Assembly: GCA_900168235.1 (NCBI GenBank)
Contig: FUZG01000003.1
Location: 310,001 to 374,000 of the forward strand
Source: Lachnospiraceae bacterium
Lineage (GTDB): Bacteria; Bacillota; Clostridia; Lachnospirales; Lachnospiraceae
Direction of reading: 5' to 3'
Length of the DNA: 64,000 bases
Below, one piece after another: positions 1 to 64,000 of the stretch. Positions within the stretch are counted from its first letter, which is position 1; the number at the start of each line of letters is the position of its first letter. The position numbers and the translations under genes were made by a program. The notes beneath the pieces were generated by a model. It ran no database searches. It saw only the letters and a program-made list of their open reading frames with translations, and was not told the DNA's origin.

Positions 1-243
1 ATCTTCAATTTTTTGTCCATCATGATCCTCTACGATGATCTCGTCTGCAAATCCGGTCTTTTTTACGTTTTCGATCCTTGTCATGATGGGATCGACTACA
101 TTTACCTTACCGCGCGCCTCATCAAAGTGCTGGGTCGTGACTCCCACCACCAGATAGTCACCCAGCTCTTTTGCATGCTTCAAAAGATTGTAATGTCCCT
201 CATGAAAGAGATCGAATGTTCCGTATGTGATAACCTTTTTCAT
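1..243 (-). CDS. Cytidylyltransferase, TagD/glycerol-3-phosphate cytidylyltransferase family (partial, 3' end off window)
   Basis: Reading the minus strand from the ATG at 243 gives 81 codons open to the window edge, beginning MKKVITYGTFDLFHEGH. The HEGH at residues 14-17 is the HxGH nucleotidyl-transfer signature of the small cytidylyltransferases that make CDP-glycerol, CDP-ribitol or similar activated alcohols. It is the last visible gene of a minus-strand glycan operon and starts 25 nt after the LicD gene. A LicD protein uses a CDP- or phospho-alcohol-type donor, so the pairing makes functional sense. The true substrate (glycerol, choline, another alcohol or a sugar phosphate) cannot be read from the fragment. 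Confidence 0.88.
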   Translation of the reverse strand, partial: MKKVITYGTFDLFHEGHYNLLKHAKELGDYLVVGVTTQHFDEARGKVNVVDPIMTRIENVKKTGFADEIIVEDHDGQKIED

Positions 244-267
244 AAATATTGTCCCGCCTGAGTGTTT

Positions 268-1242
268 TTAGAGTGTAAGATCTTCGTCTGTTAAAACCGG
301 ATGGTTCTTTTTATTTTTGAGATAATATGTGTACGGTCTGTCCACATCGAAAAGTGTGCCGCCGTGAACACTGGGCGCCGCATGGGGAGTTCTCCATCCT
401 TCCCCATACTCAGCCCGAAGTGCCCTGTCGTAGTTTACCGGCACAGGAATCTCCATAAATTCAAACTTCCTGTATTCCAGGTTTTCATAATCTTCACGGT
501 GCCTGTACATACGTCCTGAACCAAAGGTCATTGCAGTTACGTATGTGCTGTCCTTGTGATCATTGTATCTCTCAGAAACTTCCTCAAACTGACGGTAGAT
601 CTTGTCATAGTCATAGATCTTTTTGCCGATACCGGTCATTACAAGCCAGTGGAAGACTGCTTTTCCGATGCGATTTACAAATGTGGTCGCCTGATCCTTA
701 TACCACTCAGAATAGTATGCCATGCGCTCGTATTTAAGCTTGAGCTCTGCCATTTCCCTTTCCTGCTCCGCAAACTGCTCTTCTGTATCAGCAACCGCAT
801 CGAAGGGATAAATATCTATAAAGATACCCTGATTAAAAACAACGTTTTCATTGTATTCAGAGCTCAGGATACCTGTTGTATCACTTCTTCTGAGCTGAGC
901 TATACGCCGGAGGCTTCCTCTGTCAGTATACTCTGTCTGGAGGAAATACGGACCGGAAAGCTCCTTTGGAGCTACCTCACAGAATTTCTCATAATCTTCT
1001 CTGAGCATTGCGATATCGATATCATCATCCCACGGGATAAACCCGCCGTGACGCACGGCTCCGAGCTGAGTCCCTGCAAAGGATGCATATTTCAGATCAT
1101 ATTTTTTGCATATACGATCCATCTCAGCAAGGAGATCCAGTTCAACTGCCCATACCTGTTTTCTCTTTTTTGTTACGAGAAATCCGTTTCTTTCTTCCGG
1201 TTCCAGAAATCCTTCCGGAATTTTTATCTTAAGATCAACCAT
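268..1242 (-). CDS. LicD family phosphotransferase
   Basis: This 324-residue protein carries the LicD nucleotidyltransferase-fold signature: a GTQLGAVRHGGFIPWDDDID stretch at about residues 57-76, with the acidic WDDDID metal-binding motif at 71-76. LicD proteins move phosphocholine or related phospho-substituents from a CDP-linked donor onto cell-surface polysaccharides or teichoic acids. No signal peptide or membrane helix is seen, so it should act in the cytoplasm on lipid-linked precursors. An AAGGA ribosome site lies 8 nt before the ATG. It is flanked by a glycosyltransferase upstream and a cytidylyltransferase downstream, which may make its donor. The transferred group is not deducible from sequence. 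Confidence 0.9.
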   Translation of the reverse strand: MVDLKIKIPEGFLEPEERNGFLVTKKRKQVWAVELDLLAEMDRICKKYDLKYASFAGTQLGAVRHGGFIPWDDDIDIAMLREDYEKFCEVAPKELSGPYFLQTEYTDRGSLRRIAQLRRSDTTGILSSEYNENVVFNQGIFIDIYPFDAVADTEEQFAEQEREMAELKLKYERMAYYSEWYKDQATTFVNRIGKAVFHWLVMTGIGKKIYDYDKIYRQFEEVSERYNDHKDSTYVTAMTFGSGRMYRHREDYENLEYRKFEFMEIPVPVNYDRALRAEYGEGWRTPHAAPSVHGGTLFDVDRPYTYYLKNKKNHPVLTDEDLTL

Positions 1243-1254
1243 CTATCTTGTTCC

Positions 1255-2175
1255 TTATTCATTAATATTTGCGTATTCTATATGAGGCTTAAAAAATAGT
1301 CCTGCGACCGCTCCGGTCCTGAGCATTTTTTTGCGGAGTGCTTTGTTATCCGCTGCCTCTTTTCCGATCCTTCTGCTGAGCTTGATATCATCACGTATTT
1401 CACGAAGAAGAGGCATGATGCCCTTCACCTTTGCCATATACATGCTGTTTCTGCGGTCATAATAGTACCGCTCTACTTTTTCCGCCGGGATCGTTATGAT
1501 ATCTGTTCCTTCATTAGCCCCCATCTTGTGGACTATCACACTGTCGAGATCCAGATACGCCGGTACATCTTTTTGTATCCGACGTGTATACTCTACATCA
1601 TCCCCGTAAATAAAGAAGTCCGCGATCGGCAGCGCTTCTTTTTTTGCAAGACTTAAGTTCACGAAGCAGCCAACAAATGAACATCTTCTTATTGTGAGCA
1701 GCCTCTCATGGTCTAACAGATCCAGGTCGCCGAAATCCCGGGCTTCCTGAACGTTCATTTTTGCGATACTGCCATCTGTCCAGCGAACAAGTGATGACAG
1801 GAATGAAAACTGATTTTTTAATACAGCTGCCTTTTTTACAAGGCTCTCCAGAGCATCTGCTTCCGGTATAGAATCATCATCCATGAGCCATGCGTAATCG
1901 TATCCGCCTTCGATCGCAAGGCGTACTCCTGCAGAAAAGCCTCCTGCACCACCGATATTTTTTCCTGTATTGTAATATCCGATCCTGTCATTCTTTAATG
2001 ACTCTACGTATTCTTTAGTGCCATCCGTACTTGCGTTATCTATAAGCAGGATATCCGAATCAACAGTCTGATCTAAGACAGCTTTCAGATTTTCCTTCAG
2101 AAGCTCCAGACGGTTATAAGTCACTACGACTGTTGCTATTTTTATTGTACCTTTTTTTGCTTTATTATCTGTCAT
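1255..2175 (-). CDS. Glycosyltransferase family 2
   Basis: From the chosen ATG the protein has 306 residues with a GT-A fold: VTYNR at 18-22, NASTDGT at 47-53, GGAGGF at 75-80 and the metal-binding MDDD at 98-101. The order resembles rhamnosyl- and galactofuranosyl-transferases of the GlfT/WbbL type, which extend cell-surface glycans from nucleotide-sugar donors. The frame is open to a TTG at 2229 and an ATG at 2205. I prefer the ATG at 2175 because GAGG sits 5 nt upstream and the longer versions run into a dispersed repeat (2209-2264). The LicD gene begins 12 nt after its stop. Sugar specificity is unknown. Confidence 0.88.
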   Translation of the reverse strand: MTDNKAKKGTIKIATVVVTYNRLELLKENLKAVLDQTVDSDILLIDNASTDGTKEYVESLKNDRIGYYNTGKNIGGAGGFSAGVRLAIEGGYDYAWLMDDDSIPEADALESLVKKAAVLKNQFSFLSSLVRWTDGSIAKMNVQEARDFGDLDLLDHERLLTIRRCSFVGCFVNLSLAKKEALPIADFFIYGDDVEYTRRIQKDVPAYLDLDSVIVHKMGANEGTDIITIPAEKVERYYYDRRNSMYMAKVKGIMPLLREIRDDIKLSRRIGKEAADNKALRKKMLRTGAVAGLFFKPHIEYANINE

Positions 2176-2208
2176 TTCTTCCTCAGATTTATAAAATTTT
2201 TCCATGAC

Positions 2209-2264
2209 TGATGTCACGAATCTATGCAAACATCATCAGACCCGGTCTTTTAACCCTGACACCA
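2209..2264. repeat. Short element with TGATGTCA/TGACACCA terminal inverted repeats
   Basis: The left end TGATGTCACGAAT and right end AACCCTGACACCATATAATA match the ends of a larger 160-bp element at 7504-7663. The outer 8 bp form an inverted repeat with one mismatch. It lies between two glycosyltransferase genes. It looks like a small non-coding dispersed repeat, possibly an internally deleted copy. Confidence 0.5.
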
Positions 2265-2273
2265 TATAATATC

Positions 2274-3587
2274 TTAAAATCCCTTGTTCTGTCGACCATT
2301 TGTTTCGCAATACAACTTCTTATACTTCTCCCCGATGATCTCCGGTGAAAAGTTGTTGATCACAGTTTTACGGGCGTTTTCCCTAAGGTCGTGTTCTGCG
2401 CAGAAGCGGATACCCGCTGCCAGATCGGCGCTGTCCCCGTTTTCTGCGAGATATCCGTTCTCTCCGTGCCTTATCATATCTGCCATTCCGCCGATATTGA
2501 ACGCCGTGACAGGTGTACCGCAGGACAAGGACTCCATGACAGTATTGGCAAGGTTCTCATAAAGTGACGGACTCACAAACACATCGCAGGCGTTATAAAC
2601 ACACTTCAAATGAAAATCATCCCTGATATATCCAAGGGAAATGACTTCCATCTCGATCTCTTCTCTTATTTCCCTGCTGTTTCCAAATACTACACAGCTG
2701 TACTGATCAGACGGAAGCTCTTTTAATGCCGCCAAAAGTTCCGCATAGCCTTTTCTCCTGTCGCTGTCGGAATTTTCCGCACCGAAAAGGATCAGTTTCT
2801 TATCCTGAGAAAGTCCCAGAAGTTCACGCACAGTTTTTCTGTCCTGAACATCAAAAAGTTCTGTATCGATGGGATTTGGAATGTTTATGCAAGTCTTTCC
2901 ATGTAAAACACTGCTTTCTGCAGCGCAGTCCGTGATCCATCTGCTGCAGCCCACGACTGTGAGATCAAGATTTTTTACCGCCTGCCTCATAGTATCCTGA
3001 CACTTTGATGACAGGTCCCGTGCCACACTCCCCGGCTCGTCTTCCGTACTTGAAAGCACTTTTTCGCTGTATCCTGCCTGAAAAACAGGACAGTTTCCGC
3101 ACATTTTTTTGTACCGGGTGCATCCTTCCGCGTAATGGCATCCTCCGGTGTACGGGCGCTGGTCATGGAGTGTCCACACCACCTTTTTCTCCATAGAGGC
3201 AAGCCCTTCAAGTGCTTTCGGTGACAGCATCCCGTCTGATACCCAGTGCAGGTGCACTACATCCGCCTGCTGTACAACAGGCAGTTTTGAGATGTCAAAC
3301 CCATACTGATCAGGCGAAAAATACCTTACGGGCTGTCCGCCCTTTACACTTTTCTTTATCAGACGATGGTTCAATTTATTGTACAGCTTGAGTTTCAGCC
3401 TGTCTTTCCATCGCCACGCAGTCGACTCTGCCTCGGTATTTCCTTCTGCATAGAGCATGACTGCATCTATCCCAACACGTCTCTCTGCTTCTGCAATGCG
3501 CACAGCCGCTCTTGCCGCACCGCCCGCTGCCGAAGTCACGAAATGTACTGCTTTTAATTTCTTTTCAGAACGATGATCATCCGCCAT
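2274..3587 (-). CDS. Glycosyltransferase family 4 (GT-B fold)
   Basis: A GT-B glycosyltransferase of about 437 residues. Near the N-terminus it has the acceptor-side SAAGGAARAA loop. The C-terminal half has the donor-binding SPSLYENLANTVMESLSCGTP block, the E-x7-E motif typical of GT4 enzymes using nucleotide sugars. It would add a sugar to a lipid-linked glycan on the cytoplasmic face. The open frame runs 23 codons further upstream. A GGAGGA site lies 7 nt before a TTG (3593), followed directly by GTG and ATG (3587), so translation starts at one of these three adjacent codons. I annotate the ATG, though spacing favours the TTG. Confidence 0.88.
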   Translation of the reverse strand: MADDHRSEKKLKAVHFVTSAAGGAARAAVRIAEAERRVGIDAVMLYAEGNTEAESTAWRWKDRLKLKLYNKLNHRLIKKSVKGGQPVRYFSPDQYGFDISKLPVVQQADVVHLHWVSDGMLSPKALEGLASMEKKVVWTLHDQRPYTGGCHYAEGCTRYKKMCGNCPVFQAGYSEKVLSSTEDEPGSVARDLSSKCQDTMRQAVKNLDLTVVGCSRWITDCAAESSVLHGKTCINIPNPIDTELFDVQDRKTVRELLGLSQDKKLILFGAENSDSDRRKGYAELLAALKELPSDQYSCVVFGNSREIREEIEMEVISLGYIRDDFHLKCVYNACDVFVSPSLYENLANTVMESLSCGTPVTAFNIGGMADMIRHGENGYLAENGDSADLAAGIRFCAEHDLRENARKTVINNFSPEIIGEKYKKLYCETNGRQNKGF

Positions 3588-3682
3588 CACCAATCTATTT
3601 CCTCCAAAATATAGTAAACACACTAAAGGTGCCATGAACCGATAGATCCATGACACCTCTTGATTTTACCATATATATGATT

Positions 3683-4732
3683 TTAGTCCACTTCTACAGG
3701 TTTCAGAGTTTTTCCCGAATTTCTCCTGCGCTTTGAACGGTTGTCCCTGATAAACTGTTCCATGACCGCAGCCCGCGCTATGATCTCACGCTCGTCACGC
3801 TTACGGTTGTGCTTTTCTTCTCCCCTGATCCTAAGGGCAAATGCCACGCCCTCGTACTGGAGTCCGTTTCCTTCATAGAGGAAAGTATTGCTGTCTATAA
3901 CTTCGGAATTGCCTTTATGCACTTTATAGTGATCTGTATGCCACCATGGTGCTTCTCCAAGGATATAGCCCTTATCACCGGAAATGATTATCTGTCCCTC
4001 GGTGTTTACATCAAAACAGCACTTTGCGGATGCGTACTTTCCTTCCCCAAAATCAAAAAAGACCTTCGTGTATATATCAAGTCCGTTTTCTGCATAAACA
4101 GACTGGAACTTAACTTCCTTATAATCTGTGCCATACAGCCTGAATATGGGCAATAAATTGTAGCTTCCAAGCTCCAGGAAGCATCCTCCGTACTTCTTGT
4201 CGGTGCGTTCCCTGGTATCAAGCCCTGTGACCTTCGTAAATGAGGCTTCTATGTCATGGATCTCGCCCACGACACCTTTTTCTGCTTCATCCATCATCCG
4301 TAAAAATCCATCGCAGAATCCGGTCTTTATGGCTTCCATTAGGATCAGATCCTTCTGGTCCGCAAGATAGCAGAGCTTCTCCGCCTCTTCACGGTTCAGG
4401 CTCATGGGTTTCTCGCAGAGTACGTGTTTTCCGTATTCAAGGGCGATCCTTGCGTAATCTCCGTGGGTCTCATGAGGCGACGCGATATAGACCGCATCCA
4501 CATCATTCATAAATGTGCAGAGGTCATCCGTATATTTTGATATGCCATGCTCCTCTGCAAATTTCTCAGCACTGCTTCTCCTTACATTAAATACTGCAGT
4601 CGGCACAAGCCCAGCCATCCTGTCGGCTGACTCCACAAATGATGCGGCGATCCTTCCTGTTCCGATAATGCCTATACGTATGGCTCCTGCCTTGATTTTT
4701 CCCATTTCGTTACCAGAATTGTTTTTACCCAT
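3683..4732 (-). CDS. Gfo/Idh/MocA family NAD(P)-dependent oxidoreductase
   Basis: A 349-residue protein with an N-terminal Rossmann nucleotide site (GxGxxA at about 24-29) and the family's EKP motif (107-109), followed by a C-terminal alpha/beta substrate domain. Members oxidise or reduce cyclic polyols and sugars, often nucleotide sugars in surface-glycan loci. GGGAG lies about 6 nt before the ATG. The 182-bp gap upstream suggests it may have its own promoter. The C-terminal 25 residues are rich in Arg/Lys. The substrate is unknown. Confidence 0.85.
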   Translation of the reverse strand: MGKNNSGNEMGKIKAGAIRIGIIGTGRIAASFVESADRMAGLVPTAVFNVRRSSAEKFAEEHGISKYTDDLCTFMNDVDAVYIASPHETHGDYARIALEYGKHVLCEKPMSLNREEAEKLCYLADQKDLILMEAIKTGFCDGFLRMMDEAEKGVVGEIHDIEASFTKVTGLDTRERTDKKYGGCFLELGSYNLLPIFRLYGTDYKEVKFQSVYAENGLDIYTKVFFDFGEGKYASAKCCFDVNTEGQIIISGDKGYILGEAPWWHTDHYKVHKGNSEVIDSNTFLYEGNGLQYEGVAFALRIRGEEKHNRKRDEREIIARAAVMEQFIRDNRSKRRRNSGKTLKPVEVD

Positions 4733-4914
4733 ACATTTCTCCCATACAGATTTATAAGTCTACAAGGTGCTCTTTCACACTAGTGTACCTTATCCCTTAA
4801 TCTTTTATATCGGTGGAGGCACTTTATTTTTTAATATCTGAAGCTAATGTATGCAGTAGACAAGTCACGCCCGATTCGAAAAAACTCGTAAACCGCCTTG
4901 GGAAAATCTTGTTT
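4733..4914. other. Intergenic gap, AT-rich, no gene seen
   Basis: No convincing reading frame or RNA gene. A perfect short palindrome ACACTAGTGT occurs near 4779-4788. The gap probably carries the leader of the Gfo/Idh gene. No clear rho-independent terminator for the upstream FAD gene was found. Confidence 0.4.
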
Positions 4915-6126
4915 TTATTTTGTAAGCTCGTCTGCGAGATCCATTGCACGCTCCATGCAGACATCTGCATTGAAGTGTGACCATTCGCCCCAGCGTCCGA
5001 GACCGTATACACTGTTCTCTCTTCCCCAGCTGAGAAGTTTCTCCATGATCTCGGGCTTCTCAAGTGTATTGAGAGGATATGCGTAGTGGTTTAAGTAACT
5101 GAAATCGCTCTCTTCTTTTTTGAGAGATACTCTTTCACCGTTTGTCTCTGTCCAGTATCCCTTTGAACCAAGCGCGAAGTTTTCCATCGCCATGATCCTG
5201 TGATAGCTGAACTCTTCACTGGGATAATAGATCCACTGTGCTGTCGTCTCAAAGGGAAGTGACTTTGCATAGTAGTCGATCTGAACTTCGCTGTGCTTTA
5301 AGCGGGACATTGCATCCTGAACATCAGCCGGCATGCCGGAGACATTTTTGAACTCTGTCCACGGCATAGCTACGATGATCTTCTCAGCCTGAAATTCGTG
5401 ATTTACGGTCATCGTATCAAAGTCAACTGTATCTACGGCAGTATTACCGAAATATCTGTCTCCGAGCCTCTCAGCCATGCGTACGAAGCAGTCACCAAAT
5501 CCCTCATTCTTCGGATAGAGGAAATTTGAGTGGCAGGGCTGTTTTCCGTAGAATCTGTGCTCGAGACAGCTCATAAGCGTATCGTCAAAGGAAACGTCCG
5601 GGAGCTTTGCAAGCCAGTAAGTTCCGAGACTGTTCAGATCCTTTGAGAACATTTTTCTGTTGTAAGGGAGCATGTAATCCTCAGCGATCTTGCTTCCGAG
5701 TTTCCATGTGATCCAGTCAACGAATTTTTCGGGCTTCTCTGTACCAAGATTGCATCCTGCTACAGCGATAGCTTTCAGGTATTTTACCTGTTCCTCTGTG
5801 GGAAGCTGCCAGATATGTGCTTCAAAGGGACTTCCCATGAGCTGACCCTTGAAGTAGATCTGGGAATCACGGGTAAAGTGGTTCCACTCTGACTCCGGAA
5901 GGAATCGGAACATATACTCATCAACTTTACGGCTTCTGGTATCAAGGATATGTCCGCCGCCAAAGTCTACAGGCTGTCCGTTCACATACTCTGTCCTGCA
6001 GAGTCCGCCAGCCCTGTCTTCTTTCTCCAGGACTGCAAAGTCCTCGATGCCCTTATCAAGGAGCATATTTGCAAATGTAAGTCCTGACGGGCCTGCCCCC
6101 AGGATCAGATATTTTACTTTCTTCAT
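4915..6126 (-). CDS. NAD(P)/FAD-dependent amine-oxidase-fold protein (UDP-galactopyranose-mutase-like)
   Basis: The protein starts with a dinucleotide-binding GAGPSG (residues 10-15), an acidic residue for the ribose of FAD (about E34) and an AGG motif near 39-41. This is the arrangement in protoporphyrinogen-oxidase and UDP-galactopyranose-mutase relatives. In a glycan locus such enzymes often rearrange or oxidise a nucleotide sugar. A GTG at 6138 overlaps the upstream stop as GTGA, but the ATG at 6126 has AAGGTG about 9 nt upstream and begins right at the conserved beta strand, so I use that start (403 residues). A mutase role is a guess. Confidence 0.75.
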   Translation of the reverse strand: MKKVKYLILGAGPSGLTFANMLLDKGIEDFAVLEKEDRAGGLCRTEYVNGQPVDFGGGHILDTRSRKVDEYMFRFLPESEWNHFTRDSQIYFKGQLMGSPFEAHIWQLPTEEQVKYLKAIAVAGCNLGTEKPEKFVDWITWKLGSKIAEDYMLPYNRKMFSKDLNSLGTYWLAKLPDVSFDDTLMSCLEHRFYGKQPCHSNFLYPKNEGFGDCFVRMAERLGDRYFGNTAVDTVDFDTMTVNHEFQAEKIIVAMPWTEFKNVSGMPADVQDAMSRLKHSEVQIDYYAKSLPFETTAQWIYYPSEEFSYHRIMAMENFALGSKGYWTETNGERVSLKKEESDFSYLNHYAYPLNTLEKPEIMEKLLSWGRENSVYGLGRWGEWSHFNADVCMERAMDLADELTK

Positions 6127-6134
6127 ATGATAAT

Positions 6135-7073
6135 TCACCTTGTATAGTCTCTGTTTTCAATGAACCAGCGATAAGCATCCTCTACGCTCTCACGGAGATC
6201 CATGGACGGTCTCCAGCCAAGCGAAAAGAGCTTCTCTGTATTGAGCTGCATATGAAGTCTGCCCTCCGGCTTATCTACATCAAAGAAAAGATTTCCTTCA
6301 TAGCCGATCATTTCTTTTATGGTCTCTGCGATCTTTCTTATGGAAAATTCCTCGCCGCGTCCGATGTTGATGAGAGGATACTCAAACTCCTGATTCATGA
6401 GGAAGATGCATGCGCTTGCCACATCTTTACTATTCAAAAATTCACGGCATGCTCTGCCTGTTCCCCATACTGTTACAGTGTCGAGCCCCTGCTCTTTTGC
6501 TTCTGTGATACGTCTTATAAGTGACGGTACCACGCCTGCTTTATCGCCGTTGAACGCTGCATATTCGCCGAAGAAATTGCACGGTATTACGGTGAAGAAA
6601 TCGTCGTTGTACTCCTGACGGTAGTAATTGCAGAGCTGTACGCCCGCTGCCTTTGCAAGCGAATAAGGCGTATCTATCTCATTCAGGTTTGTAAATGTGG
6701 CATCTTTTTCCTCAATAGGGATCGCTGCAGTGCTGGGATAAAGAAGCGCACTGCACACGTTAAGAAGACGCTTTACTCCATGTGTATGCGCACTGGATAT
6801 AACATTCATTTCCATCTGCATATTCTGCAGGAGAACTTCTACCGGATACTTTCTCTTGTACTCGATACCTGCTGATATCGCAGCCAGGAAAAATACGAAG
6901 TCCGGCTTATTTTCCGCAAAATACGCATCTACAGCTGCCTGATTCGTGCAGTCGACTTCCGCACGGCTGCAGAGGATCACATTTGTATATCCCTGCTCTG
7001 CGAGCTGTGACTTTATGGCGTGTCCAAGCGCACCGCTATGTCCTATTACACAGATTCTGTCGTTTTTATTCAT
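6135..7073 (-). CDS. NAD-dependent epimerase/reductase, GDP-L-fucose synthase-like
   Basis: A 312-residue short-chain dehydrogenase of the extended type. It has a GxxGxxG-like GHSGALG at 11-17, a catalytic Ser region at about 108 and Y137-x3-K141. The LLQNM...NV and SALLYP segments follow the GDP-L-fucose synthase pattern closely. Such enzymes convert GDP-4-keto-6-deoxymannose to GDP-L-fucose or make related deoxysugars. The partner GDP-mannose dehydratase is not in the window. Its ATG overlaps the upstream cupin gene as ATGA, so the two are translationally coupled. Confidence 0.82.
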   Translation of the reverse strand: MNKNDRICVIGHSGALGHAIKSQLAEQGYTNVILCSRAEVDCTNQAAVDAYFAENKPDFVFFLAAISAGIEYKRKYPVEVLLQNMQMEMNVISSAHTHGVKRLLNVCSALLYPSTAAIPIEEKDATFTNLNEIDTPYSLAKAAGVQLCNYYRQEYNDDFFTVIPCNFFGEYAAFNGDKAGVVPSLIRRITEAKEQGLDTVTVWGTGRACREFLNSKDVASACIFLMNQEFEYPLINIGRGEEFSIRKIAETIKEMIGYEGNLFFDVDKPEGRLHMQLNTEKLFSLGWRPSMDLRESVEDAYRWFIENRDYTR

Positions 7074-7486
7074 ACTGATTCGCTATCCTGATAAATATCT
7101 TTTGATCCGTCCGGTGCTTCTACGCAGATGCTGTACATCTGAGCCATGATGCAGTCTTCCGGGAAATACATGCTGTGAACGGTGTACGGTGTTACTTCAA
7201 AGAAATCTCCCTGGGAAAAGGTGATCTTTTTTTCGTTTTCACGTCCCTTCGGAGCGTCCTCACCGCACTCGCTGTCAGGTGCACTATCCAGCATATAGTA
7301 ACCCACTTCCACAGATCCTCTTACTACAAAAAATGCCTCTGTAGACACCTTATGAAAATGACCTCCGCGCATCACGCCTTTATTTGATTCCAAAATGTTG
7401 AACTGCTCAAAGCCATTGTGAACGAGCTGTGTCAGTTTTCCTCTATTATCCTTAAAACTAAAATCGGTATTTCTGTTTCTGATCAT
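7070..7486 (-). CDS. Cupin-fold sugar isomerase/epimerase (WxcM/FdtA-like)
   Basis: A 138-residue single-domain cupin with the metal/substrate-type block RGGHFHK near residues 40-46 and a matching second strand (VTPYTVHSMYF) near the C-terminus. Relatives such as FdtA and QdtA isomerise dTDP-4-keto-6-deoxyhexoses, and WxcM-like proteins occur in many O-antigen and S-layer glycan loci. It is the first gene of the visible minus-strand glycan cluster, and its stop overlaps the next ATG. It is divergent from the flagellin gene. Exact activity is not assigned. Confidence 0.75.
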   Translation of the reverse strand: MIRNRNTDFSFKDNRGKLTQLVHNGFEQFNILESNKGVMRGGHFHKVSTEAFFVVRGSVEVGYYMLDSAPDSECGEDAPKGRENEKKITFSQGDFFEVTPYTVHSMYFPEDCIMAQMYSICVEAPDGSKDIYQDSESV

Positions 7487-7503
7487 TTTCTGTTTTACTC
7501 CTC

Positions 7504-7663
7504 TGATGTCACGAATCGCTTCGCTGCCATGCAGCAGCTTTCGCGCTTCTAAAACACTCGCAATCCGCGCAATAACGCTACTTGCTCGTGTTTAGCGGGT
7601 CCCAGGTTCCAAATCCTCTTTGTGCAGGCACAATCGGATTTGTACCTTTGAACCCTGACATCA
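7504..7663. repeat. 160-bp element with perfect TGATGTCA/TGACATCA terminal inverted repeats
   Basis: The outer 8 bp are a perfect inverted repeat and the ends match the 56-bp element at 2209-2264. The inside holds a nested hairpin at 7605-7654: GGTTC pairs with GAACC, CAAATCC with GGATTTG and TTGTGC with GCACAA. No reading frame of note. It occupies most of the gap between the glycan locus and flagellin and resembles a miniature inverted-repeat element. Confidence 0.6.
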
Positions 7664-7702
7664 TATAATACCATCTATCTCTTAATAATGCCAATCAATG
7701 TA

Positions 7703-7730
7703 TAAATCATAACTTTGTTTCTACCGATAA
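7703..7730 (+). promoter_or_regulatory. Sigma-28 (SigD/FliA)-type promoter of flagellin
   Basis: TAAA at 7703-7706, a 16-nt spacer, then ACCGATAA at 7723-7730. This is one base from the flagellar -10 GCCGATAA. It lies about 45 nt before the flagellin start, as expected for a late flagellar gene. Confidence 0.8.
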
Positions 7731-7773
7731 ACATACAAAGAAACTTTTTCACGGGGATTGGATGGAGTTTTCT

Positions 7774-9819
7774 ATGGGTACCAACATTCTTGCCCATAAC
7801 CTCACGGCAATGAACGCCGAACGGCAGTTGGGCATAAATAATAAAACTAAACAGACTTTAACAGAGCGGCTGTCATCCGGATACAAGATCAACCGCGCTG
7901 CAGACGATGCCTCCGGTCTTGCCATGTCAGAAAAAATGAGACGGCAGATCCGAGGGCTTACTCAGGGTGCGCAGAATATCAAGGAAGGCATCTCCTACTG
8001 CAAGGTCGCTGACGGTGCACTGAACGAAGTCAACGCCATGATAAACCGCATGGAGGAACTGGCTGTAAAGGCAGCAAACGGCACTAATTCTAAAAGTGAT
8101 CTGGAGGCTATTGATAAGGAGTTTCAGCAGTTAAAAGCCGAGACTGAACGGATACTCGATACGACTAAGTATAATGAGATTTATATTTGGAGAGGTAAAG
8201 ATCCGGAAGTCAATTACAAACGTACCGGCAGCACCAATGTCAATGCTGTGAATTACTCCAGTACGACTATGAGTCTTAATCTATCAAACCTTAATTCAAC
8301 CGCTCAGCCGATAGATGGTAGGATTCATATAAGAACTGATGAAACACAAGGCATCCAGTTTTACTGGACCGGATATAATGGGACCGAGTACGAGTCTAAG
8401 TGGCAGAAATGGCCGGATGATGTTACCGATACCATTCGGGATCCTGACGATCCCAATAAGTTTACAACAATAACTCATCCCGGCCCGGTAAGTGTGAAAG
8501 TATCAGAACTAATGGACTATGATGTTTTTCCGGACGCAAAAGGAATTGACGGAATCCTGAAATATAATACTAACGCCTATGCATCTCAGGAAAATCTGGT
8601 AAATTCACTGAACAGCAGTTATCTATCTCTTCCGATAAACTTTAGTCATTCTGCTTGGACATATAAGGACAACGGAGATACATATTACAATACAATATCA
8701 GCGACTGTTACGCTCACATATGAAGCTATGGTAGCTGCAGAACGCGACCTTGATAATGTCTCCGATACTTCTTTTGCCAGAGCAAATCCTGCTAATAATA
8801 AAAATCTCAAATCCGAGCCTGCCAAAAGCGGAAGTAATTACACCGGAACCTGGAAATTCAGTTATACATTTGACAATATAAATACTGTAACAGCAACCAT
8901 GACCGGTGTTTCCTATACTCTGTCCAGCCGTACTGATGAAGACAATCCAACCTGGTGGGATTGGGTGGATAAGGGAAAACCGTGGGAATGGAAAAACGGA
9001 AAAACCAAGACTGTCAGTTCAGCTGACGGAAGTAATAATGTCAAAGGTGTTGTTTATGCTCTCACGAACCCAACAGACGGCTTGTTAACTGCAGACCTTA
9101 ACGGAAACAACAGTGACAGCGGTTCAATATCCATAAGCTTTAACCTCACCGCTGACAGCCCCTTTACTATAGGGACAAATCCAAAGACATATACTAATGT
9201 TGGAACCTTGACTCTTACTATGTCCGTAAACGAGAAAGAAACCCTGGACGAAGTAATGAGCCGTCTCCTTCAAATGGGCGGAACAGATATCTTTTCAGGT
9301 TCTAATAACGATACCGGAGGAGTTGGTTATCATTCCGAAAGTTCATACCTTGTTGGTAGTACTCCTAAAATTGCCAATCCGATTTACGGCACCGAGATAT
9401 TGCGCGACACCGCAACCCATAAGACCATACCGATCCACACAGCCCCTGAGAGCACGGAAAATGTCAGGATAAATATCACTTATCCGATCCTCCGGCTGGA
9501 AATCCTCGGACTTCAGGATACAAATGTCCTGACCCACGAAGCGGCAGACGAGGCTTTGGCAGATATCCAGTACGCCGCTGAAATGGTCAGTGATTCAAGG
9601 GCACTTTTCGGTGCTTATCAGAACCGTCTGGAGCACGCATATAACGGAACTCTGAACACTGCTGAAAATATTACAGCTTCTGAATCCCGAATACGCGATG
9701 CAGATATGGCAGAGCTTACATACTGGTATTCTCTGACCCGGATACTGACTCAGGCCGGCGAGAGCATGCTGGCCCAGGCAACTAAAAACCCTGAGACTGT
9801 TCTGACTCTCCTGAAATAA
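7774..9819 (+). CDS. Flagellin with very large central variable domain
   Basis: The first ~135 residues are a canonical flagellin D0/D1 N-domain (LSSGYKINRAADDASGLAMS), and the last ~85 are the matching C-domain ending in a LAQATKNPETVL-type helix. Between them lie roughly 450 residues of Thr/Ser/Asn-rich sequence with several Trp-Trp patches, a surface-exposed variable region. At 681 residues it is far longer than the common 270-500. An ATG at 7762 is in frame, but GGAG lies 7 nt before the ATG at 7774 and the conserved N-terminus begins there. It is driven by a sigma-28 promoter and ends at a strong hairpin. It is the filament subunit, exported by the flagellar type III system. Confidence 0.95.
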   Translation: MGTNILAHNLTAMNAERQLGINNKTKQTLTERLSSGYKINRAADDASGLAMSEKMRRQIRGLTQGAQNIKEGISYCKVADGALNEVNAMINRMEELAVKAANGTNSKSDLEAIDKEFQQLKAETERILDTTKYNEIYIWRGKDPEVNYKRTGSTNVNAVNYSSTTMSLNLSNLNSTAQPIDGRIHIRTDETQGIQFYWTGYNGTEYESKWQKWPDDVTDTIRDPDDPNKFTTITHPGPVSVKVSELMDYDVFPDAKGIDGILKYNTNAYASQENLVNSLNSSYLSLPINFSHSAWTYKDNGDTYYNTISATVTLTYEAMVAAERDLDNVSDTSFARANPANNKNLKSEPAKSGSNYTGTWKFSYTFDNINTVTATMTGVSYTLSSRTDEDNPTWWDWVDKGKPWEWKNGKTKTVSSADGSNNVKGVVYALTNPTDGLLTADLNGNNSDSGSISISFNLTADSPFTIGTNPKTYTNVGTLTLTMSVNEKETLDEVMSRLLQMGGTDIFSGSNNDTGGVGYHSESSYLVGSTPKIANPIYGTEILRDTATHKTIPIHTAPESTENVRINITYPILRLEILGLQDTNVLTHEAADEALADIQYAAEMVSDSRALFGAYQNRLEHAYNGTLNTAENITASESRIRDADMAELTYWYSLTRILTQAGESMLAQATKNPETVLTLLK

Positions 9820-9841
9820 TTTCAAAACAGTCTTCACGTAG

Positions 9842-9880
9842 AAAACCGCTGCAGATACATAACCTGCAGCGGTTTTACTT
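9842..9880. terminator. Bidirectional terminator between convergent flagellin genes
   Basis: A perfect 13-bp stem, AAAACCGCTGCAG (9842-9854) with CTGCAGCGGTTTT (9864-9876), and A/T runs on both sides. It serves flagellin (+) and the flagellin-like gene (-). Confidence 0.9.
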
Positions 9881-9893
9881 ACCTTTTATTAAC

Positions 9894-10724
9894 TTAACTC
9901 AGCAACTGCATCGCACCATTCGGAGCAGAATTTGCCTGAGCGATAACAGACTGTTCTTTCTGCTTTATGATGGATTTTTTTGATACATCAAGCACATCTA
10001 CCGGTCTATTCTGACTAGCTGACATCTCGGTTTCCTGCTCTGCTGATTTCATATCATGAAGCTCTTTCAGGAGTTTTTCCAGCCTGTCTTTTTCTTTATC
10101 AAAATCATTCTGAAATCCCAAAACACGGTTTCGCGCTTCACGTACTGCATCTGCTGCACGTCCTGAGTTCTTCTCTGTAGAGAGATCGAGCTCACCTAAA
10201 CCCAGATTTTCTGCTGATGCATCGCAAAAAGATGTACCGAGCTTCTGTCTCATTTCATCGATGCGTCTACGCTCCGGATCATCATTCATGCTGATATATG
10301 TCACTCTGGAATCAAGCGGTGACATTCCGTTAAACTTAGTTGATTCGGAAATATGGTCAATCTCCTCTATCAGCTTGTCTACCTCTTCACGGATAATGTC
10401 ACGCTCGTTTGCTTTCGGACTGTCAAACGCGGCTTTCCGTGCAAGCTCTTCGATCTTAGTCAGTGCATCGTCAGTATCACAAAGCCCCTTCTCAGCTATC
10501 TGAAGCAGACATATCTCATCCTGAGCCTCTGCAAAGATCGCAGCCCTCACATTTCTCTGATGCCCGAATCTATCCGAAATATAAAGCTCAACTGCCGCAT
10601 CATCCGTATATTTAAGCGTTTTCTCTGCACCGGAACCCGCTCCGGACTGCTGATGCTCATCCGGCAGCATCTTATCCATACGCTCTATGTTATTTTTTGA
10701 TATCGCAATATTCTGTACTATCAT
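9894..10724 (-). CDS. Divergent flagellin-like protein
   Basis: A 276-residue protein that aligns by eye with flagellin ends although it lacks the classic N-terminus. Residues ~45-140 follow the D1 pattern (DDAAVELYISD for AADDASGLAMSE, then ICLLQIAEKGL, TKIEELARKAA, IDHISESTKFNGM). The C-terminus ends QANSAPNGAMQLLS, like the flagellin terminal helix. The LSSG motif is absent and the first 40 residues are replaced by a Gly/Ser-containing segment. It has a GCCGATAA element upstream and is convergent with the large flagellin. It could be a minor filament or cap subunit, or a paralogue that no longer assembles. Confidence 0.8.
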   Translation of the reverse strand: MIVQNIAISKNNIERMDKMLPDEHQQSGAGSGAEKTLKYTDDAAVELYISDRFGHQRNVRAAIFAEAQDEICLLQIAEKGLCDTDDALTKIEELARKAAFDSPKANERDIIREEVDKLIEEIDHISESTKFNGMSPLDSRVTYISMNDDPERRRIDEMRQKLGTSFCDASAENLGLGELDLSTEKNSGRAADAVREARNRVLGFQNDFDKEKDRLEKLLKELHDMKSAEQETEMSASQNRPVDVLDVSKKSIIKQKEQSVIAQANSAPNGAMQLLS

Positions 10725-10785
10725 CTGATTAATTTCCTCCCCACTGAAAATTAATCGTTACCCTTACTCTTATTCCCTGTAAAAT

Positions 10786-10793
10786 TTATCGGC
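10786..10793 (-). promoter_or_regulatory. Sigma-28 -10 element upstream of flagellin-like gene
   Basis: An exact GCCGATAA on the minus strand, about 62 nt before the ATG. No good TAAA is found at the ideal upstream spacing, so the -35 is weak or non-canonical. Confidence 0.55.
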
Positions 10794-10850
10794 ACATTTT
10801 ATTGTTTGCTGAGACAAAAAATTGCATATTTATTGTACTGGATGTATACA

Positions 10851-10941
10851 ACAAGTTACGCTAGGCTCGACAAAACCTCGCCAAGCGAACTTGCATAACA
10901 CGCACTAAGCTCGAAAATACCTCGCTAAGTGCTCCGAAAAC
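10851..10941. repeat. Two tandem copies of a dispersed CTCG-type repeat
   Basis: Two units (about 10851-10898 and 10900-10941) share GGCTCGA/AGCTCGA, ACCTCGC and a CTCCG or degenerate end. Further copies lie at 43526-43570 and 58354-58397. They lie downstream of pnp and hold no gene. Confidence 0.55.
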
Positions 10942-10970
10942 AAGAGTCGAGGCACAATGCCCCGACCCTT
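10936..10970 (-). terminator. Terminator of pnp
   Basis: The minus strand reads GGGTCGGGGCA-TTG-TGCCTCGACTC followed by TTGTTTT, an 11-bp stem with a U-rich tail about 30 nt after the pnp stop. Confidence 0.8.
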
Positions 10971-11002
10971 CTATATATTACTTACGATGCTGTTAAGCAG
11001 AT

Positions 11003-13090
11003 TTAGTTTGCATCCTTAATAGAGAAGCTCATACGACCCATGCGGTCCTTGCCCATGCAGCGAACCTTTACGTGGTCTCCAAGTGTGAGTACATCCTCAA
11101 CGTGAGCAATCCTGTGATCTGCTACCTTGCTGATGTGAACCATGCCTTCCTTACCCGGTGCGAACTCGATGAATGCACCAAATTCCTTGATGGATACTAC
11201 ATCACCTTCGTAGATCTGACCTTCTTCAAAGTCGCTTACGATAGTATTGATGTACATAAGAGCCTTATCCATTCCGTTCTGGTCCTCGCCGCATACGGAT
11301 ACAGATCCGTCATCGTCGATATCAACCTGAACGCCGCAGCGCTTGATGATCTCGTTGATGGTCTTTCCTCTCTGACCTACAACTTCACCGATCTTCTCAG
11401 GATCGATCTTTGTAAGAACGATCTTCGGAGCATACTGACCAACAGTCTTTCTGGGCTCAGCGATTGCCTTGCACATAACCTCATCCATGATGTAGTTACG
11501 TGCCTCATGACACTGACGGATAGCCTGCTCTACGATCGGACGTGTAAGACCGTGGATCTTGATATCCATCTGGATAGCTGTGATACCATCGTGTGTACCT
11601 GCCACCTTGAAGTCCATGTCACCAAAGAAGTCCTCGAGACCCTGGATATCTGTCAGAACGATGTAGTCATCGTCTGTCTCGCCTGTTACGAGACCGCAGG
11701 AAATACCTGCAACCATCTCCTTGATCGGAACACCTGCAGCCATGAGAGCCATACAGGATGCACAGATAGAAGCCTGTGATGTAGAACCATTTGACTCAAA
11801 TGTCTCGGATACCGCACGCATTGCATACGGGAACTCTTCAGGGCTCGGCAGTACAGGAAGCATAGCCTTCTCTGCCAGGGAACCATGACCGATCTCACGA
11901 CGTCCCGGTCCGCGGCTAACCTTTGTCTCACCTACGGAGTATGACGGGAAGTTGTACTGATGGATATATCTCTTCTCTGTTACGTTCGGATCAAGTCCGT
12001 CAACCTTCTGCTTCTCAGAAAGAGGTGCAAGAGTGATGACATCACAGATCTGAGTCTGTCCGCGAGTGAACATTGCGGAACCGTGAACACGGGGAATGAT
12101 ATCTACTTCTGCTGCAAGAGGACGGATCTCTGTGATAGCACGGCCGTCAGGTCTCTTCTGATCCTTGAGGATCATCTTGCGGACTGTCTTTTTCTGATAC
12201 TGGTAAACTGCCTGAGGTACAAGCGGAGCCCATTCTTCATTGTCAGCAAGTGCTTCCTGGATCTTCTCCTGAGCTGCTGCAACTGCTGCCTCACGAGCCT
12301 GCTTGTCATCGTTGAAGGTTGCCTTCTCCATTTCTTCCGGAGGAACGATCTCCTTCATCTTCTCGAACATTGCTTCAGGAATAGCCTGGCTGATGTACTC
12401 GCTCTTTTCCTTACCTACCTCTGCAGCGATCTTCTTGAAGAACTCGATGATCTCAAGGTTGATGTCGTGGCACTTGTAGATAGCCTCGAGCATCTTGTCA
12501 TCCGGGATCTCATTTGCACCGGCTTCGATCATGATAACCTTCTGACCTACTGATGCAACTGTAAGTCTCAGATCACCCTCATCCCATTCCTTCTGAGACG
12601 GGTTTACGATAAACTCACCATCGATCATACCGAGCTGTGTCATTGCACAAGGGCCGTCGAACGGGATATCTGAAATAGTAGTTGCAAGAGCACAGCCAAG
12701 CATTGCTGTGATCTCAGGTCTGCACTCAGGATCAACACTCATTACGAGAGCGTCAAGTGTTACGTCATTACGATAATCCTTCGGGAAAAGCGGACGCATA
12801 GGACGGTCAATAACACGGCTTGTAAGAACTGCATTCTCAGATGCCTTGCCTTCTCTCTTATTGAATCCGCCCGGCATCCTGCCAACTGCATAAAACTTCT
12901 CTTCGTACTCAACAGAGAGAGGGAAGAAATCGATTCCATCTCTGGGAGCCTTGCTCGCGGTCGCTGTACACAGAACGGTCGTATCACCGTAGTGCATGAG
13001 AGCAGCACCGTTTGCCTGTTTTGCAACTCTTCCGATATCGATCGAAAGTGTCTTTCCACCGAGTTCCATTGAATATGTCTTGTATGCCAT
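11003..13090 (-). CDS. pnp: Polyribonucleotide nucleotidyltransferase (PNPase)
   Basis: PNPase degrades RNA 3'-5' phosphorolytically and can add tails in reverse; it works as a trimer, often with the degradosome. The 695-residue protein has two RNase PH repeats, then the all-helical linker, a KH domain (IGEVVGQRGKTINEI, roughly residues 550-610) and an S1 domain (EGDVVSIKEFGAFIEF, roughly 620-690). Length and order are standard. AGGAG lies 5 nt before the ATG at 13090; the frame extends 6 codons further but without a ribosome site. It follows rpsO as in many bacteria, but a strong terminator lies between them. Confidence 0.98.
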   Translation of the reverse strand: MAYKTYSMELGGKTLSIDIGRVAKQANGAALMHYGDTTVLCTATASKAPRDGIDFFPLSVEYEEKFYAVGRMPGGFNKREGKASENAVLTSRVIDRPMRPLFPKDYRNDVTLDALVMSVDPECRPEITAMLGCALATTISDIPFDGPCAMTQLGMIDGEFIVNPSQKEWDEGDLRLTVASVGQKVIMIEAGANEIPDDKMLEAIYKCHDINLEIIEFFKKIAAEVGKEKSEYISQAIPEAMFEKMKEIVPPEEMEKATFNDDKQAREAAVAAAQEKIQEALADNEEWAPLVPQAVYQYQKKTVRKMILKDQKRPDGRAITEIRPLAAEVDIIPRVHGSAMFTRGQTQICDVITLAPLSEKQKVDGLDPNVTEKRYIHQYNFPSYSVGETKVSRGPGRREIGHGSLAEKAMLPVLPSPEEFPYAMRAVSETFESNGSTSQASICASCMALMAAGVPIKEMVAGISCGLVTGETDDDYIVLTDIQGLEDFFGDMDFKVAGTHDGITAIQMDIKIHGLTRPIVEQAIRQCHEARNYIMDEVMCKAIAEPRKTVGQYAPKIVLTKIDPEKIGEVVGQRGKTINEIIKRCGVQVDIDDDGSVSVCGEDQNGMDKALMYINTIVSDFEEGQIYEGDVVSIKEFGAFIEFAPGKEGMVHISKVADHRIAHVEDVLTLGDHVKVRCMGKDRMGRMSFSIKDAN

Positions 13091-13164
13091 CTGTTCTCCT
13101 TCTGTCACGGAATGTGACTACATTTCTGCAATATCAACCGATAAGGTTATATCCTCACCGATTG

Positions 13165-13194
13165 CAAAAAAAGACGGGAATCGAAATTCCCGCC
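13165..13194 (-). terminator. Terminator after rpsO
   Basis: The minus strand reads GGCGGGAATTTCGATTCCCGTC, then seven T. It separates rpsO from pnp. An imperfect inverted repeat follows in the pnp leader (about 13133-13165). Confidence 0.9.
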
Positions 13195-13207
13195 TTTCCG
13201 TACAAAA

Positions 13208-13474
13208 TTACTTACGAAGACCAAGCTTCTCGATCAGCTCTCTGTAACGGTTGATGTCCTTCTTCTTAAGGTATGCAAGAAGACCTCTTCTCTTACCAAC
13301 CATCTTCAGAAGACCTCTTCTGGAGTGGTGATCGTGTGTGTTCTGCTTAAGGTGCTCAGTCAGCTCACGGATTCTCTCTGTGAGGATAGCAACCTGAACC
13401 TCCGGTGAACCTGTATCACCTTCGGACTTACCATACTTCTTAATAAGCTCAGCTTTTACTTCTTTTGTGATCAT
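13208..13474 (-). CDS. rpsO: Ribosomal protein S15
   Basis: An 88-residue protein of standard length. It has the S15 core [17 protein letters not shown], the [19 protein letters not shown] rRNA-binding segment and a C-terminal YR-LI-KLGLR. It binds the central-domain three-way junction of 16S rRNA. It has its own sigma-A promoter (13582-13610) and a leader of about 100 nt, followed by a terminator, so it is monocistronic. GGAG lies 9 nt before the ATG. Confidence 0.98.
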
Positions 13475-13576
13475 TTGAACGTTCTCCTTTGTTTATACTT
13501 GAATTTACGCCTGTTGCTAAGCACCGGTCAGAGATACCAGGAACTGGGCAACGGCAATGCCTGTATACACAGTACT
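13475..13576 (-). promoter_or_regulatory. rpsO leader, possible S15 autoregulatory RNA
   Basis: The ~100-nt leader can pair GCCGTTGC with GCAACAGGC around a small CCAG-TTC-CTGG hairpin and a second arm, giving a multi-branched junction. S15 is known to repress its own mRNA in several bacteria by binding junctions or pseudoknots. The fold here is by eye only. Confidence 0.4.
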
Positions 13577-13581
13577 GAGAT

Positions 13582-13610
13582 AATATATCACACAGCCTGA
13601 CAGCCGTCAA
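13582..13610 (-). promoter_or_regulatory. Sigma-A promoter of rpsO
   Basis: TTGACG, 17-nt spacer, TATATT on the minus strand. It begins directly after the stop of the NlpC/P60 gene. Confidence 0.85.
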
Positions 13611-13615
13611 GCCTT

Positions 13616-14869
13616 TTAATCAAGTACACGGCGCACTATTGCGGGTGTTCTGTAGTATGCAGAATTGATACGGATACCGGTCTTTCTGGAATGTGCGTTT
13701 ACGATCTGACCGTTTCCGATATAGATACCTACATGGCTGATGCGTCCGCCGGACTTCGCATAGAAGAAAAGATCTCCGGGCTGTGCTTCTGACGCACTGA
13801 TCTTTTTACCAACGGTAGACTGCGCTGCGCTGGTACGAGGCAGTGAGATGCCGTACTTTCTATAGATAGCCTGCACGTATCCTGAGCAGTCCGCACCCTT
13901 TGTGAGACTCGTTCCGCCCCATACATAAGGATTTCCGATGAACTGCTTTGCATAGTTTACAAGATTTACACGAACATCCGATACACCCTGGCCATATTTC
14001 AGCTCTGTGAGGTTCATAGCCTTATCGAGCTGTTCGGAAATAGTCACATAATCTGCACTGATCCATCCTTCATCGTCATCGACTGCGATCTTTAGCCAGT
14101 CACCATCCTGCTCTTCGATCTCATATTCCTCGTCAATGGGGATCATTGTAAGGACAGCTGATTCTGTTGTGGGCTCATCACGAACGTAGAGCGTTGTAGT
14201 CTGAACCTTTGCAACAAGCTTCATAGCTTCTTTTGCACGCTTCTTAGCTTCTTCACCCATGTACAGAAATTCTGTTTTACACCATCCTTCAACCTTGCCG
14301 GATTTTATCCTTGCCCAGTCTCCGGATACTTCCAGAACCTCACAGCCTGCATCCTTTGTCATCTTACCTACGAGGTCTGACTCTTCATCAGCCTCTTCAC
14401 GGATATTCAGATGATTATCAACATGAGCCACACCGATATTTACATATCCTGCGATCTTTCCGTCCTGGTCCTGATCGTACTCAGCAAGCGCCTCTGCTTT
14501 TTCACGGATATCTTTTTCCGCACCTGCACCCGCATTGAGCTTGGACTCCAAATCCTCATCCGTCTCGATAGCATGGGTATTGGTATCTGCCTCGGAGCCG
14601 TTATCCACAACTACCTCATCAGAGATCTCTTCAGAAGGTATTTCCTCTGATGTAATGTTTGAAGCAAGCTCCAGAGCTTCAATACTGCTTTCAGTATCCA
14701 TTACTGTTCCTGCTCCTGCGGAAACATATGTATACTCCGCCGCCTTTACAGGAACAGCGGCTGTAAGCCCTGAACAGAGCATTGCAGCCGCAAGGATCGC
14801 TGTGAGCACCGTATCACGATGCCTGTTTTTCATCATTTCGTAAAATTTCTTATTTAACATCTTTTTCAC
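13616..14869 (-). CDS. Secreted NlpC/P60 peptidase with SH3 domains
   Basis: A 417-residue exported wall hydrolase. After a signal peptide (hydrophobic ~20-37, cleavage near VKAAE at ~43) come an acidic spacer, two bacterial SH3 domains (~145-205 and ~222-280) and a C-terminal NlpC/P60 domain with the triad C328 (DCSG), H379 (SHVGIYIG) and H393 (NAHS). Such enzymes cut D-Glu-diaminopimelate-type stem peptide bonds during wall turnover. It is the last gene of the long operon from rimP, 12 nt after the Na/Pi transporter. The start is a GTG three codons before an ATG, and the ribosome site is weak. Confidence 0.92.
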   Translation of the reverse strand: MKKMLNKKFYEMMKNRHRDTVLTAILAAAMLCSGLTAAVPVKAAEYTYVSAGAGTVMDTESSIEALELASNITSEEIPSEEISDEVVVDNGSEADTNTHAIETDEDLESKLNAGAGAEKDIREKAEALAEYDQDQDGKIAGYVNIGVAHVDNHLNIREEADEESDLVGKMTKDAGCEVLEVSGDWARIKSGKVEGWCKTEFLYMGEEAKKRAKEAMKLVAKVQTTTLYVRDEPTTESAVLTMIPIDEEYEIEEQDGDWLKIAVDDDEGWISADYVTISEQLDKAMNLTELKYGQGVSDVRVNLVNYAKQFIGNPYVWGGTSLTKGADCSGYVQAIYRKYGISLPRTSAAQSTVGKKISASEAQPGDLFFYAKSGGRISHVGIYIGNGQIVNAHSRKTGIRINSAYYRTPAIVRRVLD

Positions 14870-14881
14870 TTCAGCTTTTGC

Positions 14882-16558
14882 TTACATCTTTACAGATGCC
14901 GTCTTAACAGTGGCATCTTCCTTCTCTGCATCGCTTATAGCAAATGCAATGTTTGTTGCATGGTCTGCAACACGTTCCAGACCGCTTATGACATCAGAGT
15001 ATATCATACCGGCTTCGGGACTGCATGCATTTTTCTCAAGACGTTCTACGTGATGGTTCTGGAACTCGCGCTCCATGAGGTCTATCTCATTTTCAAGATG
15101 TTTTACATCTTCCATATGATCTGTATTCTCATTTGAGAATATGTCAATGGAATAACGGACGATGGTGTTTACTTTATCAAGCAGCAGTCCCATCTCCTTC
15201 TGAGCCTCTTTTGTGAACGTTACATTATGGTCTTTTCTTGTCTCTGCCATGTCGACCACATTTTCCGCATGATCACCGATACGCTCGATATCATTTACCA
15301 CATGGAAAAGTGCACCGATCTGACGCAAGTCGTCGACAGGAAGGTTTGTCTGGTTGATCTTTACCAGATAATTCGTAATGGAGTGATTCAGGAAATCAAT
15401 GTTTTTCTCTGTCTCACGCACCATCTCTATATCGTCTTCATCAAGAGTTATGAGCGCATTCATGGCTCTGTTCAGGTTTTCACTGGCAAGATTTGCCATG
15501 CGGTTAAGCTCTTTGATAACGTCAACAACCGCTGTTGCAGGTGAAAAGATGACCTTTGAACCGATATACTGCAGCTCGAAAGGACTGCGGTATCCAACCT
15601 GAGCATCCTTGTCCCCTGACTTCGGCACGATCATGTAAGTCATCTCTACTATCTGTCTGGTAAACGGCAGGAGTACGATAACCTGGAATACCTTAAAGAT
15701 AGAGTGTGCATTCGCGATTATACGGCCCGGATTTCCGCCTGAAAGGAGCGAAATACCCTGAATAATGGGATCCATCGCAAACATAAGGATCACAAATACG
15801 ATGATCGTTCCAATGATATTAAAAATCAGATGGATAAGGGACGCACGCTTTGCATCTCTTGTTCCGGAAATCGCTGCGAGAAGCGCCGGCATACATGCAC
15901 CGATATTACATCCAAGGATGATATACATACAGATCGGAAGTCCGATAAGATCCTGATTCGCCATGAGGAGCAAGATCGATACAGTTACGGAAGAACTCTG
16001 GATGATAGATGTAAGTGTTGTACCTACAATTACTCCAAGGATAGGATTGCTGAGACTTGCAAGTATATCTCTTATTGCCTGCACATCCTTCAGCGCTTTC
16101 ATTGCACCTGACATGGATGAAAGACCAAGGAACAGTACACCAAAACCTGCAACAATATCTGCAACTTTTCTAACAGTCGCATTTTTGCAGAACATATTTA
16201 CTACAACACCTGCAACCAGGAATACAGGCGCCGCTTCACTAAGATTGAATGAAACGAGCTGTGACGTTACAGTGGTACCGATATTGGCACCGAGAATGGG
16301 GCCTGCAGCCTGATACAGGGTCATAAGTCCTGAATTAACAAAGGATACGATCATTACCGTACAGGCACTGGATGACTGTATCGCAGCAGTAAATAAAAGG
16401 CCTACCAACATACCCTGTACACGGTTACTGGTCAGTGTTTCCAGGATATTACGAAGCTTAGCTCCGGCAGCACGCTCAATACTCTCGCTCATGAGCTTCA
16501 TGCCGTATAAAAACAGACCAAGGCCTCCCAACATGGACAATATCAACGTCGCGTTCAT
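14882..16558 (-). CDS. Na/Pi cotransporter family protein with PhoU-like C-domain
   Basis: A 558-residue membrane protein. The N-terminal ~310 residues contain two inverted repeats, each with a QSSS motif (IQSSSACTV and IQSSSVTVS) and a GANIGTT or GCNIGA turn, the hallmark of type II sodium/phosphate cotransporters. The C-terminal ~210 residues are a helical PhoU domain with E/D-rich metal sites (NDIERIGDHAENV, SGLERVADHATNIA). It likely imports phosphate with sodium, and the PhoU domain may gate it. GAGG precedes the ATG by 4 nt, and the ribF stop lies one base away. Confidence 0.93.
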   Translation of the reverse strand: MNATLILSMLGGLGLFLYGMKLMSESIERAAGAKLRNILETLTSNRVQGMLVGLLFTAAIQSSSACTVMIVSFVNSGLMTLYQAAGPILGANIGTTVTSQLVSFNLSEAAPVFLVAGVVVNMFCKNATVRKVADIVAGFGVLFLGLSSMSGAMKALKDVQAIRDILASLSNPILGVIVGTTLTSIIQSSSVTVSILLLMANQDLIGLPICMYIILGCNIGACMPALLAAISGTRDAKRASLIHLIFNIIGTIIVFVILMFAMDPIIQGISLLSGGNPGRIIANAHSIFKVFQVIVLLPFTRQIVEMTYMIVPKSGDKDAQVGYRSPFELQYIGSKVIFSPATAVVDVIKELNRMANLASENLNRAMNALITLDEDDIEMVRETEKNIDFLNHSITNYLVKINQTNLPVDDLRQIGALFHVVNDIERIGDHAENVVDMAETRKDHNVTFTKEAQKEMGLLLDKVNTIVRYSIDIFSNENTDHMEDVKHLENEIDLMEREFQNHHVERLEKNACSPEAGMIYSDVISGLERVADHATNIAFAISDAEKEDATVKTASVKM

Positions 16559-16559
16559 C

Positions 16560-17570
16560 TTACCTCACTCCCGGAGCCGCCGCTCCGCCTTCTCTCTCTT
16601 TTCTGATAAAAAAATCTCTACCCGCCATCATATCATGATGCATCTGCTTCTTCAAATGTTCCAGATCAGGAAATTTTCTCTCTTCCCTGTGCCAGTGAAG
16701 AAGTTCGACTCTAAGTTCTTCTCCGTACAGATCCTCGTCAAAATCATACAGGAAAGTTTCGGCATTAACTGCGTCATCATCCTTTATGGTAGGCTTCTGT
16801 CCGATATTTGTAATGCTGTGAAATACCTGCGTACCTATAACAACATTAGAAAAATAAACGCCATACGGAGGCAGGAGCTTATCGTGCTCAGGCACAATAT
16901 TTACCGTAGGCATCTCCAGAACGGAGCTTCCAAGCTTGCGTCCGTGACTCACCTTTCCTTCCAGACTGTAAGGTCTGCCGAGAAGAGTATGAACCATCTC
17001 CATATCACCGTTTGAAACACGGTCCCGTACAAGAGTCGAACTGATTATCTCGTCATGATACCTAACCTTGTCGACTTCGATCGTTTCATAGGAAAGAACC
17101 TGTCCTGCGCCATCCTTAATCTCACGCTCCATCTGTTTTAGGAGTGCGAGATCACCTCTGCCGCCCTTACCAAAACTACAGTCGGGACCGGCTGCTACCG
17201 CCTTTGCTCTTAGCCCTTTTACGAGAACATCCCGTATAAAAATTTCCGGCTCCATACCGGCAGTGACTTCGTTTACAGGAAACTCGATCAGATAATCGAT
17301 CTCAAGATCTGCCAGAGTCTCTCTCTTTTCATGATTTGTAGTCAGAACCTTCTGCTCTTTTCCTGTGAAAAAGGATGCTATGGAACGATCAAATGTGAAT
17401 ACCGCTGTTTTATATCCGCGCTCTTTTTTGAGTCTGATAATAGTATCCAGAAGCTTCTGATGACCCCGGTGAACACCATCAAATTTTCCAATGGCTACCG
17501 CTGTTCCGGGAAAGTTCTTTTCGTTTTGAATATATTTATGAAATGCCGGAATATCCGGAAAAATACGCAT
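16560..17570 (-). CDS. ribF: Bifunctional riboflavin kinase / FAD synthetase
   Basis: It phosphorylates riboflavin to FMN and adenylates FMN to FAD. The N-terminal adenylyltransferase has GKFDGVHRGHQ (28-38), an HxGH-type motif. The C-terminal flavokinase begins near GRPYSLEGKVSHG and has the MPTVNI strand in place of the usual FPTANI. At 336 residues it is slightly long because of a short basic C-terminal tail. It sits in the conserved truB-ribF position with 11 nt between them. Confidence 0.96.
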   Translation of the reverse strand: MRIFPDIPAFHKYIQNEKNFPGTAVAIGKFDGVHRGHQKLLDTIIRLKKERGYKTAVFTFDRSIASFFTGKEQKVLTTNHEKRETLADLEIDYLIEFPVNEVTAGMEPEIFIRDVLVKGLRAKAVAAGPDCSFGKGGRGDLALLKQMEREIKDGAGQVLSYETIEVDKVRYHDEIISSTLVRDRVSNGDMEMVHTLLGRPYSLEGKVSHGRKLGSSVLEMPTVNIVPEHDKLLPPYGVYFSNVVIGTQVFHSITNIGQKPTIKDDDAVNAETFLYDFDEDLYGEELRVELLHWHREERKFPDLEHLKKQMHHDMMAGRDFFIRKEREGGAAAPGVR

Positions 17571-17581
17571 GATAGACCTTC

Positions 17582-18694
17582 TTATTCTGTCTCTGCTGTG
17601 GGTGCTGTATGCGCTTCCTTATCAAGGAAATACTTGATGAGCTTTGCATTGCCGCCATTTATCTCATAGAGGGCTGCAAAAGCACCGTCAGCGATCTTTA
17701 CTCTGTATGTTCCGTCAGGTGCGTCTGTCTGAAAAGCATTTCCGTTCCAAACAAGATGCTCTGTCCTTCCGGACACTGTCAGCTCAGGATAATCTGCAAA
17801 TACACTCTCAACCGTGTGAATATGCTTTTCTACTCCCGAAACACCAATCTCTTTCATGAGAGATTCCACTTCATCAAGTGTCAGTGCCTCTTCATCTGTA
17901 AATCCTGCGGCACGGGTCCTCGTAAGTTCCTCCATCGCAGCACCTACACCAAGCTTCTCACCTATATCTCTGCAGAGCGAACGGATATATGTTCCTTTTC
18001 CGCAGGAGATTTCCATGGTTACTACAGGTCCTGTTACCATGACTGTTTTTTCTCTGGTAACACCATCCTGATCTGTGTACTCTTTCTGCATAATGACCGG
18101 CGGTGCCTGCCATGTGAAATCCTGCACATCAATAGAATAGATCGTGACCCTGCTGGGCTTTCTCTCGATCACTTTACCTTCTCTTGCAAGCTCATACAAT
18201 TTTCTGCCGTCTACTTTTTTTGCAGAGTACATCGGCGGGATCTGATCATATTCACCTACAAAATTTTGTGCAGCCTTTCTCACATCCGATTCACTTAAAT
18301 GTATCAGATGATGGCGGCGTGCCAGAAATTCATCGCCTGTAAAATCATCTTCTTCCGGTGATGACATTTCCGCAGTATCGGATGCAGTCCAGGTCTGCGT
18401 TCCTGTCAGACACTTCAGGAGTTTTCCTGTGGTATCTTCAGTATCAGTAGTTATACCGAGTCTCATTCGGCACACATATGTTTTATCAGTATCTGTGAGC
18501 ATGCTCACAAGGGAAGTTCCCTTTCCAAGACATACCGGAAGAACTCCCGTAGCCGCCGGATCAAGGGTTCCTGTATGACCTATCTTTCTCATATGAAGGA
18601 TACCCCTGAGCTTTGCCACCACATCATTACTGGTAAATCCTGCCTCTTTATATATAGGCAGGATTCCATTAAATGGATTAATTTCTTTTTTCAT
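17582..18694 (-). CDS. truB: tRNA pseudouridine-55 synthase TruB, with insertions
   Basis: TruB makes pseudouridine 55 in the T-loop of tRNAs. The catalytic motif GHTGTLDPAATGVLP contains D45. At about 370 residues it is longer than the usual ~300. I see an acidic Ser/Asp/Glu-rich insertion of about 30 residues after TEDTTGKLLKC and a smaller one near TDQDGVTREK, before the GTYIRSL motif. The C-terminus has a PUA-like region. The ATG at 18694 lies inside the end of the upstream DHH gene (17-nt overlap). A TTG five codons upstream is the only alternative. Confidence 0.95.
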   Translation of the reverse strand: MKKEINPFNGILPIYKEAGFTSNDVVAKLRGILHMRKIGHTGTLDPAATGVLPVCLGKGTSLVSMLTDTDKTYVCRMRLGITTDTEDTTGKLLKCLTGTQTWTASDTAEMSSPEEDDFTGDEFLARRHHLIHLSESDVRKAAQNFVGEYDQIPPMYSAKKVDGRKLYELAREGKVIERKPSRVTIYSIDVQDFTWQAPPVIMQKEYTDQDGVTREKTVMVTGPVVTMEISCGKGTYIRSLCRDIGEKLGVGAAMEELTRTRAAGFTDEEALTLDEVESLMKEIGVSGVEKHIHTVESVFADYPELTVSGRTEHLVWNGNAFQTDAPDGTYRVKIADGAFAALYEINGGNAKLIKYFLDKEAHTAPTAETE

Positions 18695-19679
18695 TGAGCT
18701 GTCTCTCAATCTGTTCTGAAATATTATTCAGAATATCATGGTATGTACCGGTCATACTAAAACCGGCAGCTTTCTTGTGACCGCCGCCCCCGAAAAGCTG
18801 TGCGATCTTTGAAACGTCTACTTTGTCATTTGAACGCATTGAAACTTTATAGAGAAGCTGTTCATGTGAACTCTCATACATAAAGATCGCAACATCGACG
18901 CCCTTTGTATGAAGCATCTGATTTACGATTCCTTCGAAATCAGAACTCTTTGCGTTGTAGAACTCCATTACCCTGTGATCGATCACAGAAGCAATGCATC
19001 TTCCGTCCATGAAAAGGATACTTTCCATGACTGCTCTGCCCATGATCTGGTTCTGCAGATATGTCTTCTCATAAAAAGTACGGTTGATTATATCTGTAAA
19101 ATCAAATCCGTATTCTATAAGCTTTCCTACGATCTCCAGCGTCTTTCTGGAAGTGTTGCTGTACTGCATCACACCTGTATCGTGAATGATACCTGTATAA
19201 AGACACTTTGCGATCTCTACATCGATCTTGTCTTCATCGATGAGATCAAAAACGAGCTCAGATGTGGAACTTGCATCAGGCACAATGTGATTGTAACGCG
19301 CAAAACCCTTACTGCTGATGTGATGATCGATGCACACTGTTGTCTTCGCTCTTGTGAAATACTCACCTGCGAGTCCAAGTCGTCCGAGATCACCGAGATC
19401 CAGTGCAAAAAACAGATCAAGACTCTCGAACTCCTGCTTTTTGCCCATGAAGTTTGCAGGATCAAGCTTAACCGGCCACTGTATTTCATCAAAGCCCTTC
19501 AGATCAGCGAATATGTCCGCCGGCTTCTCAAGAAATAAAGTAACCTTTTTTTCCGGCCATACCTTTTTCAGATAGTTATAAAGAGCAAGTGTTGATCCGA
19601 CCGCATCACCATCCGGACGAACATGACCTGCTATACCAATAGTTTCAGCCCCTTCTACTAACTCTCTTAAATTAATCAT
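18678..19679 (-). CDS. nrnA: DHH-family phosphoesterase (NrnA-like nanoRNase/pAp phosphatase)
   Basis: A 333-residue protein with the DHH motifs GHVRPDGDAVGS (motif I, about 18-29), a later D-x-x-x-D, DHH (in CIDHHIS) and a C-terminal DHHA1 domain ending in GGGGHKKAAGF. NrnA proteins degrade 2-5-nt RNA remnants and dephosphorylate 3'-phosphoadenosine 5'-phosphate. The start at 19679 has AGGG 5 nt upstream; the reading frame extends further but into a hairpin. It lies between rbfA and truB as in Firmicutes. Confidence 0.92.
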   Translation of the reverse strand: MINLRELVEGAETIGIAGHVRPDGDAVGSTLALYNYLKKVWPEKKVTLFLEKPADIFADLKGFDEIQWPVKLDPANFMGKKQEFESLDLFFALDLGDLGRLGLAGEYFTRAKTTVCIDHHISSKGFARYNHIVPDASSTSELVFDLIDEDKIDVEIAKCLYTGIIHDTGVMQYSNTSRKTLEIVGKLIEYGFDFTDIINRTFYEKTYLQNQIMGRAVMESILFMDGRCIASVIDHRVMEFYNAKSSDFEGIVNQMLHTKGVDVAIFMYESSHEQLLYKVSMRSNDKVDVSKIAQLFGGGGHKKAAGFSMTGTYHDILNNISEQIERQLNEKRN

Positions 19680-19695
19680 ATCTTCCCTTTCAAAA

Positions 19696-19761
19696 GGCGG
19701 ACCTACCCGCCTGTCCCTTCGATTAATGATAATCGCTTTCTGACAGGTGGGCAAGTCCGCC
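19696..19761 (-). repeat. Large inverted repeat in the rbfA-nrnA gap
   Basis: Two 20-nt arms (19696-19715 and 19742-19761) are complementary except at three positions. The loop contains its own CGATTA/TAATCG stem. In the mRNA it forms a long hairpin just before the nrnA ribosome site. The run after it is only TTTTG, so it is not a clear terminator; it may be a processing or stability element. Confidence 0.6.
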
Positions 19762-19770
19762 CCTCATTTT

Positions 19771-20172
19771 TTATATATCAGAATCTTCTTCAGATTCCTC
19801 TGCATGAGATGCCTTTTTTGCATCTTCCCTCATGACTTCATCAATTTTCTTCGCCATGTCTACACCATACTGAATGGACTCGTCCATGACAAATTTCAGT
19901 TCCGGAGTGTTCCGGAGATTAACAATACGCGCAAGCTCGTGACGAATGAATCCCTTTGCAGAATTAAGTCCTGCAAGAGTATTCTCCCTCTCTTCCTCGC
20001 CGCCAAGGACACTGATATAAACCTTACAGGTTTTCAGGTCCGGTGCAACATAAACATCCATAACAGAAGTCATAAGACCTACTCTGGGGTCTTTAACTTC
20101 ACGGATGATAGAGGAAAGAGCACGCATAACTTCACCGTTTATACGGTTGTTCTTTGTACTGTTTTTTCTCAT
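19771..20172 (-). CDS. rbfA: Ribosome-binding factor A
   Basis: A 133-residue KH-fold small-subunit assembly factor. It has the typical MRALSSIIREVKDPRVG start region, the VYVAPDLKTCKVYISVLG strand and the FIRHELARIVNLRNTPELKF block. The last ~20 residues are an acidic tail. It helps mature the 5' end of 16S rRNA. It is 3 nt after infB, the usual order. Confidence 0.96.
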   Translation of the reverse strand: MRKNSTKNNRINGEVMRALSSIIREVKDPRVGLMTSVMDVYVAPDLKTCKVYISVLGGEEERENTLAGLNSAKGFIRHELARIVNLRNTPELKFVMDESIQYGVDMAKKIDEVMREDAKKASHAEESEEDSDI

Positions 20173-20175
20173 ATA

Positions 20176-23076
20176 TTAGTCTCTCGCAACCTCGACCATC
20201 TTGTAGCACTCTACAACGTCGAGTTCCTTAACATCATTGAAGTCCTCGAATACAAGACCACACTCGTATCCTTCTCTAACTTCCTTTACGTCATCCTTAA
20301 ATCTCTTCAGGCTGGCAAGTTTACCCTCATGGATAAGCTCTCCATCTCTCTTGATCCTTATGCTGCAGCCTCTTTCTACTGTACCGTCTGTTACATAAGA
20401 ACCTGCGATATTTCCGATCTGGCTTGCCTTGAAGATCTGACGGATCTCTACGTGGCCAAGGATCTTCTCCTCGAATACCGGTGCAAGGAGACCCTTCATA
20501 GCAGACTCAACTGCATCGATAGCCTGGTAGATAACGCTATACAGGTGGATATCAACTTCCTCTGTCTCAGCAGTCTGCTTTGCAAGTGCATCAGGACGAA
20601 CGTTAAATCCGATGATGACAGCATTTGAAGCGCTGGCAAGGATAACGTCGGACTCATTGATGGCACCAACACCGCCATGGATGACCTTAAGGGCAACTTC
20701 ATCATTTGAAAGCTTCAGAAGTGACTGCTTCAGAGCCTCTACAGAACCCTGTACGTCAGCCTTGATGATGACATTAAATTCCTTCAGATCGCCCTCTTTG
20801 ATCTGTGAGTACAGATCATCAAGAGACATTCTCTGCTTTGTCTCACGGAGAAGTTCCTTCTTATGCTGTTCCTTGAAGGTCTCAGCAAATTCCTTACCCT
20901 CTTTATCAGTATTAGGAGAGATAAAGATCTCACCAGCTTCCGGAACATCATCAAGACCAAGGATCTCTGCCGGTGTAGAAGGACCGGCCTCCTTGATTCT
21001 CTTACCATTTTCATCAGTCATGGCACGAACACGTCCGTGACATGCACCAACTGCGATGAAGTCTCCGACATGGAGTGTACCCTTCTGTACGAGTACGGAA
21101 GCTACAGGACCTCTTCCCTTATCAAGCTGTGCCTCGATAACAAGACCTCTTGCCTTACGGTTTGCATTTGCCTTGAGCTCGAGCATATCAGCTGAAAGAA
21201 GGATCATCTCAAGGAGTGTATCGATACCTTCACCGCTCTTTGCTGATACAGGAACAAATACTGTAGATCCGCCCCAATCCTCAGGGATGAGCTCATACTC
21301 TGCAAGCTCCTGCTTAACACGGTCGATATTTGCGCTGGGCTTATCGATCTTGTTTACAGCAACGATGATGTCAACACCAGCTGCCTTCGCATGGTTGATA
21401 GCTTCTACTGTCTGAGGCATTACACCATCATCAGCAGCTACAACGAGAACAGCGATATCTGTTGAATTTGCACCACGCATACGCATAGCTGTGAATGCTT
21501 CGTGACCAGGTGTATCAAGGAATGTGATCTTACGATCCTTGATCTTGACCATGTAAGCACCGATAGCCTGTGTGATACCACCGGACTCTTTATCTGTTAC
21601 GTTTGTCTGACGGATCTTATCCAGAAGGGATGTCTTACCGTGGTCAACGTGACCCATTACGCAGACAACCGGAGGTCTCTTGGACATTACGCTCTCGTCT
21701 TCTTCGTCTTCCTTCAGAAGCTCTGCGATAACGTCAACCTTCTTCTCATGCTCACAGAGGATATCATAATCCGCTGCGATATTTTCTGCCTCATCATAGC
21801 TGAGCTCAGAGTTCAGGGTAACTACCTGACCTGCAAGGAAGAGCTTCTTAATGATCTGTGCAGACTGGATCTTCATGTGATCAGCAAGCTCACGGATTGT
21901 AAGTGTATCCGGAATTGTGATCACCTTGATCTCCTCTTCAACCGGCTTTTCTACCGGTGCAGGCTTATGGAAGCCATGAGGATTGAACTTCTTTCTTGCT
22001 CTCTCCTCCATGCTAGCCTCTGCTACAGCCTCTTTTCTTCTTCTTGCTTCGGACTGTCTTCTGCGGTCTGCATCATAACGGTGTCCCTGTGCTCCTCCGC
22101 GTCCGCTTCCTGCTGCGGGTGCCGGTGCAGCGCCCCCCGCAAAGCCTCCGCGGCTGTTCTGGTTCTGGTTGAAGGAACCCGGTCTTGAAGCGCTTCTATT
22201 AAAGCCAGGACGATTATTATTATTGCCGAAATTACGGTTACCATTCTGAGCAAATGATCCGCGCTGGCCGCCACCCTGGTTATTATTCTGCCCAAAGGAT
22301 CTGCGCTGGCCGTTGTTGTTGTTCGGACGGTTGCCATTGCCACCTCTTCCCTGACCATTTCCGGAACGGTTATTGCTGCCATTTCCATTTCCGTTGCCAG
22401 TGGTCTTCTTCATTGCTGCCATATTGGCATAAACATTTCCGATGACTCTCTTGATCGGGCTGCTCTGCTCTGCAGTTGTATTGTCCTTTGCTGCTTCTGT
22501 CTGAGGCTTTTCCTCTGTCTTCTCAGGAGCTGCATTTACTGCTGCCGGTGCTGCCTTCTCAACTGTAGGAGCCGGTGCCTCTGTCTTTTCAGGTGCCGGA
22601 GCTGCTGCCGGCTTCTCCGCGCTGACATTCTCTTTCTTCACGCCGACAAAAGCATCGGGAGAAGCAACCTCTGTATGCTGGAAAGGCTTTCTTGCCTTCG
22701 GCTGCTCGATCTTTCCGTTGCTGATCTTTACGATCTGACGGCCGCCGTTATTATTTCTGTTTCCACGGCCTGTATTATTTGTTGCAAAGATGATGTGCTT
22801 CTTCTTTTTAGGCTTGTTATCGCCGCCCTCAGCACTTCCTGCAGCCTTTTCAGCCGTCTTGTCTGCTGCAGGCTTTGCAGCCGCATCACTCTTCTTAGCT
22901 GCATCGCCGCCAAACTTTGAACGTACCATATCAATATACTTATCATCGATACTGCTCATGTGGTTGGCAACGTCTGCGCCATTAGCGTTAAGGTATTCAA
23001 CTACATCCTTGTTGGATACGCTGATACCCTTTTCCTTTAATTCTTTTGTAAGCTTTAAAATCTGCATTTTTGCCAT
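20176..23076 (-). CDS. infB: Translation initiation factor IF-2
   Basis: A 966-residue IF-2, the GTPase that brings initiator tRNA to the 30S subunit. It has an IF2_N domain at 1-55, an Ala/Pro/Lys-rich stretch to ~225 and an unusual Gly/Asn/Arg/Gln-rich low-complexity stretch at about 226-335. A second IF2_N follows near 385-440, then the G domain with GHVDHGKT at 475-482, [12 protein letters not shown] and SAKSGEG. C-terminal beta-barrel and tRNA-binding domains complete the protein. Its ATG overlaps the ylxQ stop by one base (TAATG). The RGG-like region suggests nucleic-acid contacts (inference). Confidence 0.98.
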
Positions 23077-23393
23077 TAAGTATTATCCTCCCTGGACAGA
23101 CGTTTCACAATCTCATCAGCAAATCCCGGATCCAGGACTGCAACTGAAACACGTTTCTCTTTTCCGAGCGCATGTCCCACTACATCCATGGTTCCGTGTT
23201 CGAAATATGGAACGCGGTAATATGTACATTTATCACGAAACTTCTTTTTTGTTCTCTCTGACGCATCACGAGTGACAAGGACTAAATGCGCCTTGCCTTC
23301 CTTTACTGCCTTCAGGACGGCAAACTCACCGCTCGCCATCTTTCCGGCCCGCTGTGCGAGCCCCAGAAGAGAATCAATCTTACTCAATTCCAA
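23076..23393 (-). CDS. L7Ae/YlxQ-family RNA-binding protein
   Basis: A 105-residue L7Ae/L30e/S12e-type fold: [22 protein letters not shown], then [16 protein letters not shown] and a [16 protein letters not shown] block. YlxQ proteins lie between ylxR and infB in Firmicutes and bind kink-turn-like RNA. It overlaps ylxR by 14 nt and infB by 1 nt, so translation is coupled across all three. Confidence 0.93.
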
Positions 23394-23670
23394 GCTCTTC
23401 GAACTCCTTTATGAGATGATCCACTGTATTCTGTCCTGCCGGGATCTTGAACGATCTTTCCAGTCCTTTACGGTCTATAGCCGCTTTCAGACATTTCTCC
23501 TGCCTGCAGATATAAGCACCACGGCCATTTGCACGTCCGGTAGGATCAAGTTTTATCTCTCCTTCCGGTGTCCGCACGATCCTTATCAGTTCCTTTTTAG
23601 GACGGATCGTGTTGCATCCGATGCACTTCCGTGTAACTTCTTTTTTCTTGTCAGGCTGGTTTATTTTCAT
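23380..23670 (-). CDS. ylxR: YlxR-family RNA-binding protein (RnpM-like)
   Basis: A 96-residue protein with the YlxR signature RKCIGCNTIRPKKELIRIVR, GRANGRGAYICR and the following CLKAAIDRKGLERSF. YlxR family members bind RNA; a Clostridia/Bacilli member is reported to bind RNase P RNA. It lies between nusA and ylxQ in the classic order. Confidence 0.95.
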   Translation of the reverse strand: MKINQPDKKKEVTRKCIGCNTIRPKKELIRIVRTPEGEIKLDPTGRANGRGAYICRQEKCLKAAIDRKGLERSFKIPAGQNTVDHLIKEFEELGIE

Positions 23671-23724
23671 CGGGGACAGATTCCTCCAACTGTTTCTCCA
23701 TCATTTCATGCCGAAAAACAAAGA

Positions 23725-24963
23725 TTATTCTTCTGTTTCTTCAGCAGAAACTTCTTCATCAACGGTCTCTTCAGTCTCCTCTGAGATTTCCTCAGATTCC
23801 TCTTCTACAAATTCACCGTCTTCTGTATATTCATCATCTTCGTACTCATCATCCTCATCAGAGAGATAATCCTCCATGCGGAATCCGGGTGCATCCTTAG
23901 CCTGAGTCTCAGACTTGATATCGATCTTGAATCCTGTAAGTCTTGCAGCAAGACGTGCATTCTGACCTTCACGTCCGATCGCAAGTGAAAGCTGATAGTC
24001 AGGAACTACAACCTTTGCAGTCTTCTCATCACCGTCAACGATAACGGAAACGACCTTTGCAGGAGAAAGTGCATTCTCGATAAAGATAGCCGGGTTCTCA
24101 TCCCAGTTGATGATATCGATCTTCTCGCCGCCAAGTTCCTCAACTACTGCATTTACACGTGCGCCGCTGATACCTACGCATGCTCCGACTGCATCAACAT
24201 CCGGGTTGTTGCTCCATACTGCCATCTTTGTACGTGATCCTGCTTCTCTGGAGATACCCTTGATCTCAACAGTTCCGTCAGAAACCTCTGCAACCTCTGT
24301 CTCGAAAAGACGGCGTACAAGTTCCGGATGTGTTCTGGAAACAAGGATTCTGGGGCCCTTTGAAGAGTTACGTACTTCAAGCACATAAACCTTTACATGA
24401 TCATTCGGATTGAGGATCTCGCCTGCAACCTGCTCATTCTCAGAAAGGAATGCATCTGCATGTCCAAGGTTCACACTTATATTTCTTCCAATGAAACGCT
24501 GAACTGTACCAGTGATGACCTCGTGCTCCTTGCTGATGAATTCGTTGTAAACAGCATTGCGCTCTTCTTCACGAATCTTCTGAAGGATAACGTTCTTTGC
24601 ACTCTGAGCTGCGATTCTTCCGAAGTTCTGGCTCTTAAGCTCAACCTTTACAGTATCGCCGATGCCAACGGTAGGATTGATAGCTGCCGCATCATCAGGG
24701 CTGATCTCTGTGAGGGGATCTGAAACATTCTGTACTACTGTCTTTTCCGCATAAAGGAAGAAAGAACAGTCATCACGGTTCAGGTCGCAGTGAATATTCT
24801 CTGTCTTTCCATAATTGCTCTTGCACGCGATCATCAGTGAATTTTCGATCGCATCCAGAAGAATATCTCTGCTGATATCTTTCTCTTTCTCAAGGATATC
24901 AAGGGCCTGTCTCAGCTCACTTGCTGCGCTTGCCTGAGCGTCCTCTGTCTTTTTCTTTCTCAT
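23725..24963 (-). CDS. nusA: Transcription elongation/termination factor NusA with acidic tail
   Basis: NusA binds RNA polymerase and the nascent RNA to modulate pausing and termination. The order is N-terminal polymerase-binding domain (1-~125), S1 domain (ITGTVQRFIGRNISVNLG), KH1 and KH2 (IGREGQNARLAARLTG). The last ~50 residues are almost entirely Asp/Glu, an acidic tail that differs from the ordered repeats of E. coli NusA. Its ATG overlaps rimP as ATGA, and AGGAG lies 8 nt upstream inside rimP. Confidence 0.97.
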   Translation of the reverse strand: MRKKKTEDAQASAASELRQALDILEKEKDISRDILLDAIENSLMIACKSNYGKTENIHCDLNRDDCSFFLYAEKTVVQNVSDPLTEISPDDAAAINPTVGIGDTVKVELKSQNFGRIAAQSAKNVILQKIREEERNAVYNEFISKEHEVITGTVQRFIGRNISVNLGHADAFLSENEQVAGEILNPNDHVKVYVLEVRNSSKGPRILVSRTHPELVRRLFETEVAEVSDGTVEIKGISREAGSRTKMAVWSNNPDVDAVGACVGISGARVNAVVEELGGEKIDIINWDENPAIFIENALSPAKVVSVIVDGDEKTAKVVVPDYQLSLAIGREGQNARLAARLTGFKIDIKSETQAKDAPGFRMEDYLSDEDDEYEDDEYTEDGEFVEEESEEISEETEETVDEEVSAEETEE

Positions 24964-25265
24964 TCTTCATTCTCCTTTTCGGAATCTCCATCACCCTCAT
25001 TGGGATCGACCATGAATCCAGGTGAGCTGATCTCCATGGTATAAGCATCTTCAATATAATCTTCCTGATCGAGTTTCTTGCTCACGATACGGCTCACAAG
25101 AACACAGTCATCGATCGTGATGCCGCCGGGCTTATTGATGAACGCCCTCAGATAGTAGTTTCCGTTTTCCTTAACATACTCTGTACGTACCAGCTCAAAC
25201 CCGTTCTTGTCTGTAACCGGTCTTACGATCTCTGCAAATTTTTCTGCAATCTGGTTTTCGGTCAT
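24960..25265 (-). CDS. rimP: Ribosome maturation factor RimP, N-domain only
   Basis: A 101-residue protein with the complete RimP N-terminal alpha/beta domain: GFELVRTEYVKENGNYYLR, IDKPGG-type FINKPGGITIDDC and MEISSPG at 77-83. After SSPG, where normal RimP continues (usually PLxxxxDF then an SH3-like domain, about 150 residues in all), it ends in an acidic 18-residue tail. nusA starts at the stop codon, so there is no hidden remainder. RimP assists 30S assembly. Whether the short form works alone is unknown. Confidence 0.9.
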   Translation of the reverse strand: MTENQIAEKFAEIVRPVTDKNGFELVRTEYVKENGNYYLRAFINKPGGITIDDCVLVSRIVSKKLDQEDYIEDAYTMEISSPGFMVDPNEGDGDSEKENEE

Positions 25266-25298
25266 TTTTCCTCCGGTCGCGATTTAAACGCGCACATA

Positions 25299-25327
25299 AG
25301 AAAAGTGGGCTCTTTTGAAGCCCACTT
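25299..25327 (-). terminator. Hairpin terminator after rluA-type gene, also in the rimP leader
   Basis: AAGTGGGC pairs with GCCCACTT across a 9-nt loop, followed by TTCTT on the minus strand. It ends the pseudouridine synthase transcript but lies downstream of the rimP promoter too. Confidence 0.85.
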
Positions 25328-25343
25328 AACACCTACAGAACAA

Positions 25344-25372
25344 ACTATATCACCCGTGTGTGTCATCGTCAA
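25344..25372 (-). promoter_or_regulatory. Sigma-A promoter of the rimP-nusA-infB operon
   Basis: TTGACG, 17-nt spacer, TATAGT. It overlaps the last codons of the pseudouridine synthase gene. The predicted start is about 70 nt before rimP. Confidence 0.8.
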
Positions 25373-26333
25373 GGCTTTTTGAGCTAATCTCTTGAAATAA
25401 CGGGAAGTCTGAAGGCATATCAGCCGCCACACAGTGCTCCGTGCCTTCAAAGGGCTGACGGAAGATCAGCTTTTCTGCATGGAGCATAGCCCTTTTGTAC
25501 TTAGGATCAATCTCGCCGTAAAGCGGATCTCCGATAAGCGGATGTCCGACAGCCGACATGTGCACACGGATCTGATGCGTTCTCCCCGTAAGTATTTCGG
25601 CTTCTACCAGCGACATCTCCACCCCCGCTTCCACTGTTTCAGCAAGCACACGGTATTTGGTGAGCGCAGGTTTTCCAAACGGTTCTTCCGTCACTTGCTG
25701 CTTCATCAGTACTCCGGGTATCGGACCTATCGGAAGCGTGATCTCATTTACGCCCTCTTTTTCATGTTCAGAAAAATGTCCGCGGACTGCAGCCAGATAT
25801 ACTTTCCTGCATATATTCTGCTCCTTCTGCCGGAAAAGTCTTCCCGCTGCCGGTCTGTTCTTCGCAAAGACCAGTACTCCCGACGTATCCTTATCAAGAC
25901 GGCCGACCGCCCTGCATACTACATCCAGTCCCTGTGCCTTATAGTAAAATGCAAGAAAATTTGCTTCTGAATCAAAATAATGTCCATGGGACGGATGTAC
26001 CACAGTTCCCGCCGGCTTATCTACAACGACCATATCCTGATCTTCATAAAGTATCGCGAGTGGTCCTTCGCATGGGACCGTCTTTTCTTCATCCGATGGT
26101 TCGTCCGCAAGTGTCACACGGATCAGATTGCCTGCTTCTGCCCTGTCCTTGACTGTCACACGGGTTCCCTGCTTTTCATCCTTAAAAAGCATTATCCCGC
26201 CGTCATGAAACTTCGCATGACTCACTTCTCCTGTTGTCAGATGCATCCTTGACTTTAAGAGCTTTCCTATTATTCCGTTTACAGTTTCAGGAAGATCCTC
26301 TTCCCGAACTACGTATTCCAATATCCTGTCCAT
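25350..26333 (-). CDS. RluA-family rRNA pseudouridine synthase
   Basis: About 327 residues. There is an N-terminal S4-like region with short basic helices, then the RluA catalytic core with GRLDKDTSGVLVFAK (catalytic Asp) and the TGRTHQIRVHMSAVGHPLIGD motif. Such enzymes isomerise specific uridines in 23S rRNA (RluC/RluD) or tRNA; the target is not assignable. The ATG at 26333 has no strong ribosome site. A TTG-GTG pair lies 3-4 codons upstream. Confidence 0.93.
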   Translation of the reverse strand: MDRILEYVVREEDLPETVNGIIGKLLKSRMHLTTGEVSHAKFHDGGIMLFKDEKQGTRVTVKDRAEAGNLIRVTLADEPSDEEKTVPCEGPLAILYEDQDMVVVDKPAGTVVHPSHGHYFDSEANFLAFYYKAQGLDVVCRAVGRLDKDTSGVLVFAKNRPAAGRLFRQKEQNICRKVYLAAVRGHFSEHEKEGVNEITLPIGPIPGVLMKQQVTEEPFGKPALTKYRVLAETVEAGVEMSLVEAEILTGRTHQIRVHMSAVGHPLIGDPLYGEIDPKYKRAMLHAEKLIFRQPFEGTEHCVAADMPSDFPLFQEISSKSLDDDTHG

Positions 26334-26419
26334 GCACCGCACCAATATCTACAAGTCCGTGATCTACGCAAAAAGCAAACCGACAGGAAGTTAATCCTGC
26401 CGGTTTCCCAAGGGTTGAA

Positions 26420-26491
26420 TAGCTCGTATCGGAATCGAACCGGTGTTTTCGCCGTGAGAGGGCGACGTCTTAGCCTCTTGACCAACGAGCC
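26420..26491 (-). tRNA. tRNA-Glu (CTC), copy 1
   Basis: Cloverleaf with GGCTCGT/ACGAGCT acceptor, anticodon stem TCGCC/GGCGA and loop CTCTCAC, so the anticodon is CTC (reads GAG). The T-stem ACCGG/CCGAT has a C-A mismatch at pair 50-64. It is the last of three tandem copies in transcription order. Confidence 0.93.
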
Positions 26492-26515
26492 ATAAAAAAA
26501 TATTAAGAAGTAGAA

Positions 26516-26587
26516 TAGCTCGTATCGGAATCGAACCCGTGTTTTCGCCGTGAGAGGGCGACGTCTTAGCCTCTTGACCAACGAGCC
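26516..26587 (-). tRNA. tRNA-Glu (CTC), copy 2, variant T-stem
   Basis: Identical in layout to copies 1 and 3, but the T-stem 5' strand reads ACGGG instead of ACCGG. This adds a G-G mismatch next to the C-A mismatch. Confidence 0.9.
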
Positions 26588-26611
26588 ATAAACAAATATT
26601 AAGATGTAGAG

Positions 26612-26683
26612 TAGCTCGTATCGGAATCGAACCGGTGTTTTCGCCGTGAGAGGGCGACGTCTTAGCCTCTTGACCAACGAGCC
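26612..26683 (-). tRNA. tRNA-Glu (CTC), copy 3
   Basis: First copy after the promoter, with the same sequence as copy 1 in the T-arm. The spacers between copies are short (about 24 nt) and similar. Confidence 0.93.
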
Positions 26684-26737
26684 ATAAAGTTATCTGTGCG
26701 TGTCGCGTTTTTGTTGTTCGCGTCAGGCGCAAGAAAG

Positions 26738-26766
26738 ATAATACCTAAAAATGTTCATCTATGCAA
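26738..26766 (-). promoter_or_regulatory. Promoter of the tRNA-Glu cluster
   Basis: TTGCAT, 17-nt spacer, TATTAT, followed by a ~50-nt leader before tRNA-Glu copy 3. Confidence 0.75.
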
Positions 26767-26817
26767 GCACTTTTTTCATTTTTTTGAAACTTTTTTTATT
26801 GAACAGTCGAGAAACCG

Positions 26818-26872
26818 CATAAAATAAGGGTTTCAGAAGCAAGATTTTTTCGTTCCAAAACCCTTTTTTATG
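26818..26872 (-). terminator. Terminator of polC
   Basis: The minus strand reads AAGGGTTT ... AAACCCTT then ATTTTAT, with A-rich flanks that extend the pairing. The loop is long (about 24 nt). It lies just after the polC stop. Confidence 0.65.
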
Positions 26873-26889
26873 TGATCAGACTGTCATTT

Positions 26890-29800
26890 TCAGAAAACCA
26901 TATCAAAAAGACTCAGCTGATTACTGTCCGGAATATTTCCGAGCAGTCCAAGTTCTTTTAATTTATCTGCCTTATTTCTGGAGCATCCTGTCCTGATACA
27001 GAAGTCATCCACAGACAAAAATTCTCCTTTATCCGCAGCATTGGTTATGGCATTAACGAGATCATCCGCATCCTTGCCGCCCATTCCGGGAACGGTATTC
27101 AGCGCAGGCATGATCCTCTTGTCGTCTACCTGCCGGAAATATTTTGCATCAACCGTATTTAGATCGATAGGCGCAAAGTCAAATCCACGGGCATACATTT
27201 CCAGAACAAGATTCATATTACGGATAGTATCAAGCTCAGTCGCGGTCATTTTATTCTTTCCCACTTCCTTGAGCTTATCCGTATATTTTTTTAGTTCCTC
27301 TTCAAGTCTTCCTCTTCCGCGGCACATGGTCTCATAGTTCAGACCGCCTCCGCCTTTTACGGCACGGATAGAGAAAAACGCCGAATAATACGCAAGAGGC
27401 CTGTATACCTTAAACCATGCCACACGCCACGCCATCATAACGTACGCCGCAGCATGAGCTTTCGGGAACATATACTTGATCTTCAGGCAGGATTCTATGT
27501 ACCAGTCAGGAACGTTATGCTCGATCATGGCTTCTTTCATCTCAGGCTTTAGACCTTTACCCTTTCGAACAGACTCCATGGTCTTGAAGGAAAGCGCAGG
27601 GTCCATTCCCTTTGCAATGAGATAGATCATGATATCGTCTCGACAGCAGATACATTCTGCGAGCTTCAGACCTTTTTCCTTGATGAGGAGTTCCGCATTT
27701 CCTGCATAAACGTCCGTACCATGGGACAAACCCGAAATACGGATAAGGTCAGAGAAGGACACAGGTTTTGTGTCCAAAAGCATCTGTATCGCAAAGTCTG
27801 TTCCATACTCAGGAACACCGAGCGTACCTGTCTTTACACCGCCTATATCCTCAGGCTCGATGCCAAGTGCCTCTGTATTCGAGAAAAGAGACATAACTTT
27901 TTTATCATCGAGCGGTATCTCCAACGGATCAACACCTGTAGCATCCTGAAGGAAACGGATCATGGTAGGATCATCGTGTCCGAGGATATCGAGCTTCAGA
28001 AGGTTATGGTCGATAGAGTGGTATTCAAAATGTGTCGTTATGATATTTGTCGACACATCATTCGCAGGTTTCTGGATAGGAGTAAAGGAATAGATCTGCT
28101 CGCCTCGGGGCATAACTACGATACCTCCGGGATGCTGTCCCGTTGTACGCAGAACGCCCTCACAGCCGTGAGCTATCCTCTCTATCTCCGCTCTTCTCTT
28201 GTGTTCATTATGGCTCTCATCTTCATAGTATTTCAGCACATATCCATATGCTGTTTTTTCAGCAAGAGTACCGATAGTTCCGGCACGGAATGTCTGTCCC
28301 GCACCGAAGATAACTTCCGTGTATTTATGCGCTTTTGACTGGTAATCTCCGGAGAAATTAAGGTCGATATCCGGCTCTTTATCTCCCGAGAATCCGAGGA
28401 ATGTTTCAAAGGGGATATCAAATCCCATTTTCATGAGCTTTGCACCGCACTTAGGGCACACAGCATCAGGCATATCACATCCGGACATACCGCGCATCTG
28501 GAAATCTTTTACCACCTCTGACTCAAAATCATAATAGTGGCACTCAGGACAGAGATAATGCGCCGCAAGGGAATTAACCTCTGTGATACCTGCCATATTT
28601 GCAACAAATGATGAACCTACGGATCCACGGGATCCAACCAGATATCCATCCTCAACGGACTTCCACACGAGCTTCTGCGCGATAACGTACATAACCGCGT
28701 ATCCGTTTCCGATAATGGACTTCAACTCGACTTCCAAACGATCCGACACCTGATGAGGGAGATCATCTCCGTAAAGCTCACGAGCTTTTCCGTAACAGAT
28801 ATCACGTAGCATCTGGTCAGAGTTTTCAATGACCGGAGGTGCCTTATCAGGGCGGACAGGCGAGATATACTCCACCATATCAGCGATCCTGTTGGTGTTT
28901 GTGATAACGACTTCACGCGCTTTATCTTCACCGAGATACATAAATTCCTGAAGCATCTCATCAGTTGTGCGAAGATAAAGCGGTGCCTGGTTATCCGCAT
29001 CGTCAAAGCCTTTTCCAAACTGGATTATACGTCTGTAAATCTCATCCTGAGGATCAAGAAAATGTACATCACAGGTTGCGACAACCGGCTTTCTGAACTC
29101 TTCTCCGAGCTTTACGATACGCCTGTTTATATCCTGCAGATCTTCCACGGTATCAAAGCCTGAGTCTTCTTTTTCCAAAAGGAACTGGTTATTTCCGATG
29201 GGCTGTATCTCAAGATAATCATAAAAATCTACGATACGTGAAAGATTTTCTTCCGGTATCTCCCTTTCAAGAGCACGGAACAGCTCACCTGCCTCACATG
29301 CAGAGCCTACAATGATTCCCTCGCGGTATTCCTGCAGTTTTGACTTCGGTATACGTGGACGGCGTCTCCAGTAATCAATATGCGCCATAGAAACCAGACG
29401 GTAAAGATTTACACGGCCGATCTCGTTTTTCGCAAGAAGAATGATATGGAAGGTCGGAAGCTTTCGGATACCATCCGGTGTTACTTCCATGTTTTCCTGC
29501 AATTCTTCCATTGTGCGGATATTTTTTTCCTCTTCCATCTTACGGCAGAGACGTACAAAAATTTCCGCAGTACACTCCGCATCATCAACTGCACGATGAT
29601 GATTCTCAAGTGAAACTCCCAACTCATCCGCAACTGTGTCGAGCTTATAGTTTTTAAGCTCAGGCAGCAAAAATCTCGCCATCTCCACTGTGTCGACAAC
29701 AGCCTTATCAAATGGCAGATTCAGCCTTTCTGCATTTTTTGATATAAAACTTGTATCAAATTTTGCATTATGCGCTACCATGATGGCATCTTTTGAAAAC

Positions 29801-31470
29801 TCCAGAAATCCCGGAAGAACTGCCTCCACATTTCCTGCGTCTGCCACCATACTGTCATTTATACTTGTAAGCTCCTGTATACGGAACGGAATGGGAATCT
29901 CAGGATTTATAAATTCGTCATAATGACCAACGATCTCTCCGTTTTCTACGCGGACGGCACCGATCTCGATTATCTTGTCCTTATTTGGAGAAAATCCTGT
30001 TGTTTCTATATCAAATACCACATAGGTATCCTTTATAGTGTGCTCTGCTTTTCCGTCATCTTTGCCAAGCTTAAAAAACGCCTCTCTCATGTCATCGACG
30101 AGGTAGCCTTCGCAGCCGTAGATCACCTTAAAGTCAGGATTTGAGAGGTCTGCTTTCACATGGTTTGCAACCGGGAATACCTGCACATTTCCGTGATCGG
30201 TAATGGCACACGCATTCCATCCCCATTTATCCGCGCGCTTCAAAATATCGGAAACGTCGCTGACTCCGTCCATTTCCGAATATTTTGTATGACAATGAAG
30301 CTCCACTCTTTTTTCGGGAGCTGTATCCATTCTCGGACGTAAAAAGGATCCTATCTTTTTTATACCCCGGATACTTCCGATCACCACATCATGATCGAAA
30401 TTATCCATCTGGGCAAATCCATGAACCTTTACAAATTGTCCGGGCTTTCCTTTTTCGAGACCTGAAGCTCCGATAGCTTCACGAAATTCCGGAATCTCTT
30501 CATTTTTCAGGAAAAGCTTCATTGTGATCGAATCCGTAAAATCAGTGATATCGATGGATACGATAGTCCTTTCATTACGTATTTCATGCTCGTCATAGTG
30601 AATGAGCTGTCCTCTTATGAAAACTTCTCCTATCTCGCCAACGATCTCCTTGATAGGAATAGTATCCTCATCAAAATCGGAGCCGCGGATAACATCGGGA
30701 TTATTGGATTTCTTCTGGAATCCGCCGTTCTTTCCAAATCTTCCGCTCTTCTTTCCGCCGAATCCGCCGCCTGACTGAAATGTGCTTGCGCTCTTTGTTC
30801 CAGCTGCAGCCTTTTTCTGGGGAGATTTTTCTTCTTTTTCGCTTTTCTTTTCTTCCTGAGCTTCAGCTTTTTTGCCTGCAGCTTCCATTGCGCGCCTTGT
30901 GATCTCTGCGATCTGCTGCTGGACACGTATCTCAGCCTCTCTTGCTCCCTCAGGCTTTTCCTCTGCTTTATAGGCTACCCGTACATCTGCATGGAGTCCG
31001 CATCTCACATTCATGATATTGACGAGATAATCCGCCAGTCTCTCGCCCTCCTGATGGGAGATCAGAGTATCCGGTATCGTCATGGTCACAAGCCCGTTCT
31101 GTCCGTATGAAATATTTGCATGACGGTACATCTGATTCAGGATAGGCTCCTGCTCACGAAGCTCCATTGCAATAGACTCTTTATATGCCGCCATCAGACT
31201 TTCCGGCGTATACTGATCCGACAGGAGAAACTTCTCATGAAGCATGAATGTCACTTTTGCCCTCGGGAAAAGCTGCTTTGCAAGTTCTCTCTCTGCGCGA
31301 TGTATCTGATCCTTTGCGATAAGGTTAGGACTTTCTATATATACGTGAAAAAAATTGCGGCTGGTGGTAGTCCTTATTTTTCTCACCCCTACGTACTGAA
31401 AGAGCTGCCCGGTTTCACCGGACAGCTTCAATGTAGGAAATACTTCATAAAAAGATTTAGCAGTACTCAT
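26890..31470 (-). CDS. polC: DNA polymerase III, PolC-type alpha subunit
   Basis: A 1526-residue replicative polymerase of Gram-positive type. The order visible is an N-terminal domain, a Lys/Glu/Ala-rich linker (~195-250), an OB fold, the PHP domain (ELHCHTKYSEMDG, ~390), an embedded DEDD proofreading exonuclease (FDIETTG at ~480, later HNAKFDTSF) and the palm/fingers with the CPKCGAKL zinc-type site and DIDLNFSGDYQ catalytic aspartates. It copies the chromosome with the beta clamp. It is the last gene of the pyrH-ispG operon, with its own terminator. Confidence 0.98.
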   Translation of the reverse strand: MSTAKSFYEVFPTLKLSGETGQLFQYVGVRKIRTTTSRNFFHVYIESPNLIAKDQIHRAERELAKQLFPRAKVTFMLHEKFLLSDQYTPESLMAAYKESIAMELREQEPILNQMYRHANISYGQNGLVTMTIPDTLISHQEGERLADYLVNIMNVRCGLHADVRVAYKAEEKPEGAREAEIRVQQQIAEITRRAMEAAGKKAEAQEEKKSEKEEKSPQKKAAAGTKSASTFQSGGGFGGKKSGRFGKNGGFQKKSNNPDVIRGSDFDEDTIPIKEIVGEIGEVFIRGQLIHYDEHEIRNERTIVSIDITDFTDSITMKLFLKNEEIPEFREAIGASGLEKGKPGQFVKVHGFAQMDNFDHDVVIGSIRGIKKIGSFLRPRMDTAPEKRVELHCHTKYSEMDGVSDVSDILKRADKWGWNACAITDHGNVQVFPVANHVKADLSNPDFKVIYGCEGYLVDDMREAFFKLGKDDGKAEHTIKDTYVVFDIETTGFSPNKDKIIEIGAVRVENGEIVGHYDEFINPEIPIPFRIQELTSINDSMVADAGNVEAVLPGFLEFSKDAIMVAHNAKFDTSFISKNAERLNLPFDKAVVDTVEMARFLLPELKNYKLDTVADELGVSLENHHRAVDDAECTAEIFVRLCRKMEEEKNIRTMEELQENMEVTPDGIRKLPTFHIILLAKNEIGRVNLYRLVSMAHIDYWRRRPRIPKSKLQEYREGIIVGSACEAGELFRALEREIPEENLSRIVDFYDYLEIQPIGNNQFLLEKEDSGFDTVEDLQDINRRIVKLGEEFRKPVVATCDVHFLDPQDEIYRRIIQFGKGFDDADNQAPLYLRTTDEMLQEFMYLGEDKAREVVITNTNRIADMVEYISPVRPDKAPPVIENSDQMLRDICYGKARELYGDDLPHQVSDRLEVELKSIIGNGYAVMYVIAQKLVWKSVEDGYLVGSRGSVGSSFVANMAGITEVNSLAAHYLCPECHYYDFESEVVKDFQMRGMSGCDMPDAVCPKCGAKLMKMGFDIPFETFLGFSGDKEPDIDLNFSGDYQSKAHKYTEVIFGAGQTFRAGTIGTLAEKTAYGYVLKYYEDESHNEHKRRAEIERIAHGCEGVLRTTGQHPGGIVVMPRGEQIYSFTPIQKPANDVSTNIITTHFEYHSIDHNLLKLDILGHDDPTMIRFLQDATGVDPLEIPLDDKKVMSLFSNTEALGIEPEDIGGVKTGTLGVPEYGTDFAIQMLLDTKPVSFSDLIRISGLSHGTDVYAGNAELLIKEKGLKLAECICCRDDIMIYLIAKGMDPALSFKTMESVRKGKGLKPEMKEAMIEHNVPDWYIESCLKIKYMFPKAHAAAYVMMAWRVAWFKVYRPLAYYSAFFSIRAVKGGGGLNYETMCRGRGRLEEELKKYTDKLKEVGKNKMTATELDTIRNMNLVLEMYARGFDFAPIDLNTVDAKYFRQVDDKRIMPALNTVPGMGGKDADDLVNAITNAADKGEFLSVDDFCIRTGCSRNKADKLKELGLLGNIPDSNQLSLFDMVF

Positions 31471-31499
31471 CTAAACTCCTATGACAATGCTAACACGTC

Positions 31500-32558
31500 T
31501 CAGCCGCGCTCTGCACGGTCGAGTTCTTCTTTCAGTGCACCGAGAAGCTCTGCTTCAGGAACTTTTCTAAGGATCTCGCCCTTACGGAAAATAAGCCCCT
31601 CTCCATCGCCTCCTGCAACGCCAAAATCTGCTTCTCTTGCTTCACCGGGACCATTTACCACGCATCCCATTACAGCAACCTTCATATTGCTGTGGTAACC
31701 CTGTACAAGGTTTTCTACCTTATTTGCAAGGTCGATGAGATTTATCCTGGTACGTCCGCAGGTCGGGCAGGATACAACCTCTACTCCGCCCTCTCTGAGA
31801 CCGAGGGACCTGAGGATTATACGTGCGCTCTTTATCTCTTCAACAGGATCTCCTGTAAGTGATACACGGATAGTATCACCGATTCCCTGATACAGAATGA
31901 TACCAAGACCTACACCGGACTTGATATTTCCGCTTATAACTGTTCCTGACTCTGTGATACCTACATGCAGAGGATACTGCGTCTTTTCTGCAATCTGCTC
32001 GTAAGCCTTTGCGCACATAAGGACATTGGATGATTTTATACTGATGACAATATTATCATAGTCGTGCTCTTCTATCATACGCACCTTATCAAGCGCGCTT
32101 TCCACAAGTCCTTCTGCTGTCACTCCGCCGTATTTCTCTATGAGCGGTTTCTCAAGTGAACCGGAATTAACACCAACACGGATCGGTGCATTACGTTCCT
32201 TACAAGCTGCTACTACCTTTGCAAGCTTATCTTCTCCACCGATATTTCCGGGATTGATACGGATCTTATCTGCGCCGTTCTCAAGTGCAGCAAGCGCCAT
32301 ATGATAATCAAAATGAATATCAGCTACCAGCGGAATATGAATTTTTTTCTTGATCTCCCTGATTGCCTCTGCACATTCTATAGTAGGAACAGTGCATCGA
32401 ACGATCTCGCATCCGGCTTCCTCGAGACGCAGGATCTGTGCCACTGTTGCATCTACATCATCAGTCCTGGTATTTGTCATTGACTGAATAGCAACAGGAC
32501 TGCCCCCACCAATAGTAACTCCGCCGATCTGAATTTTCTTTGTGTTGTCTCTATACAT
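31500..32558 (-). CDS. ispG: 4-hydroxy-3-methylbut-2-enyl diphosphate synthase (flavodoxin)
   Basis: Sixth enzyme of the MEP isoprenoid pathway, an iron-sulfur protein that opens MEcPP to HMBPP. At 352 residues it is the short bacterial form: a TIM-barrel N-domain (GGGSPVAIQSMTNTRTDD) and a C-terminal cluster domain with CPTCGRT and the later MGCVVNGPGEA cysteine. It lies between rseP and polC. Together with dxr upstream it shows that the MEP pathway is used. Confidence 0.97.
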   Translation of the reverse strand: MYRDNTKKIQIGGVTIGGGSPVAIQSMTNTRTDDVDATVAQILRLEEAGCEIVRCTVPTIECAEAIREIKKKIHIPLVADIHFDYHMALAALENGADKIRINPGNIGGEDKLAKVVAACKERNAPIRVGVNSGSLEKPLIEKYGGVTAEGLVESALDKVRMIEEHDYDNIVISIKSSNVLMCAKAYEQIAEKTQYPLHVGITESGTVISGNIKSGVGLGIILYQGIGDTIRVSLTGDPVEEIKSARIILRSLGLREGGVEVVSCPTCGRTRINLIDLANKVENLVQGYHSNMKVAVMGCVVNGPGEAREADFGVAGGDGEGLIFRKGEILRKVPEAELLGALKEELDRAERG

Positions 32559-32607
32559 TTCCGATCACTCCTATGGGCAGTAACTGCCTAAAATATCCAA
32601 TCTCCCA

Positions 32608-33645
32608 TTAGTGGAAAAATTTGGATATATCATTAAATAAAACAAGGAACATGAACACAAGCAGTACTACCATTCCGACAAAATGAATAAATGCTTCTGC
32701 TTTACGATTAACAGGATGTCCTACAACAGCTTCTATCAACAGAAATACTAATCTTCCGCCGTCAAGCGCCGGCACCGGAAGCAGATTCATTACTCCGAGA
32801 TTTGCCGTTAAAAGGATAGTGAGCATCATCATATTTATCCAGATATAGAAAATACCGCTTGGCTTTGACTGTTCATAGACATCGCCCACGACCTGTGCTA
32901 CACCTACCGGGCCTGCCACGTCATCCTTGGTAACTTTTCCTTTAAATATCATTCCAAGGCTTTTCCAGGTAGCTTCGATCCAATAACGGACTTCCGCAAA
33001 ACTGTAGCGGATAGTTGTCAGCGGATTTCCCTTTACACGCTGTCCTCCGATAATACCGAAAAGATATCGTCCTGCTTCCGCATTATACTCAGGTGTCAGC
33101 GTCGTCTTGAAAAGCTCCCCATCTCTCCGATAGGTGATTTCCATTGCTTCGCCTTCATTAAGCATGAGATCAAGGCTGATATCACGATAGATAGCTATGT
33201 GATCAGAACCAACCTTTACGATCTCATCACCTTCCCGAAGACCTGCTTTTGCCGCCGGATAATCTTCCATAACCTGAGAGATCACAGGTGCATCGTATCC
33301 AATACTGCCTACTACAAAAAGGGACAGAAAAAATGCCAGTACAAAATTCATGAACGGACCGGCAAATACTGTTGCGATCCTTGCCCATACGGATGCATTA
33401 ACAAATGAAGTCGGACTGCTGTCCAATTCATCACCGTCAAATCCTTCAAACTGGCACGCGCCGCCAAAGGGCAGAGCTTTTATGGAATATTTAGTCCCAC
33501 CGCGCTCAATTCCCCAGATAGTAGGTCCAAGACCAAGCGAAAATTCTACAACACCAATCCCGCTTTTCTTTCCTATTATAAAATGGCCGCCTTCGTGCAC
33601 CAGAATTATTACCGTAAAAATAAGTAAAAATAAGATTATCTGCAC
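32608..33645 (-). CDS. rseP: Site-2 intramembrane metalloprotease RseP
   Basis: A 345-residue membrane protease with zinc motif HEGGH at 17-21 in the first helix, one PDZ domain (around 115-185) and the second active-site motif NLLPVPALDGGR in a later helix. Such enzymes cut regulatory membrane proteins, for example anti-sigma factors or signal-peptide remnants. Its place between dxr and ispG is the standard one. Confidence 0.96.
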   Translation of the reverse strand: MQIILFLLIFTVIILVHEGGHFIIGKKSGIGVVEFSLGLGPTIWGIERGGTKYSIKALPFGGACQFEGFDGDELDSSPTSFVNASVWARIATVFAGPFMNFVLAFFLSLFVVGSIGYDAPVISQVMEDYPAAKAGLREGDEIVKVGSDHIAIYRDISLDLMLNEGEAMEITYRRDGELFKTTLTPEYNAEAGRYLFGIIGGQRVKGNPLTTIRYSFAEVRYWIEATWKSLGMIFKGKVTKDDVAGPVGVAQVVGDVYEQSKPSGIFYIWINMMMLTILLTANLGVMNLLPVPALDGGRLVFLLIEAVVGHPVNRKAEAFIHFVGMVVLLVFMFLVLFNDISKFFH

Positions 33646-33676
33646 TTATTATCGCTCCCGTCAGGTCAAATATCCG

Positions 33677-34813
33677 TTATCGAAAACTTTCCCTGGCTTC
33701 CTTCTCAGCCTCAAAAATCTGATCAAGTGTAGGATTCTCGATCAGATGATGCTTCTGCATCGTTTCCTCGATCCTGTCAGGGATCTCCAGATAGCGGATA
33801 TCTCCCTTAAGGAACATTTTAACAACCTCTTCATTTGCCGCATTAAATACTGTAGGCATCGTACCGCCTGTACGCGCTGCCTTGAATGCGAGAGAAAGTC
33901 CCCTGAATGTATCTGTATCAGGCTTCTCGAAAGTGAGATCTTTCATCTTGAAAAGATCCAGTCTCTCACGATCAAGAGGCATCCTGTGCGGATAGAATAA
34001 AGCATACTGTATAGGAAGATGCATATCCGGCACACCCATCTGACCGATAACAGCACCATCTGTAAACTGAACTGCTGAATGAAGGATACTCTGAGGATGA
34101 ACCATGACCTCGATATTATCGTAAGGAACATCAAAGAGCCAGCGGGCTTCCATTACCTCGAGACCTTTATTTACAAGTGTTGATGAATCGATCGTAACCT
34201 TCGGACCCATATCCCAGTTAGGATGCTTTAACGCCTCGGCAGCTGTCATATTTTCGAGATCAGATCTCTTTCTGCCTCTGAACGGACCGCCTGACGCTGT
34301 GAGAAGGATTTTTTCGATCTTCTCATGTTCTTCTCCCTGAAGAGACTGGAAGATAGCTGAGTGTTCAGAATCTACCGGAAGAAGCTTTACACCATGCTTC
34401 TTTACAGCAGCTGTGATAATGTGGCCTGCTGTTACAAGAGTTTCCTTATTTGCGAGCGCTACATCCTTGCCGGCTTCAATAGCTGCAAGTGTAGGACGGA
34501 TACCTATCATTCCCACGATAGCGCCAACAACTATGTCAGCTTCCGCAAGTGTCGCAGCCTCCAAAAGGCCATCCATTCCGGAAAGTACTCTTGTGTCGGT
34601 ATCTTTTACGCGCTCTTTAAGGTCGGCTGCTGCCTTTTCATCATAAAGAACCGCTACGTCCGGCTTATACTTTCTGACCTGTGCCTCCATCATCTCTGCA
34701 TTTCTGCCTGCAGCAAGCGCAATGATGTTCAGAGAATCTGTATATGCATCAACTATATCAAGGGTCTGTGTTCCGATAGAACCTGTAGAACCCAGTAAAA
34801 CTATATTTTTCAC
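33677..34813 (-). CDS. dxr: 1-deoxy-D-xylulose 5-phosphate reductoisomerase
   Basis: It makes MEP from DXP with NADPH. The Rossmann start VLLGSTGSIGTQTLDIV and the substrate/metal region DSEHSAIFQ, then TASGGPFRG and LKHPNWDMGPKVTIDSST are all complete. Its length of 378 residues is normal. It lies 9 nt after cdsA. Confidence 0.98.
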   Translation of the reverse strand: MKNIVLLGSTGSIGTQTLDIVDAYTDSLNIIALAAGRNAEMMEAQVRKYKPDVAVLYDEKAAADLKERVKDTDTRVLSGMDGLLEAATLAEADIVVGAIVGMIGIRPTLAAIEAGKDVALANKETLVTAGHIITAAVKKHGVKLLPVDSEHSAIFQSLQGEEHEKIEKILLTASGGPFRGRKRSDLENMTAAEALKHPNWDMGPKVTIDSSTLVNKGLEVMEARWLFDVPYDNIEVMVHPQSILHSAVQFTDGAVIGQMGVPDMHLPIQYALFYPHRMPLDRERLDLFKMKDLTFEKPDTDTFRGLSLAFKAARTGGTMPTVFNAANEEVVKMFLKGDIRYLEIPDRIEETMQKHHLIENPTLDQIFEAEKEARESFR

Positions 34814-34822
34814 GTTTCCTCC

Positions 34823-35629
34823 TCAGGCGATAAAGAGATCTACCATTATAAAAACAACAGGGGCTGTGATGATCACTGAATCAAATCTGTCCAGGATACC
34901 ACCGTGACCGGGAATAAGATTTCCGTAATCCTTTATACCGCGATTGCGCTTTATACCGGATGCAAAAAGGTCACCAACCTGTGAAATAACAGCACCCACA
35001 CCGCATACTGCAGAGTATACTGCCATATTTCCCTTTGCGATGCAGGCAAGTATCATTCCGACGATCACTGCACCAAGAACTCCTCCGACAGAACCTTCGA
35101 TGGACTTCTTCGGAGATAGTATCGGCGCAAGCTTATGCTTTCCAAACGTTCTTCCTGCAAGATAAGCACATGTGTCACATACCCATGAGCTTATGAATAC
35201 CATCAGTATCTCAACTATGCCTCTGTCACGGATACGTATCATATACAGGCATCCGAGAAGGACCGCTACATAAATGATTCCGAAACAGACCTGCATAACA
35301 TATGCAGAATCAAATTTCGGAAATTTCAGTACATAGGTGAACATGAGAAGTATCATCGCACCTATCACAACATAAAACATATTTTTGGGACTTGCAGTCA
35401 TGAGCATTACGATCTCGTAAGCTATGATGCTGATATATCCCACGATTTCCGGTACATCCGGCTTGTATTTTTCATTCAGGGGAATCTGTCTCACGGCACG
35501 GCAAAATTCCCGATAACCGATCATTGAAATAAGAAACAGGAGGGCCCAAAAAACGAACCCTCCCATGTATATAGCTGCTCCTAAGATCAGCACGAGACAA
35601 ATTCCGCTTAACAGTCTGGTCTTAAACAT
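34823..35629 (-). CDS. cdsA: Phosphatidate cytidylyltransferase
   Basis: A membrane enzyme that makes CDP-diacylglycerol from phosphatidate and CTP for phospholipid synthesis. It has multiple hydrophobic helices, with the family signature SPKKSIEGSVGG and GDLFASGIKRNRGIKDYGNL near the C-terminus. It has 268 residues and overlaps uppS by 8 nt. Confidence 0.96.
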   Translation of the reverse strand: MFKTRLLSGICLVLILGAAIYMGGFVFWALLFLISMIGYREFCRAVRQIPLNEKYKPDVPEIVGYISIIAYEIVMLMTASPKNMFYVVIGAMILLMFTYVLKFPKFDSAYVMQVCFGIIYVAVLLGCLYMIRIRDRGIVEILMVFISSWVCDTCAYLAGRTFGKHKLAPILSPKKSIEGSVGGVLGAVIVGMILACIAKGNMAVYSAVCGVGAVISQVGDLFASGIKRNRGIKDYGNLIPGHGGILDRFDSVIITAPVVFIMVDLFIA

Positions 35630-36356
35630 TTTTTTCCTCTGCTTCTATCTGTTCTCCTGTTTTACCAAAGCGGCGGCTGCGGCCAGAATAATCCTCTACT
35701 GCTTTCTTAAGTTCTTCGACTGAAAAAGCAGGCCAGTGTACATCTGTGAAATAAAATTCCGTATATGCACACTGCCAAAGCAGATAATTTGACAGACGCT
35801 CCTCTCCGCTGGTACGGATCAAAAGATCCGGATCAGGGATTCCTCTGGTATCCAGATGCTCAGCGATCATTTCCTCTGTGACCGGTGCGTCCATAGGAAT
35901 CGTTCCCTCTGTTTTCTCTGCCAGGATCTTGTTTACCGCACGGGTGATCTCATCACGGCTTCCATAATTCAGAGCGATCTGAAAATGAAGTCCGTCAAAA
36001 TCCTTTGTGTATTCCTCAAGATCAGCGATACTCTTCTGAATATCCGGCGCAAGAGCGCTCTTATCACCGATCACGCGGACACACATATGGTTCTTCTTCG
36101 CAGTTTTCTGACATGTTTTCAGATAGTTGCGGAGAAGATCCATGATAGCAGATACTTCATCCGTAGGTCTTGACCAGTTCTCTGTAGAAAAGGCATAGAC
36201 CGTAAGGTAATGGATTCCCATGTTCCAGGCTTCACGGCAGATAGTCTCTACGTTTTTTGCGCCCATGGTATGTCCGTATGTTCTCGGCATACCCTTGGAC
36301 TTTGCCCATCTTCCGTTTCCATCCAGGATTATTGCAATATGATTTGGTACATTCAT
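35622..36356 (-). CDS. uppS: Isoprenyl (undecaprenyl) diphosphate synthase
   Basis: Builds the C55 lipid carrier for wall glycans from farnesyl-PP and IPP. The signature ILDGNGRWAKSKG with catalytic D12 and GHTMGAKN is present, and RTSGEERLSNYLLWQ lies near the end. At 244 residues the length is normal. It overlaps cdsA. Confidence 0.97.
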   Translation of the reverse strand: MNVPNHIAIILDGNGRWAKSKGMPRTYGHTMGAKNVETICREAWNMGIHYLTVYAFSTENWSRPTDEVSAIMDLLRNYLKTCQKTAKKNHMCVRVIGDKSALAPDIQKSIADLEEYTKDFDGLHFQIALNYGSRDEITRAVNKILAEKTEGTIPMDAPVTEEMIAEHLDTRGIPDPDLLIRTSGEERLSNYLLWQCAYTEFYFTDVHWPAFSVEELKKAVEDYSGRSRRFGKTGEQIEAEEKNV

Positions 36357-36388
36357 TATGCTAAAACTCTCCGATCTGCTGACTCATA

Positions 36389-36943
36389 TCAGACAGTCAT
36401 GATTTCCTTTTCCTTCTCAGCGGCTGCTGCATCTACCTTCTTGATGTACTTATCTGTAACCTTCTGAAGCGCATCCTCAAGGTCGTGGATCTCATCCTCT
36501 GAAACTTCATCTGACTTTGCAAGCTTCTTGAATGAATCGTTTCCGTCACGACGGATATTTCTGATAGCAACCTTACACTCTTCGCCCTTCTTCTTTACAT
36601 CCTTGCAGAGCTGTTTTCTTCTGTCCTCTGTAAGCTCAGGGAAGATAAGGCGTACCATCTCACCATCGCTGCTGGGATTGATACCGATCTCAGAAACTTC
36701 GATAGCCTTGATGATCTCTTTCAGCATGGACTTATCGTAAGGCTTGATAGTGATGACACGAGCTTCCGGAACTGCAATATTTGCAACTGCCTGAAGCGGT
36801 GAAGGTGCTCCGTAATAATCTACACGGATACGATCAAGGATATGCGGGTTTGCTCTTCCTGCACGGATAGCAGAATACTCGCTGTCCAGATTATCAAGTG
36901 ACTTCTGCATTTTAGTTTCGTACTTAGTTATTCTCTCATCCAT
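36389..36943 (-). CDS. frr: Ribosome recycling factor
   Basis: A 184-residue two-domain tRNA mimic that splits post-termination ribosomes with EF-G. It has the typical AIRAGRANPHILDRI-type loop, VDYYGAPSPLQAVANI, then PELTEDRRKQL and the helical C-terminus. It lies between pyrH and uppS as expected. Confidence 0.98.
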   Translation of the reverse strand: MDERITKYETKMQKSLDNLDSEYSAIRAGRANPHILDRIRVDYYGAPSPLQAVANIAVPEARVITIKPYDKSMLKEIIKAIEVSEIGINPSSDGEMVRLIFPELTEDRRKQLCKDVKKKGEECKVAIRNIRRDGNDSFKKLAKSDEVSEDEIHDLEDALQKVTDKYIKKVDAAAAEKEKEIMTV

Positions 36944-36957
36944 AAGGGATACCTCTC

Positions 36958-37659
36958 TTATATTGTAATTTCGGTGCCGTTAAAATCACCGCTTGCAGCG
37001 TTCAGGATACTGTTTTTCTCATTCAGTCCAAATACACGCATAGGCATTTTGTTTTCCATTGCAAGAATGGATGCTGCCAGATCCATTACCTGGAGCTTTT
37101 TAGCAACAACTTCCTCAATAGAAAGCTTATCGTATTTCTTTGCGTTCGGATTTACCTTCGGATCGGAATCATAAACGCCGTCGATAGCCTTCGCAAGGAG
37201 AATTGCATCCGCCTCAACCTCGATAGCACGAAGCACAACGCCTGTGTCTGTTGAGAAATACGGATGACCTGTTCCGCCTGCAAAGAAAACAACCTGTCCC
37301 TTTGAGAAATACTTATTTGCACGATCTTTTGAAAAGAGCTTTGTAAATGAACCACACTCAAACGGTGTCAGGATGCTTGTCATCATTCCTACAGATCTGA
37401 AGATCTCAGATACATAGATGCAGTTCATGATAGTTGCAAGCATTCCGATCTGATCAGCCTTTGTACGGTCGATATTTTCGGACGTACGGCCTCTCCAGAA
37501 GTTTCCGCCGCCGATCACGATACCGACCTCGGTACCCTGATCAACAAGCTGCTTTACTTCCAGAGCCACAGCACGTACTGTGGGCTCATCAAAACCAGTT
37601 TTCTTTTCCCCGGCAAGTGCCTCGCCGGAAAGTTTCAGAAGGACACGTTTCATACTCAT
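36958..37659 (-). CDS. pyrH: UMP kinase
   Basis: A bacterial hexameric UMP kinase of the amino-acid-kinase fold. It has KLSGEAL near the start, IGGGNFWRG, then ATIMN, FAGGTGHPYFSTDT and the C-terminal VMDLAA region. It has 233 residues. A second ATG two codons in is also possible. It starts the conserved lipid/isoprenoid operon, 6 nt after the bactofilin gene. Confidence 0.97.
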   Translation of the reverse strand: MSMKRVLLKLSGEALAGEKKTGFDEPTVRAVALEVKQLVDQGTEVGIVIGGGNFWRGRTSENIDRTKADQIGMLATIMNCIYVSEIFRSVGMMTSILTPFECGSFTKLFSKDRANKYFSKGQVVFFAGGTGHPYFSTDTGVVLRAIEVEADAILLAKAIDGVYDSDPKVNPNAKKYDKLSIEEVVAKKLQVMDLAASILAMENKMPMRVFGLNEKNSILNAASGDFNGTEITI

Positions 37660-37665
37660 TACTAA

Positions 37666-39144
37666 TTACTTCTTTCTCTCCCCAATGGAGCTTTTCAGAT
37701 CATCAAAAAATGATGTCGGGCTGACTTCTGCGTAGCACTGAGAGCAGTGACCCTCAATGACAGCACCGTTATTGATCTGAACGGATTTACTCTTGATATC
37801 GCCCATAACGATAGCGGATGTATCCAGGATAACCGGACCATGTACATCGATATCGCCCTTTACAGCGCCTGCGATAACTGCGCTTGTTGCTGTGATGTTG
37901 CCAAGGATAACTGACTCCTGGCCAACCTTTACAGCGCCTGTTGAGATAACCTCACCAGTGATCTTTGCAGAATCTGCGAAGATCTCAGATGCCTTTGAAT
38001 TACCTGTAACACTTCCGGAAATATTGAGCTTTCCGCGGATGTGGATATTACCGTTTACAGTTCCGAGAACATCAAGATTTCCCTCGGAAGTGATATCACC
38101 GTTTATCTTCATTCCCAGAGTGATAGCGCCGGTCTCGTCAGCGACCTCGCCCTCCTCAAGCTCCGGGATCTGCAGGTTCTTAAGCTGGTCGTCACTCATG
38201 TCTATACTCTCCTCTGCCTCAACAATATTTTCAACCGTAACCTCTTCAGGCTCCGTTGTAAAACTCAGATCAACCCCATCTGTAACAATTTCCTCTTCCA
38301 GTACCTCTGCTGTCTCACCCATATCTATTTCGTCCTCTCCTGCAATAATATTTTCCGACGGCTGTTCAGACTGCTCAACCGCCTCTTCGTCTGCCTCAAC
38401 TTCCCCTGCAAACGAATCTTCCCCAGCTTCTGCTGTATTTTCAACAGATTCTGCATCAACTGCAAAATCCATAGGAAGCACTTCTTCTGTCTGTACTTCT
38501 TCTGAACGTTCTTCTGTAAGGACCTGCTCGATAGAAACCTCTCCTTCAACGGATTCCTCAGCAGGAGCATTTGCATATATCTCACTCACAGAAATTTCCT
38601 CATCTGACGGAATCTCTCCAAGAGAATCTGTTCCAAATGAGAAATCTACAGAGCTCACTTCCTGCTCAACTGTTTCAGCAGGCTGCTCCTCAAATGTCAT
38701 ATTTGCCGCGCTTATCTCCGGATCGATGTCGATAGTCTCGAGTTCTTCTTTATCCTCGGTTGACGGCTCATCTGCTTCGATCGGCTCTGATTCGCCCTGC
38801 TCAGTCTCGGATGTTTCATCATCCTTTACAGGAACGCCGACGCTGGACAAAAGCGAACTAAGGTCAAAATCAAATTCGCCCGCCTCTGACTGAGGCTCGT
38901 CCATAGCTCCTTCATTCTGATCTGCCATAAGGCTGTCAGACATAGGACCGTCCATAGCAGATTCATTCATATCAACGACCGGTGTGCCGAATCCATCATC
39001 TGAACCGGCTTCAACAGATAACTCCTCCTCAGATACCTGAGATAACTGTTCCAGCGCGCCGTCCTTCTCCTTCACCGGCTGTTTCGCGGAAAATCCATCA
39101 ACAGCTTGTGTAAGATCTTCCTTGAAATCACTGAAAAAGCCCAT
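37666..39144 (-). CDS. Bactofilin (polymer-forming cytoskeletal protein) with long acidic N-extension
   Basis: The C-terminal ~130 residues (about 345-475) are a right-handed beta-helix made of short G/V/I repeats (INGDITSEGNLDVLGTVNG, then ISGSVTGN, ILGNITATSAVI), the bactofilin core that polymerises without nucleotide. Ahead of it are about 340 residues rich in Glu, Ser, Asp and Val, with no predicted fold. Typical bactofilins are 120-220 residues. AAGGAGG precedes the ATG. Its short distance to pyrH suggests co-transcription. The acidic extension might be a partner-binding tether (inference). Confidence 0.88.
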   Translation of the reverse strand: MGFFSDFKEDLTQAVDGFSAKQPVKEKDGALEQLSQVSEEELSVEAGSDDGFGTPVVDMNESAMDGPMSDSLMADQNEGAMDEPQSEAGEFDFDLSSLLSSVGVPVKDDETSETEQGESEPIEADEPSTEDKEELETIDIDPEISAANMTFEEQPAETVEQEVSSVDFSFGTDSLGEIPSDEEISVSEIYANAPAEESVEGEVSIEQVLTEERSEEVQTEEVLPMDFAVDAESVENTAEAGEDSFAGEVEADEEAVEQSEQPSENIIAGEDEIDMGETAEVLEEEIVTDGVDLSFTTEPEEVTVENIVEAEESIDMSDDQLKNLQIPELEEGEVADETGAITLGMKINGDITSEGNLDVLGTVNGNIHIRGKLNISGSVTGNSKASEIFADSAKITGEVISTGAVKVGQESVILGNITATSAVIAGAVKGDIDVHGPVILDTSAIVMGDIKSKSVQINNGAVIEGHCSQCYAEVSPTSFFDDLKSSIGERKK

Positions 39145-39205
39145 AAACTGTTCCTCCTTACAAGGCCGCCTGACGGCGTGCCGAAATTTATCACAATGCA
39201 GATGA

Positions 39206-40252
39206 TCATTCCTCTGACTGTGTTTTGTATTGATGTAGGGGTGGTGTATCCTGATCGATCGGAAGAATCTCCAGACCTCGGTCCTTAAGTCCCTTTAGAA
39301 TTGCCGGAAGAGCATCCACAGTGCTTTTTTTTGCTCCTGTATCATGCAGGAGAACAACTGAAGACCTCCACCTGTCTACGCCCCTCAGCGTATTCCGGAC
39401 TATTTCTCCCGACGAGAGCGCCTTTCCGGAAGAATCCCCGCAATAGACATTCCAGTCATAGTATTCCACGTCCTGACTGTAAAGTACTGAAATATAACGA
39501 TCCATCGGCAGGCTCGCTACAGTATTACCGCTGCCCCCCGGGAATCGGTAGAATTTCGGCGCTATACCTGTTTCATTATAAATTAGATTACGTATTTTAT
39601 CAAGGTCATACTCGAAGCCGTCAAGGGTTTTGTACACATCCTTGTACACATGCGAATATGAATGCATGCCTATCGTGTGACCCTCATCAACTATGCGTTT
39701 ATAGGTATGTCTGAGCCTCTCATCCCTGTCTCCGGTACCGCACACAAAGAAAGTGGCATGTACCCCGTTCTCACTAAGTATGTCCAAAATTTTGTCGGTG
39801 TATATGGATGGACCGTCATCAAAAGTGAGGTACACCTTTTCCGCACCGCCGCTTCCTGCCGGAGCCTGACCCGAAACCGCCGAACGCACATCCTGATCCG
39901 AGTCATCCTGTATCCCGCTCTGAAGCATTTCAGAATTTTCACCGTTCGTCTCAGCAGGAATTTCTGTATACTCTTCAGAAATGTCCTCATGTGCTTCGTC
40001 AGTATTCTCTATCTCATCCGCACTGACAGCATATGTATAGTCTTTGCTGTCAGCCAGCGTCCTTACTCCGTTGCTTTCCTGCACAATGGATTCCGTAGCT
40101 GCCTCTGCAACTGTCTCGGTGATATTCCCCTTTCCATGAAAAAAATGGAGCGCGATCACGGCAGACACGAGAAAAACCGCAGCGAGGCACAAAATACCTG
40201 CTGCGGTGAGCATTTTCAATTTTAGTTTTCTCAAGCGCTTAGAACGGACCAT
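39206..40252 (-). CDS. Membrane-anchored polysaccharide deacetylase (NodB domain)
   Basis: A 348-residue protein with a basic N-terminus and one signal-anchor helix (~14-35), a Ser/Glu-rich extracellular linker and a C-terminal NodB domain. Catalytic motifs visible are TFDDGPS, the metal pair HSYSH and RFPGGSGN. It likely removes N-acetyl groups from peptidoglycan or another extracellular glycan. It starts 3 nt after the upstream lipoprotein gene. Confidence 0.92.
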   Translation of the reverse strand: MVRSKRLRKLKLKMLTAAGILCLAAVFLVSAVIALHFFHGKGNITETVAEAATESIVQESNGVRTLADSKDYTYAVSADEIENTDEAHEDISEEYTEIPAETNGENSEMLQSGIQDDSDQDVRSAVSGQAPAGSGGAEKVYLTFDDGPSIYTDKILDILSENGVHATFFVCGTGDRDERLRHTYKRIVDEGHTIGMHSYSHVYKDVYKTLDGFEYDLDKIRNLIYNETGIAPKFYRFPGGSGNTVASLPMDRYISVLYSQDVEYYDWNVYCGDSSGKALSSGEIVRNTLRGVDRWRSSVVLLHDTGAKKSTVDALPAILKGLKDRGLEILPIDQDTPPLHQYKTQSEE

Positions 40253-40255
40253 TGA

Positions 40256-41803
40256 TCACTCGAAGAAAATATCCTTTCCTACATCGAAGTAATAGTTATT
40301 GACCGGCTTAATAGCTGAACCGTCTATGTCAAAAACTTCCCAGACAACGCCTGCTGAACCCGCAGGAACCTGGAACGATGCAACAATTCCATTCTTATTA
40401 TACACTTTTACCATCGCTCCGGAAAGAGACATTTCATACGACATCTTATTATCTTCTCTTCCGCCCTTCTGATCCGTAAGGAAATAGCGGAAATTTTTAT
40501 CTGAACCGACTGTCACGATCTGTGTAGTCGCGGTGTCGTATTTTCCGTTATCGAGATTCAGGGTAAAGGGCTTAAGATCCGCCTTGGACGTATCATATGT
40601 GACAACGATCTCATACTGATTATCCTTGAGCTTATCAGGAGACTGCTTTGTAATATCCATAAGATATGTAGCAGTGTCATGTTTTGTCTGACCCTGAGGA
40701 GCCATGTAGGCAACGCCTGCACAATAATCAATAGTATATGGTCGCACGTAGATATCATCGATTTCTACCGGAACATAGTCTCCATACGTAAAGTTCAGGT
40801 TATACCAGTCCGTATCATTTATAGGCACATAAAACTCGTAATAACCGTCCCCATCCGTCTTTGTTTCTGTCCTGTACGAATAGGCTCCTGTCTTTAAGCT
40901 GACAGTGACATCCGAAAGCATTCCGCCCTCTTCATCGGATACGTAACCATAGATCCTTGCAAAAGCCGGAATTTCCTTAACCATATCATATGTAACATAT
41001 GCACGGTTTATGAGCTCCTGCTCAAGCTTATCATATTCCTTCTGCAGGTCTTTATTTACGCTGTCATAGTCGTCCATTTTGACGGAATCATTTTCACCCT
41101 TTGTGGTCTTATAACATTCCGTCATGAAATCATTCACAAAATAGCATCTCTGACCGCCATTCTGCTTTGCCTCAGACACATTCGTACCATAAAGATTGCA
41201 TGTATAACGATAAGCATATGCAAGCTTTGCATCGTTGAAATAATATCCTGTGACCTCACGGCCGCTGCTTCCGTATTCAGTAGTCACGATCTTATCAATG
41301 AGCCCCGAATCACTGTTGGTATATACCAGCGCGTCGATAGTAGCTCCGTTATCGCTTCTCTCGAGCCTGAGCTTCTTTTTCTGATCAGAGTTCGCGCGAT
41401 CCTGTATCACATCTACGAGATCATGATCCGCTTTCTTTTTAAGATCACGCTTTTTTGCCTCGTATACTTTTGTGCTGTAATCTATCCTGCTCTTATCTCC
41501 GGCGTGAACTTTGATATACTCAAGAGTACCTTCAAAGCTGTCAAGCACAGCTTCGCCTCCCTCATGGGAAGCACTCTCCTCTTCAGCAGACTCGATTTCT
41601 TCCGAAGATGTTTCAGCAGACAAAGTTTCTTCACTTTCTTCTGCCACAGTTTCTACCTGCCAGTCATCATCTGCCGAGCTTTCTGTTTCAACTCTGTTAC
41701 TGACAATGTCATCTTCCTTATGTCCGCACGATGTGAACATTGTACTGAGCACCGCAGCTGCCGCCAAAACACCTATAAGTTTCTTAAATTTTCTAATCTT
41801 CAT
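40256..41803 (-). CDS. Predicted lipoprotein with a carboxypeptidase-regulatory-like domain
   Basis: Starting at the ATG at 41803 the protein has ~515 residues: a KIRKFKKLIG signal peptide and an MFTSC lipobox for diacylglyceryl attachment, then an acidic/Ser linker. Near the middle is a short Ig-like segment (YGYVSDEEGGMLSDVTVSL...TDGDGYYEFYVP) of the carboxypeptidase-regulatory type. The rest has no family I recognise. The frame is open 19 codons further to a GTG. GGAGGGGG lies about 28 nt before the ATG, with a possible small hairpin between them. It is paired with the deacetylase downstream. Confidence 0.75.
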   Translation of the reverse strand: MKIRKFKKLIGVLAAAAVLSTMFTSCGHKEDDIVSNRVETESSADDDWQVETVAEESEETLSAETSSEEIESAEEESASHEGGEAVLDSFEGTLEYIKVHAGDKSRIDYSTKVYEAKKRDLKKKADHDLVDVIQDRANSDQKKKLRLERSDNGATIDALVYTNSDSGLIDKIVTTEYGSSGREVTGYYFNDAKLAYAYRYTCNLYGTNVSEAKQNGGQRCYFVNDFMTECYKTTKGENDSVKMDDYDSVNKDLQKEYDKLEQELINRAYVTYDMVKEIPAFARIYGYVSDEEGGMLSDVTVSLKTGAYSYRTETKTDGDGYYEFYVPINDTDWYNLNFTYGDYVPVEIDDIYVRPYTIDYCAGVAYMAPQGQTKHDTATYLMDITKQSPDKLKDNQYEIVVTYDTSKADLKPFTLNLDNGKYDTATTQIVTVGSDKNFRYFLTDQKGGREDNKMSYEMSLSGAMVKVYNKNGIVASFQVPAGSAGVVWEVFDIDGSAIKPVNNYYFDVGKDIFFE

Positions 41804-41952
41804 ACAAATGCAGGAAGGCTTTCCAGACTTCCCCCTCCATATTCGAGTGATATAAACCACCCATCTGCAATTACTTATTGATAAAGCATATCACAGTTTA
41901 CAGCAAACTCTCCGCTCTTAAATAAATCCTAAGAAAAACTTAACGTAATGCA

Positions 41953-42882
41953 TCAGCCGGTCACAAGGGATATCAGACAACCTGTTGCCACACTTGCGGC
42001 ATACAGTGTCACAACTATCATTATATTCTTCTTAATATCAGCATTTACTCTGAAAAGCACTAGAAGACCCACTCCTGCGCCGACAAGCAGACCGCTCATT
42101 AATGAACCGAATCCAATGATACCGTCAAGATAAAGCTGAGTGATAACCACCGATGCCGCACAGTTCGGGATAAGTCCTACCAGCCCCGCGGTAAATTCTC
42201 CGAGGAAACCGCTTCCCATCATAAAGTTTTTGATGGAGTCTTCACCAAGCCATGCGATAAGGAGATTTAAGACAACTGATATCAAAAGGATAAATGCAAA
42301 AATCTGTACAGTGTGTCGCAGTGCCGGTTTTATGATACTTGCATGCTCATGTCCTTTTCCGTGATGGTGGAGATCCTTTCCCTGATCCAGAATATGGGGA
42401 TTAGTCCTCTCCTTCTCCGTCTCGCAGTGACACTTTTCCCTCGCGCAAAACAGGGCAATATTCATATGCTCAGGCAATGCATGGAAAACTGCTGTCCTAG
42501 TGAAATCAACAGCAAATCCCCATATCATACCGACCACGATTTTTAGCAGAAGCACCTGAAGGATCAACACAGGTGACACGTGATTTGATATAAACAATGG
42601 CAGCATCTCATCAGATGTGGACATGTAGATCGCAATAAGCGAACCTACAGTTATAACACGTCCGGCATACAGATTTGTTGCAGCCGTAGAAAATCCGCAC
42701 TGAGGAAAAGCGCCAAAAACGCCGCCGAAAAGAGGTCCGAATTTTCCGGCTTTCTCAACGGCATTCGTCACTTTCTTTCCCGCACGTGACTCCAGATATT
42801 CCATAAATAAATAAGTAAGAAACAGAAACGGCAAAAGCTTTACCGAATCAATAACGCCATCCATTAATGCATCAATCATCAT
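41953..42882 (-). CDS. Predicted 10-TM metal/metalloid exporter (ArsP_2-like)
   Basis: A 309-residue membrane protein. It has a duplicated architecture: a first half with GAFPQCGFSTAATNLYAGR and a second with GLIPNCAASVVITQLYLDG, each carrying a Pro-x-Cys in the membrane. Between the halves a ~45-residue cytosolic loop is rich in Cys and His (CHCETE, HHHGKGHEH), a likely metal-binding linker. This matches the ArsP_2 / putative manganese or arsenic efflux permeases. AAGGA lies before two adjacent ATGs. The substrate is not proven. Confidence 0.8.
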   Translation of the reverse strand: MMIDALMDGVIDSVKLLPFLFLTYLFMEYLESRAGKKVTNAVEKAGKFGPLFGGVFGAFPQCGFSTAATNLYAGRVITVGSLIAIYMSTSDEMLPLFISNHVSPVLILQVLLLKIVVGMIWGFAVDFTRTAVFHALPEHMNIALFCAREKCHCETEKERTNPHILDQGKDLHHHGKGHEHASIIKPALRHTVQIFAFILLISVVLNLLIAWLGEDSIKNFMMGSGFLGEFTAGLVGLIPNCAASVVITQLYLDGIIGFGSLMSGLLVGAGVGLLVLFRVNADIKKNIMIVVTLYAASVATGCLISLVTG

Positions 42883-42899
42883 TAATCCTTTCGCTCACA

Positions 42900-42931
42900 T
42901 ATTTTCATATGTTCATATATTCAAATGTCCA
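42900..42931 (-). repeat. Four tandem 8-bp units in the exporter leader
   Basis: Units at 42900, 42908, 42916 and 42924 read (plus strand) TATTTTCA, TATGTTCA, TATATTCA and AATGTCCA, an exact 8-nt period. They sit between a hairpin and the exporter ribosome site, so they could be a regulator-binding site. Confidence 0.6.
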
Positions 42932-42934
42932 TAT

Positions 42935-42967
42935 AACACAAAAGACCCCCGAATCATTTCGGGAGTC
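42935..42967 (-). terminator. Terminator-like hairpin in the exporter leader
   Basis: GACTCCCGAA and TTCGGGGGTC pair around ATGA on the minus strand with one mismatch, then TTTTGTGTT. It lies between the predicted promoter and the start codon. Confidence 0.7.
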
Positions 42968-42993
42968 CAAGTATTCACTAAACTGCAAATCGC

Positions 42994-43022
42994 ATTGTAT
43001 ACGATTATTTCCTATATTTCAA
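42994..43022 (-). promoter_or_regulatory. Promoter of the exporter gene
   Basis: TTGAAA, 17-nt spacer, TACAAT on the minus strand, about 110 nt before the start codon. Confidence 0.65.
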
Positions 43023-43063
43023 TATATTTTTCGGAGATTCATATTATTTGCTTAAGACAGGCC

Positions 43064-43291
43064 GGGTTCAAGCCGCACTTCCACACCTTCACTTGACCAC
43101 TACCCGCGGAAGATGGGGTAAGACGGATTCAGAAAAAGATCCTGTGGATCTTTTTCCCGGCGAACCGACCGATGAAGCGCTACCGCGCGCTTCGGAGATC
43201 TGAACCCGTCGCCGCATGGCGACTGGGTTCAAGTCGCACTTCCACGCGAACGAAAAAGAGCAGATGCTCACGCATCTGCCCTTTTTGTTCG
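43064..43291 (-). repeat. tRNA-Leu-linked hairpin array, element 1
   Basis: Downstream of tRNA-Leu copy 1 the minus strand carries four hairpins in a row. They are a GCAGATGC/GCATCTGC terminator, a GAACCC-GTCGCC/GGCGAC-GGGTTC hairpin, a CCGA-AGCGC/GCGCGCTTCGG hairpin and a GAAAAAGATCC/GGATCTTTTTC hairpin. A degenerate copy of the tRNA 3' end in inverted orientation (GGGTTCAAGCCGCACTTCC ... CGCGGAAGATGGGG) closes the element. No gene. Confidence 0.7.
43252..43286 (-). terminator. Terminator of tRNA-Leu copy 1
   Basis: AAAAAGGGCAGATGC and GCATCTGCTCTTTTT flank a 4-nt loop on the minus strand; U-run immediately 3' of the tRNA. Confidence 0.85.
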
Positions 43292-43375
43292 TGCGGAAGA
43301 TGGGACTTGAACCCACACAACGTTGCCGTCACAAGATCCTTAGTCTTGCTCGTCTGCCAATTCCGACACTTCCGC
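43292..43375 (-). tRNA. tRNA-Leu (AAG), copy 1
   Basis: 84-nt class II tRNA with acceptor GCGGAAG/CTTCCGC, A73, a long variable arm and anticodon stem CAAGA/TCTTG. The loop CTAAGGA gives anticodon AAG (codon CUU). No encoded CCA. A34 would be expected to be deaminated to inosine. Confidence 0.95.
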
Positions 43376-43418
43376 GTTTCTATTGTTTGCCCGACGCATC
43401 AGCGCCGCAACGAAATGT

Positions 43419-43448
43419 ATCTTACTACAGATTGTATTTATATGTCAA
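43419..43448 (-). promoter_or_regulatory. Promoter of tRNA-Leu copy 1
   Basis: TTGACA, 18-nt spacer, TAAGAT. The leader contains a GCGGCGC/GCGTCGGGC hairpin before the tRNA. The same block is repeated before copies 2 and 3. Confidence 0.85.
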
Positions 43449-43525
43449 CAATCTTTTTTAACTTTTTTGAACTTTTTTCTTCAGCCATCAACCCAATATC
43501 CTATGTGCTTCTATGCACTTCAGAA

Positions 43526-43570
43526 ACAAATTACGTCAGGCTCGATAATACCTCGCCAAATGCTCCGCAT
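43526..43570. repeat. Dispersed CTCG-type repeat, copy 3
   Basis: ACAAATTACGTCAGGCTCGA followed by TAATACCTCGCCAAATGCTC closely matches the unit at 10851. Intergenic, no gene. Confidence 0.55.
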
Positions 43571-43599
43571 AAATCCAACCATTTTTCCGTATGTAAACT

Positions 43600-43657
43600 G
43601 GGTCAAGTCACTCTTCCACGCAAAATAAAAAGCAGATGCTCTCGCATCTGCTTTTTA
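43600..43657 (-). terminator. Inverted tRNA end and terminator of tRNA-Leu copy 2
   Basis: Minus strand AAAAAGCAGATGC/GCATCTGCTTTTT terminator directly after the tRNA. Beyond it GGGTCAAGTCACTCTTCCACG (plus strand) is an inverted, degenerate copy of the tRNA 3' end. The longer hairpin array is lacking here. Confidence 0.8.
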
Positions 43658-43662
43658 TTTCG

Positions 43663-43746
43663 TGCGGAAGATGGGACTTGAACCCACACAACGTTGCCGT
43701 CACAAGATCCTTAGTCTTGCTCGTCTGCCAATTCCGACACTTCCGC
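43663..43746 (-). tRNA. tRNA-Leu (AAG), copy 2
   Basis: Same 84-nt sequence and AAG anticodon as copy 1, 287 nt upstream of it in transcription order. Confidence 0.95.
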
Positions 43747-43790
43747 GTTTCTTATTGTTTGCCCGACGCATCAGCGCCGCAACGAAATGT

Positions 43791-43820
43791 ATCTTACTAC
43801 AGATTGTATTTATATGTCAA
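43791..43820 (-). promoter_or_regulatory. Promoter of tRNA-Leu copy 2
   Basis: TTGACA, 18-nt spacer, TAAGAT, duplicated from copy 1 together with its leader hairpin. Confidence 0.85.
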
Positions 43821-43897
43821 CAATCTTTTTCAAAATTTTTTGAAGAATTTTTCAACCCCTAAAAAAATTGCATCTGTCTTATGAAAATCCCCCAAAA

Positions 43898-43926
43898 TTG
43901 ACAAAGTTTTTTTCTCTATATATAAT
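43898..43926 (+). promoter_or_regulatory. Perfect-consensus sigma-A promoter of flippase-deacetylase operon
   Basis: TTGACA, 17-nt spacer, TATAAT on the plus strand, with no deviation from consensus. The leader to the flippase ATG is about 120 nt. Confidence 0.88.
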
Positions 43927-44055
43927 CATAAAACGTGTGAAATTCGGCATAAAGTTCCGATCAAATCATTCATTATCAGCTTTAATCCCGCCAAGTTAAT
44001 TCGAACATAACTATCAAATATACAGCAAACATTTTAAGGAAATCAGGAAGTTTTA

Positions 44056-45456
44056 ATGGGAAAAGTTAAAGACGAAACATCGGTTAAAGCACTGAAAGCA
44101 GGTGTTTGGTACACATTCGCCTCTTTCTTAAAAAAGGGTGTAGCATTTGCAACCACACCTATTTTTGCACGACTGATGACAAAAGGGGATTACGGTTCAT
44201 ACGGTAACTTTACAGTATGGCTCTCCATCTGCGCAGTAGTTTGTACTCTCAATCTGAAGAGTTCTGTTTTTAAGGCAAGATATGACTACGAGGATGATTT
44301 TGACGGATATCTGTCATCCATAACATTTCTTGGAACTCTCTCAACAGCGTGTTTTTATGCAGTAGTAGTTATTTTTCAGGACTTTTTTGTCAATCTCCTG
44401 AAAATAGATATGATATATCTTCATGTCATGTTCATAGAGCTTATGTTTGCACCGGCTCTTGATATACTTCAGGCAAAACACAGAATAATGCAGGAGTACA
44501 AAACACAGGTCGCACTATCGATTTTTGAATCGCTTGCATGCACTTTCTGCTCTGTGGGAATGGTTTTCATCTGCAAGGACAAACTTTTTGCAAGGATCAT
44601 CGGCGGAGAAGTTCCTGATATCATTATTTATATAGTAGTTTTTTCTATTCTTCTCTTCCGTGGAAGAAAAATCATATCGACCGAATACTGGAAATATGCT
44701 GCAGCCTATTCAATACCAGTCATTCCTCACCTGCTTTCTAACATTATCTTAGGTTCTTCTGATAAGATAATGATAAGAAATATGATAGGTGCCGAAGCTA
44801 ATGGTAATTATACCCTGGCATATCAGTGCGGCATGATCGTTTCCACTCTGATGACATCGTTTAATCAGGCAATGACCCCCTGGCTCTATCAGAAGTTACA
44901 TGCAGAGCAAGAGGATGCGATAAAAAAAGTAAATCGGGTTTATATCATCTCTTTTGTTATACTGGTCATGGCTTTTATTCTTATGGCTCCCGAGATCGTC
45001 TGGGTTCTGGGCGATAAGGGTTATAAAGGAGTCGAATATATTATCCCGCCTATAATGCTCGGATATGGATTTAAGTTTGCATATACCGGCTACGTTAATG
45101 TAGAACAATACCATAAAAAAACAGGTATCGTTTCAGTCGGAACGCTTATTGCAGCTACATTCAACATTGTCACAAATTTGATCTTTCTTCCTATATTCGG
45201 TTATGCAGCCGCAGCATACACTACGCTTGCAGGCTTTATAATGCTCCTGCTCCTTCATTATGGCATCAGCAGAAAATACGGATTTACAAAAATATATGAC
45301 AACAGGTTTACATTCCTCGTAATGGGCGCGATGATGATCATCGGGCTTTCACTGCAGTTCCTTTATCCGTTCATGCTCCTGCGCTGGGCACTGGCATTCG
45401 CCTTCGGAATGATTGCCCTTTTTGAGTTCTATAAACTAAAGAAAAAATACTTTTGA
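44056..45456 (+). CDS. Polysaccharide flippase (Wzx/MOP superfamily)
   Basis: A 466-residue polytopic membrane protein with 12-14 hydrophobic helices. Its starting motif KKGVAFATTPIFARLMTKGDYG is typical of Wzx/RfbX O-antigen and capsule flippases, which turn undecaprenyl-linked oligosaccharides to the outer face. AGGAAG lies 6 nt before the ATG. It is co-transcribed with the deacetylase 12 nt downstream from a perfect promoter. Unlike its neighbours it is on the plus strand and lies between two tRNA-Leu gene copies, suggesting an acquired module. The transported glycan is unknown. Confidence 0.92.
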   Translation: MGKVKDETSVKALKAGVWYTFASFLKKGVAFATTPIFARLMTKGDYGSYGNFTVWLSICAVVCTLNLKSSVFKARYDYEDDFDGYLSSITFLGTLSTACFYAVVVIFQDFFVNLLKIDMIYLHVMFIELMFAPALDILQAKHRIMQEYKTQVALSIFESLACTFCSVGMVFICKDKLFARIIGGEVPDIIIYIVVFSILLFRGRKIISTEYWKYAAAYSIPVIPHLLSNIILGSSDKIMIRNMIGAEANGNYTLAYQCGMIVSTLMTSFNQAMTPWLYQKLHAEQEDAIKKVNRVYIISFVILVMAFILMAPEIVWVLGDKGYKGVEYIIPPIMLGYGFKFAYTGYVNVEQYHKKTGIVSVGTLIAATFNIVTNLIFLPIFGYAAAAYTTLAGFIMLLLLHYGISRKYGFTKIYDNRFTFLVMGAMMIIGLSLQFLYPFMLLRWALAFAFGMIALFEFYKLKKKYF

Positions 45457-45468
45457 AAGGTGAAATAA

Positions 45469-46425
45469 ATGCGTTCTGTACATATAATAATGTATCACTA
45501 TGTTAGAGATCTGCTTCATTCGAGATATCCTGAGATAAAGGGACTTGCACTCGATGAATTTGTAAAGCAGGTTGAGTTCCTGAAAAACAACTTTAACATT
45601 ATAAGCATGGATGAACTTGTTTCAGCCGGCGTCAACGGCGATAAATTACCCGAAAGAGCCGCTGTCCTCACATTTGATGACGGATATTCAGATCACTTCA
45701 TGAATGTTTTCCCCGTCTTAAAAAACTTTGGAGTATCAGGTTCATTTTACATCCCGGGAGAAGCTGTAAAAGATCACAAGATTCTTTCAGTAAACAAAAT
45801 CCATTTCATACTTGCTTCAGCCGAGATCAACTCATTACAATCAGAAGTTATTGCACTTATGGACAAATATAGAGGACGCGAATTTGATTTTCCCGACACC
45901 GATACATTAATTGAGATGTACCAGAAACCGGGACGCTATGACATTGCAGAAACTGTTTTTGTAAAAAAGATGCTGCAGACCGTTCTTCCCGAAAGGCTCA
46001 GAGATATTATCTGTGATGAACTTTTTGCAAAGTATGTGGGTGTAAAAGAGGATGTTTTCAGCCGCGAACTGTATCTAAACGAGCATCAGATCAAATGCAT
46101 GAAAGATGCCGGTATGCATATAGGCGCGCATGGTTATGCTCATTACTGGCTCGGTGATCTTAATAAAGAAAAGATGATCGAAGATGTGAACAAGGGTCTC
46201 GAGGTTATCGATCCTTTCATTGACAGAAATAATTGGGTAATGAATTATCCTTATGGATCATATAACGGCGAAACAGTTGAATATATAAAATCCATCGGAT
46301 GCAAGATGGCGATCGCAACAAAGGTCGGTATATGCGACCTCGACAAGGATGATTTCTACGCACTTCCAAGACTCAATACAAACGATTATCCACCTAAAAG
46401 TGAAACATATAAGACCTTCGCTTAA
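45469..46425 (+). CDS. Cytosolic polysaccharide deacetylase (NodB family)
   Basis: A 318-residue protein with TFDDGYSDHF (catalytic Asp and metal Asp), the HGYAH metal motif in GAHGYAHYW, and a YPYGSYN block in place of RxPYG. There is no signal peptide or membrane anchor, so it should act in the cytoplasm, perhaps on a lipid-linked or nucleotide-linked sugar. GAAAGGTG precedes the ATG. Its stop codon lies in the loop of a bidirectional terminator and overlaps the stop of the opposing acyltransferase gene by four bases. Confidence 0.9.
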   Translation: MRSVHIIMYHYVRDLLHSRYPEIKGLALDEFVKQVEFLKNNFNIISMDELVSAGVNGDKLPERAAVLTFDDGYSDHFMNVFPVLKNFGVSGSFYIPGEAVKDHKILSVNKIHFILASAEINSLQSEVIALMDKYRGREFDFPDTDTLIEMYQKPGRYDIAETVFVKKMLQTVLPERLRDIICDELFAKYVGVKEDVFSRELYLNEHQIKCMKDAGMHIGAHGYAHYWLGDLNKEKMIEDVNKGLEVIDPFIDRNNWVMNYPYGSYNGETVEYIKSIGCKMAIATKVGICDLDKDDFYALPRLNTNDYPPKSETYKTFA

Positions 46426-46440
46426 AGCGAAGGTCTTTCT
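46411..46440. terminator. Bidirectional terminator containing both stop codons
   Basis: AGACCTTCGC (46412-46421) and GCGAAGGTCT (46427-46436) form a 10-bp stem. The 5-nt loop TTAAA contains bases of TAA stops in both directions. U-rich on the plus-strand side (TTCTTTAT), weaker on the minus side. Confidence 0.85.
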
Positions 46441-47483
46441 TTATCTCTATCAAAATTAGGGCGGTCCTGGTCACCATCTCCTTTGCAGATAGTGACATCG
46501 GATCCAATATCGCAAAATCCGGCCATGTCCTTGTTTTCCTGTACAAAAGGCTCAAAATAGTTCGGGATCACGTTTTCATCGTCTCCCTCATATCTATTCT
46601 TAAATCCTGCGGATTTCAGGTATCCTGCCTCAAATCCATAAACATAGAAATCAACATACTCACAGCCTGTCTTTCTCAGCATCTCATCAAAAAACTGCCC
46701 TGCGCCAGCCATTGCAGACTGATCTCCGATGTAATCGATCACACGAAGAACACGGGAACCGTTTGCTTCAACCTGCCTTGTAACCATTAATGCAGATGCC
46801 TTTTCGCCATCCTTGCTGAGAAGATAAATACTATAATCGTACCAAGGATGATCGAAATATCTGTGCTTGATAAACCAATTATCCTTATACGGAATAGAAT
46901 CGATCGCCTCTACATCAAATTTAGACTTTAAATCGTCTATATCAGAAACCTTTTCAACTTTTGTTGAACAGCTCATCGAAGAAAAAGAACCATCAAAGCG
47001 ATCTTTAATAACAGCTATCTTGAAATCTTTTACTTCAGGATTGAGGCGATAAAAATGGTCTAATCTGACGATCTGCTTCTTAAACCGGCTGCCAACGATC
47101 ATTGTAGTATTTATATTCTGTCCAACTCCAAGATTATATCTGCATCCGATCAGGGATTCCGTTCTCTTTCTTATCTCTGTTCCTAAAAGAGGGAAATTGC
47201 CATCACCTGTATTCGCTTTCCAGATACTTCCCCAATAATCCCGTTTTTCAGGGTTTTTCGAGCTGAAAAGGAGTCCTCTGATACCCTGGATCGTATTTGT
47301 GGCACGGTCCACAGCGATCACGAAATTTACCTTTCCATCGATCAGAAACTCATATTCAAAATACTTTCTGTTAGTCGACATCAGATGACCGGCAGACCAA
47401 TATTTATCAATGAACTGCATAATGGAATCAATATCATCCTCAGTCGCCAGGCGAACGCAGTATTTATCGTCAAACTTTCCCAT
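46422..47483 (-). CDS. GNAT-like acyltransferase (putative)
   Basis: A 353-residue protein whose N-terminus (YCVRLATEDDIDSIMQFIDKYWSAG) is a GNAT start strand and helix. Later GxGxN-type (GVGQNINTT) and IDYIGDQSAMAGAGQ segments look like a second acetyltransferase-like half. It has no signal peptide. It starts one base over the stop of the carrier-protein gene (TAATG), so it is translationally coupled to it. A natural role is transfer of the acyl or aminoacyl group from the carrier to an amine (inference). I recognise no closer named family. Confidence 0.65.
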   Translation of the reverse strand: MGKFDDKYCVRLATEDDIDSIMQFIDKYWSAGHLMSTNRKYFEYEFLIDGKVNFVIAVDRATNTIQGIRGLLFSSKNPEKRDYWGSIWKANTGDGNFPLLGTEIRKRTESLIGCRYNLGVGQNINTTMIVGSRFKKQIVRLDHFYRLNPEVKDFKIAVIKDRFDGSFSSMSCSTKVEKVSDIDDLKSKFDVEAIDSIPYKDNWFIKHRYFDHPWYDYSIYLLSKDGEKASALMVTRQVEANGSRVLRVIDYIGDQSAMAGAGQFFDEMLRKTGCEYVDFYVYGFEAGYLKSAGFKNRYEGDDENVIPNYFEPFVQENKDMAGFCDIGSDVTICKGDGDQDRPNFDRDKERPSL

Positions 47484-47722
47484 TACATTGTCTTTCTTTC
47501 AAGAATTTCCTGAACAAGCTTTGTGATACAGTCTAAATTATTGAAAGTCTCCGGAAGTACATCGTCGGCTTCAAATTCTATATCATATTTTTCTGAAATA
47601 GCTCCAATGATCGACAGTACTGCATAAGAATCGAGTAATCCGTCATCGATCAATGCATCTTCATTTTCAAAATCAATCGTAGGACAGGTTTCTTCAAGTA
47701 ACTTTAATATCTCATCACGCAT
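47483..47722 (-). CDS. Acyl/aminoacyl carrier protein (DltC-like)
   Basis: A 79-residue acidic four-helix carrier with DDGLLDSYAVLSI. S32 after LD is the phosphopantetheine attachment site. The LLDS-type motif resembles DltC (D-alanyl carrier) as much as fatty-acid ACP. It lies between an adenylating enzyme and an acyltransferase, so it probably carries the activated residue between them. Confidence 0.9.
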   Translation of the reverse strand: MRDEILKLLEETCPTIDFENEDALIDDGLLDSYAVLSIIGAISEKYDIEFEADDVLPETFNNLDCITKLVQEILERKTM

Positions 47723-47753
47723 TTTTTTGCCTCTTCATCAACAGTTAATCTGC

Positions 47754-49289
47754 TTAATTATTTTCCTTTTCAAGAGTCTTCCGGTCAAGCTTTCCATTCG
47801 GAAGCTGCGGCAGTGTCTCTACTTTATTTACGACCGTCGGTATCATGTACGGCGGCAGCTTTGAGTCAAGTGCACGCATAAGATCCTTTTCTGACAATGA
47901 TCCTATATAATACAGCACAAGTGCATCCTTATTTTTATTATGGACACAGCAGCATGCATCTATATCATCCAGCGAATCTACAGCGTTCTCTATCTCGCCA
48001 AGCTCGATACGTTTTCCCATATGCTTGACCTGATAGTCCATTCTTCCCGAGAATACGAGATTTCCATCCTCATCCCAGAAAGCAAGGTCTCCCGTATGGT
48101 ACATTTTTTCGCCATATCCAAGCTCTGACGGAAGATCGGTAAATGCCATTTCCGTCTTTTCAGGATTATTATAATATCCTGCAGCAAGGCAAGTTCCGTA
48201 AACGCAAATCTCACCTTTTCTCGATCTATCCGACTGCGGAATGATCTCTTCACCATCAACAAGTATCATTCCGGTGTTTCTATAGGGCTTTCCAATAGGA
48301 ATCAGCCCGTCATAATTTCTCTTATTATCTACTTTATAATAACTGCATGATCCGGTTATCTCAGACGGTCCATAGAACTGCCAGTAATCAATATCCGGAT
48401 AAAATCCCTTCCAGTATTCAAAAACCGGAAGCTGCATGGATTCACCTGAAAAACAGAGAGTTCTTATCGAATCAGGTCTTAACTTTCCAAGTGATTTAAA
48501 CTGGGCAATTATACGGTAAACCGTGGGAACCCACATGCAGTAAGTTATCTTCTTTTCATCTATATACTGAAGAAGTTTTAACGGAAAAGAAAAGCACTTT
48601 GCCGGTATGATGCAAAGCTCCGCCCCTGACGCCAGCGTCATGTATAAATCCTTAAGGGACATGTCTGAGTAAAAAGGTGCCTGATTACCGCATACATCAT
48701 CTCCACGCATGCCAACTTCATCCATGAAGCTGCTGATATAATCCATTACGCTTCTATGACGGACAGCAACGCCCTTTGGCACACCGGTAGATCCGGAGGT
48801 AAAAATAATGTACATAAGACTGCTGTCCATAATAGAATTGACAGCAGCATGAATCTCAGGTGATTCTGCCTTTCCAACAGCTTTTCCGATCAAATCCTCG
48901 TAAACAAGATATTCACCGCTGTACCCTGATTTCAACAGCTTTTTTTCATCTTTTCTATTTGTAAGGATCCTGTATTCCTGAAGTGTTTCAAGGATACTGT
49001 TCAGTCTCTCAACAGGAGTGCTGACATCGACCGGAACATAAAAAGAACCGCTGTAAAGCGTTCCATAAATACTTACGACATGGCTTATAGATCTGTCCAT
49101 AAAAATGACAACAGGTACTTTTTTCCCTGACGGATCAGATGTGCTTATAAGTGAATAAGCCAGCTCTCGGGATCTGTTCCTGAGCTCAAGCCAGGTTATG
49201 CTTTCGCTCTCTTCCGAAACAGCGGTTTTATCAGGAATATTTAAATAATTTTCCTCTAAATAATCAATAACAGATACTTTTCTACTCAT
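47754..49289 (-). CDS. Adenylation enzyme (DltA/NRPS A-domain-like)
   Basis: A 511-residue stand-alone AMP-forming ligase with all core motifs: IIFTSGSTGVPKGVAVRH (A3), QAPFYSDMSLKDLYMTLASG (A4 region), QFYGPSEITGSC (A5), YHTGDL and GRMDYQVKHMGKRIELGEIE (A7-A8) and the C-terminal LPQLPNGKLDRKTL with catalytic Lys (A10). It should activate a small amino or carboxylic acid and load it on the adjacent carrier protein. No DltB or DltD is present, so it is not an ordinary dlt operon. A TTG five codons upstream is in frame; neither start has a strong ribosome site. Confidence 0.9.
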   Translation of the reverse strand: MSRKVSVIDYLEENYLNIPDKTAVSEESESITWLELRNRSRELAYSLISTSDPSGKKVPVVIFMDRSISHVVSIYGTLYSGSFYVPVDVSTPVERLNSILETLQEYRILTNRKDEKKLLKSGYSGEYLVYEDLIGKAVGKAESPEIHAAVNSIMDSSLMYIIFTSGSTGVPKGVAVRHRSVMDYISSFMDEVGMRGDDVCGNQAPFYSDMSLKDLYMTLASGAELCIIPAKCFSFPLKLLQYIDEKKITYCMWVPTVYRIIAQFKSLGKLRPDSIRTLCFSGESMQLPVFEYWKGFYPDIDYWQFYGPSEITGSCSYYKVDNKRNYDGLIPIGKPYRNTGMILVDGEEIIPQSDRSRKGEICVYGTCLAAGYYNNPEKTEMAFTDLPSELGYGEKMYHTGDLAFWDEDGNLVFSGRMDYQVKHMGKRIELGEIENAVDSLDDIDACCCVHNKNKDALVLYYIGSLSEKDLMRALDSKLPPYMIPTVVNKVETLPQLPNGKLDRKTLEKENN

Positions 49290-49307
49290 GTCAAAATTCT
49301 TCAAAAA

Positions 49308-49323
49308 CCCATATTAATATGGG
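49308..49323 (-). promoter_or_regulatory. 16-bp perfect palindrome in adenylation gene leader
   Basis: CCCATATTAATATGGG, followed on the minus strand by TTTTTG, lies about 20 nt before the ATG. It could be an operator or a small attenuator hairpin. Confidence 0.55.
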
Positions 49324-49349
49324 AAACAAGTAATATGCAAACCTTTCCT

Positions 49350-49379
49350 ATATTATCAATTTACAATCTTCATTGTCAA
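49350..49379 (-). promoter_or_regulatory. Promoter of the adenylation-carrier-acyltransferase operon
   Basis: TTGACA, 18-nt spacer, TAATAT on the minus strand. The -35 lies 4 bp from the next repeat element. Confidence 0.75.
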
Positions 49380-49382
49380 GTT

Positions 49383-49592
49383 GGGTCCAAGTCGCATTTC
49401 CACACCTTCACTTAACCACTACCCGCGGAAGATGGGGGCGCTGGACGTCCAGTGGACGTCCGCTTAGCGCCGATCTCAGGGGACTTTATGTCCCCTGAGA
49501 TCGGAACCCGTCGCCGCAGGCGACTGGGGGCAAGTCGCACTTCCTCGCGAACGAAAAAGAGCAGATGCTTTCGCATCTGCTCTTTTTGTTCG
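49383..49592 (-). repeat. tRNA-Leu-linked hairpin array, element 3
   Basis: Same order as element 1: terminator, GAACCC-GTCGCC/GGCGAC hairpin, then GATCTCAGGGGAC-TTTAT-GTCCCCTGAGATC, then a GGCGCT/AGCGCC hairpin around GGACGTCC, and the inverted tRNA-end copy (CATTTCC ... GCGGAAGATG). Stem sequences differ from the other elements but pairing is kept. Confidence 0.7.
49553..49588 (-). terminator. Terminator of tRNA-Leu copy 3
   Basis: AAAAAGAGCAGATGC and GCATCTGCTCTTTTT flank a 4-nt loop; immediately 3' of the tRNA. Confidence 0.85.
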
Positions 49593-49676
49593 TGCGGAAG
49601 ATGGGACTTGAACCCACACAACGTTGCCGTCACAAGATCCTTAGTCTTGCTCGTCTGCCAATTCCGACACTTCCGC
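49593..49676 (-). tRNA. tRNA-Leu (AAG), copy 3
   Basis: Same 84-nt gene with anticodon AAG as copies 1 and 2. Confidence 0.95.
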
Positions 49677-49720
49677 GTTTCTATTGTTTCGCCCGACGCT
49701 AGTGCGCCGCAACGAAATGT

Positions 49721-49750
49721 ATGATACTACAGATTGTATTTATATGTCAA
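49721..49750 (-). promoter_or_regulatory. Promoter of tRNA-Leu copy 3
   Basis: TTGACA, 18-nt spacer, TATCAT. The leader hairpin loop differs from copies 1-2. Confidence 0.8.
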
Positions 49751-49813
49751 CAATCTTTTTTAACTTTTTTGAACTTTTTATTCCACACCATCAAACCAGG
49801 CAATAAAGTACTC

Positions 49814-49857
49814 CGAAAAATAAGCCCAAGAGTATCAGGATTCTCATCCTAACACTC
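49814..49857 (-). terminator. Terminator of merR-type gene
   Basis: GAGTGTTAGGAT and ATCCTGATACTC pair (two G-U) on the minus strand around GAGA, followed by a T-rich stretch ending ATTTTTC. Confidence 0.7.
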
Positions 49858-49938
49858 TCAGACTCACTTATTTTGCCCTGTTCCATTTTCTACTTTAAAC
49901 TATACACTTCTTTACGCCTGTTCTGAACAGATCGATCC

Positions 49939-50751
49939 TTATGATCTTTCCACAGGAAAGCATACTTCTGTAACATATTCATCCGGGTTCGATGTCATTG
50001 CCGGGCTCACATGATATATACAGAACATAGGCGAATCACTCATCTTATATCCGTTTGAATTTATCCATGAAAGCGCGGTTGCAGTCGCATCACTCAGTTG
50101 GTCATAACTTCCCTTGACTATGCAGCTCGCCACCTCGATCTCAGGGAGTATCTTGAACTCAACCTGCTCCGTATCCTCATATTTTCCCTTGACCGTCATC
50201 CATGCAACTATTTCCACATTCTCTTCCTTGTACTCTTTATCAAGGAAATCACAACCAGCCCTACATGGATCCGCCGGCGTCATAGGCTTCCCATATTCTT
50301 TCATTCTGTTCCATGCAAGCTGCTCATCCTCATAACGCGGAATTATCATATGAACTGTTGCTGCATATCTCTCCGGTATTGTCTTTACTGTAACATCATA
50401 ACTCATGTTTTGCCCCTTTCTCAGCCTCTTTCTGGCTGTATCCAGAAGCATCAGTTTATACTCCGTTTCCCTCGCCTGATCCGCCAGTTCTTTCTGTCTA
50501 GTGATCAGATAATCATCAAATTTGTCCTTATCATCATATATCTCAAGGATACGAATAATGTCCGCTAAGGCAAATCCCATATCCTTAAGAGTCGTGATCC
50601 TGCCGATAATAAACAGCTGTTCCTCACGATAATAACGATATCCGCTGAAATCATCGATCTCTGCAGGTTTTAGGAGTCCAATATCATCATAGTGGCGGAG
50701 CATCCTAACGCTTACTCTGGATAGCTTTGAAAAATCTCCGATTTTTAACAT
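49939..50751 (-). CDS. MerR-family regulator with GyrI-like effector domain
   Basis: A 270-residue regulator. The N-terminal winged helix is IGDFSKLSRVSVRMLRHYDDIGLLKP, then a coiled-coil dimerisation helix (~75-115) and a C-terminal GyrI/BmrR-like ligand-binding domain (from about 122). Such proteins bind drugs or hydrophobic cations and untwist promoters with long spacers. Its own promoter has a 19-nt spacer with an inverted repeat. The next minus-strand structural gene upstream is a MATE pump, so a drug-response role is possible but not shown. It lies between two tRNA-Leu copies. A GGAGG site is upstream. Confidence 0.93.
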   Translation of the reverse strand: MLKIGDFSKLSRVSVRMLRHYDDIGLLKPAEIDDFSGYRYYREEQLFIIGRITTLKDMGFALADIIRILEIYDDKDKFDDYLITRQKELADQARETEYKLMLLDTARKRLRKGQNMSYDVTVKTIPERYAATVHMIIPRYEDEQLAWNRMKEYGKPMTPADPCRAGCDFLDKEYKEENVEIVAWMTVKGKYEDTEQVEFKILPEIEVASCIVKGSYDQLSDATATALSWINSNGYKMSDSPMFCIYHVSPAMTSNPDEYVTEVCFPVERS

Positions 50752-50792
50752 TTATTTTCCTCCATGGACGTTTATTTCCTGAGCTCACCACT

Positions 50793-50823
50793 ACTTTAAA
50801 CTCTACCATAATGTGAGAGTCAA
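50793..50823 (-). promoter_or_regulatory. MerR-type promoter and operator
   Basis: TTGACT, 19-nt spacer, TAAAGT. The spacer carries the dyad ACTCT-CA-CATTATG-GT-AGAGT (50800-50820). A 19-nt spacer with a centred dyad is the signature of MerR-activated promoters. Confidence 0.85.
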
Positions 50824-50849
50824 TACCTGTTTTTTATCTTTTTATTCAA

Positions 50850-51025
50850 AGAAAAAGGTCGTCTGTGAACACTCACAAACAACCTTTTCAATCGTGTCGA
50901 ACCGACCGAGGAGGACTTTATGTCCTCCGAGATCTGAACCCGTTTGCCGTAGGCAAACGGGTTCAAGTCGCACTTCCACGCGAACGAAAAAGAGCAGATG
51001 CTCTCGCATCTGCTCTTTTTGTTCG
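50850..51025 (-). repeat. tRNA-Leu-linked hairpin array, element 4
   Basis: Hairpins in order after the tRNA: terminator, GAACCCGTTTGCC-GTA-GGCAAACGGGTTC (perfect), GAGGAGGAC-TTTAT-GTCCTCC, and an AAAAGGT...ACCTTTT hairpin of ~17 bp. It shares CGAACCGACCGA with element 1. The inverted tRNA-end copy is GGGTTCAAGTCGCACTTCCA. Confidence 0.7.
50987..51020 (-). terminator. Terminator of tRNA-Leu copy 4
   Basis: AAAAAGAGCAGATGC and GCATCTGCTCTTTTT around a 4-nt loop on the minus strand. Confidence 0.85.
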
Positions 51026-51109
51026 TGCGGAAGATGGGACTTGAACCCACACAACGTTGCCGTCACAAGATCCTTAGTCTTGCTCGTCTGCCAATTCCGA
51101 CACTTCCGC
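51026..51109 (-). tRNA. tRNA-Leu (AAG), copy 4
   Basis: Same 84-nt gene and AAG anticodon as the other copies, but with a different upstream leader and promoter, so this may be the founder copy. Confidence 0.95.
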
Positions 51110-51153
51110 GTTTATTTATATTATCGAAACTCTTGTGTTTCGCAACGAATAAT

Positions 51154-51182
51154 ATATTATATCAGTCCCGTCATTCTGTCAA
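51154..51182 (-). promoter_or_regulatory. Promoter of tRNA-Leu copy 4
   Basis: TTGACA, 17-nt spacer, TAATAT. The leader has a CGAAAC/GTTTCG hairpin in place of the GC-rich one of copies 1-3. Confidence 0.85.
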
Positions 51183-51200
51183 CTATTAAATCAAAAAAAT

Positions 51201-52574
51201 TCAAACTTTTTCTAAAACAATATTTCTTTTCCTCACAGCGTAATGATAATAAATACAAAAAGCAATAGAGCACAGCACCCAAGAAGCCGGATAACACGCC
51301 ATTAAAACATAAGTGCTATGTACAAAAGGCAAAATTCCCAACACCCAGAAAACACGCAGGACACAGACACCTATGCCGGTTATGATCATCGGCACTACAG
51401 AATCTCCCATTCCTCTCAAAGCTCCGGCATATATTTCCACAAACAGATACGTCACATATGTAGGAGTAAGGAACTTTATCATATCCGTTCCGATCGCGAT
51501 CACATCTGCATCCGACGTGAAAATAGTCAATGCCGTTCCTCCGAATACATATATCAAAAGGCTTAAGACGACCGTTGAGAGCGCTGTCATGCCGATACAG
51601 GCATTAACTCCTCTCCTCACCCTGTCATTCTTACCTGCACCGTAATTCTGCCCTACAAACGTCATTATAGACGTTCCAAACGAATTTAATATCATCCAAA
51701 AAATCAGATCCACTTTTTCATACGCCGTCCATGCAGCAACCGTATTCGTTCCAAAGCTATTAATAGAGGTCTGGACCAGCACATTTGAACTCGTATACAT
51801 TAAAGACTGCATCCCGTTTGGAATACCTATGCGGATTATCTTTTTAAGAGTATCACCATGTATCCTGAGCTCAGACAGGCGCAAACGGCACGTATCATCC
51901 ATACGGCTAAGCGTTCCTAAGACCATTCCCGCACTGATCACCTGACACAGGACAGTAGCTAAAGCTGCTCCTGCGATACCCATTCCAAAAACGATAACAA
52001 ACAGTATATCAAGTACGATATTTGCACCACAGGATATGATAAGGAAAAGCAGCGGTCTCTTCGTGTCTCCTGTAGCCCTTAGGATCGACGCTCCCATGTT
52101 ATACACGAAGTTAGGTATCATACCAAGGAAGAATATACTCATATAGATTTTAGAGCTTATAAACACGTCTGACGGCGTTCCCATCATGCCAAGCATAAAA
52201 GGCGTCAAAAGACTTCCTGCAATAGTAACTCCAAATCCCGCAAGAATAGAAAAAAGCACTGCCGTATGAACAGCCTTCTTCACCTCGTCCATTCTTCTCG
52301 CACCATAATACTGGGATACTATGACCGCTGCTCCATTGGAAACACCTATGAAAAAATTCAGAAAAACGGCAACGATGATACCCGTAGATCCACCAACAGC
52401 AGACAGTGCTACTTTTCCAAGCGTACGGCCCACTATGACTGCATCCACCGTATTATACAGCTGTTGAAAAAACGAACCAAACAACAGCGGAAAGAAAAAC
52501 GTCAGAAGCTGATTTGATATCTTTCCTTCTGTAAGGGACAAATTTTTGTCTTTTTTAGCCACAACCGCAGACAT
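51201..52574 (-). CDS. MATE-family efflux transporter
   Basis: A 457-residue membrane protein with 12 predicted helices in two related halves (e.g. FQQLYNTVDAVIVGRTLG and a second SINSFGTNTVAAWTAYEK). This matches the NorM/DinF-like MATE branch common in Clostridia, which exports cationic drugs or metabolites with sodium or protons. GGAGG lies 7 nt before the ATG at 52574; six more codons are open upstream. Specificity is unknown. Confidence 0.94.
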   Translation of the reverse strand: MSAVVAKKDKNLSLTEGKISNQLLTFFFPLLFGSFFQQLYNTVDAVIVGRTLGKVALSAVGGSTGIIVAVFLNFFIGVSNGAAVIVSQYYGARRMDEVKKAVHTAVLFSILAGFGVTIAGSLLTPFMLGMMGTPSDVFISSKIYMSIFFLGMIPNFVYNMGASILRATGDTKRPLLFLIISCGANIVLDILFVIVFGMGIAGAALATVLCQVISAGMVLGTLSRMDDTCRLRLSELRIHGDTLKKIIRIGIPNGMQSLMYTSSNVLVQTSINSFGTNTVAAWTAYEKVDLIFWMILNSFGTSIMTFVGQNYGAGKNDRVRRGVNACIGMTALSTVVLSLLIYVFGGTALTIFTSDADVIAIGTDMIKFLTPTYVTYLFVEIYAGALRGMGDSVVPMIITGIGVCVLRVFWVLGILPFVHSTYVLMACYPASWVLCSIAFCIYYHYAVRKRNIVLEKV

Positions 52575-52606
52575 CTGAAAACCTCCGCACATAAAGAAAC
52601 ATACTC

Positions 52607-52664
52607 AAAAAGGACTGCTGAACCGAATGATCTATAATATCATTCGGAACAACAGTCCTCTTTT
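52607..52664 (-). terminator. Terminator after gdhA
   Basis: A two-part stem: AGGACTG/CAGTCCT outer and CCGAATGAT/ATCATTCGG inner, then TTTTTGAG on the minus strand. It separates gdhA from the MATE gene. Confidence 0.85.
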
Positions 52665-52711
52665 CTGAGATGTAACTATATCACTATCTCATATTCAATT
52701 CAAGAATTAAT

Positions 52712-54190
<1,479 letters not shown>

Positions 54191-54227
54191 GCACTTTTTT
54201 GAATTAAATTGTTAAATTACGAAAGTG

Positions 54228-54264
54228 TAAAGAAGATCCGCAATGCAAAAGCACTGCGGATCTT
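54228..54264 (-). terminator. Terminator of SH3-protein gene
   Basis: AAGATCCGCAGTGC / GCATTGCGGATCTT around TTTT, then CTTTAC on the minus strand. Confidence 0.9.
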
Positions 54265-54282
54265 CAAAATCACATATCACTA

Positions 54283-55536
54283 TCAATTCTTTGTGCAGTA
54301 ATCACTCTTAATGTAAGCAGTCTTACCATCATAGCTGATCTTGTACCAACCGCTTTCCTCACCAAGGAGATCATATGTAGCTCCCTTATAAGCACTTCCG
54401 ATCTTCTCACCCTCAGTGCTTGCCGAAGCTCTTACAGATACTGCCTCATTTACTGTGATCTTCTTTGAAGATGAAGATGTTGTTGTTTCCTGCTTAGGCT
54501 GCTCTGTTGTAGTTGCTTCTGCTGCAGGAGCTTCCTCTTCCTTCTTTTCAGCATTCTGAACTTCACCGCCTTCTACAGTGTCGCCCTCTGCTGTTGTAAG
54601 GAACTCAGACTTGATATATGCCTCTCCATCCTTGTACTGGATCTTACTCCATTCACCATCATCACTGAGACGTACAAATGTATCGCCTGCGGATGCCTGA
54701 CCAATAACTGAGCTGTCATCCTGATTCGTTGCGTTACGGATTCTTACAGCATCTGTTGTTCTAACACGAACCTGTGCACCATCATTATCTGAAGAATCAT
54801 CGGAAGATGAAGCCTCTGCAGAATCATCACCGCTCTTAGCTGCTGCTGCATCAGATTTAGTCTGGAGTGATGACATGAATGCTGCAAGTGTCGGATCTGA
54901 GTCTGTATTTGTCTGATAAAGCTTATCAACCTGTGCCAGAAGATCCTGTACATCATCCTGATTTGCGATCGCCTTGATGTAATCCTTCATATTCTGAGGA
55001 AGAGAACTGATATCCTTCATATAAAGAGTTCCATCATCATTTGTGCATACATAGAATGTTGAAAGTCCCGGAGCAACAGTATCGATATTCTTAAACTTGA
55101 TCTCGTAATATACAAAAACGATATAAGAATTTTTCTCAGGACCGGGCTTAGTATAGCAGGATCTCTCTCTGTATTCTTCTGTGTAGCCTGCCTTTACTTC
55201 GACCTTGGCACGATCTTCTTCATCAAGGGTCATTCCCATTTTAGACATCGTGTCAACATCGCCCTCTGCAACAGCCTGATAATATGCAGTAAAGAACGAA
55301 TTAACGTTTTCGTATGCATTCTGCTCAAGCTTTGCATCCTGCGGAACTTCTATCGGTTCCGTTCCCATCGCTTCCGTCGACGCTTCCGTCGCATTCGCTC
55401 CTGATGTCACATTTTTCTTACTTCCTCTGAACGCCAGAAGAACTATAACTAATACTATAAACAGTACACCTACTGCAAAATACTGATAATGCTCGATAAC
55501 GAAATTCTTATAATCTTTGATATCCTGGTTTTTCAT
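54283..55536 (-). CDS. Membrane-anchored protein with two SH3b domains
   Basis: A 417-residue protein. It has a single N-terminal transmembrane helix (about 19-36), a ~150-residue extracellular helical/NTF2-like segment (NSFFTAYYQAVAEGDVDTM), an acidic Ser/Asp linker, and two bacterial SH3 domains (about 255-315 and 365-417) separated by a Thr/Glu/Pro-rich spacer. SH3b domains bind wall peptides or glycan. No enzyme domain is seen. Monocistronic with a strong terminator. Confidence 0.82.
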   Translation of the reverse strand: MKNQDIKDYKNFVIEHYQYFAVGVLFIVLVIVLLAFRGSKKNVTSGANATEASTEAMGTEPIEVPQDAKLEQNAYENVNSFFTAYYQAVAEGDVDTMSKMGMTLDEEDRAKVEVKAGYTEEYRERSCYTKPGPEKNSYIVFVYYEIKFKNIDTVAPGLSTFYVCTNDDGTLYMKDISSLPQNMKDYIKAIANQDDVQDLLAQVDKLYQTNTDSDPTLAAFMSSLQTKSDAAAAKSGDDSAEASSSDDSSDNDGAQVRVRTTDAVRIRNATNQDDSSVIGQASAGDTFVRLSDDGEWSKIQYKDGEAYIKSEFLTTAEGDTVEGGEVQNAEKKEEEAPAAEATTTEQPKQETTTSSSSKKITVNEAVSVRASASTEGEKIGSAYKGATYDLLGEESGWYKISYDGKTAYIKSDYCTKN

Positions 55537-55673
55537 TGACTCTCTTTTCCTTTTCCAACACTGATGTTAAAGCATAAGAAATGGCATGCCGCTCTTCTAA
55601 AACTCGCCAGTCATACGAAACTGATCTGCAGCATACCTGTATATTCCCCCGAAATTGGTTTTTCTCCTGACAG

Positions 55674-55747
55674 TGCGTTTGGAGGGATTCGAACCCTTGA
55701 CACCAGGCGTCGGAGGCCTGTGCTCTATCCAGCTGAGCTACAAACGC
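55674..55747 (-). tRNA. tRNA-Arg (CCG)
   Basis: 74-nt cloverleaf with GCGTTTG acceptor, D-arm AGCTCAGCTGGATAGAGCA, anticodon stem CAGGC/GCCTG, loop CTCCGAC and T-loop TTCGAAT. It reads CGG. Confidence 0.96.
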
Positions 55748-55905
55748 ATGTACTCAGGTGGATACAATCCCGTCTGACGTACTTGAGTATAATACCATAA
55801 TCCTTTTGTTTTAGCAACGGAATTGTTACGAAAATATTACATTTTTTCAAGTACCCAAGCGCAAGATCTATCCACCTCTTATGCTGTAGAAAACCTGCCT
55901 GTAAC

Positions 55906-56856
55906 TTAGCCTGCTATCGTTATTTCATCGTCTTCACGGCTATAGTAATACACGTCATCCGATAGAAAATCTTCTTTGTCCAAAACAGATTCGTTAACAC
56001 TTTTTACCATGGATCTTAACTCCGAAACATTAACATCTCCTGAGATAGGCAGAAGTATCAGCTCATGCACAGAAGAAGGCAGGATATATAAGTCACTTTC
56101 CTTATTTTCTGCAAATTCTCGGAGCAATCCTGTCATAATAACTGCTGCCGCCCCGAAATTTCCGCTCCGGTTTGTGAGAACGTACATAGGAAGTACCTTC
56201 TCCGACATACCTGTCTCCTCTCCTATGCTGCATCCGAGGCTCTCCATAAACTCATACAGATATCTGATCCGCGGCTCCATAATAGATTCCATGTTATTTT
56301 CTGCGTCTTTACGAAGCTCATCTTCTGAAATACCCCATTTTTCCAGATGCTCATTTCTTACTGTGATACTAGCAAATCCATTCTTATCACCAACACGCAC
56401 CGTATATATTACTGCAAGGTTCAAAAAATCACGGTGCGGCACACAACCCAGAAATTCCCTATTCTTTTCTCTATTTATCAATCTGACCCCAAGATTCATC
56501 CTGACTTTTTCATAATCAAGAAATTTTTCCAACTCGAAATTCCCCGGTGTACGATTATTGCTGTAAACTCTCAGAACCTCATTTGCTATTTCCTGAACAC
56601 CGCGTACTCCTTTCAAATATTCCTCATAAAATACTTCCAGATAAATAGTCGGGGCAACGGCACTATTATTTTCTGATATCGAGACTCCATATAACTTTAC
56701 AGCATTATTTTTTATAACCTGCCTTTCCTCAACACGAAATTCCGGACCGCAGATATCGCTCAGTATCCCGATCACACAGTCGCGAAATCCTTCAAAATCC
56801 AGCTTATCCGCATCCGAATAAAATTCATTACAGTGATTTACTTTTGTATCGTCCAT
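55906..56856 (-). CDS. DUF5688-family protein
   Basis: A 316-residue soluble protein. The C-terminal block MYVLTNRSGNFGAAAVI...LYILPSSVHELILLP is a pattern I associate with DUF5688, a family frequent and multi-copy in Lachnospiraceae. No function is known. No signal peptide or catalytic motif is seen. An AAAGGAG ribosome site precedes the ATG. A ~316-bp AT-rich gap lies upstream. Confidence 0.75.
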   Translation of the reverse strand: MDDTKVNHCNEFYSDADKLDFEGFRDCVIGILSDICGPEFRVEERQVIKNNAVKLYGVSISENNSAVAPTIYLEVFYEEYLKGVRGVQEIANEVLRVYSNNRTPGNFELEKFLDYEKVRMNLGVRLINREKNREFLGCVPHRDFLNLAVIYTVRVGDKNGFASITVRNEHLEKWGISEDELRKDAENNMESIMEPRIRYLYEFMESLGCSIGEETGMSEKVLPMYVLTNRSGNFGAAAVIMTGLLREFAENKESDLYILPSSVHELILLPISGDVNVSELRSMVKSVNESVLDKEDFLSDDVYYYSREDDEITIAG

Positions 56857-57172
56857 AAATTAACTCCTTTTCGGGCACAATACACCAATACGCACATTAG
56901 CCCGTGACAAATGAATAAAAAATTGAATTTTGATTAGGAAATGATCTGCAGAGGAAAAACTGCAAGGCAAAAAGACGTACCTTGTAAAAACAACGTACAA
57001 AATATCATCAAAAAAGATTTTTCAAGAAATAAAATACGAAACGTATAAAATGATTCCCTTAAACGGGATAAGAAAAAATTAGATAACCCGAACAATATCG
57101 GAAAAGATATCCGAGCAGACATATTCTATCTGCTCGGATGAAAGATTTCTAAACTATCAAGACAGAAATCAA
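56857..57172. other. AT-rich intergenic gap with efp terminator
   Basis: Mostly A/T-rich with no gene that I can support; the 62-codon frame in it has no ribosome site or family features. Its right part holds the efp terminator. Confidence 0.5.
57103..57139 (-). terminator. Terminator of efp
   Basis: ATCCGAGCAGA / TCTGCTCGGAT around a 9-nt loop, followed by ATCTTTT on the minus strand. Confidence 0.85.
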
Positions 57173-57730
57173 TTAAACACGAGAAAGATACTCGCCTGTA
57201 CGTGTATCGATCTTGATCTTATCGCCCTGATTTACGAAAAGCGGTACGCTAACCTGAGCACCTGTCTCAACTGTAGCCGGCTTGCTGGCACCTGTAGCTG
57301 TGTCACCCTTGAATCCAGGCTCAGTCTCAGTGATCTCAAGCTCAACAAAAAGAGGCGGCTCAACTGCAAATACAGAACCATTATAGGAGTTGATCTTGCA
57401 GTTCTCATTCTCCTTAACAAACTTCATTGCATCGCCAACAACATCCTTTGCAATAGAGATCTGCTCGTAAGACTCAGGATCCATGAAGTTGTAAAGATCA
57501 CCGTCGCTGTAAAGATACTGCATATCTCTACGATCGATGTGAGCTGTCGGGAACTTTTCCGTAGGGCGGAAGGTCTTCTCAACAACACCACCGTTGATGA
57601 TGTTCTTCAGCTTTGTTCTTACGAAAGCGGCACCCTTACCAGGCTTAACATGCTGAAACTCAATAATCTGAAATACGTTGCCTTCGATCTCAACGGTCAG
57701 GCCATTCCGAAAATCACCTGCAGAAACCAT
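57173..57730 (-). CDS. efp: Elongation factor P
   Basis: EF-P rescues ribosomes stalled at polyproline. A 185-residue three-domain protein with PGKG at 30-33 (K32 the loop residue that enters the peptidyl-transferase centre) and the end [16 protein letters not shown]. It has its own promoter and terminator. Confidence 0.98.
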
Positions 57731-57775
57731 AAAAATAATCCTCCTATTAGAACAATCCAGTCAAAATACTAAGAC

Positions 57776-57804
57776 ATTTTACACTAGAAATACAATCTTT
57801 TCAA
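57776..57804 (-). promoter_or_regulatory. Promoter of efp
   Basis: TTGAAA, 17-nt spacer, TAAAAT on the minus strand, in the gap after the YqeG-type gene. Confidence 0.75.
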
Positions 57805-57811
57805 CTCATTT

Positions 57812-58327
57812 TTATTTTTGCCCGGAATTGCGCTTAAAATAGCGCTTTAATACTATTGCTTCCAGACGACGTTTCAATACAATCTGTATCTCTTCTTTCG
57901 GGTTGATGGGATGCACCAGTATATTTCTGATGCCTGATCTGTGAGCTCCCCAGACATCCGTAAAGAGCTGGTCACCAACAAAGAGAGTTGTTTCCTTATC
58001 AGTCCCCATCTTGTCCATTGCTGCGTAATATCCGCTTCTTGCAGGCTTATTTGCCTTATAGATGTAAGAAGCATATTTCACATCTTCAGCAAATTTTTTT
58101 ACGCGCGGCTCTTTATTATTTGACAGAAGCAGTGCATTAAATCCCAGATCATGCAATTTTTTGAACAATGCCTTTGCACGGTCATCCGCAGGCGCGTCAT
58201 GGGGTACAAGCGTATTATCTACATCAAATATGACTCCGCGATAACCGTCTTTATATAACGCTTCGAAATCAATATCATACGTTGATCTAATATATTCATC
58301 CGGATAAAATTTTTCAAATAAACCCAT
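57812..58327 (-). CDS. YqeG-family HAD phosphatase
   Basis: A HAD-IIIA phosphatase of about 171 residues with FDVDNTL (motif I nucleophile region), LLSNNKEPRV (motif II) and FVGDQLFTDVWGAHRSG (motif III/IV). YqeG proteins relate to phosphatidylglycerophosphate phosphatases. The ATG at 58327 has AGGAG 11 nt upstream; a TTG nine codons earlier is less likely. Confidence 0.92.
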   Translation of the reverse strand: MGLFEKFYPDEYIRSTYDIDFEALYKDGYRGVIFDVDNTLVPHDAPADDRAKALFKKLHDLGFNALLLSNNKEPRVKKFAEDVKYASYIYKANKPARSGYYAAMDKMGTDKETTLFVGDQLFTDVWGAHRSGIRNILVHPINPKEEIQIVLKRRLEAIVLKRYFKRNSGQK

Positions 58328-58353
58328 TCGTTCCGGTTCTCCTATTAAAAACA

Positions 58354-58397
58354 AATGTCAAAAAGCTCGAAAACGCCTCGCTAAATGCTCCGCACAA
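58354..58397. repeat. Dispersed CTCG-type repeat, copy 4
   Basis: AAAAGCTCGAAAACGCCTCG then CTAAATGCTCCGCA. It lies between nrdR and the YqeG gene, directly after the nrdR terminator. Confidence 0.55.
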
Positions 58398-58427
58398 TAA
58401 AAAGGTGCCACATCACTGCAGCACCTT
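58398..58427 (-). terminator. Terminator of nrdR with stop codon in loop
   Basis: AAGGTGC and GCACCTT flank a 12-nt loop that contains the nrdR TGA, followed by TTTATT on the minus strand. Confidence 0.8.
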
Positions 58428-58862
58428 CTTAAGCTCATCCATAAAGGAATTTACATCCTTAAATTCACGATAAACAGAAGCAAATCGAACGTAAGCCACG
58501 GCTTCGAGTTCCTTGAGCTTCTTCATAACCAGCTCACCGATCACTGACGAAGGTATTTCTCTCTCTCCGATATTGAAGATCTCAGTTTCTACCTCATCAA
58601 GTAACTTAGTGATCTTTTCTGCCGGAATAGGACGCTTATGGCATGCAAGCAGAACGCCCCGTTCAATCTTACGTCTGTCATAAGCCTCTCTGTTACAGTC
58701 TTTTTTTATGATCATAAGCGGAATAGTCTCAACCTTTTCATAGGTTGTGAACCGCTTACCACATTCATCACAGACTCTGCGCCTCCGGATAGCATTATTT
58801 TCCTCCGAAGGACGCGAATCTATAACTCGTGTATTATCATGGCCACAATATGGACATTTCAT
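58413..58862 (-). CDS. nrdR: Transcriptional repressor NrdR
   Basis: A 149-residue regulator of ribonucleotide reductase genes. The N-terminal zinc ribbon MKCPYCG...CDECGKRF uses C3, C6, C31 and C34, and an ATP-cone follows (residues ~45-140). It binds NrdR boxes in response to (d)ATP. It follows ftsZ by 3 nt. Confidence 0.98.
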   Translation of the reverse strand: MKCPYCGHDNTRVIDSRPSEENNAIRRRRVCDECGKRFTTYEKVETIPLMIIKKDCNREAYDRRKIERGVLLACHKRPIPAEKITKLLDEVETEIFNIGEREIPSSVIGELVMKKLKELEAVAYVRFASVYREFKDVNSFMDELKKVLQ

Positions 58863-58865
58863 CAG

Positions 58866-60059
58866 TTAGCTCCTCTTCAGGAAATCAGGCACTTTAATGG
58901 TCTTTGTCTGAAGTCTTGACGCAGTCTGAGCCCCGATCTGACTTCCTGACGGTGCGCTCTGAGATGGTGTCTGAGCAGCGCTGCCATTAAGATTATTTGA
59001 AAATGTACCCGGGTTAAACGGAGCTGAACCATGCATTCCTGCTGAAAGTCCGGGTGTGGGATACTTAATCCCGCCCAGCATTGCAGCACTCTTTGCCTGC
59101 TGTCCGTCATTCTCATCAAGTCCGGTCGCGATAACTGTTATCTTAACAAAATCTGCTTCCGACGTATCTTCCTTCGCACCGAAGATAACGTTTGTATCCT
59201 CACCTGTAAGGGACTGAACATAGTCAGCCGCATCAGATGCATCATACAGAGAAATGTCACCTGAAATATTAACGATAGCATTAGATGCACCACAAATAGT
59301 AGTCTCAAGGAGCGGACTTTCTACAGCAAGCTTAACTGCTTCAATAGCCTTGTTTTCGCCCTTTGCCATACCGATTCCGATATGAGCTACACCCTTTTCC
59401 TTCATGACTGTGCGAACATCAGCAAAGTCAAGATTGATAAGAGCCGGTACATTAATAAGGTCTGTGATACCCTGTACAGCCTGCTGAAGAACTTCATCAG
59501 CCTTCTTCAGGGAATCTGAGAATGATGTCTTACGATCAACAATCTCAAGAAGCTTATCATTCGGGATAACGATCAGAGTATCAACAGCATTTTTCAGCTT
59601 TTCAATACCTGATTTTGCATTATTCATACGGGTTCTTGCTTCAAACTTGAACGGCTTTGTAACAACACCGACAGTAAGAATACCCATATCTTTTGCAATA
59701 CGAGCAATTACGGGAGCTGCACCGGTTCCGGTTCCGCCGCCCATTCCGCAGGTTACGAAAACCATATCACAACCCTTTACGGCATTTGTGATCTCATCCT
59801 GGCTCTCTTCTGCTGCCTTCTCACCAACCTCAGGATTTGCGCCTGCGCCAAGTCCCTTTGTGAGCTTTTCACCGATCTGTAAGAGTCTCGGAGATTTGCA
59901 GAGCTGTAAAGCCTGCTTATCAGTATTGACTCCGAGAAAGTCAACGCCCTCGATCTTCTCATCTATCATTCGATTGACAGCATTATTACCTGCCCCACCT
60001 ACTCCAACTACGAGTATCTTGCAGCCATTTACTGCCTCATCTTCCTTAATTTCCAGCAC
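58866..60059 (-). CDS. ftsZ: Cell division protein FtsZ
   Basis: The tubulin-like ring protein. A 397-residue protein with [14 protein letters not shown], the tubulin signature [13 protein letters not shown], the T7 loop ([11 protein letters not shown]) and the C-terminal peptide [11 protein letters not shown] that binds membrane partners. It starts at GTG with GGAGG 9 nt upstream. A promoter lies at 60142-60170. It is followed by nrdR. Confidence 0.98.
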
Positions 60060-60265
60060 GGAATAACTCCTCCTTTACACCCTTCATTAGGCTCTCCCAG
60101 GGAGATTGTACCTAAATTAATCCCTTTTAAATCTATTTATAATAATATATATTCCGATACAATAAATCAACACTTAATTAGCTTCAACGGTTGATCACAA
60201 TCCTCAAAACCCTTTGCTGTTACCGCAATTACGGGCCTCAGACTTTTATCAGAATAATTCTCCCA
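60060..60265. other. ftsQ-ftsZ gap with ftsZ promoter, no ftsA
   Basis: The 206-bp gap contains the ftsZ promoter and leader, and no reading frame for FtsA, which normally lies here. No clear terminator after ftsQ. Confidence 0.6.
60142..60170 (-). promoter_or_regulatory. Promoter of ftsZ
   Basis: TTGATT, 17-nt spacer, TATTAT on the minus strand, about 80 nt before the GTG start. Confidence 0.7.
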
Positions 60266-61012
60266 TCACTCATCTTCTTCAAATGTTATATAGCCATCCG
60301 AACTTTCTTCACTGTAGTTTTCCATGTGAAGCACGCCTTTCAAGCCTGAAAGAGACGGAACTATATACTGCAGGCGGATCATCTTTTCATCAATGTTATC
60401 CATGGTTCCAAGTGCAACTCTCGCTTTTCCAAAGAACAACGTTATCGTGTCGTCCTTTCCAAAATATATCGAATCAGTATCGATTTCATATTTTGTCAGA
60501 AGCTGAGTTATTGAAAGAATGTCATTGAATATCTCCGGATCATTTACAGGGAGCTGTTCTCCCACAACACAATGATCAAATTCAAGACCTGTGACATATG
60601 GTATGCCATCCAACATTTTTCTTGAACTATCGACTATGATGCCGTCTCTGTCAAAATACATGTAGTGATCCAAAAATCCTACATAACCAGCCAGCGCCTT
60701 TTCATATACCTCGATCGTAATGGAATGTGATGAATTGATATCAACATCCATCCGCTCGATAAAAGGAATGTTTCTGACAGGATGATCTCTATAGCGGAAC
60801 AGCAGATAAAGCGAATTATTCCCCATAGGACCGGTCATAATCATTTCCTGAATTTCCTGATCAGTGTAATGAGAATTTCCTGTCACCGTCACTTCTGTAA
60901 CCAGAAAAAACGACCTGAAAAAGAAGACTGCTCCCAGCAATAATGCGATTACCGCAAGAACCAGGATCAGATTTTTGAGAGACTTAAGTTGTCCCCTCGT
61001 AAACCACCTCAT
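60266..61012 (-). CDS. ftsQ: Divisome protein FtsQ/DivIB with POTRA domain
   Basis: A 248-residue bitopic protein: a short basic cytosolic N-terminus, one transmembrane helix (about 14-34), then the POTRA domain (TEVTVTGNSHYTDQEIQEMI) and beta domain outside. It links FtsW/FtsI to other division proteins. The acidic C-terminus is short. Its ATG overlaps the ftsW stop as TGATG. Confidence 0.92.
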   Translation of the reverse strand: MRWFTRGQLKSLKNLILVLAVIALLLGAVFFFRSFFLVTEVTVTGNSHYTDQEIQEMIMTGPMGNNSLYLLFRYRDHPVRNIPFIERMDVDINSSHSITIEVYEKALAGYVGFLDHYMYFDRDGIIVDSSRKMLDGIPYVTGLEFDHCVVGEQLPVNDPEIFNDILSITQLLTKYEIDTDSIYFGKDDTITLFFGKARVALGTMDNIDEKMIRLQYIVPSLSGLKGVLHMENYSEESSDGYITFEEDE

Positions 61013-62148
61013 CAGATCTGAATACTCCTCGAAACATTAAGTGCAATTCCAATTTCCCCTAGCAAAAACAACACCGACGTGCCTCCGAAGGATATGAACG
61101 GAAGCGTGATACCTGTATTCGGAATCGAATTTGTCACAACGGCGATATTTAGTATCACCTGAATGGCTATATGCCCCATGATCCCTACAACCAGAAGCGC
61201 TCCAAATCTGTCAGGAGCATTGTTTGCAACAACCATAAAACGCCATATCAGGATCATAAAGAGTATCAGGATCGCTGTTGCACCAAATAATCCAAGTTCC
61301 TCACATACGATTGAAAAGATCATATCATTCTGAGCTTCCGGGACAAATCCGAGCTTCTGTGTACTCTGTCCGAGACCTTTTCCAAATATTCCTCCGGCAC
61401 CGATGGAATACAACGACTGCAGTGTCTGATAACCGGTACCTGATGCATACGCTTCAGGATTAAGCCACGCGCGGATACGTGTAAGTCTGAATCCTGCTCC
61501 GGGTGAAAGTTCTCCGCCCGTCACAAATTTTACGACTAACGCTCCCAAACCTATAGCACCTGCTCCTCCCAACAAAAAATACCAGTACTTGGGAGATGCC
61601 ACAAAAAACATTACAACCGCAATACCAAATACTATTATCGCGGAACTCAGATTTGAAGTAATGGCATACAACATCAATGCCGGTATACCACCTATAGCTG
61701 CCATCGTAATGATATTCTTTATCCAGTCATTTGTTATCTTTGCACCTTTTTTTCCGCAAAGTAATGCTGCTGCAAAAAGAATAACTCCGACTTTAGCGGC
61801 TTCCGCAGGCTGGAAGGAAAGTGCGCCCACTCCCAGCCAGCGGCGTGCTCCATTTCTGGTTATTCCCAAAGGAGTCTTTACCAACAATACCAAAAACAGC
61901 GAAATAATGTACGACGGAACCGCAATCTTCCGCAGAAAATGGTAATCCACTTTTGAAACTATAAGCATGACTATAACGCCCAACGCTGTAGCTCTTGCCT
62001 GACTTCTGAGGTAATATGAAGGATCATCAAATTTCAAACTTGCTTCATATGAACTTGCTGAATAAACCATGATCAATCCAAAAACCAGAAGAACGATCAC
62101 CGCAAGCAGCAGATTCACATCCATTGCAGATTTACGGGACTTACTCAT
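61012..62148 (-). CDS. ftsW: SEDS glycosyltransferase FtsW
   Basis: A 378-residue membrane protein with about 10 helices. The SEDS motifs GGIFGKGLGQSTQKLGFVPE and NDMIFSIVCEELG are present, with PFISFGGTS near the end. FtsW polymerises septal peptidoglycan from lipid II with a class B PBP. It lies in the dcw order between murD and ftsQ; no murG or murC is seen here. Confidence 0.96.
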   Translation of the reverse strand: MSKSRKSAMDVNLLLAVIVLLVFGLIMVYSASSYEASLKFDDPSYYLRSQARATALGVIVMLIVSKVDYHFLRKIAVPSYIISLFLVLLVKTPLGITRNGARRWLGVGALSFQPAEAAKVGVILFAAALLCGKKGAKITNDWIKNIITMAAIGGIPALMLYAITSNLSSAIIVFGIAVVMFFVASPKYWYFLLGGAGAIGLGALVVKFVTGGELSPGAGFRLTRIRAWLNPEAYASGTGYQTLQSLYSIGAGGIFGKGLGQSTQKLGFVPEAQNDMIFSIVCEELGLFGATAILILFMILIWRFMVVANNAPDRFGALLVVGIMGHIAIQVILNIAVVTNSIPNTGITLPFISFGGTSVLFLLGEIGIALNVSRSIQI

Positions 62149-62184
62149 TGTACACCCTCAATTACTTCCATTTACCTTTATTGC

Positions 62185-63570
62185 TTATGCAGGAAGGTAC
62201 TCTCTAACATATTTTTTGAAAAGTTCTCCGCGCTCCTCATAGCTCTTGAACATATCCCAGCTTGCACATGCCGGAGATAAAAGAACCGCATCACCCTTTT
62301 CTGCCTGATCGTGGCACACCTGTACAGCTTCTTTCAGATCCTTGACCATAACGATCTTTGTAAATCCATACTTCTCTGCACATTTCTTGATATCTGCCGC
62401 TGTTTCTCCCATGAGAACCAGAAGCTTTACCTTATTTCCAAAGGACTTGATCCAGTCATCATACGGAAGCTTTTTATCGTAGCCTCCTCCGATAAGCAGA
62501 GTAGGCTTTGACATAGCCTCGATCGCCTTTATAGCTGCATCTGTATTAGTTCCCTTAGAATCGTTGTAATAGATCACATCGTCGATATTCTCAACGAACT
62601 CTATCCTGTGCTCTACAGCTTTGAATCTTCTTATCACATCAGAGATCACCTCTACGGGAACACCATAGCTCACAGCCATTCCAACCGCAGCCATGACATT
62701 TTCATAGTTGTGATTACCGATAAGATTCATATCATGAATATTGATGATCTTTGTTCCGTTGTAGTAAATATCATCTCCGTGAAGATGAACAAAATCAACG
62801 TTCGGCAGGTCTTTCTCGAAATCAGCGCTTCTTGTAAAATAAACAACCTTAGCAACTGTCCTCTCACCAAATTCCCTTGTGTAATGATCGTCGTAATTAA
62901 GAACAATGGTATCATCTGCTGTCTGCTTCTCTGCGATACGCTCCTTAACAGCAACATAATTCTCCATTGTATGATGACGGTTCAGATGATCCGGCGTGAT
63001 ATTAAGGATTGCTGAAACATGCGGATGGAACTCATGTGTTGTCTCAAGCTGGAAAGAACTAATCTCAGCCACAACAATGGAGTTTTCATCAGTTGCAGTA
63101 GCTGCATCTGTGTAAGGATTTCCAATGTTTCCTACAACAAAAACTTTCCGATCATCTTCTGATGCAGCAAACGCCTTCATGATCTCTCCAACAAGAGTAG
63201 TCGTTGTTGTCTTACCGTTTGTTCCGGTTATAGCGAGAAGATCACCCTTTGAAGACTGATATGCAAGCTCCACTTCTCCATAAACAGGTATCCTGTGTGC
63301 TTTCAGATCCTCTACCATAGGACTGTCGATCGGCACTCCGGGACTGATCACTGCACAATCAATACTCTGCCATACATCATCGGGCATATCTTTCAGAATA
63401 AGACGTACTTCTGCATCTTCCTGAAAATTTTTCATAACAGCAACCCGATCAATGCTGTCTTTTGCGTCATACAATACAACATTTGCACCAACCTTGAGCA
63501 AAAGACGCGTTGCACCTATGCCGCTTTTTCCTGTGCCGATTACCAGAACATTGAGACCCTTGAAATTCAT
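62185..63570 (-). CDS. murD: UDP-MurNAc-L-alanine:D-glutamate ligase
   Basis: It adds D-Glu to the wall precursor, using ATP. A 461-residue Mur ligase: GTGKSGIGATRLL (UDP-binding), ITGTNGKTTTTTL (P-loop), NITPDHLNRH and the C-terminal LLSPACASWDMF block. Standard length. Confidence 0.98.
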   Translation of the reverse strand: MNFKGLNVLVIGTGKSGIGATRLLLKVGANVVLYDAKDSIDRVAVMKNFQEDAEVRLILKDMPDDVWQSIDCAVISPGVPIDSPMVEDLKAHRIPVYGEVELAYQSSKGDLLAITGTNGKTTTTTLVGEIMKAFAASEDDRKVFVVGNIGNPYTDAATATDENSIVVAEISSFQLETTHEFHPHVSAILNITPDHLNRHHTMENYVAVKERIAEKQTADDTIVLNYDDHYTREFGERTVAKVVYFTRSADFEKDLPNVDFVHLHGDDIYYNGTKIINIHDMNLIGNHNYENVMAAVGMAVSYGVPVEVISDVIRRFKAVEHRIEFVENIDDVIYYNDSKGTNTDAAIKAIEAMSKPTLLIGGGYDKKLPYDDWIKSFGNKVKLLVLMGETAADIKKCAEKYGFTKIVMVKDLKEAVQVCHDQAEKGDAVLLSPACASWDMFKSYEERGELFKKYVREYLPA

Positions 63571-63638
63571 TTCTGCACCTTTCCTGTCTAAACTCTTGTG
63601 CTGCCTGTAAGACAGATTGCTATGTTAATATTTCCGCA

Positions 63639-64000
63639 TCAGATCATAAAGAAAGAGATAAGACACAGAAAAGCAGTCAGCGCAGCAAACGCACCAACAA
63701 CCTTTACTTCTGTCCATCCACCCAATTCAAAATGATGATGGATCGGCGCCATACGGAAAAACCGCTTTCCGTGAGTCGCCTTGAAATACAGCACCTGAAT
63801 AATAACGGAGATAACCTCTATGAGGTAGATAAAAGCTACAAAAATGATGAAAATAGGCATTTTCATAAGGATCATGCAGGCTGCTACAAATCCGCCAAGG
63901 GCAAGAGAGCCTGTATCACCCATAAATACCTTTGCAGGATGCCAGTTATAGATAAGGAATCCAAAAAGACATCCCATCATTGCCGCTGCAGAATAATTGA
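63639..64000 (-). CDS. mraY: Phospho-MurNAc-pentapeptide transferase MraY (partial, 5' end off window)
   Basis: The C-terminal 120 codons of MraY, which makes lipid I. Visible are NYSAAAMMG, the catalytic FMGDTGSLALGG and the HHHFELGG loop (HxHHFE-type), then the last helix. Extending past the first internal Met to the window edge is in frame, so it is truncated by the window. Confidence 0.96.
   Translation of the reverse strand, partial: NYSAAAMMGCLFGFLIYNWHPAKVFMGDTGSLALGGFVAACMILMKMPIFIIFVAFIYLIEVISVIIQVLYFKATHGKRFFRMAPIHHHFELGGWTEVKVVGAFAALTAFLCLISFFMI

Follow-up and report, generated by a model that had tools for sequence, protein, structure and literature searches.

A candidate five-gene cassette for exchanging the N-acyl group of a nonulosonic acid in a Lachnospiraceae bacterium

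Organization of the locus

The window, by which is meant the whole 64,000-nucleotide stretch of DNA that was analysed, comes from a Lachnospiraceae bacterium with relatives in the rumen. Open reading frame positions place five genes in two convergent operons. A Wzx-type polysaccharide flippase (466 aa; 44056..45456) and a NodB-homology (CE4) deacetylase (318 aa; 45469..46425) are specified by the plus strand and face a minus-strand operon encoding a stand-alone NRPS-type adenylation (A) domain (47754..49289), a 79 aa stand-alone carrier protein (47483..47722) and a 353 aa tandem-GNAT-like acyltransferase (46422..47483). The five genes and their convergent layout agree with the preliminary description, as does the terminator common to both operons: one bidirectional terminator-like hairpin (46411..46437; 12-pair stem and 3-nt loop, on both strands) spans the two operon ends and sits inside the last codons of both. 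The carrier stop codon overlaps the GNAT start. For the A domain, an ATG at 49289 is preceded by an in-frame TTG at 49304; the ATG is the likely start because the homologs in two relatives, L036 and L037, begin there. The flippase operon is preceded by a candidate sigma-70-like promoter, TTGACA-17-TATAAT (43898..43926, plus strand; 12 of 12 consensus positions), and the A-domain operon by another, TTGACA-16-GATAAT (49352..49379, minus strand; 11 of 12). Since the promoter scan returned 29 sites against 16.8 in shuffled sequences, both are to be read as consensus matches only.

The flippase and the deacetylase

The flippase matches PF01943 (82.7 bits, cut-off 28.2; E-value=3.8e-23). A paralog with 33% identity is encoded elsewhere in the genome, on contig C5, where its neighbours are NeuB and a PseF-PseG-like fusion. 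The deacetylase matches PF01522 (80.1 bits, cut-off 23.1) and contains the motifs TFDDG and HGxxH. Among 16 aligned sequences F69, D70, D71, H221, H225 and R301 are invariant, and the NodB domain together with the Asp-His-His metal site (D71, H221 and H225) places the protein in CE4. Its conserved N-terminus, MRSVxIIMYHYVR, displays no signal sequence by eye; on this inspection of the N-terminus the enzyme looks cytosolic, and the earlier claim of a NodB deacetylase without signal peptide is retained.

The adenylation domain and its carrier

The A domain scored 196.3 bits against PF00501 and 317.4 bits against TIGR01733, exactly the cut-off (317.4), which assigns it to the NRPS adenylation domains. 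An NRPS assembly line was rejected, as no condensation domain was found by Pfam among the five proteins. The pocket residues obtained by alignment, with column positions set by landmarks, are DMKMCSFGSK, in which the alpha-amino-binding Asp is retained. This residue (Asp214, counting from the TTG start) falls in one column with the Asp that we take to bind the alpha-amino group in each of the two LgrA A domains. The Asp is present in 10 of 11 close A domains (own included; profile score >240) and in none of 13 more distant ligases, in an alignment that omits a 37-bit A-domain fragment from locus L023. Because it is kept, an amino acid is supported as the probable substrate; the pocket residues did not resolve which one. 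A formyltransferase gene adjoins the trio of A domain, carrier and GNAT in locus L107; in L037 one lies beside a further pair of A domain and carrier. Both placements are in keeping with an aminoacyl thioester. The carrier possesses the phosphopantetheine attachment motif DSY, with a PF00550 score (17.4 bits) under the cut-off of 20.8; its best NCBIfam match is to a DltC model (26.3 bits vs 68).

The tandem-GNAT-like protein

The 353 aa protein gave no NCBIfam match and no Pfam match over cut-off, the single hit being at chance level (E-value=0.035). Its AlphaFold model (pLDDT 85.8) was compared using Foldseek, and among the 50 matches listed were tandem GNATs and N-myristoyltransferases, including MAB_4324, Eis2 and NMT; those to tandem GNATs had E-values down to 1.6e-9, with modest TM-scores of 0.33–0.57. 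A GNAT fold is thus supported by the predicted structure. Alignment revealed a C-terminal motif, NYFEPF...GDGDQDRPN. Searches with the GNAT sequence found no match among solved structures or phage records and two divergent matches among plasmid records, and a contig scan of genomes with the GNAT alone gave two relatives. The family occurs in several Bacillota families, with a divergent form in an alphaproteobacterium.

Conservation of the cassette

The surroundings of the GNAT gene were examined in 37 loci, 21 collected first and 16 fetched later as a test. Profiles for the first set were built partly from those same loci, while the later 16 were not used in building; carrier profiles were applied to the later set only, one member of which (L104) shares a genus with L027 of the first. 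Two weak matches, L049 (30 bits) and L111 (33 bits), are retained in the counts and may be other GNATs. Acyl-activating genes lie near the GNAT gene in 29/37 loci, the acyl source varying between A domain, FkbH, LuxE/LuxC and KAS III. A deacetylase is nearby in 23 of the 37 (16/21 in the first set and 7/16 in the later one), and is co-directional with the GNAT in 20 of these, the other three being of the five-gene type.

The five-gene block occurs in three genomes: that of the window, L036 and L037. Both relatives possess the same convergent five-gene layout, the GNAT being 80% identical in L036, where the flippase is cut by the contig end, and 67% identical in L037, the nearest relative with full context. 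Trios never accompanied by a flippase and deacetylase, the finding that the preliminary description named as refuting its proposal, are therefore not what was seen. The stretch read around the trio of L107 lacks both a deacetylase and NeuB, and in L098, L100, L105 and L106 the GNAT accompanies LuxE/LuxC-type genes with no deacetylase in the stretch read. When G079, the only listed genome of the same genus, was compared for an empty site, the left flanking gene of the island was not found there.

The window flippase was recognised, by similarity to this protein, in 3/37 loci, using a single-sequence comparison in the first 21 and a profile in the later 16, so that distant flippases would escape. 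By this count it is a loose partner outside the conserved core, a point on which the preliminary description needs changing.

Association with nonulosonic acid genes

NeuB/C/A genes were found within about 8 kb of the GNAT gene in 15/37 loci, including one alphaproteobacterium, a 22-bit NeuA match in L110 being excluded from these counts. NeuB is nearby in 10 of the first 21 loci and 3 of the later 16, and in the later test set nonulosonate genes of any of the three kinds are near the GNAT in only 4/16. The window contains no recognisable NeuB/C/A gene. In L037, a NeuB-NeuC-NeuA row starts adjacent to the flippase and divergent from it; in the window genome a NeuB-NeuC-NeuA-SDR row lies on contig C5, its NeuC sharing 77% identity with the L037 protein. 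A strong NeuB (threshold 1e-40) is present in every one of the 12 family genomes, own included, in which the GNAT is clear, vs 125 of 299 overall as tallied by hand (hypergeometric P=2e-5); this count started from 14 GNAT hits, of which G110 (E-value=6e-4) and G151 (E-value=9e-4) were dropped.

Two loci, L047 and L048, are by inspection beside fliD/fliS-like genes. The former has LegB over cut-off; in the latter an aminotransferase resembles LegC (387.1 bits, cut-off 420) and a PseD/Maf-type match is weak (94.3 bits, cut-off 670). In the window genome no LegB or PseB exceeded its cut-off, the best hits to these models scoring 162.3 vs 475 and 313.5 vs 407.75, respectively; a dehydratase related to LegB/PseB could serve there.

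Proposed function

The reading that we favour, with a probability of about 0.58, is that the cassette replaces the N-acetyl group on a nonulosonic acid with an amino acid supplied by the carrier and that the product is exported. It is built on gene identities, motif conservation and the linkage in relatives to deacetylase, acyl-activating and NeuB/C/A genes, all of which were observed, and on a GNAT fold taken from a predicted structure. The editing of this sialic-acid-like sugar would take place in the cytosol. The NodB-type deacetylase would strip the N-acetyl group from the sugar or its nucleotide-activated form, the A domain would activate an amino acid at the expense of ATP and load it as a thioester onto the small carrier, and the tandem GNAT would pass the amino acid from the carrier to the amine thus exposed. 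Once complete, the sugar would enter a lipid-linked glycan for export by the Wzx-type flippase. The nonulosonic acid as acceptor, the sequence of steps, the amino acid as acyl group and the role of this flippase in exporting the product are inferred. Counting against this reading are the lack of a NeuB/C/A gene in the window, the lower frequencies of nonulosonate genes and deacetylase in the later test set, the loci where the GNAT has no deacetylase nearby, the rarity of this flippase and the carrier's score under the Pfam cut-off. Deacetylation followed by GNAT-dependent transfer of an activated acyl group to a sugar, already sketched in the preliminary description, is supported because the deacetylase linkage is conserved, and the pocket Asp supports an amino acid as the acyl group; the generic lipid-linked sugar named there as acceptor gives way to a nonulosonic acid, which the neighbours suggest.

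More tentatively, at somewhat under even odds, the tandem-GNAT proteins with the C-terminal motif GDGDQDRPN may form an undescribed family that swaps acyl groups on nonulosonic acids after a dedicated cytosolic deacetylase. The acyl group would be set by the local carrier module (an amino acid with an A domain, a glyceryl-type group with FkbH, other chains with LuxE/LuxC or KAS III), and the window would hold the form that adds amino acids and brings an exporter of its own. Unusual N-acyl groups are numerous on the sialic-acid-like sugars of flagella and capsules. If the proposal is true, an enzyme family with exchangeable acyl-loading neighbours would make such groups predictable from genome sequence, and would offer stand-alone enzymes for the in vitro making of N-acyl nonulosonic acids.

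The same chemistry might instead, along the lines of the preliminary description, act on an ordinary amino sugar made by the deacetylase, lipid- or nucleotide-linked and of the GlcN, bacillosamine or viosamine type, the nonulosonate linkage reflecting only shared glycan islands. GlcNAc residues are the classical substrates of NodB-family enzymes, the window locus lacks a nearby NeuB, and 22/37 loci, some on short contigs, are without NeuB/C/A in the stretch read. We nevertheless consider this unlikely, given the proximity of these genes in the remaining 15 loci, one of them alphaproteobacterial, and their adjacency in L037, the closest relative with full context. A lower chance still is given to a trio whose product is a small molecule, soluble or lipid-type, such as a short peptide or aminoacyl-lipid, with flippase and deacetylase as mere neighbours: the NRPS-type A domain, the convergence of the two operons and the trio of L107 would suit it, but the block stays together in three genomes, the deacetylase recurs beside the GNAT, mostly co-directionally, and the five proteins are devoid of a condensation domain. 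D-alanylation of a wall polymer with the GNAT replacing DltB/DltD is very improbable, for although the A domain has a likeness to DltA and the carrier to DltC, a Dlt-type system was rejected on scores below the equivalog cut-offs (DltA, TIGR01734, 245.0 vs 559.85 bits; DltC, TIGR01688, 17.2 vs 52.35 bits), and the trio accompanies a cytosolic-looking deacetylase. Among the five proteins there is no match to DltB or DltD.

Comparison with known systems

An AMP-forming ligase, a polysaccharide deacetylase and a FemAB-like protein co-occur in XrtA/PEP-CTERM exopolysaccharide loci. A search of the open-access literature on this type of system found nothing, and membership was rejected on the TIGR03098 score (165.7 bits, cut-off 592.35).

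In the viosamine island of Pseudomonas syringae pv. tabaci 6605 a carrier and acyl-building enzymes serve the N-acylation of a flagellin amino sugar, and mutants indicate that the acyl group matters (PMC3927599). There a KAS III and a reductase make the acyl group, the acetyltransferase is VioB and the amine comes from the aminotransferase VioA; unlike the window cassette, the seven genes listed include no deacetylase or A domain (PMC3927599). The polar flagellin islands of Aeromonas (Groups I–III) combine pseudaminic acid genes with a carrier, 3-oxoacyl-ACP reductase, AMP-dependent synthetase, LuxE, LuxC (Group II), and deacetylases (Group I) or GNATs (Group III), for which the authors suggest a liposugar component; L048 resembles them by gene list, but a cassette of A domain, carrier, tandem GNAT and deacetylase is not described in the available part (PMC7874193). 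Enterobacteriaceae flagellin glycosylation islands with Acp, LuxE, LuxC, CaiC and FabG genes were read as specifying a lipid-type modification, and the available text mentions no deacetylase, in contrast to the window cassette (PMC4875605).

Nonulosonic acids bearing amino acids do exist, the acylating enzymes not being described in the available parts: the flagellin of Clostridium botulinum carries the legionaminic acid derivative Leg5Ac7NMeGlu (PMC2674064), and Campylobacter jejuni has an N-acetylglutamine-substituted pseudaminic acid (PMC3068675). In the peptidylamido-glycan of Clostridioides difficile type B flagellin, acylation of an amino-sugar amine is tentatively attributed to a gene that lies beside a putative D-alanine ligase gene; the acceptor there is fucosamine, and the text mentions no adenylation domain, carrier or deacetylase (PMC5207245). 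A non-acetyl N-acyl nonulosonate, 7-(3-hydroxybutyramido) nonulosonic acid, is named in a reference title for the K-antigen of Sinorhizobium fredii HH103, differing from the window case in species and acyl group (PMC3788101). In a congener, S. americanum (L045), NeuA-NeuB-NeuC are grouped with a deacetylase and a divergent GNAT. The HexSDF system of C. difficile likewise joins deacetylase and flippase genes and yields an amino-sugar lipid, but its flippase is MprF-like and the operon, as far as the available part describes it, is without A domain, carrier or GNAT (PMC10128005).

The preliminary description knew of no named system with this set of genes, and none with exactly these five was found in the open-access literature, although carrier-dependent acylation of flagellin amino sugars has been published. 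The single steps resemble known ones, and put together they look like a form of carrier-dependent amino-sugar acylation that has not yet been described.

Gene content of the cassette

Open reading frames bore out the positions and strands given for the five genes in the preliminary description. A flippase (44056–45456) and a NodB-type deacetylase (45469–46425), both on the + strand and with family matches, converge on three genes of the − strand specifying a 353-aa GNAT-like protein (46422–47483), a 79-aa carrier (47483–47722) and an adenylation (A) domain (47754–49289). The last scores exactly at the TIGR01733 cut-off. The Pfam match of the carrier is weak, at 17.4 bits against a cut-off of 20.8, but the protein possesses a DSY attachment motif. 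The deacetylase, described as having no signal peptide, showed none on visual inspection. The catalytic positions D70, D71, H221, H225 and R301 of this enzyme are invariant across 16 aligned sequences. Some 4 kb away from the cassette is a second NodB-type deacetylase (39206–40252), with an N-terminal stretch that looks hydrophobic by eye; it is only distantly related to the cassette enzyme (E 9e-4). The proposed common terminator was found as a hairpin (46411–46437) within the final codons of both operons, terminator-like on both strands. Near-perfect sigma-70 matches (12/12 and 11/12) lie 5' of the operons; since the scan yielded 29 sites, against 16.8 (sd 4.3) in shuffled sequence, these putative promoters are only suggestive.

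The 353-aa protein had no match over cut-off in Pfam or NCBIfam, nor a relative among solved structures by sequence. A model built from a 13-sequence alignment (mean pLDDT 85.8) shows a succession of helices and strands that resembles two GNAT-like halves. A Foldseek search of the PDB returned tandem GNATs (MAB_4324, Eis2) and N-myristoyltransferases (best E 1.6e-9), with modest TM-scores of 0.33–0.57 among the best 50 matches listed. The family carries a C-terminal motif, NYFEPF, followed by GDGDQDRPN.

Linkage to nonulosonate genes

A contig scan (GTDB) revealed two close relatives, L036 (80%) and L037 (67%), titled rumen or uncultured Lachnospiraceae. Both preserve the convergent arrangement of all five genes, the flippase of L036 being cut on its 4.2-kb contig. 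In L037 the start of NeuB adjoins the flippase, followed by NeuC (TIGR03568, 395.9 bits, cut-off 235.9) and NeuA; NeuB and NeuA are below the cut-offs of their models. The same NeuB-NeuC-NeuA-SDR row occurs on contig C5 of the window genome, its NeuC 77% identical. At another C5 locus NeuB is accompanied by a PseF-PseG-like fusion, whose two domains both score below cut-off, and by a flippase sharing 33% identity with that of the window; on contig C27, NeuB-NeuC-NeuA are joined by a WbuX-type amidotransferase that exceeds its cut-off. The genome thus has three separate nonulosonic-acid loci on C5 and C27 (L034, 6330–10801; L053, 5890–9823; L055, 6921–10966). Also on C5, about 13–17 kb from the NeuB-NeuC-NeuA row, an FkbH-type gene, a methyltransferase and a carrier protein (L054, 2365–5848) form a possible second acyl-carrier module, at which no tandem-GNAT gene was found. 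Every one of the 12 family genomes in which the GNAT is clear contains a strong NeuB too, vs. 125/299 overall (P 2e-5; two weak GNAT matches left out).

Neighbourhoods of the GNAT gene were compared at 37 loci: a first set of 21, window included, and a second of 16 obtained later as a test. In the first, a deacetylase was present in 16/21 (missing in L021, L027, L028, L044 and L049, of which L028 and L049 are contigs only 5 and 3 kb long), NeuB in 10/21 (L049 has NeuC only) and an acyl-activating gene (A domain or ligase, FkbH, LuxE/LuxC, KAS III) in 16/21. The corresponding figures in the second were 7/16, 3/16 (L104 has NeuA and NeuC without NeuB) and 13/16, the nonulosonate link being clearly weaker there. 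Overall, 23/37 loci have a deacetylase, 15/37 any of NeuB/C/A (a 22-bit NeuA match in L110 left out) and 29/37 an acyl-activating gene. Of the 23 deacetylase loci, 20 have GNAT and deacetylase co-directional and three are of the five-gene type. Neither deacetylase nor NeuB lies within the stretch read in four loci with LuxE/LuxC-type genes (L098, L100, L105, L106) or in L107, which has GNAT, carrier, NRPS-type A domain and formyltransferase. The most constant partner of the GNAT is the acyl-loading side, and the acceptor may vary between loci. A split transketolase pair and an SDR lie near the tandem-GNAT gene in L021, L023, L024, L098 and L106, with LuxE/LuxC in four of the five, as a candidate source of an acyl group; the transketolase call rests on Pfam in L023 and on similarity or resemblance in the others.

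Predicted substrate and mechanism

By alignment, with column positions set by landmarks, the pocket of the window A domain reads DMKMCSFGSK. In NRPS A domains the Asp binds the alpha-amino group of the substrate; here it aligns with LgrA, and it is kept in 10/11 A domains scoring >240 with a window-type profile (L026 has Ser) vs. 0/13 scoring <150. A formyltransferase gene adjoins the GNAT-carrier-A domain trio in L107 (7992–12265) and a second NRPS-type A domain/carrier pair in L037 (1023–3639). The kept Asp and these neighbours fit an amino acid as the predicted substrate, and the formyltransferases suggest an N-formyl-aminoacyl thioester.

From the genes, predicted fold, motifs and linkage we infer a cytosolic exchange of an N-acetyl group for a carrier-bound amino acid: the deacetylase would expose the amine of a nonulosonic acid, or of a nucleotide form of it, the A domain would charge the carrier with an amino acid, the GNAT would form the amide and the flippase would export the lipid-linked glycan. 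A deacetylase would be required only where the acyl group replaced is the one inherited from GlcNAc. In the window genome neither LegB nor PseB exceeds its cut-off (best PseB-model match 313.5, cut-off 407.75); this would fit, rather than prove, a sugar that bears just one N-acetyl group.

Distribution and possible acquisition

GNAT relatives (E <= 0.001) occur in 14/299 genomes of the family, its own included. Phylum, class and order searches, which overlap in part and each include the own genome, gave matches in 5/398, 4/391 and 16/392 genomes. Plasmid records gave two (Subdoligranulum variabile and Sinorhizobium americanum) and the phage records searched none. Four tRNA-Leu(AAG) genes, all on one strand, each lie inside a 207-nt repeat (43282–43488, 43653–43859, 49583–49789 and 51016–51222; 63–100% identical, ungapped), and the cassette sits between copies two and three. 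The gaps between copies hold the cassette and a gene that is MerR-like by inspection, as in an insertion site in repeated use. The G+C content of 1-kb windows is 38–42% at 44–49 kb vs. 43–48% at 36–44 kb and 41–47% at 49–56 kb, a small difference, and the only same-genus genome listed gave no GNAT match. When an empty insertion site was sought in that genome, the left flanking gene was not found. Position among the tRNA repeats, slightly lower G+C and the missing GNAT match together suggest that the cassette was acquired.

Comparison with known systems

In the open-access literature searched, which excludes most subscription papers and was available partly as excerpts, a cassette of deacetylase, tandem GNAT and A domain/carrier is unnamed; the accessible text of a 2026 survey of Clostridium flagellin islands (PMC13317340) mentions acetyltransferases and methylases, and neither "acyl carrier" nor "deacetylase". 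L047 and L048, loci of GNAT relatives, adjoin fliD-/fliS-looking genes (by inspection). LegB passes its cut-off in L047. In L048 a LegC-like aminotransferase falls slightly short of its threshold, and a PseD/Maf-type match is weak (94.3 bits against a cut-off of 670). With its carrier, SDR, AMP ligase, LuxE and LuxC, L048 comes near the gene list published, in the part available, for Aeromonas Group II islands (PMC7874193). According to the available excerpts, fatty-acid-type genes lie beside pse genes in Aeromonas flagellin islands (PMC7874193) and are reported from those of Enterobacteriaceae (PMC4875605), and carrier-dependent acylation has been described for viosamine, a flagellin amino sugar (PMC3927599). 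As to products, such excerpts report a 3-hydroxybutyramido nonulosonate in S. fredii (title of a reference in PMC3788101), a peptidylamido amino sugar in C. difficile (PMC5207245) and nonulosonates bearing an amino acid in C. botulinum (PMC2674064) and C. jejuni (PMC3068675).
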